The position numbers were made by a program, and so were the translations under genes. DNA of 64,000 nt, from contig NZ_CP063164.1 in assembly GCF_014931715.1 (NCBI RefSeq), positions 558,001-622,000 on the forward strand, in the 5' to 3' direction. Shown one piece after another: positions 1-64,000 of the stretch. The stretch comes from Sulfurovum indicum (GTDB lineage: Bacteria; Campylobacterota; Campylobacteria; Campylobacterales; Sulfurovaceae). The notes beneath the pieces were generated by a model. The model saw nothing but the letters and a program-made list of their open reading frames with translations. It ran no database searches and was not told the DNA's origin. The stretch's first letter is position 1, and each line of letters begins with the position of its first letter.

Positions 1-471
1 TTGATGCTCTATGGGGCTTCTCTCTTTATTGGTGCATTGAGCGGTGCAAGTTCGATGCTCAGGCCGTTTGAGCGTTTCACCTCTTCTAAAGGCAGTGCGG
101 TTACCGTAGCAGAAGAGAAGAACAGCCACCGTGGTTACAGTATCGACCGTCTGCTTAAGGAGGTTGCATCTTCGGATAAACCGGTGGTCGTTGACTTTGG
201 TAAAGAGAGTTGTACTGCATGTACCGAGCTTGAAGAGATTACTTTCCCGGACCCGAAGGTTCAGGAGCAGCTCAAGAAGTTCACTTTCATTAAAGTGGAT
301 GTCACAGATAATACAGATGAAGAGAAAGCACTCTTGAAGAAATTTGAACTTTTTGGGACACCGAATATCATCTTCTTTGACAAAGATAATAACTTCCTTC
401 CACAGAAGAGTCTGACCGGATTCATCAAACCACAGGATTTCGCCGACCATCTTGAAGAGGTTGCAAAATAG
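1..471 (+). CDS. dsbD: Thiol:disulfide interchange protein DsbD, C-terminal part (5' end outside window)
   Basis: The reading frame is open from base 1, so this is the end of a longer gene. The first ~20 residues look like the last membrane helix of the DsbD core. After a short linker comes a thioredoxin-fold domain (about residues 45-156) with a CxxC redox pair in ESCTACTEL, followed by the family's FGTPNIIFF cis-proline segment. DsbD passes electrons from cytoplasmic thioredoxin across the inner membrane to periplasmic thiol proteins. In this family the C-terminal thioredoxin domain lies in the periplasm. The haem/thioredoxin protein about 1 kb downstream could be a client, but that is inference. 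The domain assignment is firm; the full gene cannot be judged. Confidence 0.85.
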   Translation: MMLYGASLFIGALSGASSMLRPFERFTSSKGSAVTVAEEKNSHRGYSIDRLLKEVASSDKPVVVDFGKESCTACTELEEITFPDPKVQEQLKKFTFIKVDVTDNTDEEKALLKKFELFGTPNIIFFDKDNNFLPQKSLTGFIKPQDFADHLEEVAK

Positions 472-496
472 CTTTTGCACCTCCTGAGAATTACGC

Positions 497-502
497 TATA
501 AT
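497..502 (+). promoter_or_regulatory. Probable sigma-70 -10 box for the CvfB-like gene
   Basis: TATAAT follows GC in a T-rich stretch 55 bases before the start at 557, with a weak TTGCAC 16 bases upstream. A strong -10 with a poor -35 is usual in Campylobacterota. Confidence 0.5.
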
Positions 503-556
503 TTTCTAACCAGATCGTGAGAAGATCACGAAACAACTTTAAGAACGGAATAACCC

Positions 557-1426
557 ATGAAAGAAACAAAAACCCAAAATGCAACTATTAAAATAGGCGA
601 GATCAATACCCTTAAAGTAGAGCGGGATACCGACTACGGATACTATCTGAGTGCCAAAGACTATGAAGAGGTACTGCTTCCCAATGTTTACATCATGGAG
701 GATAAGATGCCTATGGGATCTCTTCTGGATGTCTTTGTCTATACCGACAGTGAGGATCGCCCGGTAGCTACGACCAAAATGCCGTATGCGAAGCTGGGGG
801 AGTATGGATATTTTACAGTGGTGGACTATAAAAGCTACGGGGCATTCGTCAACTGGGGACTACCCAAAGACCTCTTTGTACCGCTCTCACAGCAGAAAGA
901 GTATTTTAATATCGGGAAAAAATACATTTTGCGTGTCTGTCTCGATGAGAAGACGGGAAGACTTTACGGTACGCAGAAGATAGGGAAATACTTTAACCGT
1001 GATCTTAAAGGGCTGCACCCCAACAAGCAGCTTGAGATGCTGGTGCTTGCCAAAACACCGCTTGGGTACAAAGTGATCGCCGATAACAAGTATGAAGGAA
1101 TGCTCTTTTCCAACGAGGTTTTTGAGGAGATCCGTGTGGGAGACAGAAAAAAGGGTTATGTCAAAGCCGTACGGAAAGACGGAAAGCTTGATATGTCCTT
1201 GCAGCCTATTGGAAAACAGGCCAAGCTGACACAAGCAGAGGAGAGAGTGTTAAAGCTTCTCAAAGAGGCAGACGGCAGATTGTACTTTACTTATAAAAGT
1301 GATGCTGAAGCAATACAGAAAAGCTTTGGTTTGAGCAAGAAAAACTTCAAACGGACACTGACTGCATTGATTGAAGCCGGTAAGATCGAGCTGCTCGAAG
1401 ATATGATCAGGTTAATAGAGGAGTGA
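557..1426 (+). CDS. CvfB-like S1-domain RNA-binding protein
   Basis: A 289-residue protein of the CvfB/YitL family: repeated S1-like OB folds (roughly residues 10-70, 75-140 and 150-215) followed by a winged-helix-like C-terminus (about 225-289, containing FGLSKKNFKRTLTALIEAGK). The S1-type signature YGAFVNWGLPKDLFVP is clear near residue 95. Staphylococcal CvfB binds RNA and affects virulence gene expression; the role in Campylobacterota is not established. The product should be cytoplasmic, as no signal peptide is visible. The stop codon overlaps the next start by 4 bases (GTGA), so the two are probably co-transcribed. Confidence 0.8.
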   Translation: MKETKTQNATIKIGEINTLKVERDTDYGYYLSAKDYEEVLLPNVYIMEDKMPMGSLLDVFVYTDSEDRPVATTKMPYAKLGEYGYFTVVDYKSYGAFVNWGLPKDLFVPLSQQKEYFNIGKKYILRVCLDEKTGRLYGTQKIGKYFNRDLKGLHPNKQLEMLVLAKTPLGYKVIADNKYEGMLFSNEVFEEIRVGDRKKGYVKAVRKDGKLDMSLQPIGKQAKLTQAEERVLKLLKEADGRLYFTYKSDAEAIQKSFGLSKKNFKRTLTALIEAGKIELLEDMIRLIEE

Positions 1427-2199
1427 ACGTGAAAACAAAAGTGGTGATTTTAACAATTCTATTGTTCAATACGATACTTTTTGCGATCTCAGGTGAGGAG
1501 GTATTCGAGAATAAATGTGCTTCCTGTCATACGTACTATATTCCACAAAAAAAACTGAATCAAAACTATGAACAGAACAACACGGTCCTGAAACTCAAAG
1601 CGCCAACACTCACAGAGCTCTCTTTCAGACTCAAAGACCAGGTAGGAGACCGAACGACCGATGCAGAGGGACAGAAGTTCGAGATAGAAGAGTTTTTGGC
1701 CGACTATCTGAAATACCCTTCTAAAGAAAAAAGTGTACAGCGAAAAGAGATACGGCACATTTTCCCGCAAATGCCACCGGTGAATGTTGATGAGGATGAA
1801 ACGGAAGCATTGGCTGACTTTATGTACGAGTATGCTGAAAAGATGATGGTTGAGCACGGTGTGAAACGATACAGCTACGATGAGGCCTTGCGTATTGCTG
1901 AAAAAGAGAAAAAGATCATTTTGATCGAAGGTTTTATTCCTTTCTGTAGAGGATGTATCTGGATGGATCGTAATGTGATGGTTGAACCGGAAGTGAAAGC
2001 TGCACTCAACAAAGACTTTGTGTTGGTTAAAAAGAATCTTCTGGTTGAAAAACTGCCATTGGGAATGAAGCGTTTGGGTACTCCTTCATTCTATTTTATC
2101 AGCAGTGACGGGAAAAGAGTACTGGAGATGGTCGAAGGAACCGGAACGGTTGAAGAGTATCTTGAGTTGTTGTCTTCTGTAAAAAGCAAAGTGAAGTAA
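1423..2199 (+). CDS. Periplasmic c-type haem / thioredoxin-fold fusion protein
   Basis: A 258-residue protein with a signal peptide (hydrophobic residues ~5-22 ending ILFAIS). One haem-binding CxxCH (CASCH, near residue 32) lies in a cytochrome c-like region to about residue 140. A thioredoxin-like domain follows (about 145-255) with a CxxC-type pair in FCRGCIWM and the cis-proline segment LGTPSFYFI. Covalent haem and a dithiol in one exported protein suggest redox work in the periplasm, perhaps thiol reduction coupled to electron transfer; the substrate is unknown. The start is taken as GTG 1423, overlapping the previous stop; GTG 1429 is also possible. Confidence 0.7.
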   Translation: MNVKTKVVILTILLFNTILFAISGEEVFENKCASCHTYYIPQKKLNQNYEQNNTVLKLKAPTLTELSFRLKDQVGDRTTDAEGQKFEIEEFLADYLKYPSKEKSVQRKEIRHIFPQMPPVNVDEDETEALADFMYEYAEKMMVEHGVKRYSYDEALRIAEKEKKIILIEGFIPFCRGCIWMDRNVMVEPEVKAALNKDFVLVKKNLLVEKLPLGMKRLGTPSFYFISSDGKRVLEMVEGTGTVEEYLELLSSVKSKVK

Positions 2200-2203
2200 A
2201 AGA

Positions 2204-3757
2204 TTGTTTTTGCGTTATAGTATTCTGATACTGCTTCCTTTGCTGCTTTTTGCAAAGCCTTTCAAGGTGGCTACTTACAATGTAGAAAATCTTTTTGATA
2301 CTGTATTTCAGGGGCTGGAGTATGATGAGTATATCCCCGGTAGACATGGATGGAATAGAAAAATGGCGGAGATCAAACTCAATCATACGGCCGAAGTATT
2401 GTGCGATCTTGATGCTGATATTGTCGCTTTGCAGGAAGTGGAGAATACAGAGGTTTTTGAAGCTCTCAGAAAACGGATGGAACGTGTAGGGTGCCAATAC
2501 CGGTACGGTGCCATTACAACTAAGAATAATACAACGATACAGGTGGCACTGCTTTCGCGTTTTCCCATTAAAAGGAAGCAGGAACTGCAGGTAAACTATA
2601 CTCCCGGAGTGCGTAATATACTGGAAGTAGAAGTGGAGATAGAGGATGAACTGCTGACACTTTTTGTTAACCACTGGAAATCCAAAAGCAGGAAAGGGAA
2701 AGAGAGCAAGAGGATTGCTTATGCAAAGGTACTGAAAAAACGTATCGATGAGATGCCAAAAAACAGAGAGTACATTATCTTAGGTGATCTCAATACCAAT
2801 TATGATGCATATCTGACCCTCCCAAAACGGCTCAATGATACAGGAGGCAGAACAGGTTTGAACCATATTTTATATACCGTTGAAGGTGATGAAGCGGTAT
2901 CAGAATCACAGATACTTAAAGCAGAAAAAGGAAAGCACTATAATCTATGGTTGGAAGTACCGTTTAAAGAACGCTGGAGCCATAAATTCTACGGACGCAA
3001 AAGTACATTGGACCATATTTTGCTTCCTGCTTTGATGTTCGATGGTAAAGGTATCGACTATGTCAATGACTCTTTCAGGGTCTTTAAAAGAGACTACCTC
3101 TTTACGAAAAAAGGTTATATCAACAGCTGGCAGATGAAAGCAGGAAAGCATACCGGAAAAGGTTATTCCGACCATCTGCCGCTCGTAGCAGTGTTTGATA
3201 CCAAGCCCTATCTCCCTTCGAAAAAGAGTGAAGTAAAAAAGAGTGTTACAGGAAGAATAGGGCAGTTGTATGAAGTGGAAGAACTGGCTCAGCCAATGGT
3301 GCTTGAAGATGCCGTCGTAGTGTTAAAACGCGGCCGCTATGCAGTGCTTAAGCAGTCACCCAAAGAGAGGGGCATTTTTGTTTTTGGTGCGCTGCAGGGG
3401 ATGAAAGAGGGAGAGAAGTATGACCTGAAAGTGCAGGAGATAAGTACCTATATGGGACTGAAGGAGATCACAGCGATGGTAAAGCTTTCCCAAAAAGGGA
3501 GGGTAGACCTTGCACCTTTTTACATGCCTCTGTCTATCGGCAGACAGAATGAAGTAGTGCGCAACATCGAAGGGGTGTACAAAAACCGTCATTTTTACAC
3601 CAATAGCAAAAAGATACCTATCTATTTTAAAAATAGAAAACTTACTCCGAAAAACGGCGCAAAACTAAAGATAGGCTATGCCCATCTTGGGTATTATAAA
3701 ACATTGCAGCTTGTAGTTTACAGCCACAGGGATTTTAAGGTTTTAAAGGAAAAATAA
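2204..3757 (+). CDS. Secreted endonuclease/exonuclease/phosphatase-family protein with C-terminal OB-like region
   Basis: A 517-residue protein with a signal peptide (about residues 1-18, LPLLLFAKP). The endonuclease/exonuclease/phosphatase fold covers about 20-345: ATYNVENLFD at the start, DIVALQEVEN (metal-binding Glu), GDLNTNYD and the terminal YSDHLPLVAVF with the catalytic Asp-His. About 150 further residues look like an OB-type beta domain, as in some extracellular nucleases. It probably hydrolyses phosphodiesters outside the cytoplasm; the substrate is unknown. The start is TTG 2204, just after the previous stop, and is supported by the signal peptide that begins there. Its stop shares one base with the next ATG. 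Confidence 0.75.
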   Translation: MFLRYSILILLPLLLFAKPFKVATYNVENLFDTVFQGLEYDEYIPGRHGWNRKMAEIKLNHTAEVLCDLDADIVALQEVENTEVFEALRKRMERVGCQYRYGAITTKNNTTIQVALLSRFPIKRKQELQVNYTPGVRNILEVEVEIEDELLTLFVNHWKSKSRKGKESKRIAYAKVLKKRIDEMPKNREYIILGDLNTNYDAYLTLPKRLNDTGGRTGLNHILYTVEGDEAVSESQILKAEKGKHYNLWLEVPFKERWSHKFYGRKSTLDHILLPALMFDGKGIDYVNDSFRVFKRDYLFTKKGYINSWQMKAGKHTGKGYSDHLPLVAVFDTKPYLPSKKSEVKKSVTGRIGQLYEVEELAQPMVLEDAVVVLKRGRYAVLKQSPKERGIFVFGALQGMKEGEKYDLKVQEISTYMGLKEITAMVKLSQKGRVDLAPFYMPLSIGRQNEVVRNIEGVYKNRHFYTNSKKIPIYFKNRKLTPKNGAKLKIGYAHLGYYKTLQLVVYSHRDFKVLKEK

Positions 3758-4191
3758 TGGCATATTACACTTGGATTTTGGCATTTCATGTAATGAGTTT
3801 TACTTCCTGGATGGCAGTACTGTTCTATCTGCCAAGGCTTTTCATCTACCACAGAGAACATGCAGATAACAGAGCATTTACTGAAGTGGTACAGGTACAG
3901 GAGTATAAACTATACCACTATATCGGTGTACCGGCTATGTGGGCGACAATCATTTCCGGAGGAGCTATGCTCTATCTAAATCCCGGGATATTTCAAAGCG
4001 GAGGATGGATGCATGCTAAACTGCTTTTTCTTGCTTTTTTGATCGCATACAGTTTCTCACTTAACAAGATACGTAAAATACTGATAGAAAATCCCTACTA
4101 TAAGACAGGAAAGTATTTCAGGGTCTATAATGAAGTACCGACACTTTTGATGATCTTTATCGTTATCATGGTTGTTGTTAAACCGTTTTAA
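3757..4191 (+). CDS. hemJ: Protoporphyrinogen IX oxidase HemJ
   Basis: A 144-residue integral membrane protein with four hydrophobic segments. It has the conserved histidines of the HemJ (UPF0093) family: AFHVMSFTSW in helix 1, the YHREHAD loop, KLYHYIGVPAMW and GGWMHAKLL. HemJ oxidises protoporphyrinogen IX to protoporphyrin IX in haem synthesis and replaces HemG or HemY in many proteobacteria. The length is normal. ATG 3757 overlaps the stop of the nuclease-like gene (TAATG), indicating translational coupling. Confidence 0.88.
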   Translation: MAYYTWILAFHVMSFTSWMAVLFYLPRLFIYHREHADNRAFTEVVQVQEYKLYHYIGVPAMWATIISGGAMLYLNPGIFQSGGWMHAKLLFLAFLIAYSFSLNKIRKILIENPYYKTGKYFRVYNEVPTLLMIFIVIMVVVKPF

Positions 4192-4216
4192 GCGATAAAA
4201 CTAAATTATTTTGTGT

Positions 4217-4222
4217 TATAAT
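4217..4222 (+). promoter_or_regulatory. Probable -10 box for the DUF2231 gene
   Basis: TATAAT in TTTTGTGTTATAATC lies 34 bases before the start at 4256. No good -35 is visible. Confidence 0.5.
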
Positions 4223-4255
4223 CTTTGCACTCAAATATATAACTAAGGAAAAGCT

Positions 4256-5041
4256 ATGGAACTACCAGCATTAAAATTACCACAAATCGAACTGCCATTC
4301 GATGTCCCGACACTGCTTCATCCTCCGATCGATCATTTTGCGATCGCTATACCGGTTCTTGTTCTGCTCATTGAGATCATTAACCTCATAGCAAAGAAAA
4401 GAGCGATCGGTGTAGTCTCGTTCACACTCCTGCTCATCGGTATGGTTGCCGCAGTAGCAGCCTATCTTACCGGTACGGTTGACGGAAAAGAGGCATTTGA
4501 TGCATTGACACAGGCTGGACAGGATGAGCTCAAAGAGCATAAGCTTTTAGGTACATATCTTGTTCTGGCTTCAGGTGTGGTTGTTATCTTCAAACTGCTT
4601 TCGGCAATGATACAGAGAGGATTGATGAAAGCTACCTATCTGTTGGTGCTTATTGTATTTGTTGCAGGTATTCTCAAGCAGGGTAAAGATGGAGGAGAAC
4701 TTGTTTACGAATATGGTGCGAATGTAGAGAGAGTTCAGGAGCTTGACAGTGAGCTCTTTGATGCACAAGAGGAGCTGGATGAGCTTAAGGAAGAGATGAA
4801 GTCTACATCGGAAAAAGCAGTCGAGAAAGCTGCTGAAGTCAAAGAGGCTTTAACAGATGCAGTTGAGAATGCCAAAGAGAGTGCTACGGAAGCAGTAAAG
4901 GCTGCAGAAGAGAAGAGTGCTGAAGTTATTGAAGCAGTGAAGGAAAAGGCAGATAAGGTAAAAGAGAGTGTAGCCCCCTCAGCCCCTGAGGTGGAAGTTG
5001 TCCCTCAAAAGAGAGAAGAGCCTGAAGTGGCTACCCATTAA
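4256..5041 (+). CDS. DUF2231-type membrane protein with long alanine/glutamate/lysine-rich helical tail
   Basis: A 261-residue protein. Residues ~20-150 hold four hydrophobic segments in the DUF2231 pattern (HPPIDHFAIAIPV, the AAYLTG turn, KEHKLLGTYLV). From about 160 to 240 it is a charged amphipathic helix rich in Ala, Glu and Lys, resembling apolipoprotein or LEA-like repeats, and it ends in a proline-rich tail. The histidines in the membrane domain hint at metal or haem contact, but no function is established. It has its own probable promoter and is convergent with the cytochrome gene at 5051. Confidence 0.65.
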   Translation: MELPALKLPQIELPFDVPTLLHPPIDHFAIAIPVLVLLIEIINLIAKKRAIGVVSFTLLLIGMVAAVAAYLTGTVDGKEAFDALTQAGQDELKEHKLLGTYLVLASGVVVIFKLLSAMIQRGLMKATYLLVLIVFVAGILKQGKDGGELVYEYGANVERVQELDSELFDAQEELDELKEEMKSTSEKAVEKAAEVKEALTDAVENAKESATEAVKAAEEKSAEVIEAVKEKADKVKESVAPSAPEVEVVPQKREEPEVATH

Positions 5042-5050
5042 TATCCCTTT

Positions 5051-5407
5051 CTAAGATCCCCCGTCACCGGCGGGATCATACTCTATTTCATATCTTTCCT
5101 CATTGACTGTTGTTTTAAGTGCGGCAAGATATTTTGACATCTCTTCTATCTGGCTATCACTCAGTGCTTTGGCAAAAGAGATCATAATGGTGCCGAAAGC
5201 AGTTCGTGTTCTCCCTTTTTTCAGATCTTTTAGACGTTTGCGCAGAATATCTTCTCTCTGCCCCTGAAGCCGCGGTGAAGCTCCGATACCTTCTCCATAA
5301 ATACCGTGACAGGAACTGCATCCGTTTTTCATGTAGAGTTGTTCCATTGTATCGTTCGCCTGGATACTTAATATAGTAAGCAGTACTGCGAGAAGAGGTT
5401 TCAACAT
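5051..5407 (-). CDS. Small periplasmic cytochrome c (class I)
   Basis: A 118-residue protein with a signal peptide (residues 1-18, ending SIQAN), a haem motif CSSCH near residue 32 and likely distal methionine ligand in FGTIMISFAKAL. After the signal it is about 100 residues, the size of a monohaem cytochrome c553-type carrier. Such proteins shuttle electrons between periplasmic dehydrogenases, the bc1 complex and terminal oxidases. It is monocistronic and convergent with the DUF2231 gene. Partners cannot be read from the neighbours. Confidence 0.82.
   Translation of the reverse strand: MLKPLLAVLLTILSIQANDTMEQLYMKNGCSSCHGIYGEGIGASPRLQGQREDILRKRLKDLKKGRTRTAFGTIMISFAKALSDSQIEEMSKYLAALKTTVNEERYEIEYDPAGDGGS
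5055..5077. terminator. GC-rich hairpin between two convergent genes
   Basis: GATCCC pairs with GGGATC around a CCG/CGG inner stem with a one-base bulge. It overlaps the last codons of the cytochrome gene and lies 14 bases after the DUF2231 stop. There is no clear U-run, so a stop for either strand is only probable. Confidence 0.35.
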
Positions 5408-5581
5408 TCTATTTTTCCTTCAGGTAAAGTTTTAAAAATTATATAGTATCGCTTTGAAATATCACTGAAATATAAAATTATAAATTAGAGCTAAGGTCTT
5501 AACAGGTAAAGATATCTTAAAACTTTTTTTGATGTCAAGTTCAATCAAAGTTTTTGATCAGTTTATATTGTAATTGGATAA

Positions 5582-6307
5582 CTAATATAATATCTTTGCA
5601 AGATAGAGTCCCTCAGGCGGGGCAAGTTTGGTTGTTGATCGCACTTTGTGTGCGATCTGCTGCTGCAGCTCTTCTTTGGCAAGTTTGCCCCGTGCAACCA
5701 ACATAGCACTCTCAACCATCATCCGTACCTGTGAACGTAAGAATCCATTCGCTTCAAAAGTAATAATATGCAGATTGGCATGGGTATAATATCTGCTTCT
5801 GTAGATAGTTCGTACTGTTGTATGTGTAGGAGAACCGGTTTTGTGAAAATAACGAAAGTCATGCTCTCCTTCAAAACACCTGAGAGTCTCTTCTAAGAGG
5901 ATCGGATCAAAAGAGGATGGATAATAAGAGAGATAGTTTCTTTCAAAAACAGAGCGTGTATCTGTTTTGAAGAGGTAACGATAAAGCCGTTTTTTGGCTG
6001 AGAATCTTGCATGAAAGTCTTCAGTGACGATACTGAGATGCTTAAAGGAGATGGCAGTAAGTTTTCGGTTAAGTATTGTTTGCAGCTTTGAGAGGTCGGT
6101 CCAGAAATCCGGAAGGTCGAAGTGGATTACCTGACCTGTTGCATGTACCCCTCTGTCTGTACGTCCACTGCCGATAATGGTTGTTTCTATCTGCAGACTT
6201 TGCAGTACTTTTTCGATGGCATGTGTTACTGTTAAAGGTGTGGTTGATTGTCTTTGAAAGCCGTAAAAGGCACTGCCATCATAGGCTATGATCGCTTTTA
6301 TGCGCAT
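5582..6307 (-). CDS. truA: tRNA pseudouridine(38-40) synthase TruA
   Basis: A 241-residue protein of the TruA family, which converts U38-U40 of the tRNA anticodon arm to pseudouridine. The catalytic Asp lies in SGRTDRGVHATGQVIHFD near residue 50. The N-terminal AYDGSAFYGFQRQ and the late FLRSQVRMMV are also diagnostic. It is the last gene of the minus-strand run that starts with glmU, and its ATG directly abuts the stop of the permease gene upstream. Confidence 0.93.
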   Translation of the reverse strand: MRIKAIIAYDGSAFYGFQRQSTTPLTVTHAIEKVLQSLQIETTIIGSGRTDRGVHATGQVIHFDLPDFWTDLSKLQTILNRKLTAISFKHLSIVTEDFHARFSAKKRLYRYLFKTDTRSVFERNYLSYYPSSFDPILLEETLRCFEGEHDFRYFHKTGSPTHTTVRTIYRSRYYTHANLHIITFEANGFLRSQVRMMVESAMLVARGKLAKEELQQQIAHKVRSTTKLAPPEGLYLAKILY

Positions 6308-7327
6308 CTAAAAATACCTTGCCACACGTTTTTGAAAGAGGATTACTCCTCCCCCAAGGGTCAACAGTATGGCTATGATAAGCAGAGGGATATTTCCCCA
6401 TTTATCCAGGGAAGAAGCAATAAGGTATAAAAAGAGTGTTGTGGCAAAGATGACAATAAAAGAGTGGTTACTCTGATAACGTGGATTGATCATGGTAAAG
6501 GCTGCAACCAGATAGACTGAGAGGAGAGGGATTAGACTGATAAAAAGGAAAAAGAGAAGACGGTGCATGATATCTTTGTCATGAGAGGCTTTACTCCAGT
6601 AGGCAACAATGTCCTCAAAGTGAAAACGTTTCTTCTTGGTTGTATCGAAAGCTTCGAGCGTAGCATATTGGATCTGCTGCAAACGCTCTTTGGAGTAGGT
6701 GTATCCATAACCATCTTTCAGGAGTAGCGAGGTTTGACCATTGTGTTTGTTAAGTTTTCCGTCTTTAGAAGCGAAAAACTGCTCTTCATCCATATTGGTA
6801 CGATTATAGATTACAAGATCATGGAATGTTTCATTCTCTTTACCTTTGATGTAGACATAGTATTCTCCAAATTTCTGTCCAAGTTTTCCTGGAACGATAT
6901 TGAGTTTTGCTTCAGCTTTTTTCTCCTCCTTGAACGATTTGTAAAGCTGTTTGCTCATTGGCATGGCCAGAAAAGAGAGAGTCAGCAGCAAAAATGAAAA
7001 GAGAAGACTCACCAGAAAAAGTCCCCGCAGGATCCTGTTGGCATTCAATCCCAGTGCATACAGGGCAATAAGCTCATTATCTGTTGAAAGTTTGATAAGC
7101 ATGTTCGCCAGAGCAGCAATAAAAGAGAGAGGTAGTGTATAGAAGAGAATATCCGGTACAGAGTAGCTGAAAAGCCTCAGAAGCTCCACAAAACTGATCT
7201 GTATCTTTGAGGTCAATGCAGAGATCTTGACCAGGTAGACCAGGGAAATGATAAGAAAGAACGGCAGAAATATCGTCAAAAAAGATTTGGTAAAGTTTGA
7301 TGAGATATAACTTCTGGCATTAACCAT
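6308..7327 (-). CDS. LptF/LptG-family permease (YjgP/YjgQ)
   Basis: A 339-residue inner-membrane protein with three hydrophobic segments near the N-terminus, a soluble periplasmic beta-rich stretch (about 130-245) and three C-terminal helices. This is the layout of LptF and LptG, which with the ATPase LptB lift lipopolysaccharide from the inner membrane toward the Lpt bridge. I cannot tell F from G. The start is set at ATG 7327 (MVNARSYI), which overlaps the prepilin peptidase stop by 8 bases; a longer open frame upstream would run deep into that gene. Confidence 0.8.
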   Translation of the reverse strand: MVNARSYISSNFTKSFLTIFLPFFLIISLVYLVKISALTSKIQISFVELLRLFSYSVPDILFYTLPLSFIAALANMLIKLSTDNELIALYALGLNANRILRGLFLVSLLFSFLLLTLSFLAMPMSKQLYKSFKEEKKAEAKLNIVPGKLGQKFGEYYVYIKGKENETFHDLVIYNRTNMDEEQFFASKDGKLNKHNGQTSLLLKDGYGYTYSKERLQQIQYATLEAFDTTKKKRFHFEDIVAYWSKASHDKDIMHRLLFFLFISLIPLLSVYLVAAFTMINPRYQSNHSFIVIFATTLFLYLIASSLDKWGNIPLLIIAILLTLGGGVILFQKRVARYF

Positions 7328-8060
7328 AGATGAGTCTCTCCAATAGTTGTGCCGCCTCTGTATCATAAAGATAGACAATAAAGGTGGCCATTGCTAAAAA
7401 AGGTACGAAGGGAACACCTCTCTCACGATAGATGAGGGCAGGAATGATTGCCAGGATGGCAGATAGAAAAATAGCGATAAAAAAGTTTGGAAAGCCGAGC
7501 AGTGCACCCATTGTTCCGGCAACGATTACATCTGCACCACCCATAGCCTGTCTGCGTGCCAGAAGCGAAGAGAGTATACCTATAAGGTAGAGTCCGCCTG
7601 CAGCAATGGCAGCATGTATGACCGCATGGAGAAAATCAGGTTGTATAAGAGCAAAAAGTAAGGCAGCAAAGTTAATATTATCCGGAACAGCCATATATTT
7701 GAAATCTATCATCACCAGTGCAAAAAGGGCTGCAAAAGAGGCAGCGACAAACGGCAGATACCATACGAGTCCCAGTTTTAAAAAGAGTATGACAAAGATA
7801 ATACCCGTAGTCAGTTCTACTATTGGATACTGCTTGGCGATCGGTTCATTGCAGAAGGAGCATTTTCCTTTTAAAAAGAGCCAGGAGAAGAGTGGAATGT
7901 TGTGATACCACTTCAGCGGTGTTTGGCAGCTTTGACATTTTGAAGCGGGGAAGATGATACTTTCACCTTTGGGAATGCGATAGATCACGACATTTAAAAA
8001 AGAGCCGACTATAATGCCAAAAGCAAAGATTGAAAATGTAATTACTGTAGTTTCAGTCAT
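7320..8060 (-). CDS. pilD: Prepilin peptidase (A24 family)
   Basis: A 246-residue polytopic membrane protein. The N-terminal cytoplasmic part carries the paired cysteines CQSC and CSFC that bind zinc in PilD-type enzymes. The two catalytic aspartates are visible in MIDFKYMAVPDNI and in the GGADV motif. PilD-type enzymes cut the leader of type IV pilin or type II pseudopilin precursors and methylate the new N-terminus. No pilin genes occur in this window. The gene sits inside the glmU-truA operon and its ATG overlaps the uppS stop. Confidence 0.85.
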   Translation of the reverse strand: MTETTVITFSIFAFGIIVGSFLNVVIYRIPKGESIIFPASKCQSCQTPLKWYHNIPLFSWLFLKGKCSFCNEPIAKQYPIVELTTGIIFVILFLKLGLVWYLPFVAASFAALFALVMIDFKYMAVPDNINFAALLFALIQPDFLHAVIHAAIAAGGLYLIGILSSLLARRQAMGGADVIVAGTMGALLGFPNFFIAIFLSAILAIIPALIYRERGVPFVPFLAMATFIVYLYDTEAAQLLERLIYG

Positions 8061-8749
8061 TATGCCAATCCTCCAAACTTTCTTGTACGTTGTTCAAAGT
8101 CTGAAATGATCTCATCCAGTTCTTGTATGGTAAAGTCAGGCCAGAGTGTTTCTGTAAAGTAAAGTTCAGCATAAGAGATCTGCCAGAGCAGATAGTTTGA
8201 GATCCGTTCCTCCCCACTGGTACGTATGAGAAGGTCAATATTGCTGTAGGGGGTCTGCAGTGCCGAAGAGATGTCATGTTCTGTCACCTTTTTTTTCCCT
8301 TCGTTGATAAGTTTGTTGACTGCACAGGTGATCTCTGCACGGCCACCATAGTTGAGTGCAAGAATATGAATCAGGTCAGTATTGTTTTTTGTAGCCTCTT
8401 CTGTGATCTTGATACGTTCCTGAAGCTTGTCCGAAAAGGCTTCTATATTCCCTATGGCCTTGAACCGGATGTTGTGGTTCTGATAGGTTTTCAGCTCTTT
8501 TTGAAGGTAGCGGTCCAGTAGTTTCATAAGAAACTCTATTTCAAGTTTCGGTCGTTTCCAGTTCTCTGTGCTGAAGGCATAAAAAGTGACGGTTTCAATA
8601 CTTGGATGCTTGGCACAGTAGGTGGTGACATCACGAATGGTCTCTGCACCTTTTTCATGTCCTTTTGTACGGTTCAAACCTCTCTGCTGGGCCCATCTGC
8701 CGTTCCCATCCATAATGATCGCCAGGTTTTTGAGCAGATGTTTAGTCAT
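8060..8749 (-). CDS. uppS: Undecaprenyl diphosphate synthase (cis-prenyltransferase)
   Basis: A 229-residue protein with the family signature IIMDGNGRWA (catalytic Asp), FYAFSTENW, and the C-terminal DLLIRTSGEERISNYLLWQ block. It condenses isopentenyl units onto farnesyl diphosphate to make the C55 lipid carrier for peptidoglycan and O-antigen. ATG 8749 is preferred over an upstream frame extension because it overlaps the coaBC stop by 8 bases and matches the usual N-terminus. Confidence 0.93.
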   Translation of the reverse strand: MTKHLLKNLAIIMDGNGRWAQQRGLNRTKGHEKGAETIRDVTTYCAKHPSIETVTFYAFSTENWKRPKLEIEFLMKLLDRYLQKELKTYQNHNIRFKAIGNIEAFSDKLQERIKITEEATKNNTDLIHILALNYGGRAEITCAVNKLINEGKKKVTEHDISSALQTPYSNIDLLIRTSGEERISNYLLWQISYAELYFTETLWPDFTIQELDEIISDFEQRTRKFGGLA

Positions 8750-10010
8750 TGGCAAGCTTTTCCGCTTCGTTGAGTATTTTTTGGGCAAGTGTTAGTTTGT
8801 CAGCGCTGCCAAGCGGTATGGTCTCTTCCTGGGTGATAAAACTTATTTCATTTTCGTCCGTGCCGAAACTGTGACGATCTTTTAGAAGATTGTAACAGAC
8901 TGCATCAACTTCTTTTTGTATCAAGAGTGATTTTGCATGTTCCAGGCCGTTTGTTTCATCCATTTCCGCTTTGAAGGCTACAGTACGGATACCGTCTTTG
9001 TTCAGAGAAGTGAGAATATCCGGTGTTTGTGTCAACTCAGGTGACCAGGTCTCTCCCAAATCAGATTTTTTCAGTTTCCCACTTTGTGGGTATTTGGGTT
9101 TATAGTCGGACACTGCCGCGACCATAAATAGAAAAGGAGTTTTCTGTATGAGCATCCGTGGATCGGCACTGTTCATGCTTGCTTTGCTCATGATACCTTT
9201 TTTTGCAACACGAATGGCATCCTGTGTATACTCCAACATCTCTTGTGCATCTTCGACATCAATGGTGTAGATGGCAGAAGGCAGTCCCTCTTTGTCCTTG
9301 GTGGTCAGGTAGCATACATCCGCACCTCTGAGGTAGAGTGAAAGAGCGATTGCTTTTGCCATTTTGCCTGAAGAGTAGTTGGAGAGATAACGTACATCAT
9401 CGATCTTTTCTCTGGTACCGCCTCCGGTAACAACTACCCGACGGTCTGTCCAGAACGGTTCTTTGAGCAGTACTTTGGCTGTTTCAAAGAAAAGCTCGCT
9501 CGTTTCTGCCAGTGCGCCATTGCCCACATCACCGCAGGCAAGCAGTTTCTCCTGTGGTTCTATAACAGTGTAGTCGTTGACTTTTAGCATTTTCAGACTG
9601 CCGACCGTGTAATGGTTCTTCAGCATTTGTGTGTTGGCAGCAGGTGCAACCAGCATCGGTCCCGCAAAGGCCAGTGCTGTTTGGAGGAGGATATTGTCCG
9701 CGATCCCTTTACTCAGTTTATTGAGTGTATTCGCTGTTGCCGGTGCAACAAGGAATACATCGCATTGTTTGCCTAGTTCAATATGGTTGAGAGTACAGCT
9801 CCAGCTTTCACTCTGTTCGGTAAGGACCGGGTTTCTAGTCAGTGCTTCAAAGGTAAGTGCAGAGACAAAACGTTCGGCACTCGGACTCATAACTACATGG
9901 ACATCAGCCCCTGCCTTGATGAAGAGTCGTGCCAGATCACATGCTTTGTAGGCTGAGATACTGCCAGTTACACCCAATAGTACGGATTTTCCTGTTAAGT
10001 TGATTTGCAT
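8742..10010 (-). CDS. coaBC: Bifunctional phosphopantothenoylcysteine decarboxylase / phosphopantothenate-cysteine ligase
   Basis: A 422-residue protein. The N-terminal CoaC flavoprotein (to about 180) shows LGVTGSISAYKACDLAR, the active-site histidine in NHIELG, the FMN-binding APATANT, the PAANTQM substrate clamp and the catalytic cysteine in LACGDVGNGAL. The C-terminal CoaB ligase shows VVVTGGGTREKIDDVRYLSN. Together they perform two consecutive steps of coenzyme A synthesis. The start is ATG 10010, one base after the glmU stop; the frame could extend 9 codons upstream but this would run into glmU. Confidence 0.93.
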   Translation of the reverse strand: MQINLTGKSVLLGVTGSISAYKACDLARLFIKAGADVHVVMSPSAERFVSALTFEALTRNPVLTEQSESWSCTLNHIELGKQCDVFLVAPATANTLNKLSKGIADNILLQTALAFAGPMLVAPAANTQMLKNHYTVGSLKMLKVNDYTVIEPQEKLLACGDVGNGALAETSELFFETAKVLLKEPFWTDRRVVVTGGGTREKIDDVRYLSNYSSGKMAKAIALSLYLRGADVCYLTTKDKEGLPSAIYTIDVEDAQEMLEYTQDAIRVAKKGIMSKASMNSADPRMLIQKTPFLFMVAAVSDYKPKYPQSGKLKKSDLGETWSPELTQTPDILTSLNKDGIRTVAFKAEMDETNGLEHAKSLLIQKEVDAVCYNLLKDRHSFGTDENEISFITQEETIPLGSADKLTLAQKILNEAEKLAND

Positions 10011-10011
10011 A

Positions 10012-11328
10012 TTAGTTTGCTCCCTTGTGCTTGTCACTCTCTGTGTGAAAAAATTTATAGAAGAAGTTTTTGATTATTTTCATAGGGGCTCTTGAAATAG
10101 CAAGTGCTCCTTTTTCTACGTTTTTGTTTACTGTTGTACCTGCTGCGATCATTACATCATCTTCAATAGCCACTGGGGCAATGAGCTGTGTATCTGAACC
10201 GACAAAGACATTTTTCCCGATTTTGGTCTGGTATTTGTTCTTCCCGTCATAGTTACAGGTGATGACCCCGGCACCGATGTTGCTGCCCTCATCAATGGTA
10301 GCATCGCCGAGATAGGCAAGATGTCCTGCTTTGACGCCCGTCAGCGTTGACTTTTTCACTTCAACAAAGTTGCCGATATGAGTATCTTTGAGTACCGAAC
10401 CGGGGCGGATGCGTCCCATCGGACCTACATCGGAGTTCTCAATATACGCCTCTTCTACAACAGAGTTTGCTTTAATATGTGCGTTGATCAGTTTGCTTTC
10501 ACCCTGAATGCTGACACCATTCTCCAAAATACACTCTCCTTCAAAAGTAGCACGAGAGTCGATGTAGATGGTTTCAGGCAGTCGCATGATGATACCTTCC
10601 CTCATCAATGATTCTTTGATGCGTTTTTGCATGATCTCTTCGGCGAGGGCAAGGTCGAGCTTGGAGTTGACTCCTTTGAACTCCTCTTCCGGAACATAGA
10701 CAGGATGCACACTCCTGCCTTCATCAACAGCCATTTTGACAATGTCTGTAAGGTAGTATTCCGACTGGGCATTATCGTTGTTCAATTGCGGAATGTAGCG
10801 TTCTAACAATGTGGTATTCACTGCGTAAATACCTGCATTGACTGTTTTGACCGTTAATTGTTCGGAAGTACAGTCTTTTTGTTCTACAATCTCTTTAACC
10901 TCTCCGTTTTGGATGATGACACGTCCATATCCGGAAGGATCCGAGAGTTTGATCACCGACATGTTAATGTCGGCATTACCGGCTGTCAGTGATTCAAGTG
11001 ATGCCTTGGTAATAAGCGGCATATCTCCGTTAAGGATCAGCGTACGTGCATGCTGAACTGCTACTCCTTTCATTGCACCGCCGGTACCGGGAAACTGCTG
11101 AGCATCCTGTATATGGAAACGGATGTTTTCATAGTGTTCCTCTATCACTGCCTGAATGCGTTCTGCCTGGTGGTGGAGGACAACAGTGATATCGTCTGAA
11201 AGTTCGCATGCTGCATCGATGGCATGAAAGAGCATCGGTTTTCCCGAGATCTCATGGAGGACTTTTGGTTTGGCCGATCTCATTCTTGTTCCCATACCTG
11301 CAGCAAGGATAACAACGCTTATGGACAT
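10012..11328 (-). CDS. glmU: Bifunctional UDP-N-acetylglucosamine pyrophosphorylase / glucosamine-1-phosphate acetyltransferase
   Basis: A 438-residue protein. The N-terminal uridylyltransferase starts with LAAGMGTRMRSAKPKVLHEI. From about residue 240 a left-handed beta-helix of hexapeptide repeats forms the acetyltransferase, with the conserved VEVKKS, HLAYLGDA and NIGAGVITCNYDGKNKY stretches. It makes UDP-GlcNAc for peptidoglycan and lipid A. The start is ATG 11328 (MSISVVILAAG); the frame is open 63 codons further but that part is A/T-rich and unlike any family member. First gene of the glmU-coaBC-uppS-pilD-lpt-truA run. Confidence 0.94.
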   Translation of the reverse strand: MSISVVILAAGMGTRMRSAKPKVLHEISGKPMLFHAIDAACELSDDITVVLHHQAERIQAVIEEHYENIRFHIQDAQQFPGTGGAMKGVAVQHARTLILNGDMPLITKASLESLTAGNADINMSVIKLSDPSGYGRVIIQNGEVKEIVEQKDCTSEQLTVKTVNAGIYAVNTTLLERYIPQLNNDNAQSEYYLTDIVKMAVDEGRSVHPVYVPEEEFKGVNSKLDLALAEEIMQKRIKESLMREGIIMRLPETIYIDSRATFEGECILENGVSIQGESKLINAHIKANSVVEEAYIENSDVGPMGRIRPGSVLKDTHIGNFVEVKKSTLTGVKAGHLAYLGDATIDEGSNIGAGVITCNYDGKNKYQTKIGKNVFVGSDTQLIAPVAIEDDVMIAAGTTVNKNVEKGALAISRAPMKIIKNFFYKFFHTESDKHKGAN

Positions 11329-11376
11329 TTTTTGGTACCTTTTTGATAGAATTGCATTAATAATTGTATTATTGTG

Positions 11377-11382
11377 ATTATA
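11377..11382 (-). promoter_or_regulatory. Probable -10 box for the glmU operon
   Basis: Read on the minus strand, TATAAT occurs in TTCGATATAATCAC, about 49 bases before the glmU start. It lies in the 80-base spacer shared with divergent trmA. Confidence 0.5.
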
Positions 11383-11408
11383 TCGAATTGTGATTAAAGG
11401 TGTTAATT

Positions 11409-12524
11409 TTGGATTGTAAACATTTTGGAAGCTGTGGCTCTTGTAGCTTGTATGCATTAGACTATGAGGCGCAGTTGACCCACAAAGTGAGCCGGGTAAA
11501 GGGGCTTCTTGCACCATTCTTTGTGGGAGAGCTGGAAGTATTCAGCTCTCCTGATTCCCATTACAGGGCAAGGGCGGAATTCCGTATTTGGCATGAAGGT
11601 AACAGGTGTGACTATGCGATGGGAAATATTGACAGGAACGGGGCGGTTAACATAGAAGAGTGCCCTAAAGTGATCGAGTCCATTGACAAACGAATGTGGC
11701 CGCTTCTGGAGAAGATCAATCTCTCCTCTGAAGTTTTGAAAAAGAAACTGTTTGCGGTAGAGTTCCTGGCCACGACAACGGATGAGTGTCTTATTACGAT
11801 GCTCTATCACAGGAAACTTGATGAAACATGGAGTCATGAGGCTAAACTGATTGAAAAGGCATTGGATTGCAAGATAATGGGGCGAAGCCGAAAGCAGAAG
11901 GTGATCCTCTCCGATGAATTTGTTACCGAAACACTGCATATTGACGACAAAGATTTCCACTATATACAGTATGAGAGCGGCTTTACACAGCCAAATCCTG
12001 CAGTCAATGTCAAGATGATCGAATGGGCGATCAGACAAGCAAAGAAAATAGCCAAAGGAGATTTTTTGGAAGCCTATTGCGGTTTGGGTAACTTTACTCT
12101 TCCGCTGTCACGTTATTTTGACAAAGTACTGGCAACCGAGATAAGTAAACGTTCCATCCATGCGGCACTGAAAAACTGTGAGCTTAACGGGATAGATAAC
12201 ATTGTTTTTGCCAGGCTGGCGTCTGAAGAGATGACCGAAGCTCTGCAGGGAGTCCGTGAGTTCAGCCGATTGAAAGGGATAGACCTTAAAAGCTATGATT
12301 TTACCACGGTTTTGGTAGACCCGCCGCGTGCGGGGCTTGACGAAGGAACTATCGGGCTTATTTCAAATATTGAGAACATTATCTATATTTCATGCAATCC
12401 GGAAACACTGGCTCGTGATCTGGAGATCCTGACACAGACCCATGAGGTGGCCGAGGCAGCGATTTATGACCAGTTCCCGCACACGGGGCATGTGGAGAGT
12501 GGGGTGTTTTTGCAGAAAAAATAG
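11409..12524 (+). CDS. trmA: tRNA (uracil-5-)-methyltransferase TrmA, with possible Fe-S cysteines
   Basis: A 371-residue AdoMet-dependent methyltransferase of the TrmA/RlmD family, expected to make m5U54 in tRNA. The AdoMet site is FLEAYCGLGNFTLPL, the catalytic cysteine is in YISCNPETLARD, and DPPRAGLD is diagnostic. The N-terminal Cys-x5-Cys-x2-Cys plus a later ECP cysteine resemble the four Fe-S ligands of RlmD, which E. coli TrmA lacks. The absence of a TRAM domain and the length favour TrmA. TTG 11409 has AAAGG 8 bases upstream; GTG 11400 overlaps that site and is less likely. Confidence 0.85.
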   Translation: MDCKHFGSCGSCSLYALDYEAQLTHKVSRVKGLLAPFFVGELEVFSSPDSHYRARAEFRIWHEGNRCDYAMGNIDRNGAVNIEECPKVIESIDKRMWPLLEKINLSSEVLKKKLFAVEFLATTTDECLITMLYHRKLDETWSHEAKLIEKALDCKIMGRSRKQKVILSDEFVTETLHIDDKDFHYIQYESGFTQPNPAVNVKMIEWAIRQAKKIAKGDFLEAYCGLGNFTLPLSRYFDKVLATEISKRSIHAALKNCELNGIDNIVFARLASEEMTEALQGVREFSRLKGIDLKSYDFTTVLVDPPRAGLDEGTIGLISNIENIIYISCNPETLARDLEILTQTHEVAEAAIYDQFPHTGHVESGVFLQKK

Positions 12525-12532
12525 AAAAGAAC

Positions 12533-12961
12533 TTACATCAGGCTGCGGTGTTCCACCATGGTACAGAAGTTCTGAACGACTTTCATTCCGGCATCTTGTG
12601 CCTTTTGTGCCGCATCATTGTTCACAAGTCCCAGTTGTCCCCAGAAGACTTTTACATCACCTCGTTGAATACAGGCATCCGCAATAGCATCAAAAGCCGC
12701 CGGCTTTCTGAAGATATCTACCATATCAACTTCAAACGGAATCTCTGCCAGAGAACGATAGACTTTTTCTCCGAGTATTGTCTCTTCCTTCGGATAGACC
12801 GGCACGATCCTGTATCCTGCCTCCTGAAGATATTTCGCGACACGATGACTGGCTTTGGTCGGATCGGGAGAGAGTCCAAGAACAGCAATAGTTTGAATAC
12901 TTTCAAAGATCTCTTTCATCTCCTCTCTGTTGCTGTTGACTGTCGGAAATTCACATTCCAT
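12533..12961 (-). CDS. CoA-binding domain protein (YccU-like)
   Basis: A 142-residue single-domain protein with a Rossmann-like CoA-binding fold: TIAVLGLSPDPTKASHRVAKYL at the nucleotide loop, VPVYPKEETILGEKVY, and the late FWGQLGLVNNDAAQKAQDAG. The family resembles the succinyl-CoA synthetase alpha N-domain but is free-standing, and its cellular role is unclear. It is convergent with trmA (8-base gap) and divergent from ilvA. Confidence 0.8.
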   Translation of the reverse strand: MECEFPTVNSNREEMKEIFESIQTIAVLGLSPDPTKASHRVAKYLQEAGYRIVPVYPKEETILGEKVYRSLAEIPFEVDMVDIFRKPAAFDAIADACIQRGDVKVFWGQLGLVNNDAAQKAQDAGMKVVQNFCTMVEHRSLM

Positions 12962-12994
12962 GCTTTATCCTTAATTTTGGTATACTTTTGCCTA

Positions 12995-13000
12995 TATAAT
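12995..13000 (+). promoter_or_regulatory. Probable -10 box for ilvA
   Basis: TATAAT in TTGCCTATATAATAC, 15 bases before ATG 13015, with another T-rich TATACT about 15 bases upstream. The short distance implies a very short leader. Confidence 0.4.
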
Positions 13001-13014
13001 ACTTAGGAAAGATA

Positions 13015-14226
13015 ATGTTGGACTTAAAGCAGATCAAAAGTGCGTATGAGAGACTCGAAGGAGTGGTACACCATACCCCATTCTCCTATGCCCCGATCTT
13101 AAGTAAGATGAGCGGATATGAAGTCTATCTTAAAAAAGAGAACCTTCAACGTACCGGAGCATTCAAACTGCGAGGAGCCTTTAACAAGATCGCTACACTG
13201 GTTGAAAGCGGACAAAAAGGCGGAGTAGTCGCTGCCAGTGCGGGAAACCATGCACAAGGTGTCGCGTTTGCGGCAAACCATTTTGGTATCGAGGCGACCA
13301 TTGTAATGCCTGAATCCACACCATTGACCAAGGTGCAGGGAGTCAGGGCTTTTGGTGCCAATGTTATCTTGCAGGGGAGTAATTACGATGAGGCGTATGC
13401 CTATGCTGTGAAATTCGGTGAAGAGAAGGGGTATGACTTCGTACATCCGTTTACCGATGAAGAGGTAATGGCAGGGCAGGGAACGGTTGCTCTGGAAATG
13501 TTTGAAGCAGAGCCGGACATGGATGCGATCGTAGTCCCGGTAGGAGGTGGAGGACTTGTCTCCGGGATGGCGGTAGCTGCCAAAGCGTTGTATCCTGAGA
13601 CAAAGATCATAGCGGTTTCTGCAGAGGGTGCTCCGGCAATGAGAGAATCTTATAAAGCCCATAAACCGATCGATACAACATCAGTACGTACTATTGCTGA
13701 CGGTATTGCCGTACGGGATACATCACCGGTTACTTTGGAGTATATCCTGAAATATGTCGATACTTTTGAGGGAGTCTGTGAAGATGAAATTGCTTCTGCG
13801 ATCCTCTTTTTACTGGAGAAACAGAAAGTATTGGTTGAGGGTGCCGGTGCGGTTGGTGTAGCAGCACTTATGCATGGAAAGATAAACCTTTCAAAAGGCA
13901 GCAAAGTAGGTATCGTACTCAGTGGTGGAAATATTGATGTAACGATGCTTTCACTTATTATTGAAAAGGGGTTGATGAAGTCAGCACGCAAAATGAAGCT
14001 GATGGTTACACTGGTTGATAAACCCGGAGCATTGCAGTCGTTCACACAGATACTTACTGAAGTGGGAGCAAATATTGTACAGATAGGTTATGACAGAACC
14101 TCCATCGACCTTGAGTTTGGTGATGCACACGTTTCTGTTGCTCTTGAGACTAAAGGAGAGGAGCATCAGGAGTTGATCCGTAAGAGGCTCAATGAGGGTG
14201 GATTTATATTCAGGGAAGAACACTGA
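13015..14226 (+). CDS. ilvA: Threonine ammonia-lyase (threonine dehydratase)
   Basis: A 403-residue PLP enzyme that deaminates threonine to 2-oxobutanoate, the first step to isoleucine. The PLP lysine lies in RTGAFKLRGAFNK near residue 49, with the glycine loop VPVGGGGLVSGMA and the serine-type SAGNHAQGVA. An ACT-like regulatory domain occupies about 328-403 (LMVTLVDKPGALQSFTQIL), so isoleucine feedback is plausible but not shown. The length fits the single-ACT class. ilvB/ilvN follow about 3.5 kb downstream. Confidence 0.93.
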   Translation: MLDLKQIKSAYERLEGVVHHTPFSYAPILSKMSGYEVYLKKENLQRTGAFKLRGAFNKIATLVESGQKGGVVAASAGNHAQGVAFAANHFGIEATIVMPESTPLTKVQGVRAFGANVILQGSNYDEAYAYAVKFGEEKGYDFVHPFTDEEVMAGQGTVALEMFEAEPDMDAIVVPVGGGGLVSGMAVAAKALYPETKIIAVSAEGAPAMRESYKAHKPIDTTSVRTIADGIAVRDTSPVTLEYILKYVDTFEGVCEDEIASAILFLLEKQKVLVEGAGAVGVAALMHGKINLSKGSKVGIVLSGGNIDVTMLSLIIEKGLMKSARKMKLMVTLVDKPGALQSFTQILTEVGANIVQIGYDRTSIDLEFGDAHVSVALETKGEEHQELIRKRLNEGGFIFREEH

Positions 14227-14362
14227 TCCTTCGCAGGGCTCAGAAAGTGAAACGTGAGGAGTGAAGAGTGTGCCGGAACGAAGTGACAAGTGCCCTTGGG
14301 GTAAAGAGCGAATGTAAGCAGTGCAGTGGCTCCGCTTTTGCGAATAGATCTCTGGTGGCAGT
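14227..14362. repeat. Spacer with REP-like half and degenerate heptanucleotide repeats
   Basis: A CCTTCGCAGGGCTCAG-like segment (about 14228-14243) recalls half of the CTTCGAC..CTCAG palindrome seen at 33619. It is followed by three degenerate 7-base units (GTGAAAC, GTGAGGA, GTGAAGA; 14247-14267). No gene is seen, and an in-frame TAG at 14345 closes any upstream extension of ppx. Confidence 0.4.
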
Positions 14363-15277
14363 ATGGTAGCGATCGACCTGGGCTCCAATACATTGCGGGT
14401 ACTGGAGTATGACTGCAAAAGCAAACGTGCAACTGCTGAGTTTGAGAAGATTGTCAAAACGGCTGACAAACTGGCATCGACAGGAGTTATTGACCATACA
14501 GCAGTTGACAGGGTTATCTATGCAATCAAGGAGGCACAGGCTTGCATCGATTTTCAGGGGCAGCCTGTTAAAGCTGTGACAACGGAAGCGGTACGCAGAG
14601 CCATGAATGCCAAAGAGGTCTTGGATCGTATTGCCAAAGAGACGGGTGTTGTGTTTGAGATCATTGACGGGGAGAGAGAGGCAGCACTGACACTCAATGC
14701 GGTAAAATATCGTTTGCAAAAACTCTGTTTTGCTTCAGAGAAATTCGTACTTGCAGATATTGGCGGAGGGTCGACGGAGATTATTTTTATTTACAACAAC
14801 CGTGTCTTTATGAAAAGTTTTCCGGTAGGCATTGTGACCATAGCGCAGGAGTATAAAAGTCTTGAGGCCATAGAAACTGCTTTACCCCAGGTGATGCTTC
14901 CTATGCAAATGTTCGCAGCCGAAGTCTATGCCACACAGGGAAATGTAGAGACATTTGTTGCAACAGCAGGTACCCCTACAACGTTAGCAGCTATGAAGCT
15001 AGGACAGTGTTATGCTACCTATGATGCAGGGAAGATAAACGGTACGACTTTAAAAAAAGATGAACTTGCTTTCTATTTGGAAAAGCTGCTTGCTATGCCG
15101 TTTGAGAAGAGAGAAGAGATGGTCGGTGTCGGCAGAAGCGACCTTATAGCAGCCGGTATTCTTATTTTCAGGTACTTGTATGTGCTGTTGGAAAAAGAGG
15201 AGTGTATTGTTGTAGATGACGGTTTGCGTGAAGGTGTTGCTCTGGAAAGTTGTCAAAATAACTCCTACACCGGTTAG
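14363..15277 (+). CDS. ppx: Ppx/GppA family exopolyphosphatase
   Basis: A 304-residue protein with the ASKHA-type N-terminal VAIDLGSNTLRVLEYD and the second phosphate-binding loop VLADIGGGSTEIIF. The family hydrolyses polyphosphate or the 5'-phosphate of pppGpp; which one cannot be told. The length equals the core domain alone, without the HD-like C-terminus of E. coli Ppx, as in other Campylobacterota. The ATG has only a weak upstream GGTGG as ribosome site. Confidence 0.85.
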   Translation: MVAIDLGSNTLRVLEYDCKSKRATAEFEKIVKTADKLASTGVIDHTAVDRVIYAIKEAQACIDFQGQPVKAVTTEAVRRAMNAKEVLDRIAKETGVVFEIIDGEREAALTLNAVKYRLQKLCFASEKFVLADIGGGSTEIIFIYNNRVFMKSFPVGIVTIAQEYKSLEAIETALPQVMLPMQMFAAEVYATQGNVETFVATAGTPTTLAAMKLGQCYATYDAGKINGTTLKKDELAFYLEKLLAMPFEKREEMVGVGRSDLIAAGILIFRYLYVLLEKEECIVVDDGLREGVALESCQNNSYTG

Positions 15278-15350
15278 ATCAAAGAAGAAGATAGACAAGA
15301 AAAAGTGCGTCTAAGGTTTACAAGCTTGGGAGACTTGCCTACCGGTGTAG
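15265..15350. repeat. Inverted repeat around the ppx stop codon
   Basis: CTACACCGGT (15265-15274) and ACCGGTGTAG (15341-15350) are perfect 10-base inverted arms with 66 bases between. The left arm lies in the last ppx codons. It may be a 3' end structure; no U-run follows. Confidence 0.4.
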
Positions 15351-15380
15351 TGTCATTTTAGAGGTGTTATTTTCTAACAA

Positions 15381-15388
15381 GGGGGGGG
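15381..15388 (+). repeat. Run of eight G
   Basis: A G8 tract in the spacer between convergent ppx and the response regulator gene. It lies in no convincing reading frame and at no promoter of either neighbour. Confidence 0.9.
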
Positions 15389-15469
15389 ATATGTAGTTTT
15401 ATTCCACCTCTTACGAAGAAGTATAGTAGAAAAGTTTGTCACATTTTGTCAAAATAATTTTTTTTTAAA

Positions 15470-16159
15470 TTATTTTGTAATAAATATATATCCGGCACCG
15501 TAACTACTTTTTAAAACCTCTTTTGGAAGCTTTTGGCGAAGACGCTTAATAAGAGAAGTGACTGCATAAGAAGAGAAGTCGCGTTCAGGCTGGTCTTCAT
15601 AGATACAGTTATAAATATCGATAGCAGAAACTGTTTGATCCGTTTTTGAAATGAGAAGAGCAAGTACCTTTTGTTCTTTGGGTTTCAGTTGGATCTCTTT
15701 TTCTCCGTGAAAGAGTTTTCCTTTGATCTTGTCCCAGTAGTATCCCTCTTTTATCGGAATAAGGGAGCGTTCTTCTCTCAGTTCTTCTACAAGGGTGAAA
15801 AGCAGTTCTTTCAGGGTATTGCTCTGTACGGGCTTGATCAGATACTTCACAAGATTCAACTCTATTGCTTGCAAAAGTTTGTCTTTTTCCGAGTGGGCAG
15901 TGGTGATGATGATCTTGGTCTTCCGGTCTTTTTCCCTGATCTTTTTGATCAATGAGAGTCCATCTAAAAGTGGCATATGGATATCTGCGATGACTATATC
16001 AGGACCTTTTGTCAAATAAAGCTCATAAGCACTTTTTCCATTTTCAGCAGCATAGACATGTGTGAAGAAAAGCTGGAGGTACTCTATCATAGAATGCAGC
16101 AGTTTTGTTTCATCTTCTGCAATAAGTATGGAAATGTCCTCTATTTTAACAGTTTCCAT
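15470..16159 (-). CDS. OmpR-type response regulator
   Basis: A 229-residue two-domain regulator. The receiver (about 8-125) has the acidic pair ISILIAEDE, the phospho-acceptor Asp in VIADIHMPLLDG, the Thr in IIITTAH and the Lys in YLIKPV. A winged-helix DNA-binding domain (about 145-229) follows, with LKPKEQKVLALL and SLIKRLRQKLPKEV. Its start overlaps the end of the upstream sensor kinase by 14 bases, so the two form one operon and almost surely one signalling pair. Target genes cannot be inferred. Confidence 0.9.
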   Translation of the reverse strand: METVKIEDISILIAEDETKLLHSMIEYLQLFFTHVYAAENGKSAYELYLTKGPDIVIADIHMPLLDGLSLIKKIREKDRKTKIIITTAHSEKDKLLQAIELNLVKYLIKPVQSNTLKELLFTLVEELREERSLIPIKEGYYWDKIKGKLFHGEKEIQLKPKEQKVLALLISKTDQTVSAIDIYNCIYEDQPERDFSSYAVTSLIKRLRQKLPKEVLKSSYGAGYIFITK

Positions 16160-17669
16160 CTACTCGATCCAATATAATATGAAAGGCTGCACCTTTTGTA
16201 CGGTTTTCAACATCCAATCTGCCGCCCATATTTTTCTCTATGATCATTTTCGAGATATAGAGTCCCAGACCTGTACCCATAGATTTATGTTTGGTCGTGA
16301 AGTAGGGATCAAAGATCCGCTGCATATGCTCAGGTTCGATCCCCCCTGCATTGTCGCTAATGGTCAAAGTAATATTTCCATTATTTTTAGAGAGGGTGAC
16401 ATCAATTTCGGCATGGGCTGTCTTTCTTTCAACCAGTGCATCTTTTGCATTGGTAAGCAGGGCCATAACGACCTGGGTGTATTCATTCATATACCCTTTT
16501 ACATAGGCAGTGTCACGATATTCAAAATTAAGTGTGATACCGGCTTTTTCCAGGATTGGGTGCATAATGGTCAAAGCATGTTCTATCACATCCGATACAC
16601 TGAATATTGTTTTCTTTTTTTCTGGATGATAAAAACGCATAAAATCATCAATGGTTTTTGACATATACTGAATATTGTTCTCCATCTCTTCGAGTTTTGC
16701 AAGGAGTTCGGTACTCTCCAGTATCTGCATTTGGGATTTCTCTTTTAGAATGGAAAGAATAGTATTACTGATTGCCAAAGGCTGTCGCCACTGGTGGGCA
16801 ATATTCCCTATCATCTCACCTATATCTGCCATTTTTGCTTTCTGAAAGAGAAACTCCTCCTTCTCTTTCAGTGCATTCATTGATGCTTCCAGAGCCATAT
16901 CTTTTTGTTTCAGCGCTTCAATAGTATAAAGCAGTTCATGCCGGTACGCTTTTTCTATATAGAGTCCGCACTCGAGTGCTTTCATCTGTTCGATCAATGC
17001 AGGAATATGTCTCTTTTTGATGATAGAACCGTGTTGCGGTGCTATCATCTCTATATCGAGTGCTTCTATTTTGGTGAGTGCATAGTTGAAGATATCGCGG
17101 CTTGGCATATATTCTGCATGGAACTGTTTGGCTTTTTCAAAATAGTTGTCTCCTGCAAAAAATTCCCAGGATTCTTCTATCCCTCCAAAAATATCTCCGG
17201 AAAAGAGTGTTTTGGTTTTGGGTTCATAGGTGACAAAAGCACCAGGTGAGTGGCAGTAGGGGGTGGTAATGAACTTAAGTTCCAGATCGCCGCACTGCAG
17301 ACTATGATCATGTTTGTCTATTTCATAGTAGTCTGAGCGGATCAGGTAGTGTTTGACAAGCGGTACCATACGGGAATGTGTGATTACTTTCAGGTCACTT
17401 CTGTTGATAAGCTTTTCCATTTCAGGGACACTTGCGGCGAGGTCAGGGTCCTGATGATGGAGAATGATATATTTGATATGGTGCATATTGCTGATGGTAT
17501 TGATCTTTCGGACAACAGCATTGAATTCCAGCATGGAACCGGGATCAATAAGAATGGAGTTTTCTCCATTTTCAATGAAGTAGGGGTGACACTGGAACGG
17601 ATCATTGGGCAGATACATACCGACCCACCAGATCTCTTTGGCTATCTCTATTGCTTGTGTAAAATCCAT
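16146..17669 (-). CDS. Histidine kinase with metallo-beta-lactamase/di-iron-type (ODP-like) sensor domain
   Basis: A 507-residue soluble protein with no membrane segment. Residues 1-235 form a metallo-beta-lactamase fold of the flavodiiron type: HxDxD at 72-76, His140, Asp159 and His213 are placed to bind two metals. A coiled coil (about 240-285) leads to the phospho-acceptor box NIAHQWRQPL (His292) and an ATPase domain with LLTNAKDAL, DNAGG and GTGLGL. Flavodiiron-like domains without the flavodoxin part serve as oxygen/iron sensors in Treponema chemotaxis (ODP); by analogy this kinase may sense oxygen, NO or iron. ATG 17669 begins at the conserved domain; the frame is open 105 codons further into ilvB antisense. 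Confidence 0.8.
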   Translation of the reverse strand: MDFTQAIEIAKEIWWVGMYLPNDPFQCHPYFIENGENSILIDPGSMLEFNAVVRKINTISNMHHIKYIILHHQDPDLAASVPEMEKLINRSDLKVITHSRMVPLVKHYLIRSDYYEIDKHDHSLQCGDLELKFITTPYCHSPGAFVTYEPKTKTLFSGDIFGGIEESWEFFAGDNYFEKAKQFHAEYMPSRDIFNYALTKIEALDIEMIAPQHGSIIKKRHIPALIEQMKALECGLYIEKAYRHELLYTIEALKQKDMALEASMNALKEKEEFLFQKAKMADIGEMIGNIAHQWRQPLAISNTILSILKEKSQMQILESTELLAKLEEMENNIQYMSKTIDDFMRFYHPEKKKTIFSVSDVIEHALTIMHPILEKAGITLNFEYRDTAYVKGYMNEYTQVVMALLTNAKDALVERKTAHAEIDVTLSKNNGNITLTISDNAGGIEPEHMQRIFDPYFTTKHKSMGTGLGLYISKMIIEKNMGGRLDVENRTKGAAFHIILDRVDGNC

Positions 17670-17779
17670 AGACAAAGTGTAGTAAAATAAGTGTAACTTT
17701 TTCCTGATTTCAATCAATGAATAGGTGTATTTGTTTCTTGTGCAGCATACAGTAAGTCCCACCTCTAATATTATTTTGC

Positions 17780-17785
17780 TATAAT
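17780..17785 (+). promoter_or_regulatory. Probable -10 box for ilvBN
   Basis: TATAAT in TTTTGCTATAATC, 34 bases before ATG 17820, with an extended -10 like TTTTGC. Confidence 0.55.
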
Positions 17786-17819
17786 CGGAGTAAAAATAAT
17801 ATAATATGGAGTGTTGACC

Positions 17820-19529
17820 ATGCAGATGAGTGGTGCACAGATGGTGTGTGAAGCGATCATCGCCGAGGGAATCAAAACAGTTTTTGGTTATCCCGGCGGT
17901 GCGATCATGCACGTTTATGATGAGATTTACAAGCAGGACGGTTTTGAACATATTCTTACCCGTCATGAGCAGGCGGCTGTCCATGCAGCCGATGGTTATG
18001 CCAGGGCGACAGGCGAGGTTGGTGTTGCAATGGTGACATCCGGACCGGGCTTTACCAATGCTGTAACCGGATTGGCAACAGCGTATATGGATTCTATTCC
18101 TATGGTTGTCATCTCCGGGCAGGTACCGCTTTCGCTTATCGGAACGGACGGATTTCAGGAGATCGATGCGGTAGGTATCTCAAGACCATGTACCAAACAC
18201 AATTTCCTGGTACGCTCACTTGAAGAGTTGCCGCGTATTCTTAAAGAAGCATTTTATCTGGCAAGAAGCGGAAGACCAGGACCGATACTGGTAGATATCC
18301 CCAAAGATATCACTGTTGAGGTTGGTGAGTTTGACTATCCTGAGTCAGTGAACATCCCAAGCTACAAACCGACTTATAAAGGGAATGCCAGACAGATCGA
18401 AAAAGCGGTTGATGCTATCAAAAAAGCCAAAAAACCACTGCTTTATATTGGTGGAGGCGTGGTACTTTCCAATGCTTACGAACTGGTTCGGCAGCTTGCT
18501 GAGAAGACACAGATCCCTGTGGTTGAAACTTTAATGGCAAGAGGAGTAATGGGTGCAAAAAATCCACTGCTTCTCGGTATGCTTGGGATGCATGGGAACT
18601 ATGCTTCAAATATGGCAATGAGTGAAACAGATCTGGTGATTTCTCTGGGTGCACGTTTTGATGACAGGGTTACGGGGAAACTCTCCGAGTTTGCCAAATA
18701 TGCGGATATCATTCATGTCGATATTGATCCGGCGAACATCGCAAAACTGGTAGATGTAGATTATCCGATCGTTGGTGATGTAACACAGGTGCTTGAGAAG
18801 ATGATCCCGTTGCTTGACGGAGTCAATCCTGACCGTTATCAGGCATGGAGAGAGATTTTGAAGCGTTATGATGAACTTCATCCCCAAGCCTATGTGGATT
18901 CTGATGAGGTCATTAAACCGCAGTGGGTTATTGAACGCCTGGGAGAGTTGGTTGGTGAAGATGCGATCATCACTTCAGATGTTGGACAGCATCAGATGTG
19001 GGCGGCACAGCACTATCCGTTTGACAGACCCAGACAATGGATCAATTCAGGTGGTTTGGGAACGATGGGATTTGGTTTCCCTGCTGCGATCGGTGCGAAG
19101 AAAGCCTATCCTGAAAAGACAGTTATAAACATTACCGGAGATGGTTCGATTCTTATGAATATGCAGGAGCTTGTGACAGCAGCAGAGTACAAGATCCCGG
19201 TCATCAATGTGATACTCAATAACCACTTCCTTGGAATGGTACGTCAATGGCAGACCTTCTTCTATGAGAAGCGTTATTCCGAAACGGATCTTACATTCCA
19301 GCCAAACTGGAAAGCACTTGCCGAGGCATGTGGCGGTATCGGGTATGATGTTACGACCAAAGAGGAGTTTGATGCAGCGCTTGAGGATGCTATCAAACAA
19401 GACAAAGTATGTTTCATGAACGTAGCAGTTAACCGTTTTGAAAACGTACTTCCGATGGTACCGGCAGGCGGGGCACTCTTTAATATGATGCTACCACCTA
19501 AAATCGAAAAAGACGGGGAGGAGAAGTAA
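17820..19529 (+). CDS. ilvB: Acetolactate synthase, large (catalytic) subunit
   Basis: A 569-residue thiamine-diphosphate enzyme making acetolactate and acetohydroxybutyrate for valine, leucine and isoleucine. The catalytic Glu is in TRHEQAAVHAADGYARATG near residue 47. The central FAD-binding domain is intact, and the ThDP/Mg motif GDGSILMNMQEL is near residue 440. GGAGT seven bases upstream selects ATG 17820 over an in-frame GTG at 17811. The last base overlaps ilvN (TAATG). Confidence 0.95.
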   Translation: MQMSGAQMVCEAIIAEGIKTVFGYPGGAIMHVYDEIYKQDGFEHILTRHEQAAVHAADGYARATGEVGVAMVTSGPGFTNAVTGLATAYMDSIPMVVISGQVPLSLIGTDGFQEIDAVGISRPCTKHNFLVRSLEELPRILKEAFYLARSGRPGPILVDIPKDITVEVGEFDYPESVNIPSYKPTYKGNARQIEKAVDAIKKAKKPLLYIGGGVVLSNAYELVRQLAEKTQIPVVETLMARGVMGAKNPLLLGMLGMHGNYASNMAMSETDLVISLGARFDDRVTGKLSEFAKYADIIHVDIDPANIAKLVDVDYPIVGDVTQVLEKMIPLLDGVNPDRYQAWREILKRYDELHPQAYVDSDEVIKPQWVIERLGELVGEDAIITSDVGQHQMWAAQHYPFDRPRQWINSGGLGTMGFGFPAAIGAKKAYPEKTVINITGDGSILMNMQELVTAAEYKIPVINVILNNHFLGMVRQWQTFFYEKRYSETDLTFQPNWKALAEACGGIGYDVTTKEEFDAALEDAIKQDKVCFMNVAVNRFENVLPMVPAGGALFNMMLPPKIEKDGEEK

Positions 19530-20008
19530 TGGCAAAAAGTACCGATGAAAGACGTGTAATCTCCGTTGTCGTAATGAATGAAAGCTCTGTACTTGCAAGA
19601 GTTACTGCACTCTTTGCAGGACGTGGATACAATATTGAGTCTTTAACTGTAGCACCGATCCCTGAAAGTGATATGTCGCATATCACGATTGAGACCAAAG
19701 GAAATGCAAAGGTTATGGAACAGATCACCAAGCAGTTGCATAAGCTGATTCCTGTCTATAAAGTAATTGAGCATGAAGAGATGGTTGAGAAAGAGATGGT
19801 ACTTATCAAGTTCCCTATAGCCGAGAATCTCAGTGATATTGCTGCATTGGCTGCTGCATATAACGGCGGTATTGTAAATGTAGGCAAAGAGATGGTTGTT
19901 GCTCAGGTAGCGGATGAGCCGAAACGTGTCAAGCACTTTATTGAAGCAGCACAGCGTTACAACCCATGTGAGATCGTACGTGGCGGTGTAGTTGCTATTG
20001 AACGATAG
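19529..20008 (+). CDS. ilvN: Acetolactate synthase, small (regulatory) subunit
   Basis: A 159-residue partner of IlvB with an N-terminal ACT domain (RVISVVVMNESSVLARVTALFAGRGYNIESL) and a second ACT-like C-terminal domain. In this family the subunit raises activity and confers valine inhibition. It is coupled to ilvB by a one-base overlap, and the length matches the IlvH/IlvN short class. Confidence 0.95.
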   Translation: MAKSTDERRVISVVVMNESSVLARVTALFAGRGYNIESLTVAPIPESDMSHITIETKGNAKVMEQITKQLHKLIPVYKVIEHEEMVEKEMVLIKFPIAENLSDIAALAAAYNGGIVNVGKEMVVAQVADEPKRVKHFIEAAQRYNPCEIVRGGVVAIER

Positions 20009-20055
20009 AGACTAACCTATTCCTACAAGCACAACATACAAAATTTTATAATGCC

Positions 20056-20077
20056 GGGCTACCCCTTTCGGGTACCC
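20056..20077 (+). promoter_or_regulatory. Hairpin just upstream of the lpxD ribosome site
   Basis: GGG-C-TACCC pairs with GGGTA-CCC (8 pairs, one bulge) around a CTTTC loop, ending 9 bases before AAAAGGA of lpxD. There is no U-run, so it may be a processing or translation-modulating structure rather than a terminator. Confidence 0.35.
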
Positions 20078-20096
20078 CCTATAAAAAGGACATTTT

Positions 20097-21053
20097 GTGA
20101 CCTACACACTCTCCCAGATCAGCAAAACGCTCAATCTCGACTTTAATGGCAATGATATAGAAATAGACGGCATCCACACTCTCGCTGAAGCCTCTTCCTC
20201 CCAACTCAGTTTTTTTAACGATGCCAAATATGCTTTCCAACTTCCAAAAACCAAAGCCGGTGCAGTACTGATCGATTCTGAACATGCAAAGCTGCTGCCT
20301 GTTTCGACCATTGCGCTCATTACCGATGAGCCTTATCTGAAATTGGCATATGCCTCCAAACTTTTTGCCCATACCCTCTCTACGGTATCGGAAGCACCCA
20401 AAATGGGAAGCGACTGTGATATTGATGAGAGCGTACGGTTTGGCAGTGGTGTCGTGCTTGGTGAAAATGTGACTATACTGGCCGGGTGCTACCTTGGAGA
20501 CCATGTCTCAGTCGGTTCAAATACGATTTTGCATCCCAATGTAACACTCTACCACGGTACCAAAATAGGTCGTAACTGTATCATACACAGTGGTACTGTA
20601 ATCGGTTGTGATGGGTATGGATTTGCACATACAAAGCAGGGAGAGCATGTAAAGATCTATCAGAACGGAAATGTTGTGGTAGAAGATGATGTGGAGATTG
20701 GTGCGAACTGTACGGTTGACAGAGCAGTATTTGGTTCGACAGTCATCCGTAGAGGTACGAAGCTTGATAATCTCATTCAGATCGCACACAACTGTGATAT
20801 TGGTGAGCATACACTTTGTGCGGCACAGGTTGGCCTGGCAGGTTCAACGAAGCTGGGCCGCAATGTCGTTATGGGTGGACAGAGTGCGACAGCAGGACAT
20901 CTTGAAGTGGGTGATTTTTCTACTATTGCAGGGAAAGGCGGGGTAACAAAGTCACTTGAGGGCGGAAAAACCTATGCAGGCTTCCCTGCCGTTGAGATCA
21001 AAGTGTGGCGTAAGATGCAGGCTGCTTTAATGCGTTTGGTAAAAAACCGTTAA
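20097..21053 (+). CDS. lpxD: UDP-3-O-acylglucosamine N-acyltransferase LpxD
   Basis: A 318-residue protein: an N-terminal uridine-binding domain (about 1-100), then a left-handed beta-helix of hexapeptide repeats with NTILHPNVTLYHG and the catalytic-histidine region IQIAHNCDIGEHT. It adds the second acyl chain in lipid A synthesis. The start is GTG 20097, with AAAAGGA upstream. The length is slightly short of the E. coli enzyme but normal for this phylum. Confidence 0.93.
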   Translation: MTYTLSQISKTLNLDFNGNDIEIDGIHTLAEASSSQLSFFNDAKYAFQLPKTKAGAVLIDSEHAKLLPVSTIALITDEPYLKLAYASKLFAHTLSTVSEAPKMGSDCDIDESVRFGSGVVLGENVTILAGCYLGDHVSVGSNTILHPNVTLYHGTKIGRNCIIHSGTVIGCDGYGFAHTKQGEHVKIYQNGNVVVEDDVEIGANCTVDRAVFGSTVIRRGTKLDNLIQIAHNCDIGEHTLCAAQVGLAGSTKLGRNVVMGGQSATAGHLEVGDFSTIAGKGGVTKSLEGGKTYAGFPAVEIKVWRKMQAALMRLVKNR

Positions 21054-21062
21054 CTTTTATGC

Positions 21063-21068
21063 TATAAT
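21063..21068 (+). promoter_or_regulatory. Probable -10 box for the 76-residue orphan
   Basis: TATAAT in TTTTATGCTATAATG, 29 bases before ATG 21098. Confidence 0.5.
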
Positions 21069-21097
21069 GATTGAAATCCAACTTAACAGGAGTAAAG

Positions 21098-21328
21098 ATG
21101 AGTGGTAAAGTAACAGAAATATCAGAAATAGGCCTAAGTAGCAGCAATGATGGAAAGATAACGGTTACAACGATAGAAGAGCCTTACGGTACCGGAAGTG
21201 AAAGTGTAGCAAGTATCGGTATCTCATTGCAGGCAAATGCAGAGGAGCCAGACTGGAAGGTGCATATTCCAAAAGCGAATATCGATGCAGTGATCGATGC
21301 GCTTCAAAAAGCGAAAGAAGCACTCTAA
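21098..21328 (+). CDS. Small protein of unknown function
   Basis: 76 residues, not recognised. ATG 21098 is chosen because AGGAG lies eight bases upstream; the frame is open 9 codons earlier. It has no signal peptide or membrane segment. The N-terminal half is rich in Ser, Gly, Thr and Glu and looks like beta structure; the C-terminus (IDAVIDALQKAKEAL) is an amphipathic helix. It has its own -10 box, so it is probably transcribed alone. Codon use resembles its neighbours, so it is likely a real lineage-specific gene. Confidence 0.6.
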   Translation: MSGKVTEISEIGLSSSNDGKITVTTIEEPYGTGSESVASIGISLQANAEEPDWKVHIPKANIDAVIDALQKAKEAL

Positions 21329-21354
21329 AAAAGAGTGTTTCGTTATTTAAATAT

Positions 21355-21807
21355 TTATTTTTCCTGTGCTTTCATGGTCTTGTACTGTGCAAGTGCTCTA
21401 TCCATAGCGTCTCTGTCGGGTATTTTACGTCCGGCTATATATCCCACAATATTCCCTTCCTCATCCAACTTTGGTTTGATCCATACAACAACAAGGTAGT
21501 ACTTGCCTTCGCTTGTCATATTTTTGACATACCCTTCCCAATAGTTACCGTTTTTGATAGTTTCCCACATTCCTTTAAATGCAGCTTTTGGCATATCCGG
21601 ATGACGATTGATACTGTGTGGAGAACCGATGAGCTCCTCTTTGCTGTAGCCGGTTAATTCTCTAAATTTGCGATTGGCGTAAGTGATGATACCGGCTGTA
21701 TCGGTTTCAGTGATCATTACCCCACCGTCAAAAGGCACTTCTTCATCTATCGGATCAGGCTTGGTGATCTCTTTGCCTGTAATAATATTTTTGATTGATT
21801 TACCCAT
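21355..21807 (-). CDS. Stand-alone PAS-domain protein, Aer/CetB-like
   Basis: A 150-residue protein, essentially one PAS domain (about 25-140). It shows ITYANRKFRELTGYSKEELIG, NRHPDMPKAAFKGMWETI and NYWEGYVKN, the pattern of FAD-binding Aer-type PAS domains. In Campylobacter jejuni the PAS-only proteins CetB and CetC pass redox state to a separate transducer in energy taxis; this protein may act similarly, but no chemotaxis gene lies nearby. AAGGA precedes the ATG. A probable intrinsic terminator lies 34 bases upstream of the start, so attenuation of this gene is suspected. Confidence 0.75.
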   Translation of the reverse strand: MGKSIKNIITGKEITKPDPIDEEVPFDGGVMITETDTAGIITYANRKFRELTGYSKEELIGSPHSINRHPDMPKAAFKGMWETIKNGNYWEGYVKNMTSEGKYYLVVVWIKPKLDEEGNIVGYIAGRKIPDRDAMDRALAQYKTMKAQEK

Positions 21808-21840
21808 TTATTATCCTTGTTTTATGCATTTGGCAGAGGG

Positions 21841-21864
21841 AAAAAAGCAACTATGCTGTAGTTG
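21841..21864 (-). terminator. Intrinsic terminator upstream of the PAS gene (attenuator-like)
   Basis: On the minus strand CAACTA pairs with TAGTTG around CAGCA and is followed by CTTTTTT. It lies between any upstream promoter and the PAS gene start, as in riboswitch-type leaders. Confidence 0.6.
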
Positions 21865-21960
21865 GAAACTCGGTGTCCCCGAAAGATTTATAGCATGCTG
21901 TCCTGTCTCAGCAGAGAGGTCTGACTTTTTCCATACGTCTATTTTTTAGCGTTAAAATTA
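21865..21960 (-). ncRNA. Candidate structured leader RNA of the PAS gene
   Basis: Upstream of the terminator, on the minus strand, a hairpin UCGG/CCGA with loop GGACA (21870-21882), a palindromic AGCAUGCU (21892-21899) and a CUCU/GAGA-type region form a plausible folded leader of ~100 nt. AUGCU of the palindrome can pair with AGCAU in the terminator loop, which would allow an alternative fold. I do not recognise a known riboswitch class. Confidence 0.4.
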
Positions 21961-22060
21961 TAGCATTTTAACCTCTTAAAAACAACAGATATAGAGTTTA
22001 ACGATACTTTGATACAATTGCATATTATATTCTTGGGGAGAAACCCAGAAAAGGAATACT

Positions 22061-25000
22061 TTGCCTGTCACAGAAACGATTAAAAATCTTTTAGAAGAGC
22101 GTATACTTGTTATCGATGGTGCCATGGGTACACAGATACAGGATCTTGAAGTACCCAAAGAGGCATGGATAGACCACAGAGGTAAAGAGCAGGAGGGGTG
22201 TAATGAACTGCTCAATGATACTGCTCCCGAACTGATAGGGCGCATCCATAAACGATATGCAATGGCTGGGGCGGATCTCATTAAGACCAATACTTTCGGA
22301 ACGATGCCATGGGTACTCGATGAGTATGAAATGGGTGAACGTGCCTATGAACTTTCGAAAAAAGGTGCACAGCTTGTAAAGAGTGTCTGTGAAGAATACA
22401 GTACAGAAAACGCTCCAAAATTTGTACTTGGTTCCATCGGTCCCGGAACGAAACTTCCCTCTTTGGGGCATATCCACTATGATGAGATGTATGAAGGGTA
22501 TAAGGAGGTAGCTCTGGGGCTCATTGATGGTGGCTGTGATCTCTTTTTGCTTGAGACCTGTCAGGACCCGCTGCAGATCAAAGCGGCACTGCATGCCTGT
22601 GAAGATGCGAATAAAGAGAGAAATATAAAATTGCCAGTTATGGTCTCGGTCACTATTGAATTAAGCGGTTCTATGCTTATTGGAACAGATGCAACAACAA
22701 TTGTAACGATTTTGGAGCCGTTCGATATTCTTTCGCTGGGCTTTAACTGCGGGACAGGACCTGACCAGGTAAAAAAACATCTCAAAGTGCTTTCAGAACT
22801 ATGCAGTATTCCTATTTCTGTTCATGCCAATGCGGGACTTCCTCAGAATCGGGGAGGATACACCTACTACCCGATGGGACCGGAGGAATTTACCCAAAAA
22901 CAGTTGGAATTTACAGCGTTTGACGGTGTGGGGTTTCTGGGCGGATGCTGCGGAACGACACCACAGCATATTCATGCACTGAAAAAAGCGGTTGAGACCA
23001 TTAGACCTAAAAAACCTACAGGAAGTATCAAGCCAAGTATTGCATCACTCTTTAATACAGTCGAGCTTTTTCAGGAACCTGCACCGCTGCTCATAGGTGA
23101 ACGGAGCAATGCAACCGGGTCCAAAGCCTTTAGAGAACTCATTATTGCCGGAGACTATGAGGGGACACTGACGGTGGGACAGGCACAGGTACGTGACGGA
23201 GCGCACTGTCTGGATGTCAACGTGGAGTTTGCCGGACGTGACGGTGCCAAAGATATGAAAGAGGTGATGGCACTTTACAATCAAAAGATCCCTCTGCCGT
23301 TGATGCCGGATGCCACACGTGTCGGAACAATGGAGGCCGCACTCAAGTGCATTGGAGGAAAGCCTATTATCAATTCGGTCAACCTTGAGGATGGAGAAGA
23401 GAAACTTGATGCCATCTGCCGTCTTGCCAAACGTTTTGGAGCAGCTTTGGTTTGTCTGACCATTGATGAAACGGGAATGGCAAAGACCACAGATACAAAA
23501 TTGGCTGTTGCCGAGCGTCTTTATGATCTTTGTGTCAACCGGCACGGTATCGACCCAAGCAATCTTATTTTCGATATGCTCACATTTACGGTAGGATCTG
23601 GAGATCTTGAGTACCGTGATGCTGCTATTCAGACTCTTGAGGCGATCAGGGAACTGCACAGGCGTCATCCTGAAGTGGGGTCGACGCTGGGGCTTTCCAA
23701 TATTTCGTTCGGTTTGGACAAAAATGCACGTATCTTCCTGAATTCTGTTTTCCTTCATCACTGTATTCAGGCAGGGATGACCTCGGTTATCATCAATGTC
23801 AAGCATATTGTCCCTATGGCAAAGATGAGCCAGGAAGATATTGATATATGTGAAGAACTGCTCTTTCATCCTGATGACAATTCACTTTTCAAGTTTATTG
23901 AACACTTTTCTGACAAAACACTGGATGATTCGTCCACCGATGAAGCATATGAGGCAATGAACATAGAAGAGAAGATCGCCAAACTGCTGCTTGACGGGGA
24001 TAAAGAGCGCATGATCCCGTTGGTTGAAGAAGCACGACATGATATTCATCCGGACAAGATTGTCAACGAAATTCTTATTGATGCGATGAAGGTTGTGGGT
24101 GAACTCTTTGGGTCAGGACAGATGCAGTTGCCGTTTGTACTCCAGTCGGCAGAAACTATGAAAGCAACAGTTGATTATCTTAATCCGTATCTGACCAAAC
24201 AGGAGAAAGAGACTGATACGACACTGGTGATCGGTACGGTCAAAGGGGATGTACATGATGTTGGGAAGAATCTGGTCGATATTATCCTCTCCAACAATGG
24301 TTTCAAGGTGATTAATGTCGGAATCAAAACCGAACTTCAGGAGTATCTGGATGTAATGAAGGAAAAGTCTATTCAGGCTATCGGTATGAGTGGATTGCTG
24401 GTCAAGTCTACTGCTGTGATGAAAGATAATCTTGAAGCAATGGCTGAGATGGGAATTGAGATCCCTGTGTTGCTTGGAGGTGCTGCTTTGACACGCAGTT
24501 TTGTCGATGACTTCTGCCGCCCCGTATACAAAGGACCGATCTTCTACTGCCGTGATGCTTTTGACGGAGTAATTGCAATGAGCCGCATAGAGAAGTACAA
24601 TGAAGATCCAGCTGCCGGGTTGGATACGCGTCTGGCAGGAGATATGGTGAAAAGAGAGGAGAGGAAAGAGAAAAAAGAGGTGGTTATTCCTCCTTTCGAA
24701 GAGATAAAGATGCCGCCTGCTGTAGATATTCCCACTCCACCGTTCTGGGGCAGAAGAGTGCTTCAAAAAGATGATCTTGATCTCGATATGATCTTTGACT
24801 GGGTTAATCAGAAAACAGTTATAAAGATGCACTGGGGATACAAAAGCAAAGGGATGGACAAGGCAGAATACCAGAAGCTGCTTGATGAAACGGTCTATCC
24901 TGCCTATGAGCGCCTGAAAAGAGAGTTTATCCAAAAAGACCTTTTTGATCCGACGATCATTTATGGGTATTATCCGGTACGAAGCAATGACCAGGAACTT

Positions 25001-25570
25001 CTGGTCTTTGATGAACGTGAAGGCTGGAATATTGATGCCAATGCGAACCGTGAAGCCTTCAAAGAGGTAGTAGGCAGAGCAGAATATGCCTTCTCTTTTC
25101 CAAGACAGAGAAGAAAACCCTACCGTGCGCTCAGCGATTTCTTCAGGCACGAAAGACATGATGTTCTTCCCATTACCTGTGTGAGTGCCGGGCCTAAGTT
25201 TTCTGCATATGAAAAAGAGCTTTACGATGCAGGAAAATACCTGGAGTATAATATGGTTCACGGTTTTTCCGTAGAACTTGCCGAGGCTTTGGCAGAAGTG
25301 GTACACAAACAGATACGTATGGATCTTGGTATCTTGAAAGAGGATGAAAAAGCAACTCTGCGTGATGTACGCATGAACCGATATCAGGGAGCACGCTATT
25401 CATTCGGCTATCCGGCCTGTCCCGATCTGGAACAGAGTCGTATTATCTTTGATCTGCTTAAACCTGAAGAGTTCGGTATCGAGCTTTCTGAAACTTTTCA
25501 GATTCATCCTGAACAGAGTACGACAGCTTTGGTGGTGCATCACCCTAAAGCAACCTACTATGCAGTGTAA
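22061..25570 (+). CDS. metH: Cobalamin-dependent methionine synthase
   Basis: 1169 residues, full length. The homocysteine-binding domain (1-~320) has zinc cysteines in GFNCGTG and FLGGCCGTTP. The methyl-folate (pterin) domain covers about 345-620, starting near LIGERSNATGSKAF. The B12 cap and binding domain (about 640-860) has GDVHDVGKN, which supplies the cobalt-binding His. The AdoMet reactivation domain (about 900-1169) has RYSFGYPACPDLEQ. It transfers the methyl group from methyltetrahydrofolate to homocysteine. The start is TTG 22061 with AAGGAA upstream. No B12 or SAM riboswitch was recognised before it. Homocysteine is supplied by metX/metY elsewhere in the window. Confidence 0.97.
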   Translation: MPVTETIKNLLEERILVIDGAMGTQIQDLEVPKEAWIDHRGKEQEGCNELLNDTAPELIGRIHKRYAMAGADLIKTNTFGTMPWVLDEYEMGERAYELSKKGAQLVKSVCEEYSTENAPKFVLGSIGPGTKLPSLGHIHYDEMYEGYKEVALGLIDGGCDLFLLETCQDPLQIKAALHACEDANKERNIKLPVMVSVTIELSGSMLIGTDATTIVTILEPFDILSLGFNCGTGPDQVKKHLKVLSELCSIPISVHANAGLPQNRGGYTYYPMGPEEFTQKQLEFTAFDGVGFLGGCCGTTPQHIHALKKAVETIRPKKPTGSIKPSIASLFNTVELFQEPAPLLIGERSNATGSKAFRELIIAGDYEGTLTVGQAQVRDGAHCLDVNVEFAGRDGAKDMKEVMALYNQKIPLPLMPDATRVGTMEAALKCIGGKPIINSVNLEDGEEKLDAICRLAKRFGAALVCLTIDETGMAKTTDTKLAVAERLYDLCVNRHGIDPSNLIFDMLTFTVGSGDLEYRDAAIQTLEAIRELHRRHPEVGSTLGLSNISFGLDKNARIFLNSVFLHHCIQAGMTSVIINVKHIVPMAKMSQEDIDICEELLFHPDDNSLFKFIEHFSDKTLDDSSTDEAYEAMNIEEKIAKLLLDGDKERMIPLVEEARHDIHPDKIVNEILIDAMKVVGELFGSGQMQLPFVLQSAETMKATVDYLNPYLTKQEKETDTTLVIGTVKGDVHDVGKNLVDIILSNNGFKVINVGIKTELQEYLDVMKEKSIQAIGMSGLLVKSTAVMKDNLEAMAEMGIEIPVLLGGAALTRSFVDDFCRPVYKGPIFYCRDAFDGVIAMSRIEKYNEDPAAGLDTRLAGDMVKREERKEKKEVVIPPFEEIKMPPAVDIPTPPFWGRRVLQKDDLDLDMIFDWVNQKTVIKMHWGYKSKGMDKAEYQKLLDETVYPAYERLKREFIQKDLFDPTIIYGYYPVRSNDQELLVFDEREGWNIDANANREAFKEVVGRAEYAFSFPRQRRKPYRALSDFFRHERHDVLPITCVSAGPKFSAYEKELYDAGKYLEYNMVHGFSVELAEALAEVVHKQIRMDLGILKEDEKATLRDVRMNRYQGARYSFGYPACPDLEQSRIIFDLLKPEEFGIELSETFQIHPEQSTTALVVHHPKATYYAV

Positions 25571-25638
25571 CCGGAAGAGAGGTTCTGCATGGTGCCTCTA
25601 TGTTGAACACGTCACTATGGTGTAATATATGCTTCAAT

Positions 25639-25663
25639 CGTTCCCACGTTGTACGTTGGAACG
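25639..25663. repeat. Imperfect palindrome, GTTCCCACG type
   Basis: CGTTCC and GGAACG arms with inner CACG/CGTT around TTGTA, in the metH-trpB spacer. Similar to a palindromic repeat common in many proteobacteria. Confidence 0.5.
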
Positions 25664-25718
25664 TATATTTCAAATCTAATATGCCCACAAATCGATAGCA
25701 TGCTGTGCTCATCTATAT

Positions 25719-25742
25719 GTTCCTGCGCAAAGCATGGGAACG
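25719..25742. repeat. Second imperfect palindrome of the same type
   Basis: GTTCC and GGGAAC arms around TGCGCAAAGCAT, 56 bases after the first copy. The two copies fill most of an otherwise empty 226-base spacer. Confidence 0.5.
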
Positions 25743-25796
25743 AGTTTAAAGATCACTTGCTTGTAGCAAGTATCCGGACGGAATGAAAAAGACCGT

Positions 25797-27017
25797 TTAC
25801 TTGATGCCATACTTGTCGCCGTAATTCTCAACAACAAAGTCAATATCTTTATCACCGCGTCCCGAAAGGTTTACAAGGATCGTACCGCCGTTATTATTCT
25901 CTTTTGCCAGCTTCAGAGCATAGGCAACAGCATGCGCTGATTCGATCGCCGGTATGATCCCTTCTTCTCTTGAGAGTTCGAAGAAGGCATCAATCGCTTC
26001 ATGGTCGTAGACGTAGTGGTAGTTGACACGGCCGATGTCTTTGAGATAGGCATGCTGCGGACCGACCGATGGATAGTCAAGCCCACTGGCAACAGAGTAG
26101 ACCTCTTGAGGTTCTCCATTACTATCCTGAAGCATATAGGATTTAAATCCGTGCATAACACCAGGTTTGCCGAGCGTCATAGTTGCTGCATTCTCTCCAG
26201 GAATCTCCAGGCTGCGTCCTGCAGGCTCCACACCATGCATGGCAACGGACTCATCATTGATGAATGCAGTAAAGAGCCCCATGGCATTGGAACCGCCACC
26301 GACACTGGCAACAAGATTCTCAGGCAGTTTTCCTGTTATCTGCTGAAACTGCTCTTTAGCTTCCACCCCGACGATCGACTGGAAGTCACGTACCATTTTC
26401 GGAAAGGGGTGAGGTCCTACGACCGAACCGATGGCATAGAACTGTGTGACGGGGTCTTTAAGATAGTTTTCAAATGCTGTGTCGACCGCCTCTTTGAGTG
26501 TCCGTCTTCCATGGGTTGCCGGAATAACCTTTGCTCCCAGAATGTGCATACGTACGACGTTTGGACGCTCTTTTTCCATATCGACCTCACCCATGTAGAT
26601 GTCACACTCCAGCCCGACCAAAGCGGCAGCTGTTGCCAGTGCGACACCATGCTGTCCCGCACCGGTTTCTGCAATGAGTTTCTTTTTCCCCATCTTTTTT
26701 GCAAGCAGTGCTTCACCCAGACAATGATTGATCTTATGTGCACCGGTATGGTTGAGGTCTTCTCTTTTAAAATAGATGGCGGCACCATACTTTTTAGAGA
26801 GATGTTTGGCATGGAAAAGAGGACTTGGACGGCCTACATAGTGCTGATAGAGATCAGCCAGTTCATTCAGGAAGTCGGAGTCTTTTCTTATTTCATCGTA
26901 AGAACTACTGATCTCATTCATGATGACTTGAAGTTCCGGTGGAATGAAGGCCCCTCCATACTCTCCAAAAAATCCATTTTCATCAGGCAGCGGACAATCG
27001 AAAATATTTTCAGCCAT
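25797..27017 (-). CDS. trpB: Tryptophan synthase beta chain
   Basis: A 406-residue PLP enzyme that joins indole and serine. The PLP lysine is in [22 protein letters not shown], and [21 protein letters not shown] and the phosphate loop VGGGSNAMG are intact, typical of the TrpB1 class. No trpA is adjacent. The ATG at 27017 has AAGGA six bases upstream; an in-frame TTG at 27023 touches that site and is unlikely to be the start. No other tryptophan gene is seen in the window. Confidence 0.94.
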
Positions 27018-27116
27018 AGTCAATCCTTATATATGCAGTTTTGACAATTGTACTTTAAAAGCGTTTGTGAATAACTGAAGGGTTTTTTATGTTAGAATAT
27101 TTAGAAAAGGTGGAAT

Positions 27117-27329
27117 ATGGAGATCAAAAAAGGGATTTACCGGCATTATAAAGGCTGTGAGTATGAGGTATTTATGACGGCACGACATTCGGAAACAGAG
27201 GAGTGGCTGGTGGTATATCGCGCACTTTATGGTGATTATGGCGTATGGGTACGTCCTTATGAGATGTTTATTGAAAAAGTAGAAGTCAATGGAGAAAAGG
27301 TGGATCGGTTTACATTTCTCTACGCATGA
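27117..27329 (+). CDS. DUF1653 protein
   Basis: A 70-residue protein with the DUF1653 pattern: GIYRHYKGCEYEVFMTARHSET, VVYRALYGDYGVWVRPYEMF and a closing VDRFTFL. Members are small, cytoplasmic and of unknown function. The ATG follows AAAGG by six bases. It is convergent with the CPXCG gene, only 2 bases between stops. Confidence 0.8.
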   Translation: MEIKKGIYRHYKGCEYEVFMTARHSETEEWLVVYRALYGDYGVWVRPYEMFIEKVEVNGEKVDRFTFLYA

Positions 27330-27331
27330 TT

Positions 27332-27514
27332 CTAAATTCCCTCCATTCTTCTTGCTTCAAAACTGACAAGGATATCATCTGAGAATCTAAAAGAGAGTTC
27401 AACAGGACGACAGCAGACCTCGCAGTCTTCGATATATTCACTCTCCTCTTCAGATGGGTCGAGTATCATTGAAATCTGTTCCCAGCAGTAGGGACAGGTA
27501 AAAAAATGTTCCAT
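27332..27514 (-). CDS. CPXCG-motif cysteine-rich protein
   Basis: 60 residues starting MEHFFTCPYCWEQI. Two Cys-x2-Cys-like pairs (CPYC near residue 7 and CEVCC near 31) look like a small zinc ribbon, and the C-terminus (FSDDILVSFEARRMEGI) fits the family. Function unknown. ATG 27514 is chosen over 12 upstream codons because the conserved domain starts there and GGAG lies just upstream; the upstream gene ends close by. Confidence 0.7.
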   Translation of the reverse strand: MEHFFTCPYCWEQISMILDPSEEESEYIEDCEVCCRPVELSFRFSDDILVSFEARRMEGI

Positions 27515-27539
27515 TGGTTTCTCCTTAATTCTGTTATTG

Positions 27540-27764
27540 TCAATGATCACTGTCTCTTTTCCTGAACCATCTTGTCAACCAGTTAGGTAAAGTACACCCG
27601 CTGCACTCTCCAGTTCTTTCACAGCGGCTCATCTGAATGTTCCGCCCGAGTATGATGGTGAAGCCTATGGCGATGACAAGCTGGAGTATACCGATACTCC
27701 ATTGGTGGTTGATGAGGTTTTGGATACTTAGGACAAGCATCAGGATGGTGACGATAAGGCACAC
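27540..27764 (-). CDS. Small membrane protein with cysteine-rich tail
   Basis: A 74-residue protein with two hydrophobic helices (about 1-18 and 25-42) and a basic tail carrying CERTGECSGC, which could bind a metal. The start is GTG 27764, seven bases after AAGGA. Not recognised. It precedes the CPXCG gene on the same strand by 25 bases, so they are likely co-transcribed. Confidence 0.55.
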   Translation of the reverse strand: MCLIVTILMLVLSIQNLINHQWSIGILQLVIAIGFTIILGRNIQMSRCERTGECSGCTLPNWLTRWFRKRDSDH

Positions 27765-27856
27765 AAGGATATCCTTAATTTTATGTGATTGTATTATACT
27801 TCTTTGGTTATATCAAAGGTTTACTTTTAATAAGGGGTGATATCCCTGCTTTTTTA

Positions 27857-27886
27857 GAAAAAGTAGGTAACAATAGTTACTTTTTC
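27857..27886. terminator. A/T-flanked hairpin, possible bidirectional terminator
   Basis: GAAAAAGTA and TACTTTTTC are perfect 9-base arms around a 12-base loop in which GTAAC/GTTAC can extend the pairing. It lies in the 269-base spacer before pepD. The rest of that spacer shows no gene. Confidence 0.35.
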
Positions 27887-28033
27887 AATTGTGCGGACGG
27901 TACCCGGGGCAATCTGTTTCGGAAATGTGGTTGCGTATGTACCTGCATAACCTGGCGCAAAAGTGACAAAACCATGTGTTCATAAAAAAATATCTGTAGA
28001 ATGCGTTTTAAACGCACCATGTAAAGGAACAAA

Positions 28034-29305
28034 ATGTCAAAGATCATTGAACATTTCAAAACATTGACTCAGATACCGCACTGCTCTAAAGAGGCAGACA
28101 AGCTGTGTGATTTTTTGGTTGGTTTCGCCAAAGAGAGAGGGTATGAGGCAGAAGTAGATGAAGTGAAGAACATCTACATCCATAAAGGTACACCAAGACT
28201 TTGTCTGCAGGCACACTACGATATGGTCTGTATGGGGAAAGCCCCTCAAATAGAGACCTATGAGGAAGATGGTTGGATGAAAGCCAAGGATGCCTCTTTG
28301 GGAGCAGATAATGCAATGGCGATAGCCATGATGATGCAGCTGATGGAGGAGGGAAAGGTATTGGAGTATCTTATCACTTCCGATGAGGAGATAGGACTTA
28401 TCGGTGCCAACCAGCTTGCCTTTGATCTGAAGGCCTCCTACATGCTCAATCTTGACAGTGAGGATGAGGCGGAAGTCTACATCGGGTGTGCAGGAGGAGC
28501 GGATATTACGGCATTCAGGCAGGATAGCTATACGGAAGGAAAAGGAGCCTGTTATGAAGTGGCGGTCAGGGGGCTTTCGGGTGGACATTCCGGGGTTGAC
28601 ATCGATAAGAATATCCCCTCTGCCATTAAGGTGCTGGGAGCGTATTTGGCAAAGCAGAATGTTACACAGCTTGTCAGTCTCTATGCCGGAGAGCGTCGCA
28701 ACTCCATTCCTGCCAATGCCGTGGCTATCGTGCGGAGTGAAACAGTGTTGCCGAATGAAGAAGCGGTGACGGCAAGGGTTTTAGATGAGTCACCGGATAT
28801 CCTGAAAGAAGGAGCTCGGATCATCGAACTGATAAACTGCTTCAGGCATGGAGTACATCAAATGAACAAATCATTTGGTATTCCGCATACGAGTATTAAT
28901 CTTGCCATTATATCGGCCGATGAAAAGGGAGGTATGCAGGTAGAGACCAGTGCCAGGGCAATGGATATGGAGGCACTGGAGAAGCTGACACAGGAGACGG
29001 TAGAACTGTTTGAAACTTTTGGGTTGACTGCAAAAGTCGAAGACAAGTATCCCGCATGGAAACCAGAGGTTACCGACTTTACAAAATTGGTAGACAAAAA
29101 GATGCAAGAGGTGTTCGGTCAAAGCAGGCTGATGGCGATCCATGCCGGGCTTGAGTGCGGAGTGATCGCCCAGAAGTATCCTCATATAAAGTTCGCTTCT
29201 ATCGGGCCGACCATACGTTATCCGCACTCAACACGTGAGATGGTACAGCTTGATTCTGTGGAGAAGACTTTTTCAGTGCTTGAGAGGATCATCCAGGCTC
29301 TTTAG
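28034..29305 (+). CDS. pepD: M20-family aminoacyl-histidine dipeptidase (PepD-like)
   Basis: A 423-residue metallopeptidase. Zinc-site motifs are visible as LQAHYDMVC, SLGADNAMA, TSDEEIGLIGA and SEDEAEVYIGCAGG. A dimerisation domain in the middle (GLSGGHSGVDIDKN) and a C-terminal GPTIRYPHSTREMV close the active site. It hydrolyses dipeptides such as carnosine-type X-His in the cytoplasm. It is about 60 residues shorter than E. coli PepD, so the substrate range may differ. Confidence 0.85.
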   Translation: MSKIIEHFKTLTQIPHCSKEADKLCDFLVGFAKERGYEAEVDEVKNIYIHKGTPRLCLQAHYDMVCMGKAPQIETYEEDGWMKAKDASLGADNAMAIAMMMQLMEEGKVLEYLITSDEEIGLIGANQLAFDLKASYMLNLDSEDEAEVYIGCAGGADITAFRQDSYTEGKGACYEVAVRGLSGGHSGVDIDKNIPSAIKVLGAYLAKQNVTQLVSLYAGERRNSIPANAVAIVRSETVLPNEEAVTARVLDESPDILKEGARIIELINCFRHGVHQMNKSFGIPHTSINLAIISADEKGGMQVETSARAMDMEALEKLTQETVELFETFGLTAKVEDKYPAWKPEVTDFTKLVDKKMQEVFGQSRLMAIHAGLECGVIAQKYPHIKFASIGPTIRYPHSTREMVQLDSVEKTFSVLERIIQAL

Positions 29306-29358
29306 AAGATGGGTCAAGGAACGACTACTCCTGCTCATAATGTATTAATCATGTGTAG

Positions 29359-29375
29359 GTGTGACCATGTCACAC
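29359..29375. repeat. Perfect short palindrome
   Basis: GTGTGAC and GTCACAC arms around CAT in the pepD-nth convergent spacer. A second hairpin GTTTGG/CCAAAC (29423-29439) follows. These may be 3' ends of the two genes; no U-run adjoins the first. Confidence 0.4.
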
Positions 29376-29483
29376 ATCCTGACGATGTTGATATCTGGTA
29401 TGGGATCAAGACGTTATGCAGCGTTTGGTATAGCCAAACCTACTGAAATTTTTGTTGTTTTATGAAGAGGAGGAAGAGGGGTA

Positions 29484-30137
29484 TTATACCTTGAAACTCT
29501 CTTTCGTTTTACAGTGTGCTGCCAGGAAACAGTCATCACATTCAGGTTTGACAGCCTTGCATCTGTAGCGTCCAAAAAGGACCATTGCCTGATGAAGACG
29601 GTGCAGATCGGTTTTGAACTTCCTTGTCAGCTCCTCTTCGCACTTGAGAGCAGTGGGAGCATCACACAGTCCCAAACGGTGTGCTACACGGTAGACATGT
29701 GTGTCGACTGCCATCAGGTTGGCACCTGTGTATTCTATCATTACCACGTTGGCGGTTTTTTGCCCTACACCTGCAAGTTTGACCAGTTCATCCCTCTCCA
29801 ATGGTATCTCTCCACCGTAATTCTCTACGACGGACTGTGCCATTTTGATGAGGTTCTTTGCTTTGTTGTTGAAGAATGAACAGGTATTGATGTAGGATTT
29901 GACCTCGTCCAGATCTGCGTTGGCAAGGCTGACAGGATCGGGGTAGCGTTCAAAGAGCGCTGGTGTGATGATGTTAACCCGTTTGTCGGTACATTGCGCC
30001 GAAAGCATCACTGCAATGAGCAGCTCATATATGTTTTTATATTCCAGCTCAGTAACCGAATCAGGGTAGTGTTCCAAAAAGAGTGCTTTGATCTCTTCAA
30101 TCTCTTTTTTTGTTGCTTTTTTTACCTTTTTAGCCAT
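29484..30137 (-). CDS. nth: Endonuclease III
   Basis: A 217-residue DNA glycosylase/AP lyase of base-excision repair. The helix-hairpin-helix LVKLAGVGQKTANVV carries the catalytic Lys, AVDTHVYRVAHRLGL the catalytic Asp, and the C-terminal Cys-x6-Cys-x2-Cys-x5-Cys (from CKAVKPEC) holds the 4Fe-4S cluster. Length normal. The lysine-rich N-terminus is a slight extension. Divergent from the ppiC gene. Confidence 0.95.
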   Translation of the reverse strand: MAKKVKKATKKEIEEIKALFLEHYPDSVTELEYKNIYELLIAVMLSAQCTDKRVNIITPALFERYPDPVSLANADLDEVKSYINTCSFFNNKAKNLIKMAQSVVENYGGEIPLERDELVKLAGVGQKTANVVMIEYTGANLMAVDTHVYRVAHRLGLCDAPTALKCEEELTRKFKTDLHRLHQAMVLFGRYRCKAVKPECDDCFLAAHCKTKESFKV

Positions 30138-30222
30138 AGTGACTCAACTCCTTAAGAAAATCTTAGCATAACGCGTATTTGTTAATGAATTGTTTAACTA
30201 GAACAGATATACTATTATCACT

Positions 30223-30228
30223 TATAAT
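30223..30228 (+). promoter_or_regulatory. Probable -10 box for the PpiC gene
   Basis: TATAAT in CACTTATAATTTT, 27 bases before ATG 30255. Confidence 0.5.
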
Positions 30229-30254
30229 TTTAAATCAAAAAGGACATCGTTACA

Positions 30255-31103
30255 ATGTTAAAACTTGCAAAAACTTCACTTATCGCAGTTGCTGTTATGG
30301 CAACATCGGTTGTCGCATCAGACATCCTTGTTACCGTAAACGGAAAGAACATCACTAAACAGGATGCAGAGGCTTTCGTAAATGCAACTTCACCTCAGGC
30401 ACATTATGCGCAGTTGACACCTGAGCAGAAAGCATTGGTGAAAAAGACATTGATTGAAAAAGCACTCTTTACCGAACTTGCGAAAAAAGAAGGGATTGAC
30501 AAGACTCCTGAGTTTAAAAGAAATATGGCAAAGATCGCTGATGAGCTTATGGTCAATATGTGGATGAAAAAGCAGATGGACAGTGCTGTGGTCAGCGACA
30601 GTGAGGCAAAAGCTTTCTACGAGAAGAACAAAGATAAATTCATGATGCCTGAAACAGTACATGCCAGACATATTCTTGTAAAAACAGAAGAAGATGCAGA
30701 GGCAATCATTAAAGAGCTTAAAGGACTTAAAGGCGAGGCACTCAAAAAGAAGTTTATCGAGTTGGCAAAAGCAAAATCTACAGGCCCTTCAGGACCAAAA
30801 GGCGGAGATCTCGGAAACTTTAAAAAAGGGCAGATGGTACCGGAGTTCTCTAAAGCAGTATGGGCACTGAAAGTAGGAGAGATCACAACAAAACCGGTCA
30901 AAACACAGTTTGGTTATCATGTGATCTATCTTGAGGAAAAAACAAAAGCCAAGCCGGTCGCCTACGATGTTGTTAAAGAGAAGATCATTGCTACACTGAA
31001 GCAGCAGGAGTTTGCCAAAAAGATCGCTGATATGGCAAAAGAGCTGACAAGTAAAGCAAAAATCGTTGATATGAGCAAAGAGACGAAGAGAGAGAAAAAA
31101 TAA
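30255..31103 (+). CDS. Periplasmic peptidyl-prolyl cis-trans isomerase (parvulin, PEB4-like)
   Basis: A 282-residue protein with a signal peptide (1-22, ending SVVAS). An N-terminal SurA-like chaperone region (about 25-130) is followed by a parvulin domain (about 132-235) with VHARHILVKTEEDA, GPKGGDLGNF and TQFGYHVIYLEE, and a C-terminal helix. It is the counterpart of Campylobacter PEB4/Cj0596, which helps outer-membrane proteins fold. The next gene encodes a related protein without the isomerase domain. Confidence 0.88.
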   Translation: MLKLAKTSLIAVAVMATSVVASDILVTVNGKNITKQDAEAFVNATSPQAHYAQLTPEQKALVKKTLIEKALFTELAKKEGIDKTPEFKRNMAKIADELMVNMWMKKQMDSAVVSDSEAKAFYEKNKDKFMMPETVHARHILVKTEEDAEAIIKELKGLKGEALKKKFIELAKAKSTGPSGPKGGDLGNFKKGQMVPEFSKAVWALKVGEITTKPVKTQFGYHVIYLEEKTKAKPVAYDVVKEKIIATLKQQEFAKKIADMAKELTSKAKIVDMSKETKREKK

Positions 31104-31129
31104 GCCAGATCGCAAACAGGGGAGGAAGA

Positions 31130-32173
31130 ATGAAAAAGATAGTTGTAGCGATAGGGCTTAGCAGCGGACTGTTGATCCAAAGTGCATCTGCAGATGCACT
31201 GAAGAACAGTCTTTCCGGTATGCTGAACAAAAAAGAAGAGACACCTGCCATGGTCAACTTAAACGGGATCAGTCTAGGCAGCAAGCCTGATCGGGTGAAA
31301 CCGAAAACGCGCTCTGCCAAAGCGGTTATTGCTACGGTCAATGGTATGGAAATTGTAAAAAAAGAAGCAGACAACTATCTCTCCAAACGTACAAAGGGCA
31401 AAATCAAAGATTTCGATCTACTACCCAAAAAACAGCGTTTGGCACTTGTTAAAGAGCTGGCTCTTCCTATGCTTTTGGCAGAAAAAGCAAAGAAGGAACT
31501 CTCAAGTGAAGAGAAGGATGCGGTTCTCTCACGTGTCTGGATGCAAAAATCAGTTGCCGCAACCAATGTTCCTGATGAACAGGTCAGGGCAGCCTATGAG
31601 AAGATAAAGGCACAGGCTAAAGCGCAAAGTGCATTACAGCAGATACCTCCTTTTGAGGCAGTCAAAGACCGTATTAAACTGCAGATCATCGAACAACAGG
31701 TGGTTGCACAGCTGCTCAATGGTGCCAAGATCAGAGTCGAGCCCTCTTCAGATACGATTGCAGGATATGTCGGCATGATGGCACTGACTATTGATGAGGT
31801 GAACAAGGCATTGCAGATAAGAACCAACGGGAAGATGACCTGGGCAACTCTGCCTGAGAAGGAGAGAAAAAGAGTGCTGCAGATGGTCGCACCTGCCAAA
31901 TTGATCGCGTTGGCAGCCAAAAACGGTCTTTCCAATGAGGAACAGGACACGGCTCTGGCAAACTACTGGATGCAAAAAAAACTCTCCCGGATAAGTGTAA
32001 CGGATGAAGAAGCAAAGAGACGCTATGAAAAGATCAAAAAGATGGCCAAGAGATCTCAAAACAAGAAAAAACTTCCTGAGTATACGGAACTTGAGAAGAG
32101 TCTGAAGATGCAGATCGCACAAGAGAAGTTTATCGAGAAGTTAACAAAAAAAGCAAAGATCACATTGAAGTAA
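31130..32173 (+). CDS. SurA-N-like tandem chaperone protein lacking an isomerase domain
   Basis: A 347-residue exported protein (signal ends SASA near 21). Two copies of a ~95-residue unit are visible, at about 68-165 and 210-305. They share VNGMEI/VGMMAL starts, LPxK.R..LVK/VLQ..A, a WMQK block and a .VPDEQVRAAYEKIK/.VTDEEAKRRYEKIK end. The same unit occurs once in the N-terminus of the PpiC protein just upstream. No parvulin motif is present. It is probably a periplasmic holdase working with its neighbour. The 26-base gap and own ribosome site suggest one operon. Confidence 0.65.
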   Translation: MKKIVVAIGLSSGLLIQSASADALKNSLSGMLNKKEETPAMVNLNGISLGSKPDRVKPKTRSAKAVIATVNGMEIVKKEADNYLSKRTKGKIKDFDLLPKKQRLALVKELALPMLLAEKAKKELSSEEKDAVLSRVWMQKSVAATNVPDEQVRAAYEKIKAQAKAQSALQQIPPFEAVKDRIKLQIIEQQVVAQLLNGAKIRVEPSSDTIAGYVGMMALTIDEVNKALQIRTNGKMTWATLPEKERKRVLQMVAPAKLIALAAKNGLSNEEQDTALANYWMQKKLSRISVTDEEAKRRYEKIKKMAKRSQNKKKLPEYTELEKSLKMQIAQEKFIEKLTKKAKITLK

Positions 32174-32187
32174 AGGAAGCAGTGAAT

Positions 32188-33261
32188 ATGTCTACAAAAG
32201 TGTTAGATACAGTAAATGCGGGTGTAGTTACCGGAGATGATCTCCAAACACTCTTTAGGATTGCAAAAGAGAATGAATTTGCCATTCCTGCAGTTAACGT
32301 GGTAGGAACCTCGTCGGTAAATGCTGTTATGGAGGCAGCTAAAAAAGTAAATTCTCCTGTCATTGTACAGTTCAGTAACGGCGGTGCAGCCTACTATGCG
32401 GGAAAAGGCATTCCTTCGGAAAAAGGTGCTGTTCTTGGAGCGATCTCCGGTGCACAGCATGTACATACTATGGCTGAAGCTTATGGTGTACCTGTAGTAC
32501 TTCATACAGATCATGCAGCAAGAAAGCTGCTTCCATGGATCGATGCACTGCTTGATGCAAGTGAAACCCATTTTGAACGATATGGCAAGCCGCTCTACTC
32601 GTCGCATATGATTGATCTTTCGGAGGAACCGATCGAAGAGAATATTGCTACTTGTAAAGTGTACCTGGAACGTATGAGTAAAATAGGAATGACTCTGGAG
32701 ATCGAGCTTGGAGTAACGGGTGGTGAAGAGGATGGTGTTGACAATACCAATATTGATAACGCTCTACTCTATACACAACCTGAGGAGGTTGCGTATGCCT
32801 ATGAAGAACTGATGAAAGTCTCTGATAAATTTACTATTGCTGCATCGTTCGGGAATGTACACGGAGTATATAAACCGGGTAACGTAACGTTGACACCAAA
32901 GATCCTGGACAATTCTCAAAAGTACATTGAGGAGAAGTTCAGTACACGTCAAAAGCCTGTAGACTTTGTTTTTCATGGTGGCTCAGGTTCCGAGCTTTCG
33001 GATATCCGTGAGGCTATTGGTTATGGTGTTGTGAAGATGAATATCGATACTGATACCCAATGGGCATTTTGGGACGGTGTGCGTCAATACACAGCTTACT
33101 ACCATGACTACCTGCAAGGCCAGATCGGCAATCCAGAAGGTGAAGACAAACCTAACAAGAACTACTATGATCCTCGAAAATGGCTTAGAGAAGGTGAGCT
33201 CTCTATGGTCAAGAGGCTTGAACAGGCATTTGAAGACCTTAATTGCGTAGGACGCAATTAA
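32188..33261 (+). CDS. fba: Class II fructose-bisphosphate aldolase
   Basis: A 357-residue zinc enzyme splitting or forming fructose 1,6-bisphosphate in glycolysis/gluconeogenesis. Zinc ligands and active site appear in VLHTDHAARKLLPW, LEIELGVTGGEEDG, SFGNVHGVYKPGN and VFHGGSGS. The length matches the long class IIA enzymes. AAGGA at 32173 fits ATG 32188 (10 bases) and also a GTG at 32182 (4 bases). The last codons contain a perfect hairpin (33241-33259). Probably co-transcribed with the gene pair upstream. Confidence 0.93.
   Translation: MSTKVLDTVNAGVVTGDDLQTLFRIAKENEFAIPAVNVVGTSSVNAVMEAAKKVNSPVIVQFSNGGAAYYAGKGIPSEKGAVLGAISGAQHVHTMAEAYGVPVVLHTDHAARKLLPWIDALLDASETHFERYGKPLYSSHMIDLSEEPIEENIATCKVYLERMSKIGMTLEIELGVTGGEEDGVDNTNIDNALLYTQPEEVAYAYEELMKVSDKFTIAASFGNVHGVYKPGNVTLTPKILDNSQKYIEEKFSTRQKPVDFVFHGGSGSELSDIREAIGYGVVKMNIDTDTQWAFWDGVRQYTAYYHDYLQGQIGNPEGEDKPNKNYYDPRKWLREGELSMVKRLEQAFEDLNCVGRN
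33241..33259 (+). terminator. Hairpin in the last codons of fba
   Basis: AATTGCGT and ACGCAATT form a perfect 8-base stem with loop AGG; the stop codon follows directly. Without a U-run it may stabilise the fba 3' end or pause transcription before the PLP gene. Confidence 0.35.
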
Positions 33262-33267
33262 GAGGCA

Positions 33268-34203
33268 TTGAGTACCGAATGTTTGGAAGAGGCAGCAAAG
33301 TTGCCTCTGAATCTACCTTCCCCTATTCAATCTATCTTTTTTGAAAATAAACAGTTCTATTTAAAACGTGATGACTTGATACACGCTGACTTTTCGGGGA
33401 ACAAAGCACGTAAATTTCACTATTTTTTAACACATAGTTTTCCGCATATTAACAAGGTGGTCTCTTATGGTTCAGCACAGTCCAACGCTATGTACTCACT
33501 CTCAGTATTGGCAAAGATGAAGGGGTGGGTGTTTGAGTACTATGTGGATCATGTCGCAGACTATTTACAAGAAAATCCGCATGGGAACTATAGAGCAGCA
33601 TTGCAAAACGGCATGGTGCTTCGACCAGCTCAGAAAACGGTTGCTGAGCTGGTCGAAGGGAAACCGGATATACTGTTTATCGAAGAAGGGGGGCGTCAAC
33701 AAGAAGCTGTATACGGCATTAAGATATTGGCCCAGGAGATCATAGCCTGGCAAAGAGAAAATAATATAGAAAAACTTAATATATTTTTGCCATCGGGTAC
33801 GGGGACGACGGCACTTTTTCTCCAAAAATCCCTCTTAACACTCAATGCTCAACGCTCAACGCTTGTATACACGACGCCATGTGTTGGAAATAAAGCTTAT
33901 TTGAAGGAACAGTTTTTAATGCTGGAAGAAGATAAAGTATTCCACCCGACTATCTTGTGTTTGGAAAAAAAACACCATTTTGGCAAACTCTATAGAGAAA
34001 ATTACGAAATTTGGCTAAAATTACAACAACAAACGGGCGTCCTGTTCGATCTGCTGTATGATCCTTTGGGGTGGCGGACACTGTTAGTCTATCCCGAAGT
34101 TTACAGCAAGCCGACACTTTATATCCACCAGGGGGGAGTGCTTGGCAATGAAAGCATGCTCCGACGATATGTGCGGAAATACCCGTCTGTCATGAGTGAA
34201 TAA
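33268..34203 (+). CDS. PLP-dependent enzyme, ACC deaminase / D-cysteine desulfhydrase family
   Basis: A 311-residue fold-type II PLP enzyme. The PLP lysine lies in FSGNKARKFHYF near residue 44; VVSYGSAQSNAMYSLS and the glycine loop PSGTGTTALFL are the other cofactor contacts. The family includes ACC deaminase and D-cysteine desulfhydrase; the substrate cannot be set. The start is TTG 33268 after AGAGG. Two repeat types sit inside the coding region: a 15-base inverted repeat (33619-33658) and four heptanucleotides (33835-33862). The stop codon lies in the repeat that the MITE-like element entered. Confidence 0.75.
   Translation: MSTECLEEAAKLPLNLPSPIQSIFFENKQFYLKRDDLIHADFSGNKARKFHYFLTHSFPHINKVVSYGSAQSNAMYSLSVLAKMKGWVFEYYVDHVADYLQENPHGNYRAALQNGMVLRPAQKTVAELVEGKPDILFIEEGGRQQEAVYGIKILAQEIIAWQRENNIEKLNIFLPSGTGTTALFLQKSLLTLNAQRSTLVYTTPCVGNKAYLKEQFLMLEEDKVFHPTILCLEKKHHFGKLYRENYEIWLKLQQQTGVLFDLLYDPLGWRTLLVYPEVYSKPTLYIHQGGVLGNESMLRRYVRKYPSVMSE
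33619..33658. repeat. REP-like palindrome inside a coding sequence
   Basis: CTTCGACCAGCTCAG (33619-33633) and CTGAGCTGGTCGAAG (33644-33658) are perfect 15-base inverted arms with a 10-base spacer. They resemble the common CTTCGACAAGCTCAG intergenic palindrome, but here they are translated (RPAQKTVAELVEG). Confidence 0.8.
33835..33862. repeat. Four tandem heptanucleotides in the PLP gene
   Basis: TTAACAC, TCAATGC, TCAACGC, TCAACGC in a row. The 28-base array is read as LNAQRSTL. Confidence 0.6.
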
Positions 34204-34204
34204 T

Positions 34205-34477
34205 TAATGGGCACCTCTAATAACCCCATACGCCCATAATGGGTTTTGCAGATGTGAGATTTTGCAAGAGGCTTTCAAGTCCTAGCCAAAGCTAAGACGA
34301 TGGAAGCATCTTGTGAAAGATCGCGTCTGCAAAGCCCACCCTTTGGGCAATGCCGGCTTTGCCCTATGCGGCGTTACACTTTTTCGACTTAGCTACGGCT
34401 AGGTCTGTAAAGTGTGCCTTGCCTAGAACAAAGCCGGCAATGTTATGAGCATATGGGGTTATTAAAGGTGCCCTAAT
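34205..34477. mobile_element. MITE-like non-autonomous element with target duplication
   Basis: A 265-base element (34209-34473) with 31-base terminal inverted repeats starting GGGCACC (34209-34239 and 34443-34473; 28 of 31 match) and a TAAT direct repeat on both sides (34205-34208, 34474-34477). It has no coding capacity. Internal inverted segments (34281-34298 with 34385-34403) would let it fold extensively. Removing it plus one TAAT gives a sequence that matches an intact copy at 47579-47630. Confidence 0.75.
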
Positions 34478-34524
34478 AATGAATAGTGAATAGTTTTGGT
34501 ATGCTTTCTTTTAGAAAGCTTTGA
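34478..34524. repeat. Dispersed ~50-base repeat, copy interrupted by the MITE-like element
   Basis: Together with 34201-34208 this equals the repeat at 47579-47630, with two mismatches. It contains heptamers AATGAAT and AGTGAAT, then GCTTTCT/AGAAAGC, a 7-base hairpin. Confidence 0.75.
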
Positions 34525-34540
34525 TTAAAAAAGGTAGAAA

Positions 34541-35833
34541 ATGAAAATATTGTACAGTAGTGATGATACATTTGAATCGAATTTCAATGAACTTTTAGAA
34601 CGTGGCAAGATGGATATAGAGGGAGTAACCGGAATTGTTTCCGGATTGCTCAAAGAGATACAGACAGATGGAAACAGTGCACTTAAAGCACAGATTGCAC
34701 GTTTTGACAGATGGGAACCGCAAAGTGATGATGACCTTCTGGTCTCAGTCGAAGAGATGGCAAAAGCATACGAGCGTATTGACCCCGCACTTCGTGAAGC
34801 CTTGCATCTGTCTTATGAGCGTATTGAAGCTTATCATCAGAAACTGATGCCAAAGACCTGGATGGACAAAGAAGAAAACGGAACTATCCTGGGACAAAAA
34901 GTAACGGCCGTAGACCGAGCAGGTCTTTATATTCCTGGTGGAAAAGCAGCCTATCCAAGCTCTCTTTTGATGAATGTGATTCCAGCACAGGTTGCGGGTG
35001 TAAAGGAGATCGTAGTCTGTACTCCGGCACCTGATAATGAACTCAATGAGCTGCTTCTTGCTGCATGCCACCTTTGTAAAGTCACCAATGTATTCAAAGT
35101 GGGAGGTGCATCAGCGATAGGAGCAATGGCGTATGGAACCGAGACTGTCCCGAAAGTTGATGTGATCACGGGACCAGGAAATATCTTTGTGGCAACAGCC
35201 AAGAAACTGGTGTATGGTGAAGTGAATATCGATATGATCGCAGGGCCTTCTGAGATCGGTATTCTGGCAGATGAGAGTGCCAAAGAGGACTATCTTGCGA
35301 TCGATCTTCTTTCGCAGGCAGAACATGACGAAATGGCAAGTTCTATTCTTATTACCACCGACAGTGAGTTGGCAAACAAGGTCAGCGATAAAGTAGAGGA
35401 GTTTCTCAATACCCTTTCACGGGAAGATATTGCAAGAAAATCCATAGAAGAGCGTGGAGCGATCATTGTTACAAAAGATATGGACGAAGCGATTGAGCTG
35501 ATGAATGAGATTGCTCCGGAACACTTGGAGGTAGTGACTAAAGATCCCATGACTTTGTTAGAGAAGATCAGACATGCGGGTGCCATTTTTCTTGGAGAGA
35601 ATACACCGGAGCCTATTGGAGACTATATTGCAGGACCGAACCATACACTTCCGACAGGCGGTACGGCAAAATTCTACTCTCCTCTGAGTGTAGAGAACTT
35701 TCTGAAAAAATCTTCGATCATTATGATGAGTAGGCAGGGAATGGATGAGATCGGTGAGAAGTGTGCTTTAATCGCCAATACAGAAGGCTTGACAGCACAT
35801 GAAGAGAGTGTTAGGATCCGTTTGAGAGACTAG
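34541..35833 (+). CDS. hisD: Histidinol dehydrogenase
   Basis: A 430-residue zinc enzyme catalysing the last two oxidations of histidine synthesis. Signature regions are [66 protein letters not shown] with metal-binding Gln/His, and the C-terminal [19 protein letters not shown]. Length and motifs are complete. No other his gene is adjacent. AAAGG precedes the ATG. Confidence 0.95.
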
Positions 35834-35890
35834 CATCTTCTCTGTATATTCTCCATACTTGGTGAGAGTATGAAAAATATTATTTTTTTA

Positions 35891-35914
35891 AAAAACTGTT
35901 TACATGCAGTTTTT
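35891..35914. terminator. Rho-independent terminator after hisD
   Basis: AAAAACTG pairs with CAGTTTTT around TTTACATG, 58 bases after the hisD stop. The A and T runs make it usable on both strands. Confidence 0.65.
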
Positions 35915-35963
35915 ACCAGTTTTCTTACGGTTCTTGACCGATTAGAGACCTTTTGGCACGTCA

Positions 35964-35993
35964 GACAGGCATGAAGCTGATCTGATGCCTGTC
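35964..35993. terminator. Hairpin downstream of the sulfide dehydrogenase gene
   Basis: GACAGGCAT and ATGCCTGTC are perfect 9-base arms with a 12-base loop, lying 17 bases past the minus-strand stop at 36010. A U-run is lacking. Confidence 0.4.
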
Positions 35994-36009
35994 GGATTTC
36001 CTCTGTAAA

Positions 36010-37323
36010 TTACGTATAAAACATATTGTCGTACATAGATTTTGCCCAGGTAAATTGTGACTTGTGTTTGCCAAGAGTATTATCTCTCCAGTCTTCATCT
36101 GAGATAGTCTTGGCAAACTTTGTTTCTCCTTTGGAACCATATGTATATTCCGAAAGCAAAGAGATCTCACGTTGGGGCTTCATTGAAATCAGTGATACAC
36201 AAAAAGTGATAGGTGATTTCCATTTTATCGCGTTTTTTCCGATGGCATCAGCAACCATTTTAGCTACATTGGCACCTTCAGTATAGGCGGTATTACCAGA
36301 CTTTGAAAAGCCCATAGGTCTTAAGTCTCCACATCCGAAGATGTTATCATGCCCTTTGAAGCGATAGGTATAGACATCGAGGTTGGCTTCAATACGGTTG
36401 TAGGGAGTTTTGGTGGTCAGACCAAGTTTTTCAAGAAGCTTTGGTGCACGAACATTCGGGTAGAAAGCAGCATCTTCAAAAGGTATTTCATCAAATTCAG
36501 TCACTACAGTTTTTTTATCTAAGTCGATAGACTCTATTGTAGTCGAGGGCATATAGACAAGTTCTTCCTTGTATAGCTCTTTGAAAGCAGAAAGAAAGCC
36601 CTCTTCTTTGATAGTTACAGTATTGTTTGCATCAAGAATAACTACTTTGCCTTTTATTTTATTGCGTTTAATATGGTCAGCAAGCAGACAGGCCCGCTCA
36701 TAAGGAGCAGGTAAACAACGATAGTTTCCGTTGGGTACGGTGATGATAAAGTTGCCGCCTTTAAAATGTTTGATTTTTCGTTTGAGTGTTAAATGTTCTG
36801 AACCGGGAATAAATGCCGGAGGATATTCTCGTTGGATACGTTTTTCAAATGCATTATCGCCTTTGCTCCATACGTAATAGTCATACTCTATGCCTGTAGC
36901 AAAAACAAGGTAGTCATAGTGCAGATCACCTTTGGTAGTTGAGAGGATATTCTCTTTGGCATTGAGTCCTGTCGCTTCGGCTTGCAGGTAGGTGTAGTTA
37001 TGGTTATTCGCTGCATCAATAAAGCTGTGAGTTAAAAACTCCAGGTCAACCAAATCAAAGAGCCAGGCATTGCTGGCAGGGCAGGATACAAAGTGATCAC
37101 GTTTTTCAACCAGTGTTACATTTGCGTGTGGCACATACTCTTTGACATGTTTGGCAAAGGAGAGTCCTGACCACCCCCCGCCTACTACTACAATATGAGG
37201 ACCTTTTGAAGGTTTTTTGTTTGTTTGTGGTATTTGGGTGTTTTTTGAAGGCTCTGCTTTCATCATGGAAGAGAGCGACAAGAATGCAATGAGTGAACTT
37301 TTAAAAAGGTCTCTGCGTTTCAT
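36010..37323 (-). CDS. Flavocytochrome c sulfide dehydrogenase, flavoprotein subunit (FccB/SoxF-like)
   Basis: A 437-residue protein with a twin-arginine-type leader (MKRRDLFKSS plus hydrophobic stretch to ~23), so it should act in the periplasm. FAD binding begins with HIVVVGGGWSGLSFAKHV and VTLVEKRDHFVSCP; FGCGDLRPMG is the second FAD motif. Cysteines in NYRCLPAPYERA and ITFCVSLIS fit the redox disulfide of FCSD. The enzyme oxidises sulfide to sulfur and passes electrons to a cytochrome c. No cytochrome subunit gene (fccA) adjoins; the small cytochrome at 5051 is far away. AAAGGA precedes the ATG. Confidence 0.8.
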   Translation of the reverse strand: MKRRDLFKSSLIAFLSLSSMMKAEPSKNTQIPQTNKKPSKGPHIVVVGGGWSGLSFAKHVKEYVPHANVTLVEKRDHFVSCPASNAWLFDLVDLEFLTHSFIDAANNHNYTYLQAEATGLNAKENILSTTKGDLHYDYLVFATGIEYDYYVWSKGDNAFEKRIQREYPPAFIPGSEHLTLKRKIKHFKGGNFIITVPNGNYRCLPAPYERACLLADHIKRNKIKGKVVILDANNTVTIKEEGFLSAFKELYKEELVYMPSTTIESIDLDKKTVVTEFDEIPFEDAAFYPNVRAPKLLEKLGLTTKTPYNRIEANLDVYTYRFKGHDNIFGCGDLRPMGFSKSGNTAYTEGANVAKMVADAIGKNAIKWKSPITFCVSLISMKPQREISLLSEYTYGSKGETKFAKTISDEDWRDNTLGKHKSQFTWAKSMYDNMFYT

Positions 37324-37615
37324 AGGAAATCCTTTTTTTTTGAAATAAAAAAGGATTATAACATAGATGAGATTATTGCTAATTTTAAAAATGTATTTTT
37401 TGTTGAATTATTTAAAGGAAAATGAGAATTGTTTGCCATACTATTTTGGTGGTCAGGATGATTTCCTTGTATCATGTACTAAGAAAGAGATGGAGAAGAG
37501 GATAAAGACTTGAACTATTTCCTGCAAAAGTATAAATAGCAGTTGTGTTTTTATAGAGAGAAGGATGATAATAAAAAAGAGCAGATATCCAATAAGGGTT
37601 TAGAAAATTGCATTT

Positions 37616-37702
37616 TGGTGCGGACAAGAGGACTCGAACCTCCACGGGATTGCTCCCACTAGAACCTGAATCTAGCGCGTCTACCAATTCCGCCATGTCC
37701 GC
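37616..37702 (-). tRNA. tRNA-Leu (anticodon CAG)
   Basis: A complete cloverleaf on the minus strand with 3' CCA encoded. GCGGACA acceptor, anticodon stem CTAGA/TCTAG with loop TTCAGGT, long variable arm and GGTTCGAGTCC T-arm. Last gene of the tRNA cluster. Confidence 0.95.
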
Positions 37703-37737
37703 ATGATTATCTGGAATTTGTGATTATAAAAAAGAAG

Positions 37738-37814
37738 TGGCGCGGCGGACGAGACTCGAACTCGCGACCCCCTGCGTGACAGGCAGGTATTCTAACCAAC
37801 TGAACTACCGCCGC
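37738..37814 (-). tRNA. tRNA-Asp (anticodon GTC), copy 1
   Basis: 77 bases including encoded CCA; acceptor GCGGCGG/CCGCCGC, anticodon loop CTGTCAC in stem CCTGC/GCAGG. Identical to the copy at 38247. Confidence 0.95.
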
Positions 37815-37870
37815 ACCTGAACCTAAAAAGGTTGAAAAGTATTTTACCTTTTTTTCTTTAAAAAAGGTTA

Positions 37871-37946
37871 TGGTGGTCGCTACAAGACTCGAACTTGTGA
37901 CATCTACCTTGTAAGGGTAGCGCTCTACCAACTGAGCTAAGCGACC
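37871..37946 (-). tRNA. tRNA-Val (anticodon TAC), copy 1
   Basis: 76 bases with CCA; acceptor GGTCGCT, anticodon loop CTTACAA in stem CTACC/GGTAG. Identical to the copy at 38056. Confidence 0.95.
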
Positions 37947-37951
37947 GAAAA

Positions 37952-38027
37952 TGGCGACCCCTAGAGGATTTGAACCTCTGTGACTACGATGAAAACGTAG
38001 CATCCTTGGCCACTAGATGAAAGGGTC
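37952..38027 (-). tRNA. tRNA-Glu (anticodon TTC)
   Basis: 76 bases with CCA; acceptor GACCCTT/AGGGGTC-type, anticodon loop TTTTCAT in stem CTACG/CGTAG. The only single-copy tRNA inside the duplicated part. Confidence 0.94.
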
Positions 38028-38055
38028 ATCTAGATCCAAACAGTCACATATTGTA

Positions 38056-38131
38056 TGGTGGTCGCTACAAGACTCGAACTTGTGACATCTACCTTGTAAG
38101 GGTAGCGCTCTACCAACTGAGCTAAGCGACC
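38056..38131 (-). tRNA. tRNA-Val (anticodon TAC), copy 2
   Basis: Identical in sequence to the copy at 37871; different spacers on both sides. Confidence 0.95.
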
Positions 38132-38150
38132 AACGAAGTGATTGTTTTGG

Positions 38151-38226
38151 TGGTGACCCGTCTAGGATTCGAACCTAGGGCCCACTCCTTAAAAGGGAGT
38201 TGCTCTACCAACTGAGCTAACGGGTC
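38151..38226 (-). tRNA. tRNA-Lys (anticodon TTT), copy 1
   Basis: 76 bases with CCA; acceptor GACCCGT/ACGGGTC, anticodon loop CTTTTAA in stem ACTCC/GGAGT. Identical to the copy at 38337. Confidence 0.95.
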
Positions 38227-38246
38227 ACAGTGACGAAAAGTGTGAA

Positions 38247-38323
38247 TGGCGCGGCGGACGAGACTCGAACTCGCGACCCCCTGCGTGACAGGCAGGTATT
38301 CTAACCAACTGAACTACCGCCGC
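38247..38323 (-). tRNA. tRNA-Asp (anticodon GTC), copy 2
   Basis: Identical to the copy at 37738, 77 bases with CCA. Confidence 0.95.
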
Positions 38324-38336
38324 ACATTACACATGG

Positions 38337-38412
38337 TGGTGACCCGTCTAGGATTCGAACCTAGGGCCCACTCCTTAAAAGGGAGTTGCTCTACCAACTG
38401 AGCTAACGGGTC
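38337..38412 (-). tRNA. tRNA-Lys (anticodon TTT), copy 2
   Basis: Identical to the copy at 38151. It is the first gene of the cluster, 38 bases after the -10 box. Confidence 0.95.
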
Positions 38413-38449
38413 ACACGACTTATGCAGATTTTCTGAATAAGTGGACGGA

Positions 38450-38478
38450 ATTATAGCCAAGACCGTCTTTATTGTCAA
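38450..38478 (-). promoter_or_regulatory. Consensus sigma-70 promoter of the tRNA cluster
   Basis: On the minus strand TTGACA (38473-38478) and TATAAT (38450-38455) are separated by exactly 17 bases, the ideal spacing. It is the only perfect -35/-10 pair I found in the window, in keeping with strong tRNA transcription. Confidence 0.88.
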
Positions 38479-38506
38479 GAGATTTTTACAAAAACCGAAA
38501 AAATTT

Positions 38507-38989
38507 TCAAATATTCAGTTTTACAGCAAGTTTTTTAACGGCATACTGAACAGACTGCTCCTGTACCGATTCCCTGTTCCCTTTAAAGATGCAGTGGTAT
38601 ATCTCTTTCTCTCCCGGTGTCAGAACACCTATATAGACAGTACCTACCGGTTTGAACTTAGTTCCTCCAGCAGGTCCGGCAATACCGGAGACGGCGATGG
38701 CATAGTCTGCGTTTGCCATTTTTACAATACCGTCAAGCATCTGAGAGACACACTCTCTGCTTACAGCACCATAGTTTGCCAATACTTCATCCTCAACACC
38801 AAGCCAGAGATGTTTGATCTCATTTGAGTAAGTGACACAGGAACCGTTCAGTACGTTTGAAGCACCCGGGATCGCAGTAAAAGCTGCAGCGATCCTTCCC
38901 CCTGTACAGCTTTCTGCAAATGTGATCGTCTCTTCTCTTTTTTCCAGTTCTCTGATGATATTTTCTACTGATTTCTTTAGTTTCTTCAT
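38507..38989 (-). CDS. pncC: Nicotinamide-nucleotide amidase (CinA C-terminal domain, PncC)
   Basis: A 160-residue single-domain protein: TITFAESCTGGRIAAAFT, GSCVTYSNEIKHLWLGV, YGAVSRECVSQM and VSGIAGPAGGTKFKPVGTVYIG define the CinA/PncC domain. It deamidates NMN to NaMN in pyridine nucleotide recycling. The N-terminal CinA domain is absent. ATG 38989 is used; 12 further codons upstream are open but not family-like. Divergent from ileS. Confidence 0.88.
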   Translation of the reverse strand: MKKLKKSVENIIRELEKREETITFAESCTGGRIAAAFTAIPGASNVLNGSCVTYSNEIKHLWLGVEDEVLANYGAVSRECVSQMLDGIVKMANADYAIAVSGIAGPAGGTKFKPVGTVYIGVLTPGEKEIYHCIFKGNRESVQEQSVQYAVKKLAVKLNI

Positions 38990-39030
38990 GATAAAATTGT
39001 ACCAAAAGTAGCCTCTAATAGACATTTGGA

Positions 39031-39036
39031 TATAAT
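39031..39036 (+). promoter_or_regulatory. Probable -10 box for ileS
   Basis: TATAAT in TTTGGATATAATC, 46 bases before ATG 39083. Confidence 0.5.
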
Positions 39037-39082
39037 CACACGATAATATAAAAGGGGCGACCCTAAAAAGGTATTATCGACT

Positions 39083-41845
39083 ATGGATTATAAAGAGACA
39101 CTTCTCCTCCCCAAAACAGACTTTCCGATGCGTGGAAATCTTCCTGCGAATGAACCAAAAAAGTATAAGCACTGGTTTGATACCAACATTTATGAACAGA
39201 TGAAAACCAAACGTGAAGGTGCTCCTGTATTTACGCTTCATGATGGTCCTCCTTATGCCAATGGTGATATTCACATCGGGCATGCTCTCAACAAAATTCT
39301 TAAAGATATTATCCTGAAGTATAACTATTTTCAGGGGAAAGCAGTTCGTATGACACCAGGCTGGGACTGTCACGGCCTGCCTATAGAACAGAAAGTTGAA
39401 GAGAAACTCGGAAAGTCCAAGAAGGAAGCAATGCCAACCGAGCAATTCAGGGAACTCTGTAGAGAACATGCAGCAAAGTTCATTGATATTCAAAGAGACG
39501 GTTTTAAATCACTTGGAGTAATTGCTGACTGGGAGAACCCCTATGTAACTATGGATTTCAAGTTTGAAGCGAATATTTACAGGACCTTGTGTGAAGTAGC
39601 CAAGAGAGGATTGCTTGTGGAGCGCCATAAGCCGATCTTCTGGTCATGGGCAGCACAGACGGCACTGGCAGATGCAGAGGTTGAGTATGAAGATAAAGAG
39701 GATTACTCGATCTACGTACATTTTGAGCTTTCCGATGCGGCAAAAGAGAGGGTAGGGGTTGAAGGAAAAGCCGGGCTGGTTATTTGGACGACGACACCCT
39801 GGACACTGCCGGCCAATACTGGTATTTCCATTAATCCTGATGAGATGTATGTACTTACCGATGACGGACATATCGTTGCAGAAGCACGTTATGATGCCAT
39901 GATCGAAGAGGGAGTTGTCAGCGGTCATGCTTCACGGAAGATTGCTGCTACAGAAATGGAAGGGTTACTGGCGATAAACCCGCTGAACGGCCGCCCTTCA
40001 AAAGTAGTTCTTGGTGAACATGTATTGATGGATGGTGGTACCGGGTGTGTACACACAGCGCCAGGGCATGGTGAAGATGACTATAAAGTAGGGCTTAAAT
40101 ATGGTCTTGAAGTGCTTATGCCTGTGAATGAGAAAGGACTTTATGATGAATCGGTCGTAGGGTTGAACCTTCTGCCTGAGCCTGAAAAGTTTGTGGGAAT
40201 GCATATTTTTAAAGCCAATGAGCCGATCCTTGAGCTTTTAGGAGACAATTTACTGAAAGTCAGCAAGTTCACACACTCTTATCCTCACTGTTGGAGAACG
40301 AAAAAGCCTCTCATCTACAGAGCGACCAATCAGTGGTTTATATCAATTGACGATAAAGCGGAAGGTTCTGACAAGACTTTAAGGGACGCAGCACTGAATG
40401 CCATTGAATCTGTCGAGTTCTATCCGGCTACGGCTAAAAACAGACTGCAGCCTATGATTGAAGGAAGGCCGGACTGGTGTATCTCCCGTCAGAGAAGCTG
40501 GGGTGTACCTATTGCCTTTTTCCGGGTCAAGAGTACCAAAGAGGTAATCTTTGATGAAGATGTGCTTGAACATGTAGCATCACTCTTTGATGTATATGGT
40601 GCAGACGCATGGTACTCTATGAGCATCGCAGAGCTTTTGCCTGAAGGCAGCAGATACAATCCTGACGAGCTTGAGAAGATCGAAGATATTCTGGATGTAT
40701 GGTTTGACAGCGGTTCGACATGGAATTCGGTACTGAGTTCGGGTAATTATGATGCAGGAAACTATCCGGCATCACTTTACATTGAAGGAAGTGACCAGCA
40801 CAGAGGGTGGTTCCAGTCTTCACTGCTTCTAAGCAGCGCAATCAACCAGATCTCTCCATATGAGACATTGATCACCCATGGTTTCACTGTCGATGAGAAG
40901 GGTGAAAAGATGTCCAAATCCAAAGGGAATGTTGTTGCTCCGGATAAAGTTATCAGGCAGTATGGCTCTGAGATACTCAGGCTGTGGGTTGCACTTTCAG
41001 ATTATCAGACGGATTTGAAGATCTCTGACGGTATATTGAAGCAGACAGCAGAACAGTACAGAAAGATAAGAAATACTTTCAGGTTTCTGCTTGCCAATGT
41101 GAATGACCTGGATACTGTAGTGGCACAGGAAGCTTACGGAGAGCTGGATAGGTGGATATTTAATAAAGCAAGAGAAGTCTTTGCTTTGGTTAAAACGAGT
41201 TTTGACAGCAATGATTTTCTTAAAGGTTTTGCAACGCTCAATCACTTCATTACCAATGAGTTGAGCGGTATCTATATGGATATTACCAAAGACAGGCTTT
41301 ATTGTGAGGCAAAAAACTCTGATGTCAGACGTGCAACACAATCTACGATGCTTCTTATTGCCAAGGCGATGTTGGGGTTGGTAGCTCCGGTACTTACCTA
41401 TACTGCAGATGAGATCCTGGAGTATGCTCCGGCTATTTTCAAAGGGGGAATGGAGAATGTGTTTGATCTTGTCTATGAACCGCTTCCTGAAGTAGCTGCA
41501 AGTTTCAATGATGCGATTTTGCTTGAAGCCAGAGAGAAGTTCTCCGAAGCGATCGATTCCCTCAAGAAGGAGAAGATCATCAAATCAACACTTGAGCTTG
41601 AAATAGCAGGAGAGAGAGAAGCACTGCCAATCAGTGAAGATAAAGATATTGAAGACTGGTTTGTTGTTTCGGCTGTGAAAACAAGCAGTGAGGGAGATGA
41701 AGTGGCTTCTTTCGAAGTAGATGGCAAGACCTTTACTGTTCACAAGGCAACAGCGGCGAAGTGTCCAAGATGCTGGAGATTTACAAGCAGTTCTGAAGAG
41801 TGTGTCTGTGAACGTTGTGCAAGTGTTGTTGGAGAAGAGGCATAA
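39083..41845 (+). CDS. ileS: Isoleucyl-tRNA synthetase
   Basis: A 920-residue class I synthetase. HIGH occurs in GDIHIGHALNKIL near residue 67 and KMSKS in GEKMSKSKGNVVAPD near 613; the CP1 editing domain between them has the WTTTPWTLPAN motif. The C-terminus carries a zinc knuckle (CPRCWRF and CVCERC). The bacterial type I length is normal. The stop overlaps a 41-codon frame by one base. Confidence 0.97.
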   Translation: MDYKETLLLPKTDFPMRGNLPANEPKKYKHWFDTNIYEQMKTKREGAPVFTLHDGPPYANGDIHIGHALNKILKDIILKYNYFQGKAVRMTPGWDCHGLPIEQKVEEKLGKSKKEAMPTEQFRELCREHAAKFIDIQRDGFKSLGVIADWENPYVTMDFKFEANIYRTLCEVAKRGLLVERHKPIFWSWAAQTALADAEVEYEDKEDYSIYVHFELSDAAKERVGVEGKAGLVIWTTTPWTLPANTGISINPDEMYVLTDDGHIVAEARYDAMIEEGVVSGHASRKIAATEMEGLLAINPLNGRPSKVVLGEHVLMDGGTGCVHTAPGHGEDDYKVGLKYGLEVLMPVNEKGLYDESVVGLNLLPEPEKFVGMHIFKANEPILELLGDNLLKVSKFTHSYPHCWRTKKPLIYRATNQWFISIDDKAEGSDKTLRDAALNAIESVEFYPATAKNRLQPMIEGRPDWCISRQRSWGVPIAFFRVKSTKEVIFDEDVLEHVASLFDVYGADAWYSMSIAELLPEGSRYNPDELEKIEDILDVWFDSGSTWNSVLSSGNYDAGNYPASLYIEGSDQHRGWFQSSLLLSSAINQISPYETLITHGFTVDEKGEKMSKSKGNVVAPDKVIRQYGSEILRLWVALSDYQTDLKISDGILKQTAEQYRKIRNTFRFLLANVNDLDTVVAQEAYGELDRWIFNKAREVFALVKTSFDSNDFLKGFATLNHFITNELSGIYMDITKDRLYCEAKNSDVRRATQSTMLLIAKAMLGLVAPVLTYTADEILEYAPAIFKGGMENVFDLVYEPLPEVAASFNDAILLEAREKFSEAIDSLKKEKIIKSTLELEIAGEREALPISEDKDIEDWFVVSAVKTSSEGDEVASFEVDGKTFTVHKATAAKCPRCWRFTSSSEECVCERCASVVGEEA

Positions 41846-41970
41846 TGTTCGATCTCTCCCAACCTGTCCAACTGAGTGTGATCATCGGTTCGATCGTTTT
41901 TGTTTTTGGGTTGGTGGGAATTGGTCTGGCTATTGTTGCATACTATAAAAAGAAGTTCGATATTAAATAA
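41845..41970 (+). CDS. 41-residue single-helix membrane peptide
   Basis: Starts MFDLSQPVQLSV and ends YYKKKFDIK, with one hydrophobic helix (about 12-33). The ATG overlaps the ileS stop (TAATG), with GGAGAAGAGG just upstream; the stop lies 9 bases before the gatA start. Its spacing in a tight operon, hydrophobic core and positive C-terminal anchor argue for a real gene. The topology should be N-out. Not recognised. Confidence 0.6.
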   Translation: MFDLSQPVQLSVIIGSIVFVFGLVGIGLAIVAYYKKKFDIK

Positions 41971-41979
41971 GGATAAACA

Positions 41980-43323
41980 GTGATAACATTAAAAGAAGCA
42001 TTAACAAAGTCTGCTGAGGAGTTGGCAATATTGCGACAGGAGCTTGAGGCAAAGGCAAAAGAGAGCGGTCTTAATGCGTATGTCGGTTTTGAAAGTTCGG
42101 GTGAAGGCGTACCTATTCTTATTAAAGACAATATTCAGGTAAAAGACTGGTCTGTCACTTCGGGTTCAAAGATCCTTCAAGGGTATATCGCACCTTATGA
42201 AGCAACAGCAGTTAAAAATTTGAAAGCTAAAGGAATGATGGCCTTTGGACGTGCAAATATGGATGAGTTTGCGATGGGGTCAACCACTGAGAGCTCCTGC
42301 TATGGACCAACGAAGAATCCGTACGGCGAAGAGAGGGTTCCGGGAGGAAGTTCCGGCGGATCGGCTGCAGCAGTAGCGGGAGGTATCGCTATTGCTGCTC
42401 TCGGATCCGATACAGGAGGGTCTATCAGGCAGCCTGCAGCCTACTGCGGATGTGTCGGGATGAAACCAACTTATGGACGTGTCAGCCGTTTTGGTCTTGC
42501 TTCCTATGCGTCAAGTCTTGATCAGATCGGACCTATCACACAGAATGTGGAGGATGCGGCTATTCTTTATGATGCAATTAAAGGGCATGATGACAAAGAC
42601 TCTACCTCTGCGGATTTTGAGATAGAAGATATCGCGAACAATCTCAACCCGGATGTAAAGTTGACTATTGCAGTGATAGACTCCTATGTAGAAGCGGCAG
42701 ATGCCGACATCCAAAAAGCTTTTGCCGATACTGTAGCAAAACTGGAAGCGGCAGGACATACCATTGTCCGCAGGGAGATGAGTAATACAAAATATGATAT
42801 TGCTACATACTATATCTTGGCTACAGCAGAAGCAGCGACAAACTTGGCACGCTATGACGGTGTACGCTATGGCACCCGGGCAGAGTCCAAAACAACCGAA
42901 GAACTTTTCTATAATACAAGAAGTGAAGGTTTTGGAGAAGAGGTTAAAAGACGTATTTTGTTAGGGAACTTTGTGCTTTCATCAGGTTATTATGATGCTT
43001 ATTATGTGAAAGCACAAAAAGTCAGACACCTCATACGGGATGAGTATAACAAGATATTTGAAGATGCAGATCTTATTCTTTCGCCTGTTGCACCAAGTGT
43101 AGCACCGAAGATAGGTGCACTGCATGATCCGCTTGAGATGTATAAGTCAGATATGTATACATTGGGTGTAAACCTTGCAGGATTGCCGGGTATTTCACTC
43201 CCTGTCGGAAAAAACAGTGAAGGTATGCCGATTGGGCTTCAGCTTATTGCCAAAGCTTTTGATGAAAAAACACTTTTTAACGGTGCTGCAAGTATGGAAA
43301 AAGCAGTTAACTATACTAAATAA
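41980..43323 (+). CDS. gatA: Aspartyl/glutamyl-tRNA amidotransferase subunit A
   Basis: A 447-residue amidase of the GatCAB complex, which releases ammonia from glutamine to convert Glu-tRNA(Gln) or Asp-tRNA(Asn). The Ser-cisSer-Lys triad is visible: Lys in [10 protein letters not shown], cis-Ser in [15 protein letters not shown] and the nucleophile in [16 protein letters not shown]. The start is GTG 41980 after AAGGA. gatB and gatC are not adjacent. Confidence 0.95.
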
Positions 43324-43327
43324 ATAA

Positions 43328-44782
<1,455 letters not shown>

Positions 44783-44974
44783 AAAACTTTCTTTCGTTGC
44801 ACCTTTTAAGGTGTAACTCTCTTTCCCGCCAAAGTGCAGTTATATTAAAATTTTCGAACTGTATCAAATCTATAGGCAAGCGTAAAGTATGTTTTATTAT
44901 ACATAGACCTATTACCCTTAAGAGTATCAATAATACTATATAAAGATATAAATAGAATACAAGTAATCATAAGC

Positions 44975-44980
44975 TATAAT
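44975..44980 (+). promoter_or_regulatory. Probable -10 box for metY
   Basis: TATAAT in ATAAGCTATAATTT, 33 bases before ATG 45014. The rest of the 231-base spacer is A/T-rich and shows no gene. Confidence 0.5.
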
Positions 44981-45013
44981 TTATATAAATATTTTAAATT
45001 AAGGAAACTTAGA

Positions 45014-46276
45014 ATGCATGAACAGACCTTAGCGATCCATGCCGGATATGAAAAAGATGCACAGGGAACCATGGCGGTACCGATCTATCAGAGTACTGCG
45101 TATGAGTTCAGAGATACGGAACATGCAGCAAATCTATTCTCTCTCAAAGAGCTTGGCAATATCTATACCCGTTTGATGAACCCTACAACAGATGTATTCG
45201 AAAAGCGTTTTGCTGCACTTGAGGGAGGAGCTGCCGCGATCGGTACAGCTTCAGGGATGGCGGCGATCTTTTATGCCATTGCCAATGTAGCTGAAGCCGG
45301 AGACAACATTGTTGTTGCAAAGCAGGTGTATGGCGGAACGACAACATTGACAGGGCATACCATTAAACGTTTTGGGATTGAAACACGTTACTTTGATGTG
45401 ACAGATCCATCCCAGATAGAACCTCTTCTCGATGAAAAGACGAAGCTGATCATTTTTGAAAGTATCACCAATCCGAGTATTGATGTGGCTGACATTGAAG
45501 CGATTGTAGCAGTTGCAGACAGACATGGTATTTTGACATGTGTAGACAACACGGTGGCAACACCGGTACTTTGCAAGCCGCTTGCATATGGTGTTGACCT
45601 GACTGTACACAGTACCAGTAAATATACAACCGGTCAGGGGTTGGCATTAGGCGGGATCATTGTTGAACGCAAGGATCTGGTAGAAAAGATTAAAGGTAAC
45701 GACCGTTACTACCATTTCAATGAACCTGATGCCAGCTATCACGGGCTTGTCTACAGTGACCTTCCGCTTCCTTTGTTTACGTTGAGAGTAAGACTGGCAT
45801 TGCTTCGTGATCTTGGCGGTGCACCAAGTCCGTTCAATTCATGGCTGCATATTCAGGGATTGGAGCATCTGCCGCTTCGTATGAGACAGCATTCCGCCTC
45901 AGCCTTAAAGATTGCAGAGTTCCTTGAATTACATCCGAAGGTCAAAAAAGTGAATTATCCGGGGTTGAAAAGCTCTCCGCAGCATGGATTGATTGAAAAA
46001 TATTTTAAAGAGGGTATGGCAAGCGGACTGCTCTCTTTTGAAGTAGAAAGCAAAGAGACAGCACAGCAGATCGCAGACGCTACAGAGATCTTCTCGGTCG
46101 TAGTCAACATTGGTGACAGCAAATCGATCATTACACACCCTGCAAGTACGACACATCAGCAGCTCTCACCGCAGGAACTTATCGACGCAGGTGTACCGGG
46201 TGGACTTATCAGGCTCAGTATCGGGCTTGAAGATACGCAGGATCTCATTGAAGATCTGAAAAAAGCATTAGAATAA
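45014..46276 (+). CDS. metY: O-acetylhomoserine sulfhydrylase
   Basis: A 420-residue PLP enzyme that joins O-acetylhomoserine and sulfide to make homocysteine. The PLP lysine is in VHSTSKYTTGQGLALGG near residue 205. YTRLMNPTTDVFEKRFAALE and the C-terminal SIITHPASTTHQQL and GLIRLSIGLED identify the Cys/Met-metabolism family, and the length fits MetY rather than MetB. metX follows on the same strand, supporting direct sulfhydrylation. Confidence 0.92.
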   Translation: MHEQTLAIHAGYEKDAQGTMAVPIYQSTAYEFRDTEHAANLFSLKELGNIYTRLMNPTTDVFEKRFAALEGGAAAIGTASGMAAIFYAIANVAEAGDNIVVAKQVYGGTTTLTGHTIKRFGIETRYFDVTDPSQIEPLLDEKTKLIIFESITNPSIDVADIEAIVAVADRHGILTCVDNTVATPVLCKPLAYGVDLTVHSTSKYTTGQGLALGGIIVERKDLVEKIKGNDRYYHFNEPDASYHGLVYSDLPLPLFTLRVRLALLRDLGGAPSPFNSWLHIQGLEHLPLRMRQHSASALKIAEFLELHPKVKKVNYPGLKSSPQHGLIEKYFKEGMASGLLSFEVESKETAQQIADATEIFSVVVNIGDSKSIITHPASTTHQQLSPQELIDAGVPGGLIRLSIGLEDTQDLIEDLKKALE

Positions 46277-46444
46277 GATGTATGATGGGTGTTGCAAAGT
46301 ATTGCATAAAAAAATTTGCATACAATTGCACGTCAGCAGAAAGAGATAATCTGTTTTGAGCATCAAAAAATACGTTGGCAAACGCACCCTACAAGTTTAA
46401 ATATGATAAAATGTTGCACTTAAATCCTATCACAAAAGCCGTGT

Positions 46445-47539
46445 ATGAAAATAGAAACCAAAACAGCACATTTCAGTTCACCACTTTACCTTGAGAGCGG
46501 ACGTATCTTGGAGCCGTATGAGATCGCTTATGAGACCTACGGTGAACTTAATGAAGAGAAATCCAATGTCATACTTGTCTGTCATGCACTCAGTGGTTCA
46601 CATCATGCGGCCGGTACGTATGAAGGGGACAGAAAACCGGGCTGGTGGGATGGACTTATCGGAGACGGTAAAGCAATAGATACGACCAGATATTTTGTGA
46701 TCTGTACCAATGTGATTGGTTCATGTTTTGGGAGTACAGGTCCTATGAGTGAGAGTTACCCCTCACTGGAACCGTACCGGCTTAAATTCCCTGTTGTGAC
46801 CATTAAAGATATGATCCGTGCACAGATGCATCTGCTCTCAGATCTTGGTATCTACCATGTACGTGCTGTCATCGGAGGTTCTATGGGTGGCATGCAGGCA
46901 CTGCAGTTTGCTGTGGATTATCCCAACTTTGCAGATGACATCATTTCGCTGGCAGCAACGTATGCTACACGACCGTGGACAATAGCGTTCAATAAAGTGG
47001 CAGTTGAAGCCATACGTCGGGATCCAAGATTCAAGCATGGGAATTATGCTAAAGATGATTTTAAAGAAGAAGGGTTGGACGGATTGGCGGTCGGGCGTAT
47101 TGCGGGGCATATTTCCTACCTTTCTCCCGATTCAATGGATGAGAAGTTTGGACGAAACTATGTGAGTAATGATGGGCTTTTTGAACTTTTCGGCCGTTAT
47201 GAAGTAGAACGCTATATGGAGTATAATACCAATAACTTCTCTACGATCTTTGATCCGCTTTCCTATCTTTACATTGTGAAAGCGATCAATACCTTTAACT
47301 TGAGCCGCGGGTATGATTCTCTGTATGATGCAGTCTCCCGTATCAAGGCAAGAGTGCATCTGGTCAGCTTCTCTTCAGACTATCTTTTTTTCCCTTCAGA
47401 GATGGAACATATTGCCAAAATGCTGGAACGTAATGGGCAAGAGTATACTTACCTGGAAGTAGAGAGCAGTTATGGGCATGATGCATTTTTGGTAGAACTG
47501 GATAAATTTGATCAACACATCAAAGATGTGTTGAAGTGA
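46445..47539 (+). CDS. metX: Homoserine O-acetyltransferase
   Basis: A 364-residue alpha/beta-hydrolase. The nucleophile serine is in VIGGSMGGMQALQFA, the Asp in SFSSDYLFFP and the His in SSYGHDAFLVE. HALSGSHHAAG and GSTGPMSE are further MetX hallmarks. It acetylates homoserine with acetyl-CoA, giving the substrate of MetY upstream. The 168-base spacer holds a possible -10 and repeat-like GGGTG/CACCC segments. Confidence 0.93.
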   Translation: MKIETKTAHFSSPLYLESGRILEPYEIAYETYGELNEEKSNVILVCHALSGSHHAAGTYEGDRKPGWWDGLIGDGKAIDTTRYFVICTNVIGSCFGSTGPMSESYPSLEPYRLKFPVVTIKDMIRAQMHLLSDLGIYHVRAVIGGSMGGMQALQFAVDYPNFADDIISLAATYATRPWTIAFNKVAVEAIRRDPRFKHGNYAKDDFKEEGLDGLAVGRIAGHISYLSPDSMDEKFGRNYVSNDGLFELFGRYEVERYMEYNTNNFSTIFDPLSYLYIVKAINTFNLSRGYDSLYDAVSRIKARVHLVSFSSDYLFFPSEMEHIAKMLERNGQEYTYLEVESSYGHDAFLVELDKFDQHIKDVLK

Positions 47540-47578
47540 AGGTTTATGGTAAGGTGCTCTTGCTTTGCAAGAAAGGCA

Positions 47579-47630
47579 TAATTAATAATGAATAGTGAAT
47601 AATTTTGGTATGCTTGCTTTTAGAAAGCTT
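47579..47630. repeat. Dispersed ~50-base repeat, uninterrupted copy
   Basis: Contains AATTAAT, AATGAAT and AGTGAAT heptamers and then TTTTGGTATGCTT, matching 34201-34208 plus 34478-34524 with two mismatches. It represents the empty target of the element at 34205-34477. Confidence 0.75.
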
Positions 47631-47643
47631 ATATTATTTGTAG

Positions 47644-47661
47644 GGTGCATACTTACGCACC
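47644..47661. repeat. Short GGTGC/GCACC palindrome
   Basis: GGTGC and GCACC around ATACTTAC, just before xseB; similar GGGTG and CGCACCC segments occur before metX (46286-46294, 46383-46389). Confidence 0.4.
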
Positions 47662-47675
47662 ATTAAGGTGTACGA

Positions 47676-47885
47676 ATGAAAACTGAAACATTTGAAGAGA
47701 AATTGGCGTACTCCAAGCAGCTGCTTGAGAAACTGATGGACCCGGAGATCACACTTGAAGAGTCAGTAAAACTTTATGAAGAAGGTTTGAAAAATATCAA
47801 AGAGGCAGAAAAGCTGATTGAAGAGGCAAAGATGAAGATCTCCTTGATCGATCAGGCGAACCAGCAAAACGAAAGTGAATTGTAA
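47676..47885 (+). CDS. xseB: Exodeoxyribonuclease VII small subunit
   Basis: A 69-residue, almost fully helical protein with the XseB pattern FEEKLAYSKQLLEKLMDPEI, LEESVKLYEEGLK. With XseA it degrades single-stranded DNA. xseA is not in the window. The stop overlaps the next ATG (TAATG). Confidence 0.88.
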   Translation: MKTETFEEKLAYSKQLLEKLMDPEITLEESVKLYEEGLKNIKEAEKLIEEAKMKISLIDQANQQNESEL

Positions 47886-48691
47886 TGGCAAAGAAACTGG
47901 TAGTAGCGGCACTGCAGCTGCCTACACTGGGTATGAATGCTACACGTTTGGAATTCTATCTGAAAAAAGCGACAGAACGCGGTGCACAGGTTATGCTGCT
48001 TGGAGAGTATGTACTTAATCATTTTTATAAAGAACTTGCCTCTATTTCCAAAAGTATGGTTAAGGCACAAACAAAAAAACACCTGGAATTGCTCAAGGAG
48101 CTTTCAGTCAAATATAATATCGTCTTTGTGGCACCGATCATTCTTGTTAAAAAAGACGGTTACTATAAAACAATTGTCAAAATCACTCCGAAGAATACAC
48201 GTTATTATGAACAGCAGATCCTGTTACCTTATGAACATTGGAATGAAAAGGCATTTTTCTCTAATGTCATTAAGCCACTCAAAGACCCTATGGTCTTCAA
48301 GCTCAAAGGTTTCAAGATCATGGTGATGGCAGGGTTTGAGATGCATTTCGACCCTTTCTGGAAAAAAGTAATGGAGAAGAAGATTGATCTGGTCCTGCTT
48401 CCTACGGCATCGACATTCGGTTCACATAACAGGTGGCGCGAGATCATCAAGACCAAAGCATTTTTGCACGGGTGTTTTATTTTGCGTGCCAACCGTTTGG
48501 GTGAGTACAGCGATGAAAATGTCAAGTGGAAATTCTATGGTGATACGATGCTGGTCTCTCCTGATGGTGAAGTTGAGATGATGCTGGAAGACAAAGAGTC
48601 GATGCTTGTAGAAGTGATCGATAAAAAAGAGGTGATCGGACACCGTAAAACATGGCAGTTTGAAAAAGCTCTTAATGAGCATGAAGTATAA
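47885..48691 (+). CDS. Nitrilase-fold protein, apparently lacking catalytic Lys and Cys
   Basis: A 268-residue protein of the carbon-nitrogen hydrolase superfamily. The catalytic Glu position is kept (MLLGEYVLNHFY), but where active members have Lys it reads YYEQQILLPYEHW, and where the nucleophile Cys should be it reads MVMAGFEMHFDPFW. The only cysteine is in HGCFILRANRLG, a structural site. It is therefore probably not an amidase by the usual mechanism; it may be a regulatory or scaffold protein. It is coupled to xseB by a one-base overlap and followed by a ThiF-like gene 15 bases on. Confidence 0.75.
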   Translation: MAKKLVVAALQLPTLGMNATRLEFYLKKATERGAQVMLLGEYVLNHFYKELASISKSMVKAQTKKHLELLKELSVKYNIVFVAPIILVKKDGYYKTIVKITPKNTRYYEQQILLPYEHWNEKAFFSNVIKPLKDPMVFKLKGFKIMVMAGFEMHFDPFWKKVMEKKIDLVLLPTASTFGSHNRWREIIKTKAFLHGCFILRANRLGEYSDENVKWKFYGDTMLVSPDGEVEMMLEDKESMLVEVIDKKEVIGHRKTWQFEKALNEHEV

Positions 48692-48706
48692 GCAGGAGAG
48701 GAAAGT

Positions 48707-49381
48707 ATGATACAAGAAGAGTATTTCAACCGACAGATACAGTTATGGGGTGAGGCAACACAAAAGAGTCTGCAAAAGAAGAAGATCGCTATCATTGGTT
48801 CAGGTGGACTTGGTTCTACCCTGGCAATGGCACTGGGTACTTCAGGAATCGGTGAGATTCACTTGGTAGATTTTGATACAGTCTCCAATCATAATATCCA
48901 TAGACAGATCGCTTTTACACTTGAAGATGAAGGCCTGAATAAAGCCAAGACCATTGCAAAGCTTCTGGAGCGTAAAAATCCTTTTGTCAAAGCTGTGGCT
49001 TTCGATATGCCTTTTGATGATTTTAAAGAGATGGGAAACAGTTATGATCTGATTCTGGATGCAACAGACAATCTTCCGGTACGCTCTGAGATAGACAGGT
49101 ATGCAAAAGCAACCGGCAGACCATGGATCTATGCCAGTGTGGAAGAGTTCAACGGCCAGGTCTGCTTCTTTGAAGAAGCAAATTTTCAGGTATTCAATAT
49201 CTCTGACCACAAGCCTGGAGGCATTGCTGCACCGATCGTCATGCATATTGGATCACTCCAGGCAAATTTTGCATTGCGTTATCTTGCAGGGCTTCCTGTT
49301 GTGAAAGATAAGCTCTATTACCTCTATTTTAATAACGAGGGTGAACTTGTTACACAGAAGTTTGGAATGCCAAAAGCATAA
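48707..49381 (+). CDS. ThiF/MoeB/HesA-family adenylating protein
   Basis: A 224-residue E1-like protein. The ATP loop IIGSGGLGSTLAMALGTSG, the IHLVDFDTVSNHNIHRQ segment with Asn/Arg contacts and the LILDATDNLPVRSEID Asp are intact. The zinc CxxC pairs of MoeB and ThiF are missing, which favours the HesA/ThiF-short group. It probably adenylates the C-terminal glycine of a sulfur-carrier protein for thiamine, molybdopterin or a similar cofactor. No carrier gene adjoins. Confidence 0.82.
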   Translation: MIQEEYFNRQIQLWGEATQKSLQKKKIAIIGSGGLGSTLAMALGTSGIGEIHLVDFDTVSNHNIHRQIAFTLEDEGLNKAKTIAKLLERKNPFVKAVAFDMPFDDFKEMGNSYDLILDATDNLPVRSEIDRYAKATGRPWIYASVEEFNGQVCFFEEANFQVFNISDHKPGGIAAPIVMHIGSLQANFALRYLAGLPVVKDKLYYLYFNNEGELVTQKFGMPKA

Positions 49382-49418
49382 TAGTGATAGAATTGTAAAA
49401 ATTTAAAAGGACATGATT

Positions 49419-49763
49419 ATGAAACTGAGCATCGCACTATTTTCAGCTGCTGTGGCCTTTTCTTTTGTCGGATGTACACAGGAGACACAGAACTCGTTAA
49501 GCCGTTCTCTGCAGAACTGGACAGGGACAAACGGTGTTCTTGATGTGTATGCAGGAGACAAACTGGTACATAAATTTATCAAGATCGATAAGGTTTCAAC
49601 TGCCTATGGAACAAATGACGGAAAAATGAGACCGTACCGTTATGGATATGGTGTAGATGATCTGAATTTCAACGGGAAGGCAGATCCGGGAGAGAAGAAG
49701 GTCTATTTTGAGTTCTCAGACTACTCCACCTCATATATATTTTATGAAAGAAACACCAAATAG
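49419..49763 (+). CDS. Small predicted lipoprotein
   Basis: 114 residues with a signal and lipobox-like FVGCTQ (Cys near 19), so it should be lipid-anchored. The mature part is beta-rich with YGYGVDDLNFNGKADPGEKKVYFE, a DxNxNxxxDxxE-like acidic loop resembling a calcium site. Not recognised. ATG 49419 is preferred because AAAAGGA lies seven bases upstream; ATG 49413 is too close. Confidence 0.65.
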   Translation: MKLSIALFSAAVAFSFVGCTQETQNSLSRSLQNWTGTNGVLDVYAGDKLVHKFIKIDKVSTAYGTNDGKMRPYRYGYGVDDLNFNGKADPGEKKVYFEFSDYSTSYIFYERNTK

Positions 49764-49777
49764 AAAAGGAAAGATAA

Positions 49778-50173
49778 ATGATGAGAATTGTAGCAACAAA
49801 TGAAGCACCGGAAGCGATCGGCCCTTATTCTCAGGCGATCGTAGCAAACGGACTGGTATATACATCGGGACAGATCGCCTTGATGCCGGACGGTACGATG
49901 GAAACACGGGGGATCGAGTATCAGACCAAGCAGGTATTGAAAAATCTCTATTATGTACTGAAAGAAGCGGGTTCAGGATTTGATCATGTTATTAAAACAA
50001 CCATCTATTTGGCTGATATGGATGATTTTAGCAAAGTGAATGAGATATATGAACACTATTTTGGAGACCACAAGCCGGCAAGGAGTACAGTAGCAGTGAA
50101 GACCCTTCCTAAAAATGCTTTGGTTGAGATAGAGTGTATTGCATTTGCAGATAAACACGTTGATTTTGGATAA
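49778..50173 (+). CDS. ridA: RidA family 2-iminobutanoate/2-iminopropanoate deaminase
   Basis: 131 residues with the YjgF/RidA signature: NEAPEAIGPYSQAIVANGLVYTSGQI, and the conserved Arg in KPARSTVAVKTLPKNALVEIECIA. RidA hydrolyses reactive enamine/imine products of threonine dehydratase (ilvA is in this window) and related PLP enzymes. Two ATGs (49778, 49781) are possible; AAAGGA fits either. Confidence 0.92.
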   Translation: MMRIVATNEAPEAIGPYSQAIVANGLVYTSGQIALMPDGTMETRGIEYQTKQVLKNLYYVLKEAGSGFDHVIKTTIYLADMDDFSKVNEIYEHYFGDHKPARSTVAVKTLPKNALVEIECIAFADKHVDFG

Positions 50174-50211
50174 TGTGACATACTTTAAAAAAATATTAAA
50201 CATTGATTGGG

Positions 50212-50217
50212 TATAAT
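50212..50217 (+). promoter_or_regulatory. Probable -10 box for rplU-rpmA
   Basis: TATAAT in TTGGGTATAATC, 40 bases before ATG 50258. Confidence 0.5.
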
Positions 50218-50257
50218 CACGAACTTTTTAAAATATACAGATAGTAAAGGGTTTGCA

Positions 50258-50563
50258 ATGTACGCAATCATTAAAGCAAGTGGCCAACAATTCAAAGTGC
50301 AAGAGGGTGATATCATCTGTTTTGACAACATGGGTCTTGAGCCAAAAGCAGCAGTAGAATTCAAAGAAGTTCTTGCTGTAGATAACGGTGAATTAACAGT
50401 AGGTACTCCTTTTGTAGAAGGTGCTGTTGTTAAAGGTGAGGTGATCAACGAAGGTAGAGACAAGAAAGTGATCATCTATAAGAAAAGAAGAAGAAAAGAT
50501 TCAAAGCTCAAAAGAGGTTTCAGAAGAGACTTTACAAGAGTTAGAATTACTAAAATCGCATAA
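50258..50563 (+). CDS. rplU: 50S ribosomal protein L21
   Basis: 101 residues with the L21 pattern [18 protein letters not shown] and the basic C-terminus [22 protein letters not shown] 50258 is chosen because the conserved protein begins there and AAAGGG lies upstream; the frame is open 17 codons earlier. Followed by rpmA 22 bases on, the normal pair. Confidence 0.96.
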
Positions 50564-50585
50564 GTATTTATAGAAGGAGCAAGAT

Positions 50586-50840
50586 ATGGCACACAAGAAA
50601 GGTCAAGGGTCAACCCAAAACAACCGTGATTCCGTCGGACGTCGTCTAGGCGTTAAAAAATTTGGTGGTGAGAAAGTAATCCCAGGTAATATTATCATCA
50701 GACAAAGAGGAACAAAAGTTCATCCTGGAAATGGTGTTGGTATGGGTAAAGACCACACTATCTTTGCACTTGTTGAAGGTGTAGTTAAATTTGAGAATAG
50801 AAGCAGAAGTCAAAAGAAAGTTTCTGTTATTCCTGCATAA
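50586..50840 (+). CDS. rpmA: 50S ribosomal protein L27
   Basis: 84 residues starting [20 protein letters not shown], with [20 protein letters not shown]. It lacks the cleavable N-terminal extension of Firmicutes L27. AGGAGC precedes the ATG. Confidence 0.97.
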
Positions 50841-50849
50841 TATCCTAAT

Positions 50850-50877
50850 TATCAGTATACCTTCAGGTGTACTGGTA
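50850..50877 (+). terminator. Terminator of rplU-rpmA
   Basis: Two 12-base arms (50850-50861 and 50866-50877) pair fully, with two G-U pairs, around the TTCA loop, nine bases after the rpmA stop. A T-rich but interrupted tract follows. Confidence 0.6.
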
Positions 50878-50931
50878 ATACTTCCTTGTTTTCCATAATT
50901 TTTTTACAATGTTGTGTTGAAGCAGCTGAAA

Positions 50932-51225
50932 TCAATACGGCTCCTCTATCACGAGTAGATGACGGCATCTATTGCGTCCCAGAAACCATCCTTCATAATA
51001 ATCTATATTTTGGTTAAAGAGTCTATGGGATTTTGTATAGGTTCCTTTGGCAGTTTCGCATCCGTCTCTGATACCTTTTTTGTAGATATCGGAGAGATCT
51101 TTTCCGAATGAGACACCACTGTAGGTATAGCCACCGAAATAGTGTGGAGTATTATTGGATTTGCATGCAGGTAAAAAGAGGATAAGCCCTCCTGTAATAA
51201 GTGTTGAAAGTGTGATTATTTTCAT
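50932..51225 (-). CDS. Small predicted lipoprotein
   Basis: 97 residues. A signal peptide ends in the lipobox LPAC (Cys near 21). The mature part is short and polar, with DIYKKGIRDGCETAKG, then DYYEGWFLGRNRC, so two further cysteines could form a disulfide. A similar pattern occurs in uncharacterised Campylobacterota lipoproteins. Monocistronic and divergent from obgE. Confidence 0.6.
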   Translation of the reverse strand: MKIITLSTLITGGLILFLPACKSNNTPHYFGGYTYSGVSFGKDLSDIYKKGIRDGCETAKGTYTKSHRLFNQNIDYYEGWFLGRNRCRHLLVIEEPY

Positions 51226-51300
51226 TTTGTAGTGATTGTTCCTTTTCTCTTTTTTGAATATAGCACTTGGTCAATTATATCAAAACTGTGTGAATTTGGG

Positions 51301-51306
51301 TATAAT
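51301..51306 (+). promoter_or_regulatory. Probable -10 box for the obgE operon
   Basis: TATAAT in TTTGGGTATAATTCC, 64 bases before the start at 51371. No clear promoter was found between obgE and parB, which suggests one long transcript at least to parB. Confidence 0.5.
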
Positions 51307-51370
51307 TCCGTAATTCATTCTACCATCTGAAATGACAGGATGGTTTTTTATAGTAAATAAAGGTAAATAT

Positions 51371-52486
51371 ATGTTTGTAGACAGTGTAGAGCTGACGATC
51401 AGTTCCGGTAAAGGTGGTGCAGGTGCCATTTCGTTCTGGACAGAAAAATTTGTGATAAAAGGTGGTCCGGACGGAGGTGACGGGGGTCGCGGCGGTTCAG
51501 TATTCTTTAAGGTGGACAACAACACAGACACGCTCTCCGGACTGCGGGGAAGAAACCATATCAAAGCTGAGAATGGTCGTCCTGGTGAAGGGCGTAAACG
51601 TTACGGAAGAAAAGGTGAGGATGTTACCATTACAGTTCCCCCTGGTACAGTAGTGATCGATATGGAGACAGGAGAAGAGTTGCTTGACCTGGTGGAAGAG
51701 GGCACAGTGGTAAAATTTCTTGAAGGCGGGAAGGGTGGTCTTGGCAATATGCACTTTAAAAGCTCGACGAACCAAAGACCTACCTATGCCCAGCCAGGCC
51801 TTCCGGGTATTACCAAACATGTCAGACTGGAGATGAAACTTATTGCAGATGTAGGGCTTGTAGGGTATCCGAATGTGGGTAAATCAACGCTTATTTCAAC
51901 ACTTTCCAATGCAAGACCGGAAGTAGCCAACTATGAATTCACAACATTGACACCAAAGCTTGGAGTGGTGCACATTGGTGATTATGATTCCTTTATGATG
52001 GCGGATATCCCGGGGATAATTGAAGGAGCGAGTGACGGACGAGGGTTGGGATTGGAGTTTCTTAAACATATTGAGCGTACCAAGACGCTGCTTTTAATGA
52101 TTGATGCAGCAAACTATAGAGAGATGAAATATCAGTATAAGACACTTTTGGTGGAACTGGAGCGCTATTCAGAGATTTTGGCAACTCGTAAGCATGCTGT
52201 TGCCATAACCAAGATCGATGCATTATCACAGGATGAAGTGAATACCTTGACAGAACAATTTTTTAAAGATATTGATCTCACTCCCAATGATACACTTGGA
52301 AAGTATAATGCCGATATGGACTATATCAGTTATGGTTTCAAGACAGACTTTGGTGTGAAGCTTCCTGAAAAAAAGCCTCTGTTTGTAATGCCAGTCTCTT
52401 CCGTTGCCCATATTAATACAGAGGCATTACGTTATGCTTTGGGGGACTTTATTAAAAATGTTGAAGCAGAGAACAAGGAAGTATAG
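51371..52486 (+). CDS. obgE: GTPase ObgE/CgtA
   Basis: A 371-residue protein. The N-terminal glycine-rich Obg fold (1-~157, [16 protein letters not shown]) precedes a GTPase domain with [10 protein letters not shown] (P-loop), DIPGIIEGA and TKID. Obg proteins act in 50S subunit assembly and stress response. ATG 51371 starts at the conserved MFVDSVEL; the open frame extends 13 codons further. The stop overlaps the proB GTG by one base. Confidence 0.95.
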
Positions 52487-53253
52487 TGCGTCTGGTTATT
52501 AAAGTCGGTTCTCATGTCCTTACAGAAAACAGTACTATTGTCAAAGAGCGTATGATGGCACTGGTCAAGTTTGTCTCTGAGCTTAAAGAGTATAACTATG
52601 AAGTGATACTTGTCAGTTCCGGTGCGGTGGCAGCAGGATATACACTGTTGCCACTGGATAGAAGTTCGGTAGCAAACAGGCAGGCTTTGGCTGCGATCGG
52701 TCAGCCGTTACTGTTGAAAATGTATCAGGAGAAGTTTGCAAAATTCGGTTTTCTCTGTTCCCAGATACTTTTGAGTGCAGATGTTTTTGACTCACGCAAA
52801 GCAACGGCATATGCCAAAGTGGCGATCGATACTCTGCTTGCAAACGGTGTAGTACCTATTATTAATGAAAATGATACAGTGAGTATCGAAGAGCTGGTTT
52901 TTGGTGACAACGACAGGCTTTCTGCGCATGTAACACACTATTTTGATGCACAGATGCTGGTGATCCTCTCAGATATCGATGCATTCTATAATAAAGATCC
53001 GAACTGTTACGGTGATGCTGTACGGCGTCCTGTAGTTACTCATATCAGTGCAGAGGAACTTGCTGCTGAGCATACACCCAACAATGAGTTTGCCACAGGT
53101 GGTATCGTAACTAAATTGCAATCGGCAGACTTTTTGATGAAACATGGCAGAGAGATGTTCCTCGCAAGCGGATTTGACCTTAGTGATGCAAGATCTTTCC
53201 TGTTGGAAAAAGTACATAAAGGCGGTACACTGTTCAAGTCGCCCAATAAATGA
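52486..53253 (+). CDS. proB: Glutamate 5-kinase, short form without PUA domain
   Basis: A 255-residue amino-acid kinase, first step of proline synthesis. It has [36 protein letters not shown] and GTGG-like [13 protein letters not shown]. coli ProB has an extra ~100-residue PUA domain; it is missing here, as in other Campylobacterota. Start is GTG 52486, coupled to obgE (TAGTG). proA is not in the window. Confidence 0.92.
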
Positions 53254-53263
53254 AAGGATGGTT

Positions 53264-54193
53264 TTGAATAAAAAAATTGTCTATATGGGTACGCCCCATT
53301 ATGCTCAAGAGATACTAGGGACTTTGATACAGTCTGAAGATATGGATGTGATATTGGTGATTACACAGCCTGACAGACCTGTAGGACGTAAAAAGGTTAT
53401 GACACCACCGCCGGTAAAAGAGTTGGCAACGGAACATAGTATTGAAGTACTGCAGCCTAATCGCCTGAGTGATGCGGGGATCGAAGAGGCGATCAGGCAT
53501 GTAAAACCGGACTTCATTGTTGTGGCTGCATTTGGCCAGCTTTTGCCCAGATCCATTCTTGACATTGCTCCGTGCATTAATCTGCATGCTTCATTGCTGC
53601 CACAGTATCGCGGTGCATCACCGGTACAACAGTCTCTACTTAATGGTGATAAAGTGACCGGAGTCACTTCTATGCTGATGGAAGAGGGGCTGGATACGGG
53701 ACCAATACTGGAAAAAATTATTTTTGAGATTCCCCGGGATATGCGTCTGCATGCACTGATGGAGCAGCTTACCAAAGATGCCTGTACCCTGACACTCTCT
53801 ACACTGAGAAACTTTGAAAATATCACACCACAACCTCAGGATGGATCCAAAGCAACACTTTGTAAGAAGATCCGAAAGAGTGATGGAGAGGTTGACTTTT
53901 CCGATGCGGAGGAAGTTTATAATAAATACAGAGCATTTGAAGGCTGGCCCGGAATCTTTGCTGCCAACGGTACGAAATTTGACAATGTGACGTTGCTGGA
54001 AAGAGATATAGCACATACCCCTTTTGAGATTTTGTCTTTTGAAGGAGATGAAGTGATCGTAGGGTGTGGAAAAGGAAGTTTGAAGATCGGTACGCTGCAG
54101 CCTGTTTCCAAAAAACCGATGAGCGCCAAAGCTTACAGTGTGGGAAGGGGGTTGAAAGTTGGAGATCATCTGTTGAATGGAGAAATATCTTGA
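53264..54193 (+). CDS. fmt: Methionyl-tRNA formyltransferase
   Basis: A 309-residue enzyme that formylates initiator Met-tRNA. YMGTPHYAQEIL and ITQPDRPVGRKK start the formyltransferase domain; INLHASLLPQYRGASPVQ carries the catalytic Asn/His loop, and the C-terminal OB domain starts near residue 205. GAAAGGA lies five bases before TTG 53264. ATG 53258 overlaps that site, so it is less likely, though it would add only two residues. Confidence 0.94.
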   Translation: MNKKIVYMGTPHYAQEILGTLIQSEDMDVILVITQPDRPVGRKKVMTPPPVKELATEHSIEVLQPNRLSDAGIEEAIRHVKPDFIVVAAFGQLLPRSILDIAPCINLHASLLPQYRGASPVQQSLLNGDKVTGVTSMLMEEGLDTGPILEKIIFEIPRDMRLHALMEQLTKDACTLTLSTLRNFENITPQPQDGSKATLCKKIRKSDGEVDFSDAEEVYNKYRAFEGWPGIFAANGTKFDNVTLLERDIAHTPFEILSFEGDEVIVGCGKGSLKIGTLQPVSKKPMSAKAYSVGRGLKVGDHLLNGEIS

Positions 54194-54903
54194 AGGGCCC
54201 TCAAGATACAATGCTGACGCCGGGTAAAGCTGTGCAGTCGCCTCATCTGACCAGTCACATGGAAAACTTTGATATCCTTTCTTTTCCAAAACTTGCCTCA
54301 ACACAAAAGTATCTTGTTGAGGCACTCAGGGAAAAGAAGCTTCAGCCTCCTGCTGCAGTAGTCACGGAAGAACAGTATGCAGGAGTGGGAAGCAGAGAGA
54401 ACAGCTGGGAAGGAGAAAGAGGCAGTTTTTTTGCTTCGATTGCTCTTCATATTGCAGATCTGCCTGAAGATCTTCCTCTCTCTTCAGCCTCCATATATTT
54501 TTCTTTTCTTATGAAAGAAATACTCTTGGATTATAATGAAAAAGTATGGCTTAAATGGCCTAACGATCTTTATGTAGATGAAAATAAAATCGGTGGTACG
54601 ATCACTCAAAAAGTAAAAGATATTTTAGTATGCGGCATAGGGATTAATTTAAAGAAAACACAAAGTGGCTACAGTGCCTTACAGTCCGATGTTTCACCTG
54701 ATATTTTACTCAAACTGTACCTTGAAAAGCTTAATAAGTTTCCAAAATGGAAGCAGGTTTTTAGTGAGTATCAGGTAGAATTTGAACAGAATAGAAAGTT
54801 TTTTGCACATATAAAAAACATCAGGAAGAGCCTTTCTGAAGCACTTTTGTGCGAGGATGGCTCTTTACTTATCGAGGGGGAGAGGGTATATAGTTTACGA
54901 TGA
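54190..54903 (+). CDS. birA: Biotin-[acetyl-CoA-carboxylase] ligase
   Basis: A 237-residue ligase without the DNA-binding domain of E. coli BirA, so it should not repress transcription. Motifs: the biotin/ATP loop around SRENSWEGERGSFFAS and WLKWPNDLYVDENKIGGT with the catalytic Lys. Start uncertain: TTG 54190 overlaps the fmt stop (TTGA) with GGAGA eight bases upstream, while ATG 54259 begins at the conserved part but lacks a ribosome site. Fits the usual fmt-birA-parA order. Confidence 0.88.
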   Translation: MKGPQDTMLTPGKAVQSPHLTSHMENFDILSFPKLASTQKYLVEALREKKLQPPAAVVTEEQYAGVGSRENSWEGERGSFFASIALHIADLPEDLPLSSASIYFSFLMKEILLDYNEKVWLKWPNDLYVDENKIGGTITQKVKDILVCGIGINLKKTQSGYSALQSDVSPDILLKLYLEKLNKFPKWKQVFSEYQVEFEQNRKFFAHIKNIRKSLSEALLCEDGSLLIEGERVYSLR

Positions 54904-55688
54904 GTGAAATAATCAGCATAGCCAACCAAAAAGGTGGCGTAGGAAAGACAACCACTGCAGTCAACCTGGCAGCCTCATTGGCTGAAAAAGGTAAAAAAGT
55001 ACTGCTTCTTGATATAGATCCGCAATCAAATGCAACGACCAGTCTGGGATTCAGCAGAAGTGACTATGAGTACAATATTTATCATGTACTTATCGGAAGT
55101 AAAAAACTTTCTGAAGTTGTACTTAAGACACAGATAAAGAAGCTTGATCTTGCACCGTCGAACATTGGTCTGGTCGGGATAGAAAAAGAGTTCTATAATC
55201 CAAAAAAGAAAAACCGGGAATTGGTGCTCAAAGAGAAGATCAGTGAGGTCTCCAAAAAGTATGATTTTATTATTATTGACTCTCCTCCTGCATTGGGACC
55301 GATCACTATTAATGCCTTGAGCGCATCTGATTCTGTTATCATTCCGATCCAGTGTGAGTTCTTTGCACTGGAAGGACTGGCACAACTTTTAAATACAGTA
55401 AGCCTTTTGAAAAAGACTATCAACCCGAAACTGAAGATCAAAGGTTTTCTGCCGACAATGTACTCCAAGCAGAACAACCTCTCCAAGCAGGTATTGGCAG
55501 ACCTTTCCCATCACTTTAAAGATAAGCTCTTTCATATTAAAAAGAACTCCAAGGAGTGTATCGTCGTTCCACGCAATGTGAAAATCGCAGAGTCCCCGAG
55601 CTTTGGAAAACCTGTAACAGACTATGCAACGAGCTCAAAGGGTTCACTCGCCTACAGAGATCTTGCTACTGTGATCGCAAGAGGTTAA
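54900..55688 (+). CDS. parA: Chromosome-partitioning ATPase ParA (Soj)
   Basis: A 262-residue deviant Walker ATPase: NQKGGVGKTTTAVNLAASLA (signature Lys), LLLDIDPQSNATTSLG and IIIDSPPALGP. It forms dynamic gradients on the nucleoid that move ParB-parS complexes. No N-terminal DNA-binding helix extension, so it is the chromosomal type. The ATG overlaps the birA stop (ATGA); parB follows after 3 bases. Confidence 0.95.
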   Translation: MSEIISIANQKGGVGKTTTAVNLAASLAEKGKKVLLLDIDPQSNATTSLGFSRSDYEYNIYHVLIGSKKLSEVVLKTQIKKLDLAPSNIGLVGIEKEFYNPKKKNRELVLKEKISEVSKKYDFIIIDSPPALGPITINALSASDSVIIPIQCEFFALEGLAQLLNTVSLLKKTINPKLKIKGFLPTMYSKQNNLSKQVLADLSHHFKDKLFHIKKNSKECIVVPRNVKIAESPSFGKPVTDYATSSKGSLAYRDLATVIARG

Positions 55689-55691
55689 TAC

Positions 55692-56555
55692 ATGGCTCTT
55701 GGTAGAGGACTGGGAGATATTCTCTCTGAAGTAGAGGAAGCATACGAGAAGGATCTGAGCGGTATCGACAGTTTTGAACTGGAGGCACAGGGGGCACGTG
55801 TTGAAGAGTTGGAGGTCAATTCGATCTCACCCAACCCTTTCCAGCCGCGTAAACACTTTGACGAAAAAGCTCTCAAAGAGCTGAGCAGTTCGATTAAAGA
55901 GCACGGTCTCCTCCAGCCCATTGTAGTGATCGAAAAAGGGGAAGGGTATCTTCTTGTCGCAGGAGAGCGTCGTCTTCGTGCCCACAAACTGGCAAAAATC
56001 CCCACGATTAAAGCTATCGTTGCCAATGTAAATATTGATGAACTACGTCTGCGGGAATTGGCACTTATAGAAAATATCCAGCGTGAGAATCTTAATGCAA
56101 TAGAGCTGGCAAACTCTTATTCAGAACTGATAGAAGTACATAAGATCACGCATGATGAACTCTCAGAGATTGTGCATAAAAGTCGTTCACAGATTACCAA
56201 TACCATACGACTTCTATCACTAAGTGACTATGCCAAAAAGCAACTGGCCAATGGAAAAATATCGCAGGGACATGCTAAAGTACTGGTAGGACTTGATGAA
56301 AAAAAACAGAAGGTCATTATTGACTCAATTATAGGACAGAAACTGAGTGTTCGTGATGTAGAGAAACTGGTTAAGAACAACAAGCACAAAAGTGTATCAA
56401 AAACACCAGCCAAGGCTTCACTGCTTGAAAACGCTGCCGAGGATATAGAGGCAGTATTGCCCTTTAAACATAAGCTCAAATCCAAAAGTATAGAGATATA
56501 TTTCGAAAATGCCCAAGAGGTTGCAAACTTTCTCACATTCCTAAAAAATCGTTAA
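55692..56555 (+). CDS. parB: Chromosome-partitioning protein ParB (Spo0J)
   Basis: A 287-residue protein. The N-terminal CTPase/ParB box has LQPIVVIEKGEGYLLVAGERRLRAHKLA, then LALIENIQRENLNAIE, and a helix-turn-helix DNA-binding region (LSEIVHKSRSQITNTIRLLSL) for parS. A C-terminal dimerisation segment ends the protein. I found no convincing parS site in the window. The atp genes start 62 bases downstream. Confidence 0.95.
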   Translation: MALGRGLGDILSEVEEAYEKDLSGIDSFELEAQGARVEELEVNSISPNPFQPRKHFDEKALKELSSSIKEHGLLQPIVVIEKGEGYLLVAGERRLRAHKLAKIPTIKAIVANVNIDELRLRELALIENIQRENLNAIELANSYSELIEVHKITHDELSEIVHKSRSQITNTIRLLSLSDYAKKQLANGKISQGHAKVLVGLDEKKQKVIIDSIIGQKLSVRDVEKLVKNNKHKSVSKTPAKASLLENAAEDIEAVLPFKHKLKSKSIEIYFENAQEVANFLTFLKNR

Positions 56556-56617
56556 AAATTAACCCTTATCTCATATATAAGATGGTAATATATTGCGAAA
56601 TTACTAGAGGAGTTTGA

Positions 56618-57040
56618 ATGCTTGACATACATTTACCATTGATGTTGTTCGTCCTGGCGTTGTTCCTGACCCTTCTTGTCGTTTTAAATCGTATGCTGTT
56701 TCAACCGTTGTTGAAATTCATGGACGATCGTGATCGTTCCATTGCAAAAGATTTGGAAGCGGCAAAGGGCTTGAGCGGCAACAGCGATGAACTCAATGCC
56801 AAAGCGGAAGAGAACCTTAGCAAGGCTAAGAGTGAAGCTGCTGCGATCAGACAGAAAGCCATTGAAGAAGAGAAAGCTTTGGCGGCAAGTAAAGTCGAAA
56901 CAAAACAAGCCGAGTTGGATAAGGCGTACGCAGAGTTCACTGAGAAGCTGGCTTCAGAGAAAGAGAATCTTAAAAATGAGCTTCTTTCCCAAATGCCTCT
57001 TTTCAAAGAGAGCCTCAAAGCTAAGTTCAGCAAGTTATAG
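56618..57040 (+). CDS. atpF': ATP synthase subunit b'
   Basis: 140 residues: one N-terminal helix (about 6-28, LMLFVLALFLTLLVVLNRMLF) followed by a long charged helix. This is the b' stalk subunit, found with b in Campylobacterota and photosynthetic bacteria. GAGGAG precedes the ATG. First of seven atp genes; atpB and atpE (Fo a and c) are not here and are usually elsewhere in this phylum. Confidence 0.9.
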   Translation: MLDIHLPLMLFVLALFLTLLVVLNRMLFQPLLKFMDDRDRSIAKDLEAAKGLSGNSDELNAKAEENLSKAKSEAAAIRQKAIEEEKALAASKVETKQAELDKAYAEFTEKLASEKENLKNELLSQMPLFKESLKAKFSKL

Positions 57041-57051
57041 GAAGGATGGAT

Positions 57052-57600
57052 ATGAAAAAAGTTTTACTGGTATCTCTGCTTGTCCTGCCTGCGCTTCTTT
57101 TGGCAAGTAGTGGACATGGAGAGGAAGCGAGCCGTTATTTCGCACAGACAGGAAGGGAGAGTGACTTCTGGCCGAGAGTGATCAACTTCACGATCTTTGC
57201 GGCACTGCTCTGGTATCTTCTTGCCAATCCTATCAAGAACTTCTTTGTAGGAAGAAAAGAGGGGATCGCATCTCAGCTTAAAGAGATAGAAGAGAAGCTT
57301 CAGGCTGCCAAAGATGAGAAAAAAGAGGCTCAGGCTCGTTTGGATGAAAGTGTGAAAAAAGCGGAGCAGATCATAGAAGATGCAAAAAAAGAGGCAGCTA
57401 TACTGGCTCAGAAGATCGCTGAAGCAAATGCTCAAGAGTTGGAAGTGATGGAGAAGCAGTATGCTGAGAAGATTGCACTTGAGGAACGTAAAGCCTCAAG
57501 AGAAGCGATCGACGAAGTATTGAGTGAAAACATTACAACTGACGACATTATGCTTGATCAGGCTAAAGTGGTCGACATTATTTCTAAGAAGGTGGCATAA
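57052..57600 (+). CDS. atpF: ATP synthase subunit b
   Basis: 182 residues. A signal-like hydrophobic stretch (1-20, ending LLLASSGHG) precedes the true membrane helix (about 40-62, VINFTIFAALLWYLL), then a long charged coiled coil. The extra N-terminal segment is typical of Campylobacterota b subunits. ATG 57052 has AAGGA five bases upstream; ATG 57046 overlaps that site. Confidence 0.9.
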   Translation: MKKVLLVSLLVLPALLLASSGHGEEASRYFAQTGRESDFWPRVINFTIFAALLWYLLANPIKNFFVGRKEGIASQLKEIEEKLQAAKDEKKEAQARLDESVKKAEQIIEDAKKEAAILAQKIAEANAQELEVMEKQYAEKIALEERKASREAIDEVLSENITTDDIMLDQAKVVDIISKKVA

Positions 57601-57602
57601 GT

Positions 57603-58130
57603 ATGGAAGAGTTAATCGCAAAACGATATGCATCAGCCCTCTCTTCAGCAAGTAAAGATGTTGCTTCTGATTCAAAAATACTGAATATCTTGACAGAGGC
57701 CATTTCAAACGATGAAGTAATGACAGCATTGACTTCTCCGATCGTTTCGGCAGAGAAGAAGACTGAGATGATTCTCTCAGCTTTGGGTGATGAGGCAGAC
57801 AAAGTGTTGGTAAACTTCATAAAGATCCTCGGTGAGAACAAAAGACTTGATCTGATTCCTGCGATCGCGAAAGTACTCAATGCAGACCTGCAAAAAGCAT
57901 CTAACAAGTATGAAGGTGTACTTAAAAGCAACAAGAAACTGGATAAAGAGGAGTTGAAGAAACTCGAAGAGACACTTACCAGCTATACAGGGTCAAAGAT
58001 CAAGTTGAAGCAGGAAAAGACAGATCTTGACGGAATGCGTGTTTCAGTGGATGATTTGGGAATTGAGGTTAACTTCTCCAAGCAGAGAGTTAAAGAACAG
58101 CTAATTGATTTCATTAAGAAATCTTTGTAG
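57603..58130 (+). CDS. atpH: ATP synthase subunit delta
   Basis: 175 residues. The helical N-terminal domain (about 1-105) starts IAKRYASALSSASK and the C-terminal part has SYTGSKIKLKQEKTDLDGMRVSVDD. It joins the peripheral stalk to the top of F1. The start is two bases after the atpF stop. Confidence 0.92.
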   Translation: MEELIAKRYASALSSASKDVASDSKILNILTEAISNDEVMTALTSPIVSAEKKTEMILSALGDEADKVLVNFIKILGENKRLDLIPAIAKVLNADLQKASNKYEGVLKSNKKLDKEELKKLEETLTSYTGSKIKLKQEKTDLDGMRVSVDDLGIEVNFSKQRVKEQLIDFIKKSL

Positions 58131-58156
58131 TTATCTATTAATAGAAAGGAGTATCA

Positions 58157-59671
58157 GTGGCAGTAAAATTGCAAGCAGATGAGATAAGTTCGATCATCAA
58201 AGAGAGAATAGAGAACTTTGAGATTGATGTAGACATCAACGAAGTAGGAAAAGTAGTAGGTATCGCAGACGGTATTACAACAGTTTACGGTCTTAACAAT
58301 GTTATGGCCGGAGAGGTTGTAGAGTTCGAGAATGGTGCAAAAGGACTTGTTCTTAACCTTGAAGAGGCAAATGTCGGTGTCGTTGTATTGGGTAGCAGTG
58401 CAGGAATCAAAGAGGGGATGAGTGTTAAAAGACTCGGAACCCTTCTGAAAATACCGGTAGGCGACAGCCTGATGGGCAGAGTAATCAACCCGCTTGGTGA
58501 GCCGCTTGACGGAAAAGGTGCTGTAGAGGCAACAGAAGAGAAGTTCATTGAAGAGAAAGCACCGGGGATCATGGCACGTAAGTCCGTACATGAGCCACTT
58601 CAAACAGGTATCAAAGCGATCGACGCACTTGTACCGGTTGGTCGAGGACAAAGAGAACTTATCATTGGTGACAGACAGACAGGTAAGACAACTCTGGCGA
58701 TCGATACGATCATCAACCAAAAAGGACAGGATGTTGTATGTATCTATGTCGCTATCGGTCAAAAGCAGTCAACAGTTGCCGCAACGGTTAAAAAACTTGA
58801 AGAGCACGGTGCAATGGATTACACTATCGTAGTCAATGCAGGTGCTGCTGACTCCTCTGCGCTGCAGTTCCTTGCACCATATGCGGGTGTCACTATGGCT
58901 GAATACTTCAGAGATAACGGCAGACATGCAGTTATTTTCTATGATGACCTTTCAAAGCATGCGGTTGCATACAGAGAAATGTCTTTGATCCTTAGACGTC
59001 CTCCGGGCCGTGAAGCATACCCGGGAGATGTTTTCTATCTACACTCAAGACTGCTTGAGAGAGCTGCGAAACTGAACGATGATCTTGGTGCCGGTTCTAT
59101 TACGGCATTCCCGATTATTGAAACACAGGCAGGTGACGTTGCCGCGTATATTCCGACAAACGTTATCTCTATTACGGATGGTCAGATCTTCCTTGAAACC
59201 GATCTCTTTAACTCAGGTATCAGACCTGCGATCAATGTCGGTCTTTCTGTTTCACGTGTTGGTGGTGCTGCGCAGATCAAAGCAACAAAGCAGGTTTCCG
59301 GTACACTAAGACTTGACCTTGCATCGTTTAGAGAGCTTCAGGCGTTCGCACAGTTCGCTTCGGATCTTGATGATCACACAAGAGCACAGCTTGAGAGAGG
59401 TCAGAGAATGGTTGAAGTTCTTAAACAGGGACCATACTCTCCAGTACCTATTGAGAAGCAGGTTGTGATCATCTTTGCCGGTGCCAATGGATATCTTGAT
59501 GATATCCCGGCATCATCAGTAGTGAAGTTTGAGGCGGAACTTATGCCATTTATGGAAGCAAAATATATGAATGTTCTTGATGCGATCAGAAATGACAAGA
59601 AGATCACAGATGAGACAGATGCAGAGTTGAGAAAAGCGATCGAAGATTTCAAAGCTTCATTTGCAGCGTAA
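58157..59671 (+). CDS. atpA: ATP synthase subunit alpha
   Basis: 504 residues, the non-catalytic nucleotide-binding F1 subunit. P-loop [15 protein letters not shown] and the ATPase signature [17 protein letters not shown] are intact. Start is GTG 58157 with AAAGGAG upstream. Length normal. Confidence 0.97.
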
Positions 59672-59683
59672 GAAAGGCTTATC

Positions 59684-61983
<2,300 letters not shown>

Positions 61984-61997
61984 GACGCTTCAAAAGC

Positions 61998-62076
61998 AAA
62001 GCTCATAAAGTTACATTGGAACCGAGTCGACCTAAGAGGTCGGCTTGGGAAGCCAGCTATGTTTCAGTAGAGCTTT
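61998..62076 (+). ncRNA. Folded RNA between atpD and atpC
   Basis: A fully paired 12-base stem (62022-62033 with 62037-62048, loop AAG, two G-U pairs) sits inside further pairings: ACATTGG with CCA..ATGT, and AAAGCTC (61998-62004) with GAGCTTT (62070-62076). It lacks a U-run and lies in an operon, so it is more likely a stability or processing element than a terminator. Confidence 0.55.
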
Positions 62077-62103
62077 TACTATTTGGTTTACTAAAGGAAA
62101 ACT

Positions 62104-62490
62104 ATGGAACTAATGAAGCTTGAAATCGTCACACCAAACGGTGTGATATTCGATAACGATGTTCGTCAGGTAACACTTCCGGGGTCTGAAGGAGAGTTTG
62201 GAGTACTTCCTAAACATGCTACCTTGGTCTCACTGCTTGATACCGGTGTAATCGATATCGTAAAAGCTGATGGCAAGGAAGTAGCGGTTGCCATCAACTC
62301 CGGTTATGTCAAAGTTGACGAAGAGAAGACAACCTGTATCGTAGACGGTGCTGTTGCACTCTCCGGAGAAGATACAGACCTTGCCAAAGCACTCAATGAG
62401 GCAAAAGAACTTCTCAAAAAGGCTGAGTCATCCAACACGGTTATCGCAGCAGCGGTAAGTAAAGTAGAACAGATCGGAAAGTCTCTTTAA
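62104..62490 (+). CDS. atpC: ATP synthase subunit epsilon
   Basis: 128 residues. The N-terminal beta sandwich has MKLEIVTPNGVIFDNDVRQVTLPGSEGEFGVLP and a helical C-terminus (ALNEAKELLKKAES). It couples rotation and may inhibit ATP hydrolysis. ATG 62104 follows AAAGGA; ATG 62113 is an alternative. Confidence 0.94.
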   Translation: MELMKLEIVTPNGVIFDNDVRQVTLPGSEGEFGVLPKHATLVSLLDTGVIDIVKADGKEVAVAINSGYVKVDEEKTTCIVDGAVALSGEDTDLAKALNEAKELLKKAESSNTVIAAAVSKVEQIGKSL

Positions 62491-62491
62491 G

Positions 62492-63067
62492 TTGGGTTCT
62501 CTTCTAGATTATTTCATCAACAGCAGTGCGATCACCATTTTCGTACTGCTGGTGCTTTCACTCTATTTTATAGCTACCTTCTGGATATTCCTTGACCGCT
62601 ACTATATTATCTCTGCCCGTATCAATTCGGAAGCGCGTTCTCTTAAGTCACTCTATACAGGTCAGTCAAAATCAGTGGCCGACAACTCACTTATTTTTAC
62701 TTATCTATCACGTGTCAATAAACCAAATAAAGCCATTCTTAATGCTGCTGCTTCAGATGCCATTCGTGTCTCAACCAAAGGCTTGACCTGGCTTTCTATC
62801 ATTGCATCAACCTCTCCCTTTATCGGTCTTTTTGGAACCGTTATCGGTATTTTGGAAACTTTCTCCAAACTTGGAGCAGAGTCTTCGGCTTCGCTCACAG
62901 TAGTTGCGCCAGCTATTTCTGAAGCACTCATTGCAACTGCAGCGGGGATTGCAGTTGCGATCTTTGCCTACAGTTTTCATCTTATTCTGAAACGTAAAGC
63001 CTATGAGCTCTCTTCTCTTCTTGCTTCCCAGTCAGAAGTGATACTCTCTCAAACAACAGAGGAGTAG
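62492..63067 (+). CDS. ExbB/TolQ-family proton-channel protein
   Basis: 191 residues with three membrane helices (about 14-36, 103-125 and 143-167). The MotA/TolQ/ExbB motif LSIIASTSPFIGLFGTVIGI and the following PAISEALIATAAGIAVAIFAY are typical. With the next gene it converts proton flow into motion of a TonB/TolA-type protein. Start TTG 62492, one base after atpC. Confidence 0.9.
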   Translation: MGSLLDYFINSSAITIFVLLVLSLYFIATFWIFLDRYYIISARINSEARSLKSLYTGQSKSVADNSLIFTYLSRVNKPNKAILNAAASDAIRVSTKGLTWLSIIASTSPFIGLFGTVIGILETFSKLGAESSASLTVVAPAISEALIATAAGIAVAIFAYSFHLILKRKAYELSSLLASQSEVILSQTTEE

Positions 63068-63070
63068 ACC

Positions 63071-63457
63071 ATGTTTTCATGGGATGACAATCCGGATTTG
63101 AATATCACTCCGCTGGTGGATGTCATGCTGGTACTGATGGCTATATTGATGATCACTGCACCTACCATCACTTTCCAGGAACAGATCGATCTTCCGCAAG
63201 GTTCCAAAACTGTTAAAGTCACAAAGCCAAAAACGCTTACTATACGTATGGATAAAAACCAGAAGATATATATGGGTAAAGAGAAGTACACTCTCGCAAC
63301 GTTCGCAGACGATTTTGTCAACAAGTCTGTTGATTACGACAAGAATACTGAAGTCTATATCCGTGCTGATGAGCGCTTGAAGTACAAAGATGTGATGTAT
63401 CTGCTTAAAAGTGTTAAAGCTGCCGGTTTTGAAAAGGTCTCTCTTATTACGCTATGA
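63071..63457 (+). CDS. ExbD/TolR-family protein
   Basis: 128 residues: one membrane helix (about 14-34) with the proton-carrying Asp in NITPLVDVMLVLMAILMITAP, then a periplasmic domain. Three bases after the ExbB/TolQ stop. The next gene overlaps by 4 bases (ATGA). Confidence 0.9.
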   Translation: MFSWDDNPDLNITPLVDVMLVLMAILMITAPTITFQEQIDLPQGSKTVKVTKPKTLTIRMDKNQKIYMGKEKYTLATFADDFVNKSVDYDKNTEVYIRADERLKYKDVMYLLKSVKAAGFEKVSLITL

Positions 63458-64000
63458 AGCACAGAATACTGAGGATAGTCTGGGGAGTAGCATCGGTGGG
63501 TATCTACTTCTCAGTGGTAAGCTTGCTTATTTTTTATTTTAATCAGAGGGAGGTACGGGAGAAGAGGCATTATGTCAAAAAAAACGAGCATCGAATACAA
63601 GTAGCGCTTTCATCACCGAAAAAGAGGGTTGTCAGTAAACAAAAGAAACAAACCAAATCCAAAACAGTTCAGAGGCAAAGAAAGAGCACAAAACAAAAAA
63701 AGCATACACAGAAAAAAGTGATCAAAGAGAAGGTTGTCAAAAAGGTTGTAAAGAAAAAAGAGCAGAACCTTAGCAGACCCAAAAAGAGGCCCAAAGATCT
63801 TTTTGCCAATATTAAAACAGAAAAAAGAAAACCGCTTATCCAGGTTAGCAGCAAGCCAGTTTCAAGTAAACCCAAAAAGCAGTTGTTCGAAATAAGGGAA
63901 AAACGCCCAAGTGCGAGTATGCATATCAGTGATTCACTGAAGGTGCAAAAAGAGATGGACAGCGGTGTGGAAGATGCCTATCTTGCAAAGGTGCAGGAGA
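63454..64000 (+). CDS. TonB/TolA-like energy transducer, N-terminal part (3' end outside window)
   Basis: The frame opens at ATG 63454, overlapping the ExbD/TolR stop (ATGA), and stays open to the window end (182 residues). One membrane helix (about 9-29, VWGVASVGIYFSVVSLLIF) is followed by a long Lys/Arg/Gln-rich periplasmic stretch with many KKVVKK-type repeats. This is the layout of TolA or TonB, whose C-terminal domain would lie beyond. In Campylobacterota tolB and pal commonly follow, which would favour TolA; neither can be seen. Confidence 0.75.
   Translation, partial: MKHRILRIVWGVASVGIYFSVVSLLIFYFNQREVREKRHYVKKNEHRIQVALSSPKKRVVSKQKKQTKSKTVQRQRKSTKQKKHTQKKVIKEKVVKKVVKKKEQNLSRPKKRPKDLFANIKTEKRKPLIQVSSKPVSSKPKKQLFEIREKRPSASMHISDSLKVQKEMDSGVEDAYLAKVQE

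Follow-up and report, generated by a model that had tools for sequence, protein, structure and literature searches.

Soluble oxygen-sensing kinases, ODP domains and OmpR-type systems are all known. FixL of the FixL/FixJ system is a kinase with a cytosolic O2 sensor acting on nitrate respiration or related genes. NreB of the NreB/NreC system in staphylococci is likewise a cytosolic O2-sensor kinase that controls nitrate respiration or related genes (PMC8139620). The ODPs of Treponema denticola and Thermotoga maritima are described as stand-alone proteins genetically coupled to a chemoreceptor modulating CheA (PMC7666581); in the T. maritima protein, a Gln at motif 5 stands in for the third His of motif 2 (PMC7785958). 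Among regulatory RNAs, furthermore, RepG of Helicobacter pylori targets a G-repeat (PMC8295292).

In this study, we followed up the prediction of a soluble histidine kinase with a flavodiiron- or ODP-like sensor in a stretch of 64,000 nucleotides from Sulfurovum indicum, a marine sulfur oxidiser (hereafter the window; contig NZ_CP063164.1, positions 558,001 to 622,000). Sequence comparison established the identity of the sensor as an ODP domain, its pairing with a regulator, a nor-nir context in Sulfurimonas-type genomes, conserved boxes, a covarying RNA helix, and the collapse of the pair into a single protein. Searches of the open-licence literature gave no paper on an ODP kinase or on its operator, RNA or collapsed form.

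Results

The kinase and its regulator

The following features (window positions) make up the pair.

16146..17669, minus strand: gene of the ODP-type soluble histidine kinase, 507 aa (ORF list, Pfam, structure-sequence search, motifs)
16950..17669, minus strand: N-terminal ODP sensor domain of metallo-beta-lactamase fold, residues 1-240 (Pfam, alignment, model)
16149..16950, minus strand: helical linker (about 240-284), HisKA-type part (His292) and HATPase_c (Pfam, model, motifs)
15470..16159, minus strand: OmpR-type response regulator, 229 aa (ORF list, Pfam)

The kinase frame runs from ATG 17669 to the stop at 16146; a longer frame of 612 aa is also open, and ATG 17669 was taken as the start because the orthologues and the promoter support it. 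In Pfam, the kinase matched the ODP family PF19583 (E 6.6e-62; 209.3 bits against a curated cut-off of 27.2), Lactamase_B PF00753 (E 3.7e-9) and, over its cut-off, HATPase_c (E 6.9e-21); HisKA reached 23.4 bits, under the gathering score of 26.9. Matches to PF19583 occur in 12 of 14 control genomes as well, and the profile is hence not specific to ODP proper. A motif scan located IAHQWRQPL at 290, LLTNAKD at 404, DNAGGI at 439, FDPYFTTK at 453 and GTGLGL at 465, and the phospho-acceptor His and the N, G1, F and G2 boxes of an orthodox histidine kinase are all found. The linker (residues 240-284) is predicted as a helix with low confidence in the AlphaFold model. No membrane span was detected in the kinase, the 19-residue hydropathy of which peaks at 1.22; a membrane-kinase reading was dropped on this ground.

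The regulator contains Response_reg (E 2.6e-24) and Trans_reg_C (E 4.4e-11) domains, and its start runs into the kinase stop with an overlap of 14 bases; by their sequences, the kinase and the regulator (16159..15470) are one two-component pair. A soluble histidine kinase with an ODP-type N-terminal sensor, next to an OmpR-type regulator, was thus correctly predicted, and so was the absence of a flavodoxin domain after the metallo-beta-lactamase domain, as none was found in the kinase by Pfam. No sensorless chemoreceptor adjoins the kinase, the neighbours of which are the regulator and the genes read as ppx and ilvB.

Relatives were surveyed as the best 80 of at least 539, with domain calls made by Pfam in 10 and by BLAST or motif in the remainder. 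Within these 80, the ODP domain is N-terminal to varied outputs: namely, a kinase with an adjacent regulator, a PAS-kinase, a hybrid kinase, GGDEF, GGDEF-EAL, SpoIIE and a bare DNA-binding domain. A frame of 268 aa (L100) was also seen to carry an ODP domain without any further domain. Among the matches listed, the records, mostly metagenome-assembled genomes (MAGs), come from Sulfurovum, Sulfurimonas and other Campylobacterota and, beyond this phylum, from Spirochaetota, Pseudomonadota, Aquificota, Nitrospirota, Chloroflexota and others; the nearest relatives of the window's kinase in them are from Sulfurovum.

Gene neighbourhood and the possible signal

In most of the Sulfurovum loci read, the pair is flanked by ppx- and ilvB-like genes (named by reading); L041 retains the ppx side only, and L059-L061 have neither side. 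The pair lies outside the nor-nir operon in the window's genus. In Sulfurimonas-type loci, the pair closes an operon norC-norB-nirS-cyt c-nirJ-nirF-nirE-kinase-regulator, with a gene of a small membrane protein first. Here, NorC-like was called by reading, NorB-like as COX1 without an NCBIfam match, NirS and NirF-like as Cytochrom_D1, NirE-like as uroporphyrinogen-III C-methyltransferase, and NirJ-like by TIGR04051 (384 bits, below its cut-off). The end of nirE is at most 150 nt upstream of the kinase in 20 of the 44 ODP-kinase loci among the best 80 of at least 539 relatives, and five NirS-positive loci without the kinase (L185-L189) have the same operon ending at nirE. Instead of nir, nrdD stands beside the pair in four loci (L078 and L080, called by Pfam NRDD; L067 and L084, called by similarity).

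NirS was found in 23 of 24 kinase genomes versus 53 of 373 others when 397 genomes of the phylum were searched (E up to 1e-45), and in all 18 carriers (15 with kinases and 3 with the fusions described below) versus 23 of 60 others in 78 genomes of the genus (E up to 1e-30). These counts are without correction for phylogeny, and many of the genomes are incomplete; NirS-positive genomes without the kinase number six in genus g18. One carrier (G112) has only a partial NirS frame (2.4e-31), which is lost at the threshold of 1e-45. As far as gene content can tell, the context favours anaerobic or nitrogen-oxide respiration as the field of the kinase.

Which signal would be sensed is less clear. The di-iron site might bind NO as in flavodiiron NO reductases, so that the kinase would tune nor/nir and NO detoxification; this is a possibility that we can support only tentatively, with the pair closing the nor-nir operon in Sulfurimonas-type genomes, the co-occurrence with NirS, and a second repeat site within a denitrification island (see below) in its favour. 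Denitrification genes are, however, also under O2 control, and the nor-nir context therefore cannot separate NO from O2. The nrdD context of the four loci suits O2 better, and characterised ODPs are described as sensors of oxygen (and iron) (PMC7666581, PMC7785958). We prefer O2 as the signal, since nir/nor and nrdD alike are genes of anaerobic metabolism, with NO still close. By analogy with those ODPs, O2 would have about an even chance of being the signal, and the iron state itself is a quite improbable one.

Promoters of the ODP gene and of nor-nir

Two elements precede the kinase gene.

17704..17717, minus strand: FNR-type palindrome TTGATTGAAATCAG, centred near -41.5 of the inferred start
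17676..17681, minus strand: -10 element TACACT (TATACT in most relatives), 6 nt before the ATG (upstream-region comparison)

Of 18 Sulfurovum loci, 17 have a palindrome of the TTGAY-N4-RTCA type ahead of the ODP gene (it reads ATGATTTTAATCAA in L056 and is missing in L058), and its distance to the TATACT-like -10 element is exactly 36 nt in all 17. In all 18 loci, 5 to 7 nt (6 nt in 13) separate the -10 element from the start codon, and the kinase mRNA is inferred to be leaderless. One survey of upstream regions takes in the listed loci up to L092. We take this layout to be a class-II FNR-type promoter. Matches to the FNR-type pattern are frequent in the genome (127 over both strands versus 40 for the reversed control); the box by itself is therefore weak, and it is the fixed spacing that constitutes evidence. 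In addition, nor-nir promoters were examined in 19 loci (14 Sulfurimonas-type and 5 Sulfurovum, including the window's own genome) and carry TTGAY-N4-RTCAA, and two Crp/Fnr-family proteins are over the cut-off in the window's genome, one of which adjoins a nirE-like gene. The kinase gene would then be driven by an FNR-type promoter, like the nor-nir operon.

Two further motifs in nor-nir promoters are leads only as regulator sites. The block AAACTGTCATAATAC, overlapping the -10 region, occurs in the Sulfurovum promoters of 11 of 13 carriers and 1 of 5 non-carriers, or, with one A/G choice, in 13 of 13 and 1 of 5 (23 loci entered, 5 of them not located; L264 and L277 were too short and left out). 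TGTTWCR-N2-4-WGTTACA, a pattern picked after the data had been seen, occurs in 6 of 9 kinase-positive versus 0 of 5 kinase-negative Sulfurimonas-type operons (p 0.03).

A direct repeat and a candidate RNA after the regulator

The region 3' of the regulator gene contains the following features.

15433..15453, minus strand: direct repeat TTTGACAAAATGTGACAAACT, putative regulator site, no binding data (position, conservation)
15420..15425, minus strand: -10 element TATACT of the RNA promoter (downstream-region comparison)
15260..15413, minus strand: candidate structured small RNA (comparison, covariation, covariance model, fold statistics)

Just 3' of the regulator stop, TTTGACA-N3-TNTGACAAACT is followed by the TATACT -10 element. 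From its position and conservation, and in the absence of binding data, we infer that the regulator binds this TTTGACA repeat with its 10-bp period. When 48 downstream regions were reduced to 33 distinct loci by removing duplicates, TGACA-N5-[TG]GACA was found after the regulator in 22 (21 by script, and L055 at 2805): Sulfurovum loci, the fusion genes L062 and L070, L059, L061, L068, L078, L080 and L084. The repeat was not found after the other 11 regulators, namely L058, L060 and nine Sulfurimonas-type loci. Regulators with a DNA-binding domain less than 40% identical to the window's were excluded, and further repeats were perhaps missed. In an alignment, L067 (nrdD context) was also seen to have a like repeat. 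Across the 78 genomes of the genus, the repeat occurs without mismatch in 12 of 18 carriers versus 0 of 60 others, and with up to one mismatch in 15 of 18 versus 7 of 60.

In the window's own genome, the repeat has four matches with up to two mismatches (one exact, one with one mismatch and two with two) versus three for the reversed control, and two versus none with up to one mismatch. The match with one mismatch (1911503-1911523) lies upstream of an operon of two genes, p113-p412, directly beside TTGATATAAATCAA, in a denitrification island with napA (TIGR01706), a NirDL-like gene (PF22451), and nirJ- and nirE-like genes named by reading; an FNR-type box comes after this repeat upstream of p113. 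Neither p113 nor p412 has a Pfam or NCBIfam match. The same arrangement is found ahead of p113-p412 in L304 (carrier G067) and L296 (G517), which were found through the repeat pattern itself, the p113 regions of other genomes being left out. No ODP gene was found in G517 (75% complete), though the p113 site is there. A relative of p412 (46%) also occurs near the pair in L068.

The candidate RNA would fold into two helices: a 5' hairpin AGAGGUG/CACCUCU around a C-rich loop (helix 1) and a long closing helix CUACACCGGU/ACCGGUGUAG (helix 2), which encloses a long loop of about 65 nt in the window and the 3' arm of which runs antisense to the last part of the ppx-like ORF 14363..15277. The hairpin begins at the expected +1 in 14 of 15 loci, with an insert before it in L057. 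In 14 sequences, 95.4% of the cells pair. Helix 1 is almost invariant and gives little covariation information. In helix 2, 7 of 10 pairs are changed on both sides, a number that shuffles reach in 2 of 500, and covarying cells number 23 versus 7.4 in shuffles (none of 500 attains 23; at most 7 in slid structures). Further pair types, one of five covariation measures, showed no excess (12 versus 13.5 shuffled). The fold z is -4.4, with 0 of 200 shuffles as low. A covariance model matched 15 of the 18 carriers in the genus and none of the 60 others; 14 of the 15 matched genomes hold training sequences, and L055/G509 is the sole independent find (85.6 bits, right after the regulator). The RNA of L070 scored 20.8 bits (E 0.1), G528/L058 has neither repeat nor RNA, and the Sulfurimonas-type and nrdD loci searched gave no match. 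No Rfam family was found up to E 1 in the region 14900..15700, no frame is open throughout on the RNA strand, and a scan for targets complementary to the loop gave 11 matches versus 11 in the control. That the RNA is transcribed and acts by base pairing is an inference without transcript data.

It may be argued that the sequence 3' of the regulator is merely a promoter with a good -35, followed by an antisense or terminator end for ppx, and no regulated small RNA. Indeed, the repeat overlaps a plausible sigma-70 -35 hexamer, as TTGACA, an 18-nt spacer and TACTAT emerge from a plain consensus scan; also, the 3' arm of helix 2 lies inside the end of the ppx-like ORF, and nearly all the matches of the RNA model are its training loci. 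A -35 hexamer alone, nonetheless, would not account for both half-sites being kept, or for the same repeat recurring upstream of p113, next to an FNR-type box, and before nrdD. Helix 2 is also unlike an intrinsic terminator because of the long loop it encloses, and its covariation and the fixed place of the 5' hairpin at +1 speak for an RNA. We thus consider the plain promoter unlikely and retain a regulated RNA as the preferred reading.

The ODP domain and its metal site

By alignment and motifs, the kinase has HHQDPDL at 71, His140, Asp159 and Gln212-His213; the predicted HxDxD, His, Asp and His in flavodiiron positions are therefore in place, and the flavodiiron motif HxExDH is not met in the kinase, HHQDPDL standing there instead. 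His72, Asp74, Asp76, His140, Asp159 and His213, with Gln212, are the putative metal ligands, inferred without metal data. We aligned 114 ODP rows (113 distinct, as the window's kinase was entered twice) with seven local flavodiiron controls. The ODP rows were gathered by H.QDPD, and only positions 77, 140, 159, 212 and 213 are independent of that selection; the His of the controls, gathered by H.E.DH, is itself a selection criterion. Residue 77 is L/I/V, and His140, Asp159, Gln212 and His213 are present, in 113 of 113 distinct rows, with the preselected His72, Asp74 and Asp76 in every row; position 212 is Leu in 7 of 7 controls. Since all the distinct ODP rows have L/I/V together with Gln212, Leu at the last-His place of HHQDPDL is, in this alignment, a signature of the ODP family and not decay. 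The missing His had been taken as a loss pointing to sensing; this argument has to be revised, and a sensor arising by decay of a flavodiiron site is rejected.

In a search of solved structures by sequence, the nearest were the ODPs 6qrq (2.4e-22) and 6qnm (3e-20), of T. maritima and T. denticola, with flavodiiron proteins behind them from 2.3e-10 on; the ODP reading is hence supported at this level. An AlphaFold model built from 24 sequences (pLDDT 73, pTM 0.57) had ten-residue block means of 64-96 over residues 1-230 and a weak 37-56 over the linker and HisKA. The structural comparison with ODP and flavodiiron proteins that had been suggested as a check was answered only in part: ODPs rank first (6qwo with Z 28.4, 238 residues aligned and 2.6 A; 6r9n with Z 27.4), but flavodiiron proteins (VIA with Z 27.6) are tied with them within 1 Z, and the two families are not separated.

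The shared fold would also allow the ODP domain to be a catalyst still, namely a reductase of O2 or NO that depends on a separate flavoprotein and the turnover of which is read by the kinase. There is, however, no flavodoxin domain, the Glu and the last His of HxExDH are replaced by Asp and Leu with Gln212 added, and the replaced His and Gln212 extend to all 113 distinct ODP rows. Catalysis is hence very unlikely, and a sensory domain remains the preferred reading.

Collapse of the pair into one protein

In three loci of the genus (L062, L063 and L070), a protein of 353 aa is encoded at the same locus, beside ilvB and, in L070, the contig of which extends that far, also beside ppx. Over its first 250-280 residues, the protein shares 67-75% identity with the kinase, and over residues 244-353 it shares 56% with residues 117-229 of the regulator; it has no kinase or receiver part (Pfam was run on L062). 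This ODP domain joined to a DNA-binding domain (ODP-DBD) is present in 3 of 78 genomes, versus 15 with the kinase. The three genes, from three species, are intact frames of 353 codons with the same junction, the other two proteins being 90% and 86% identical to that of L070. ODP-DBD forms its own clade (100/100) in both an ODP tree and a DBD tree, nested in the Sulfurovum kinase clade in the former (20 rows, 99/93) and, with few columns, in the Sulfurovum regulator clade in the latter (21 rows, 92/93). In five of six comparisons, dN/dS was 0.02-0.055 (the sixth was not computable, and dS is saturated); both halves look to be under purifying selection. The FNR-type box is upstream in 3 of 3, and the downstream repeat is present in L062 and L070, the two of the three with sequence there.

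The rarity of the form and the origin of all three records from MAGs might suggest two-gene loci distorted by misassembly or false frameshifts, but this is scarcely conceivable for equal, intact frames with one junction in three species, a 100/100 clade in both trees and the low dN/dS where computable. A single deletion would have joined the ODP domain to the DNA-binding domain of the regulator in these Sulfurovum species, and the product may be a one-component regulator that acts on such repeats too.

Discussion

We regard it as reasonably probable, with the metal, the ligand, the sign of the response, the switching of the kinase, the binding to the repeat and the action of the RNA all inferred, that the locus encodes a cytoplasmic two-component system of anaerobic (denitrifying) metabolism. 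By analogy with the Treponema and Thermotoga proteins, the ODP domain would bind two irons and an oxidant, and a change at the di-iron site would pass through the helical linker to the kinase/phosphatase balance of the HisKA/HATPase core; how the metal state would reach the kinase is here inferred from published work on ODPs. The regulator would then bind TTTGACA repeats (i) 3' of its own gene, replacing the -35 at the promoter of the C-loop RNA, and (ii) before the p113-p412 membrane-protein operon in the denitrification island of the window's genome. More broadly, the di-iron ODP sensor may be a plug-in input module of anaerobic control in Campylobacterota, which acts through a kinase and a regulator driving the C-loop RNA and denitrification genes and, once a natural deletion had taken out kinase and receiver, directly on this operator as a one-component di-iron transcription factor. 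We hold this broader proposal tentatively, as one slightly more apt to fail than to stand.

The ODP-DBD fusions would document a two-component system becoming a one-component regulator at its own locus. No published case of such a turn was found in a narrow literature search, which says little. If true, the collapse is a natural experiment telling that the sensor and the DNA-binding domain alone suffice, and the fusion offers a small soluble protein for tests of di-iron signalling.

As to known systems, the candidate RNA resembles RepG in being a regulatory RNA of Campylobacterota, with no sequence relation claimed, and differs in that its C-rich loop sits in the 5' hairpin. The sensor domain shares its fold and the positions of His, Asp and His with flavodiiron proteins (NO/O2 reductases), but the Glu and the last His of HxExDH are replaced and the flavodoxin domain is missing. 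NreB and FixL sense through [4Fe-4S] or heme PAS domains, whereas the window's kinase would do so through a di-iron domain of metallo-beta-lactamase fold. Closest are the ODPs of T. denticola and T. maritima (6qnm, 6r9n, 6qrq and 6qwo), which belong to the same family with the HxDxD..H..D..QH set and are likewise cytosolic oxidant sensors upstream of a histidine kinase; unlike these, the ODP domain in the window is fused to its own HisKA-type kinase and is accompanied by an OmpR-type regulator, a candidate operator and a candidate RNA.

Variants of the ODP gene

In three relatives, the kinase and its regulator are replaced at the ilvB-ppx locus by a single protein with the ODP domain and a winged helix:

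L062:7001-8062, one-component ODP-winged-helix protein
L063:2866-3927, one-component ODP-winged-helix protein
L070:7001-8062, one-component ODP-winged-helix protein

At the kinase gene start (window 17669-17717, minus strand), the distance from the -10 element to the start codon is conserved at 5-7 nt in 18 Sulfurovum loci, which suggests that the ODP gene mRNA is leaderless.

ODP is also fused to a SpoIIE phosphatase domain in Leptospiraceae and Magnetobacteriaceae MAGs (L104 and L108), with TPR in addition in L104. Stand-alone ODP genes, one in L045 and tandem in L046 and L048, adjoin a gene cluster whose products, by reading, resemble a hybrid kinase, FIST-like proteins and receiver-HD proteins.

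Elements accompanying the regulator or a regulator-type repeat

Window 15260-15413, minus strand, candidate small RNA with a C-rich loop, 3' of the regulator gene
L223:6851-8434 (S. indicum genome 1909850-1911433), p113-p412 operon near napA

No Rfam family was found for the RNA (window 14900-15700, up to E 1). The regulator end, repeat and RNA recur as a second copy within one genome (L300; G106 contig C27), either a duplication or a contig-end artefact.

In L078, L080 and L084, the stretch separating the regulator from nrdD holds the repeat and, after it, a conserved leader that contains a long inverted repeat (in L078 and L080, TTATGTCA..TGACATAA).

The p113-p412 products had no match in Pfam or NCBIfam, and the operon is accompanied by a regulator-type repeat and an FNR-type box.
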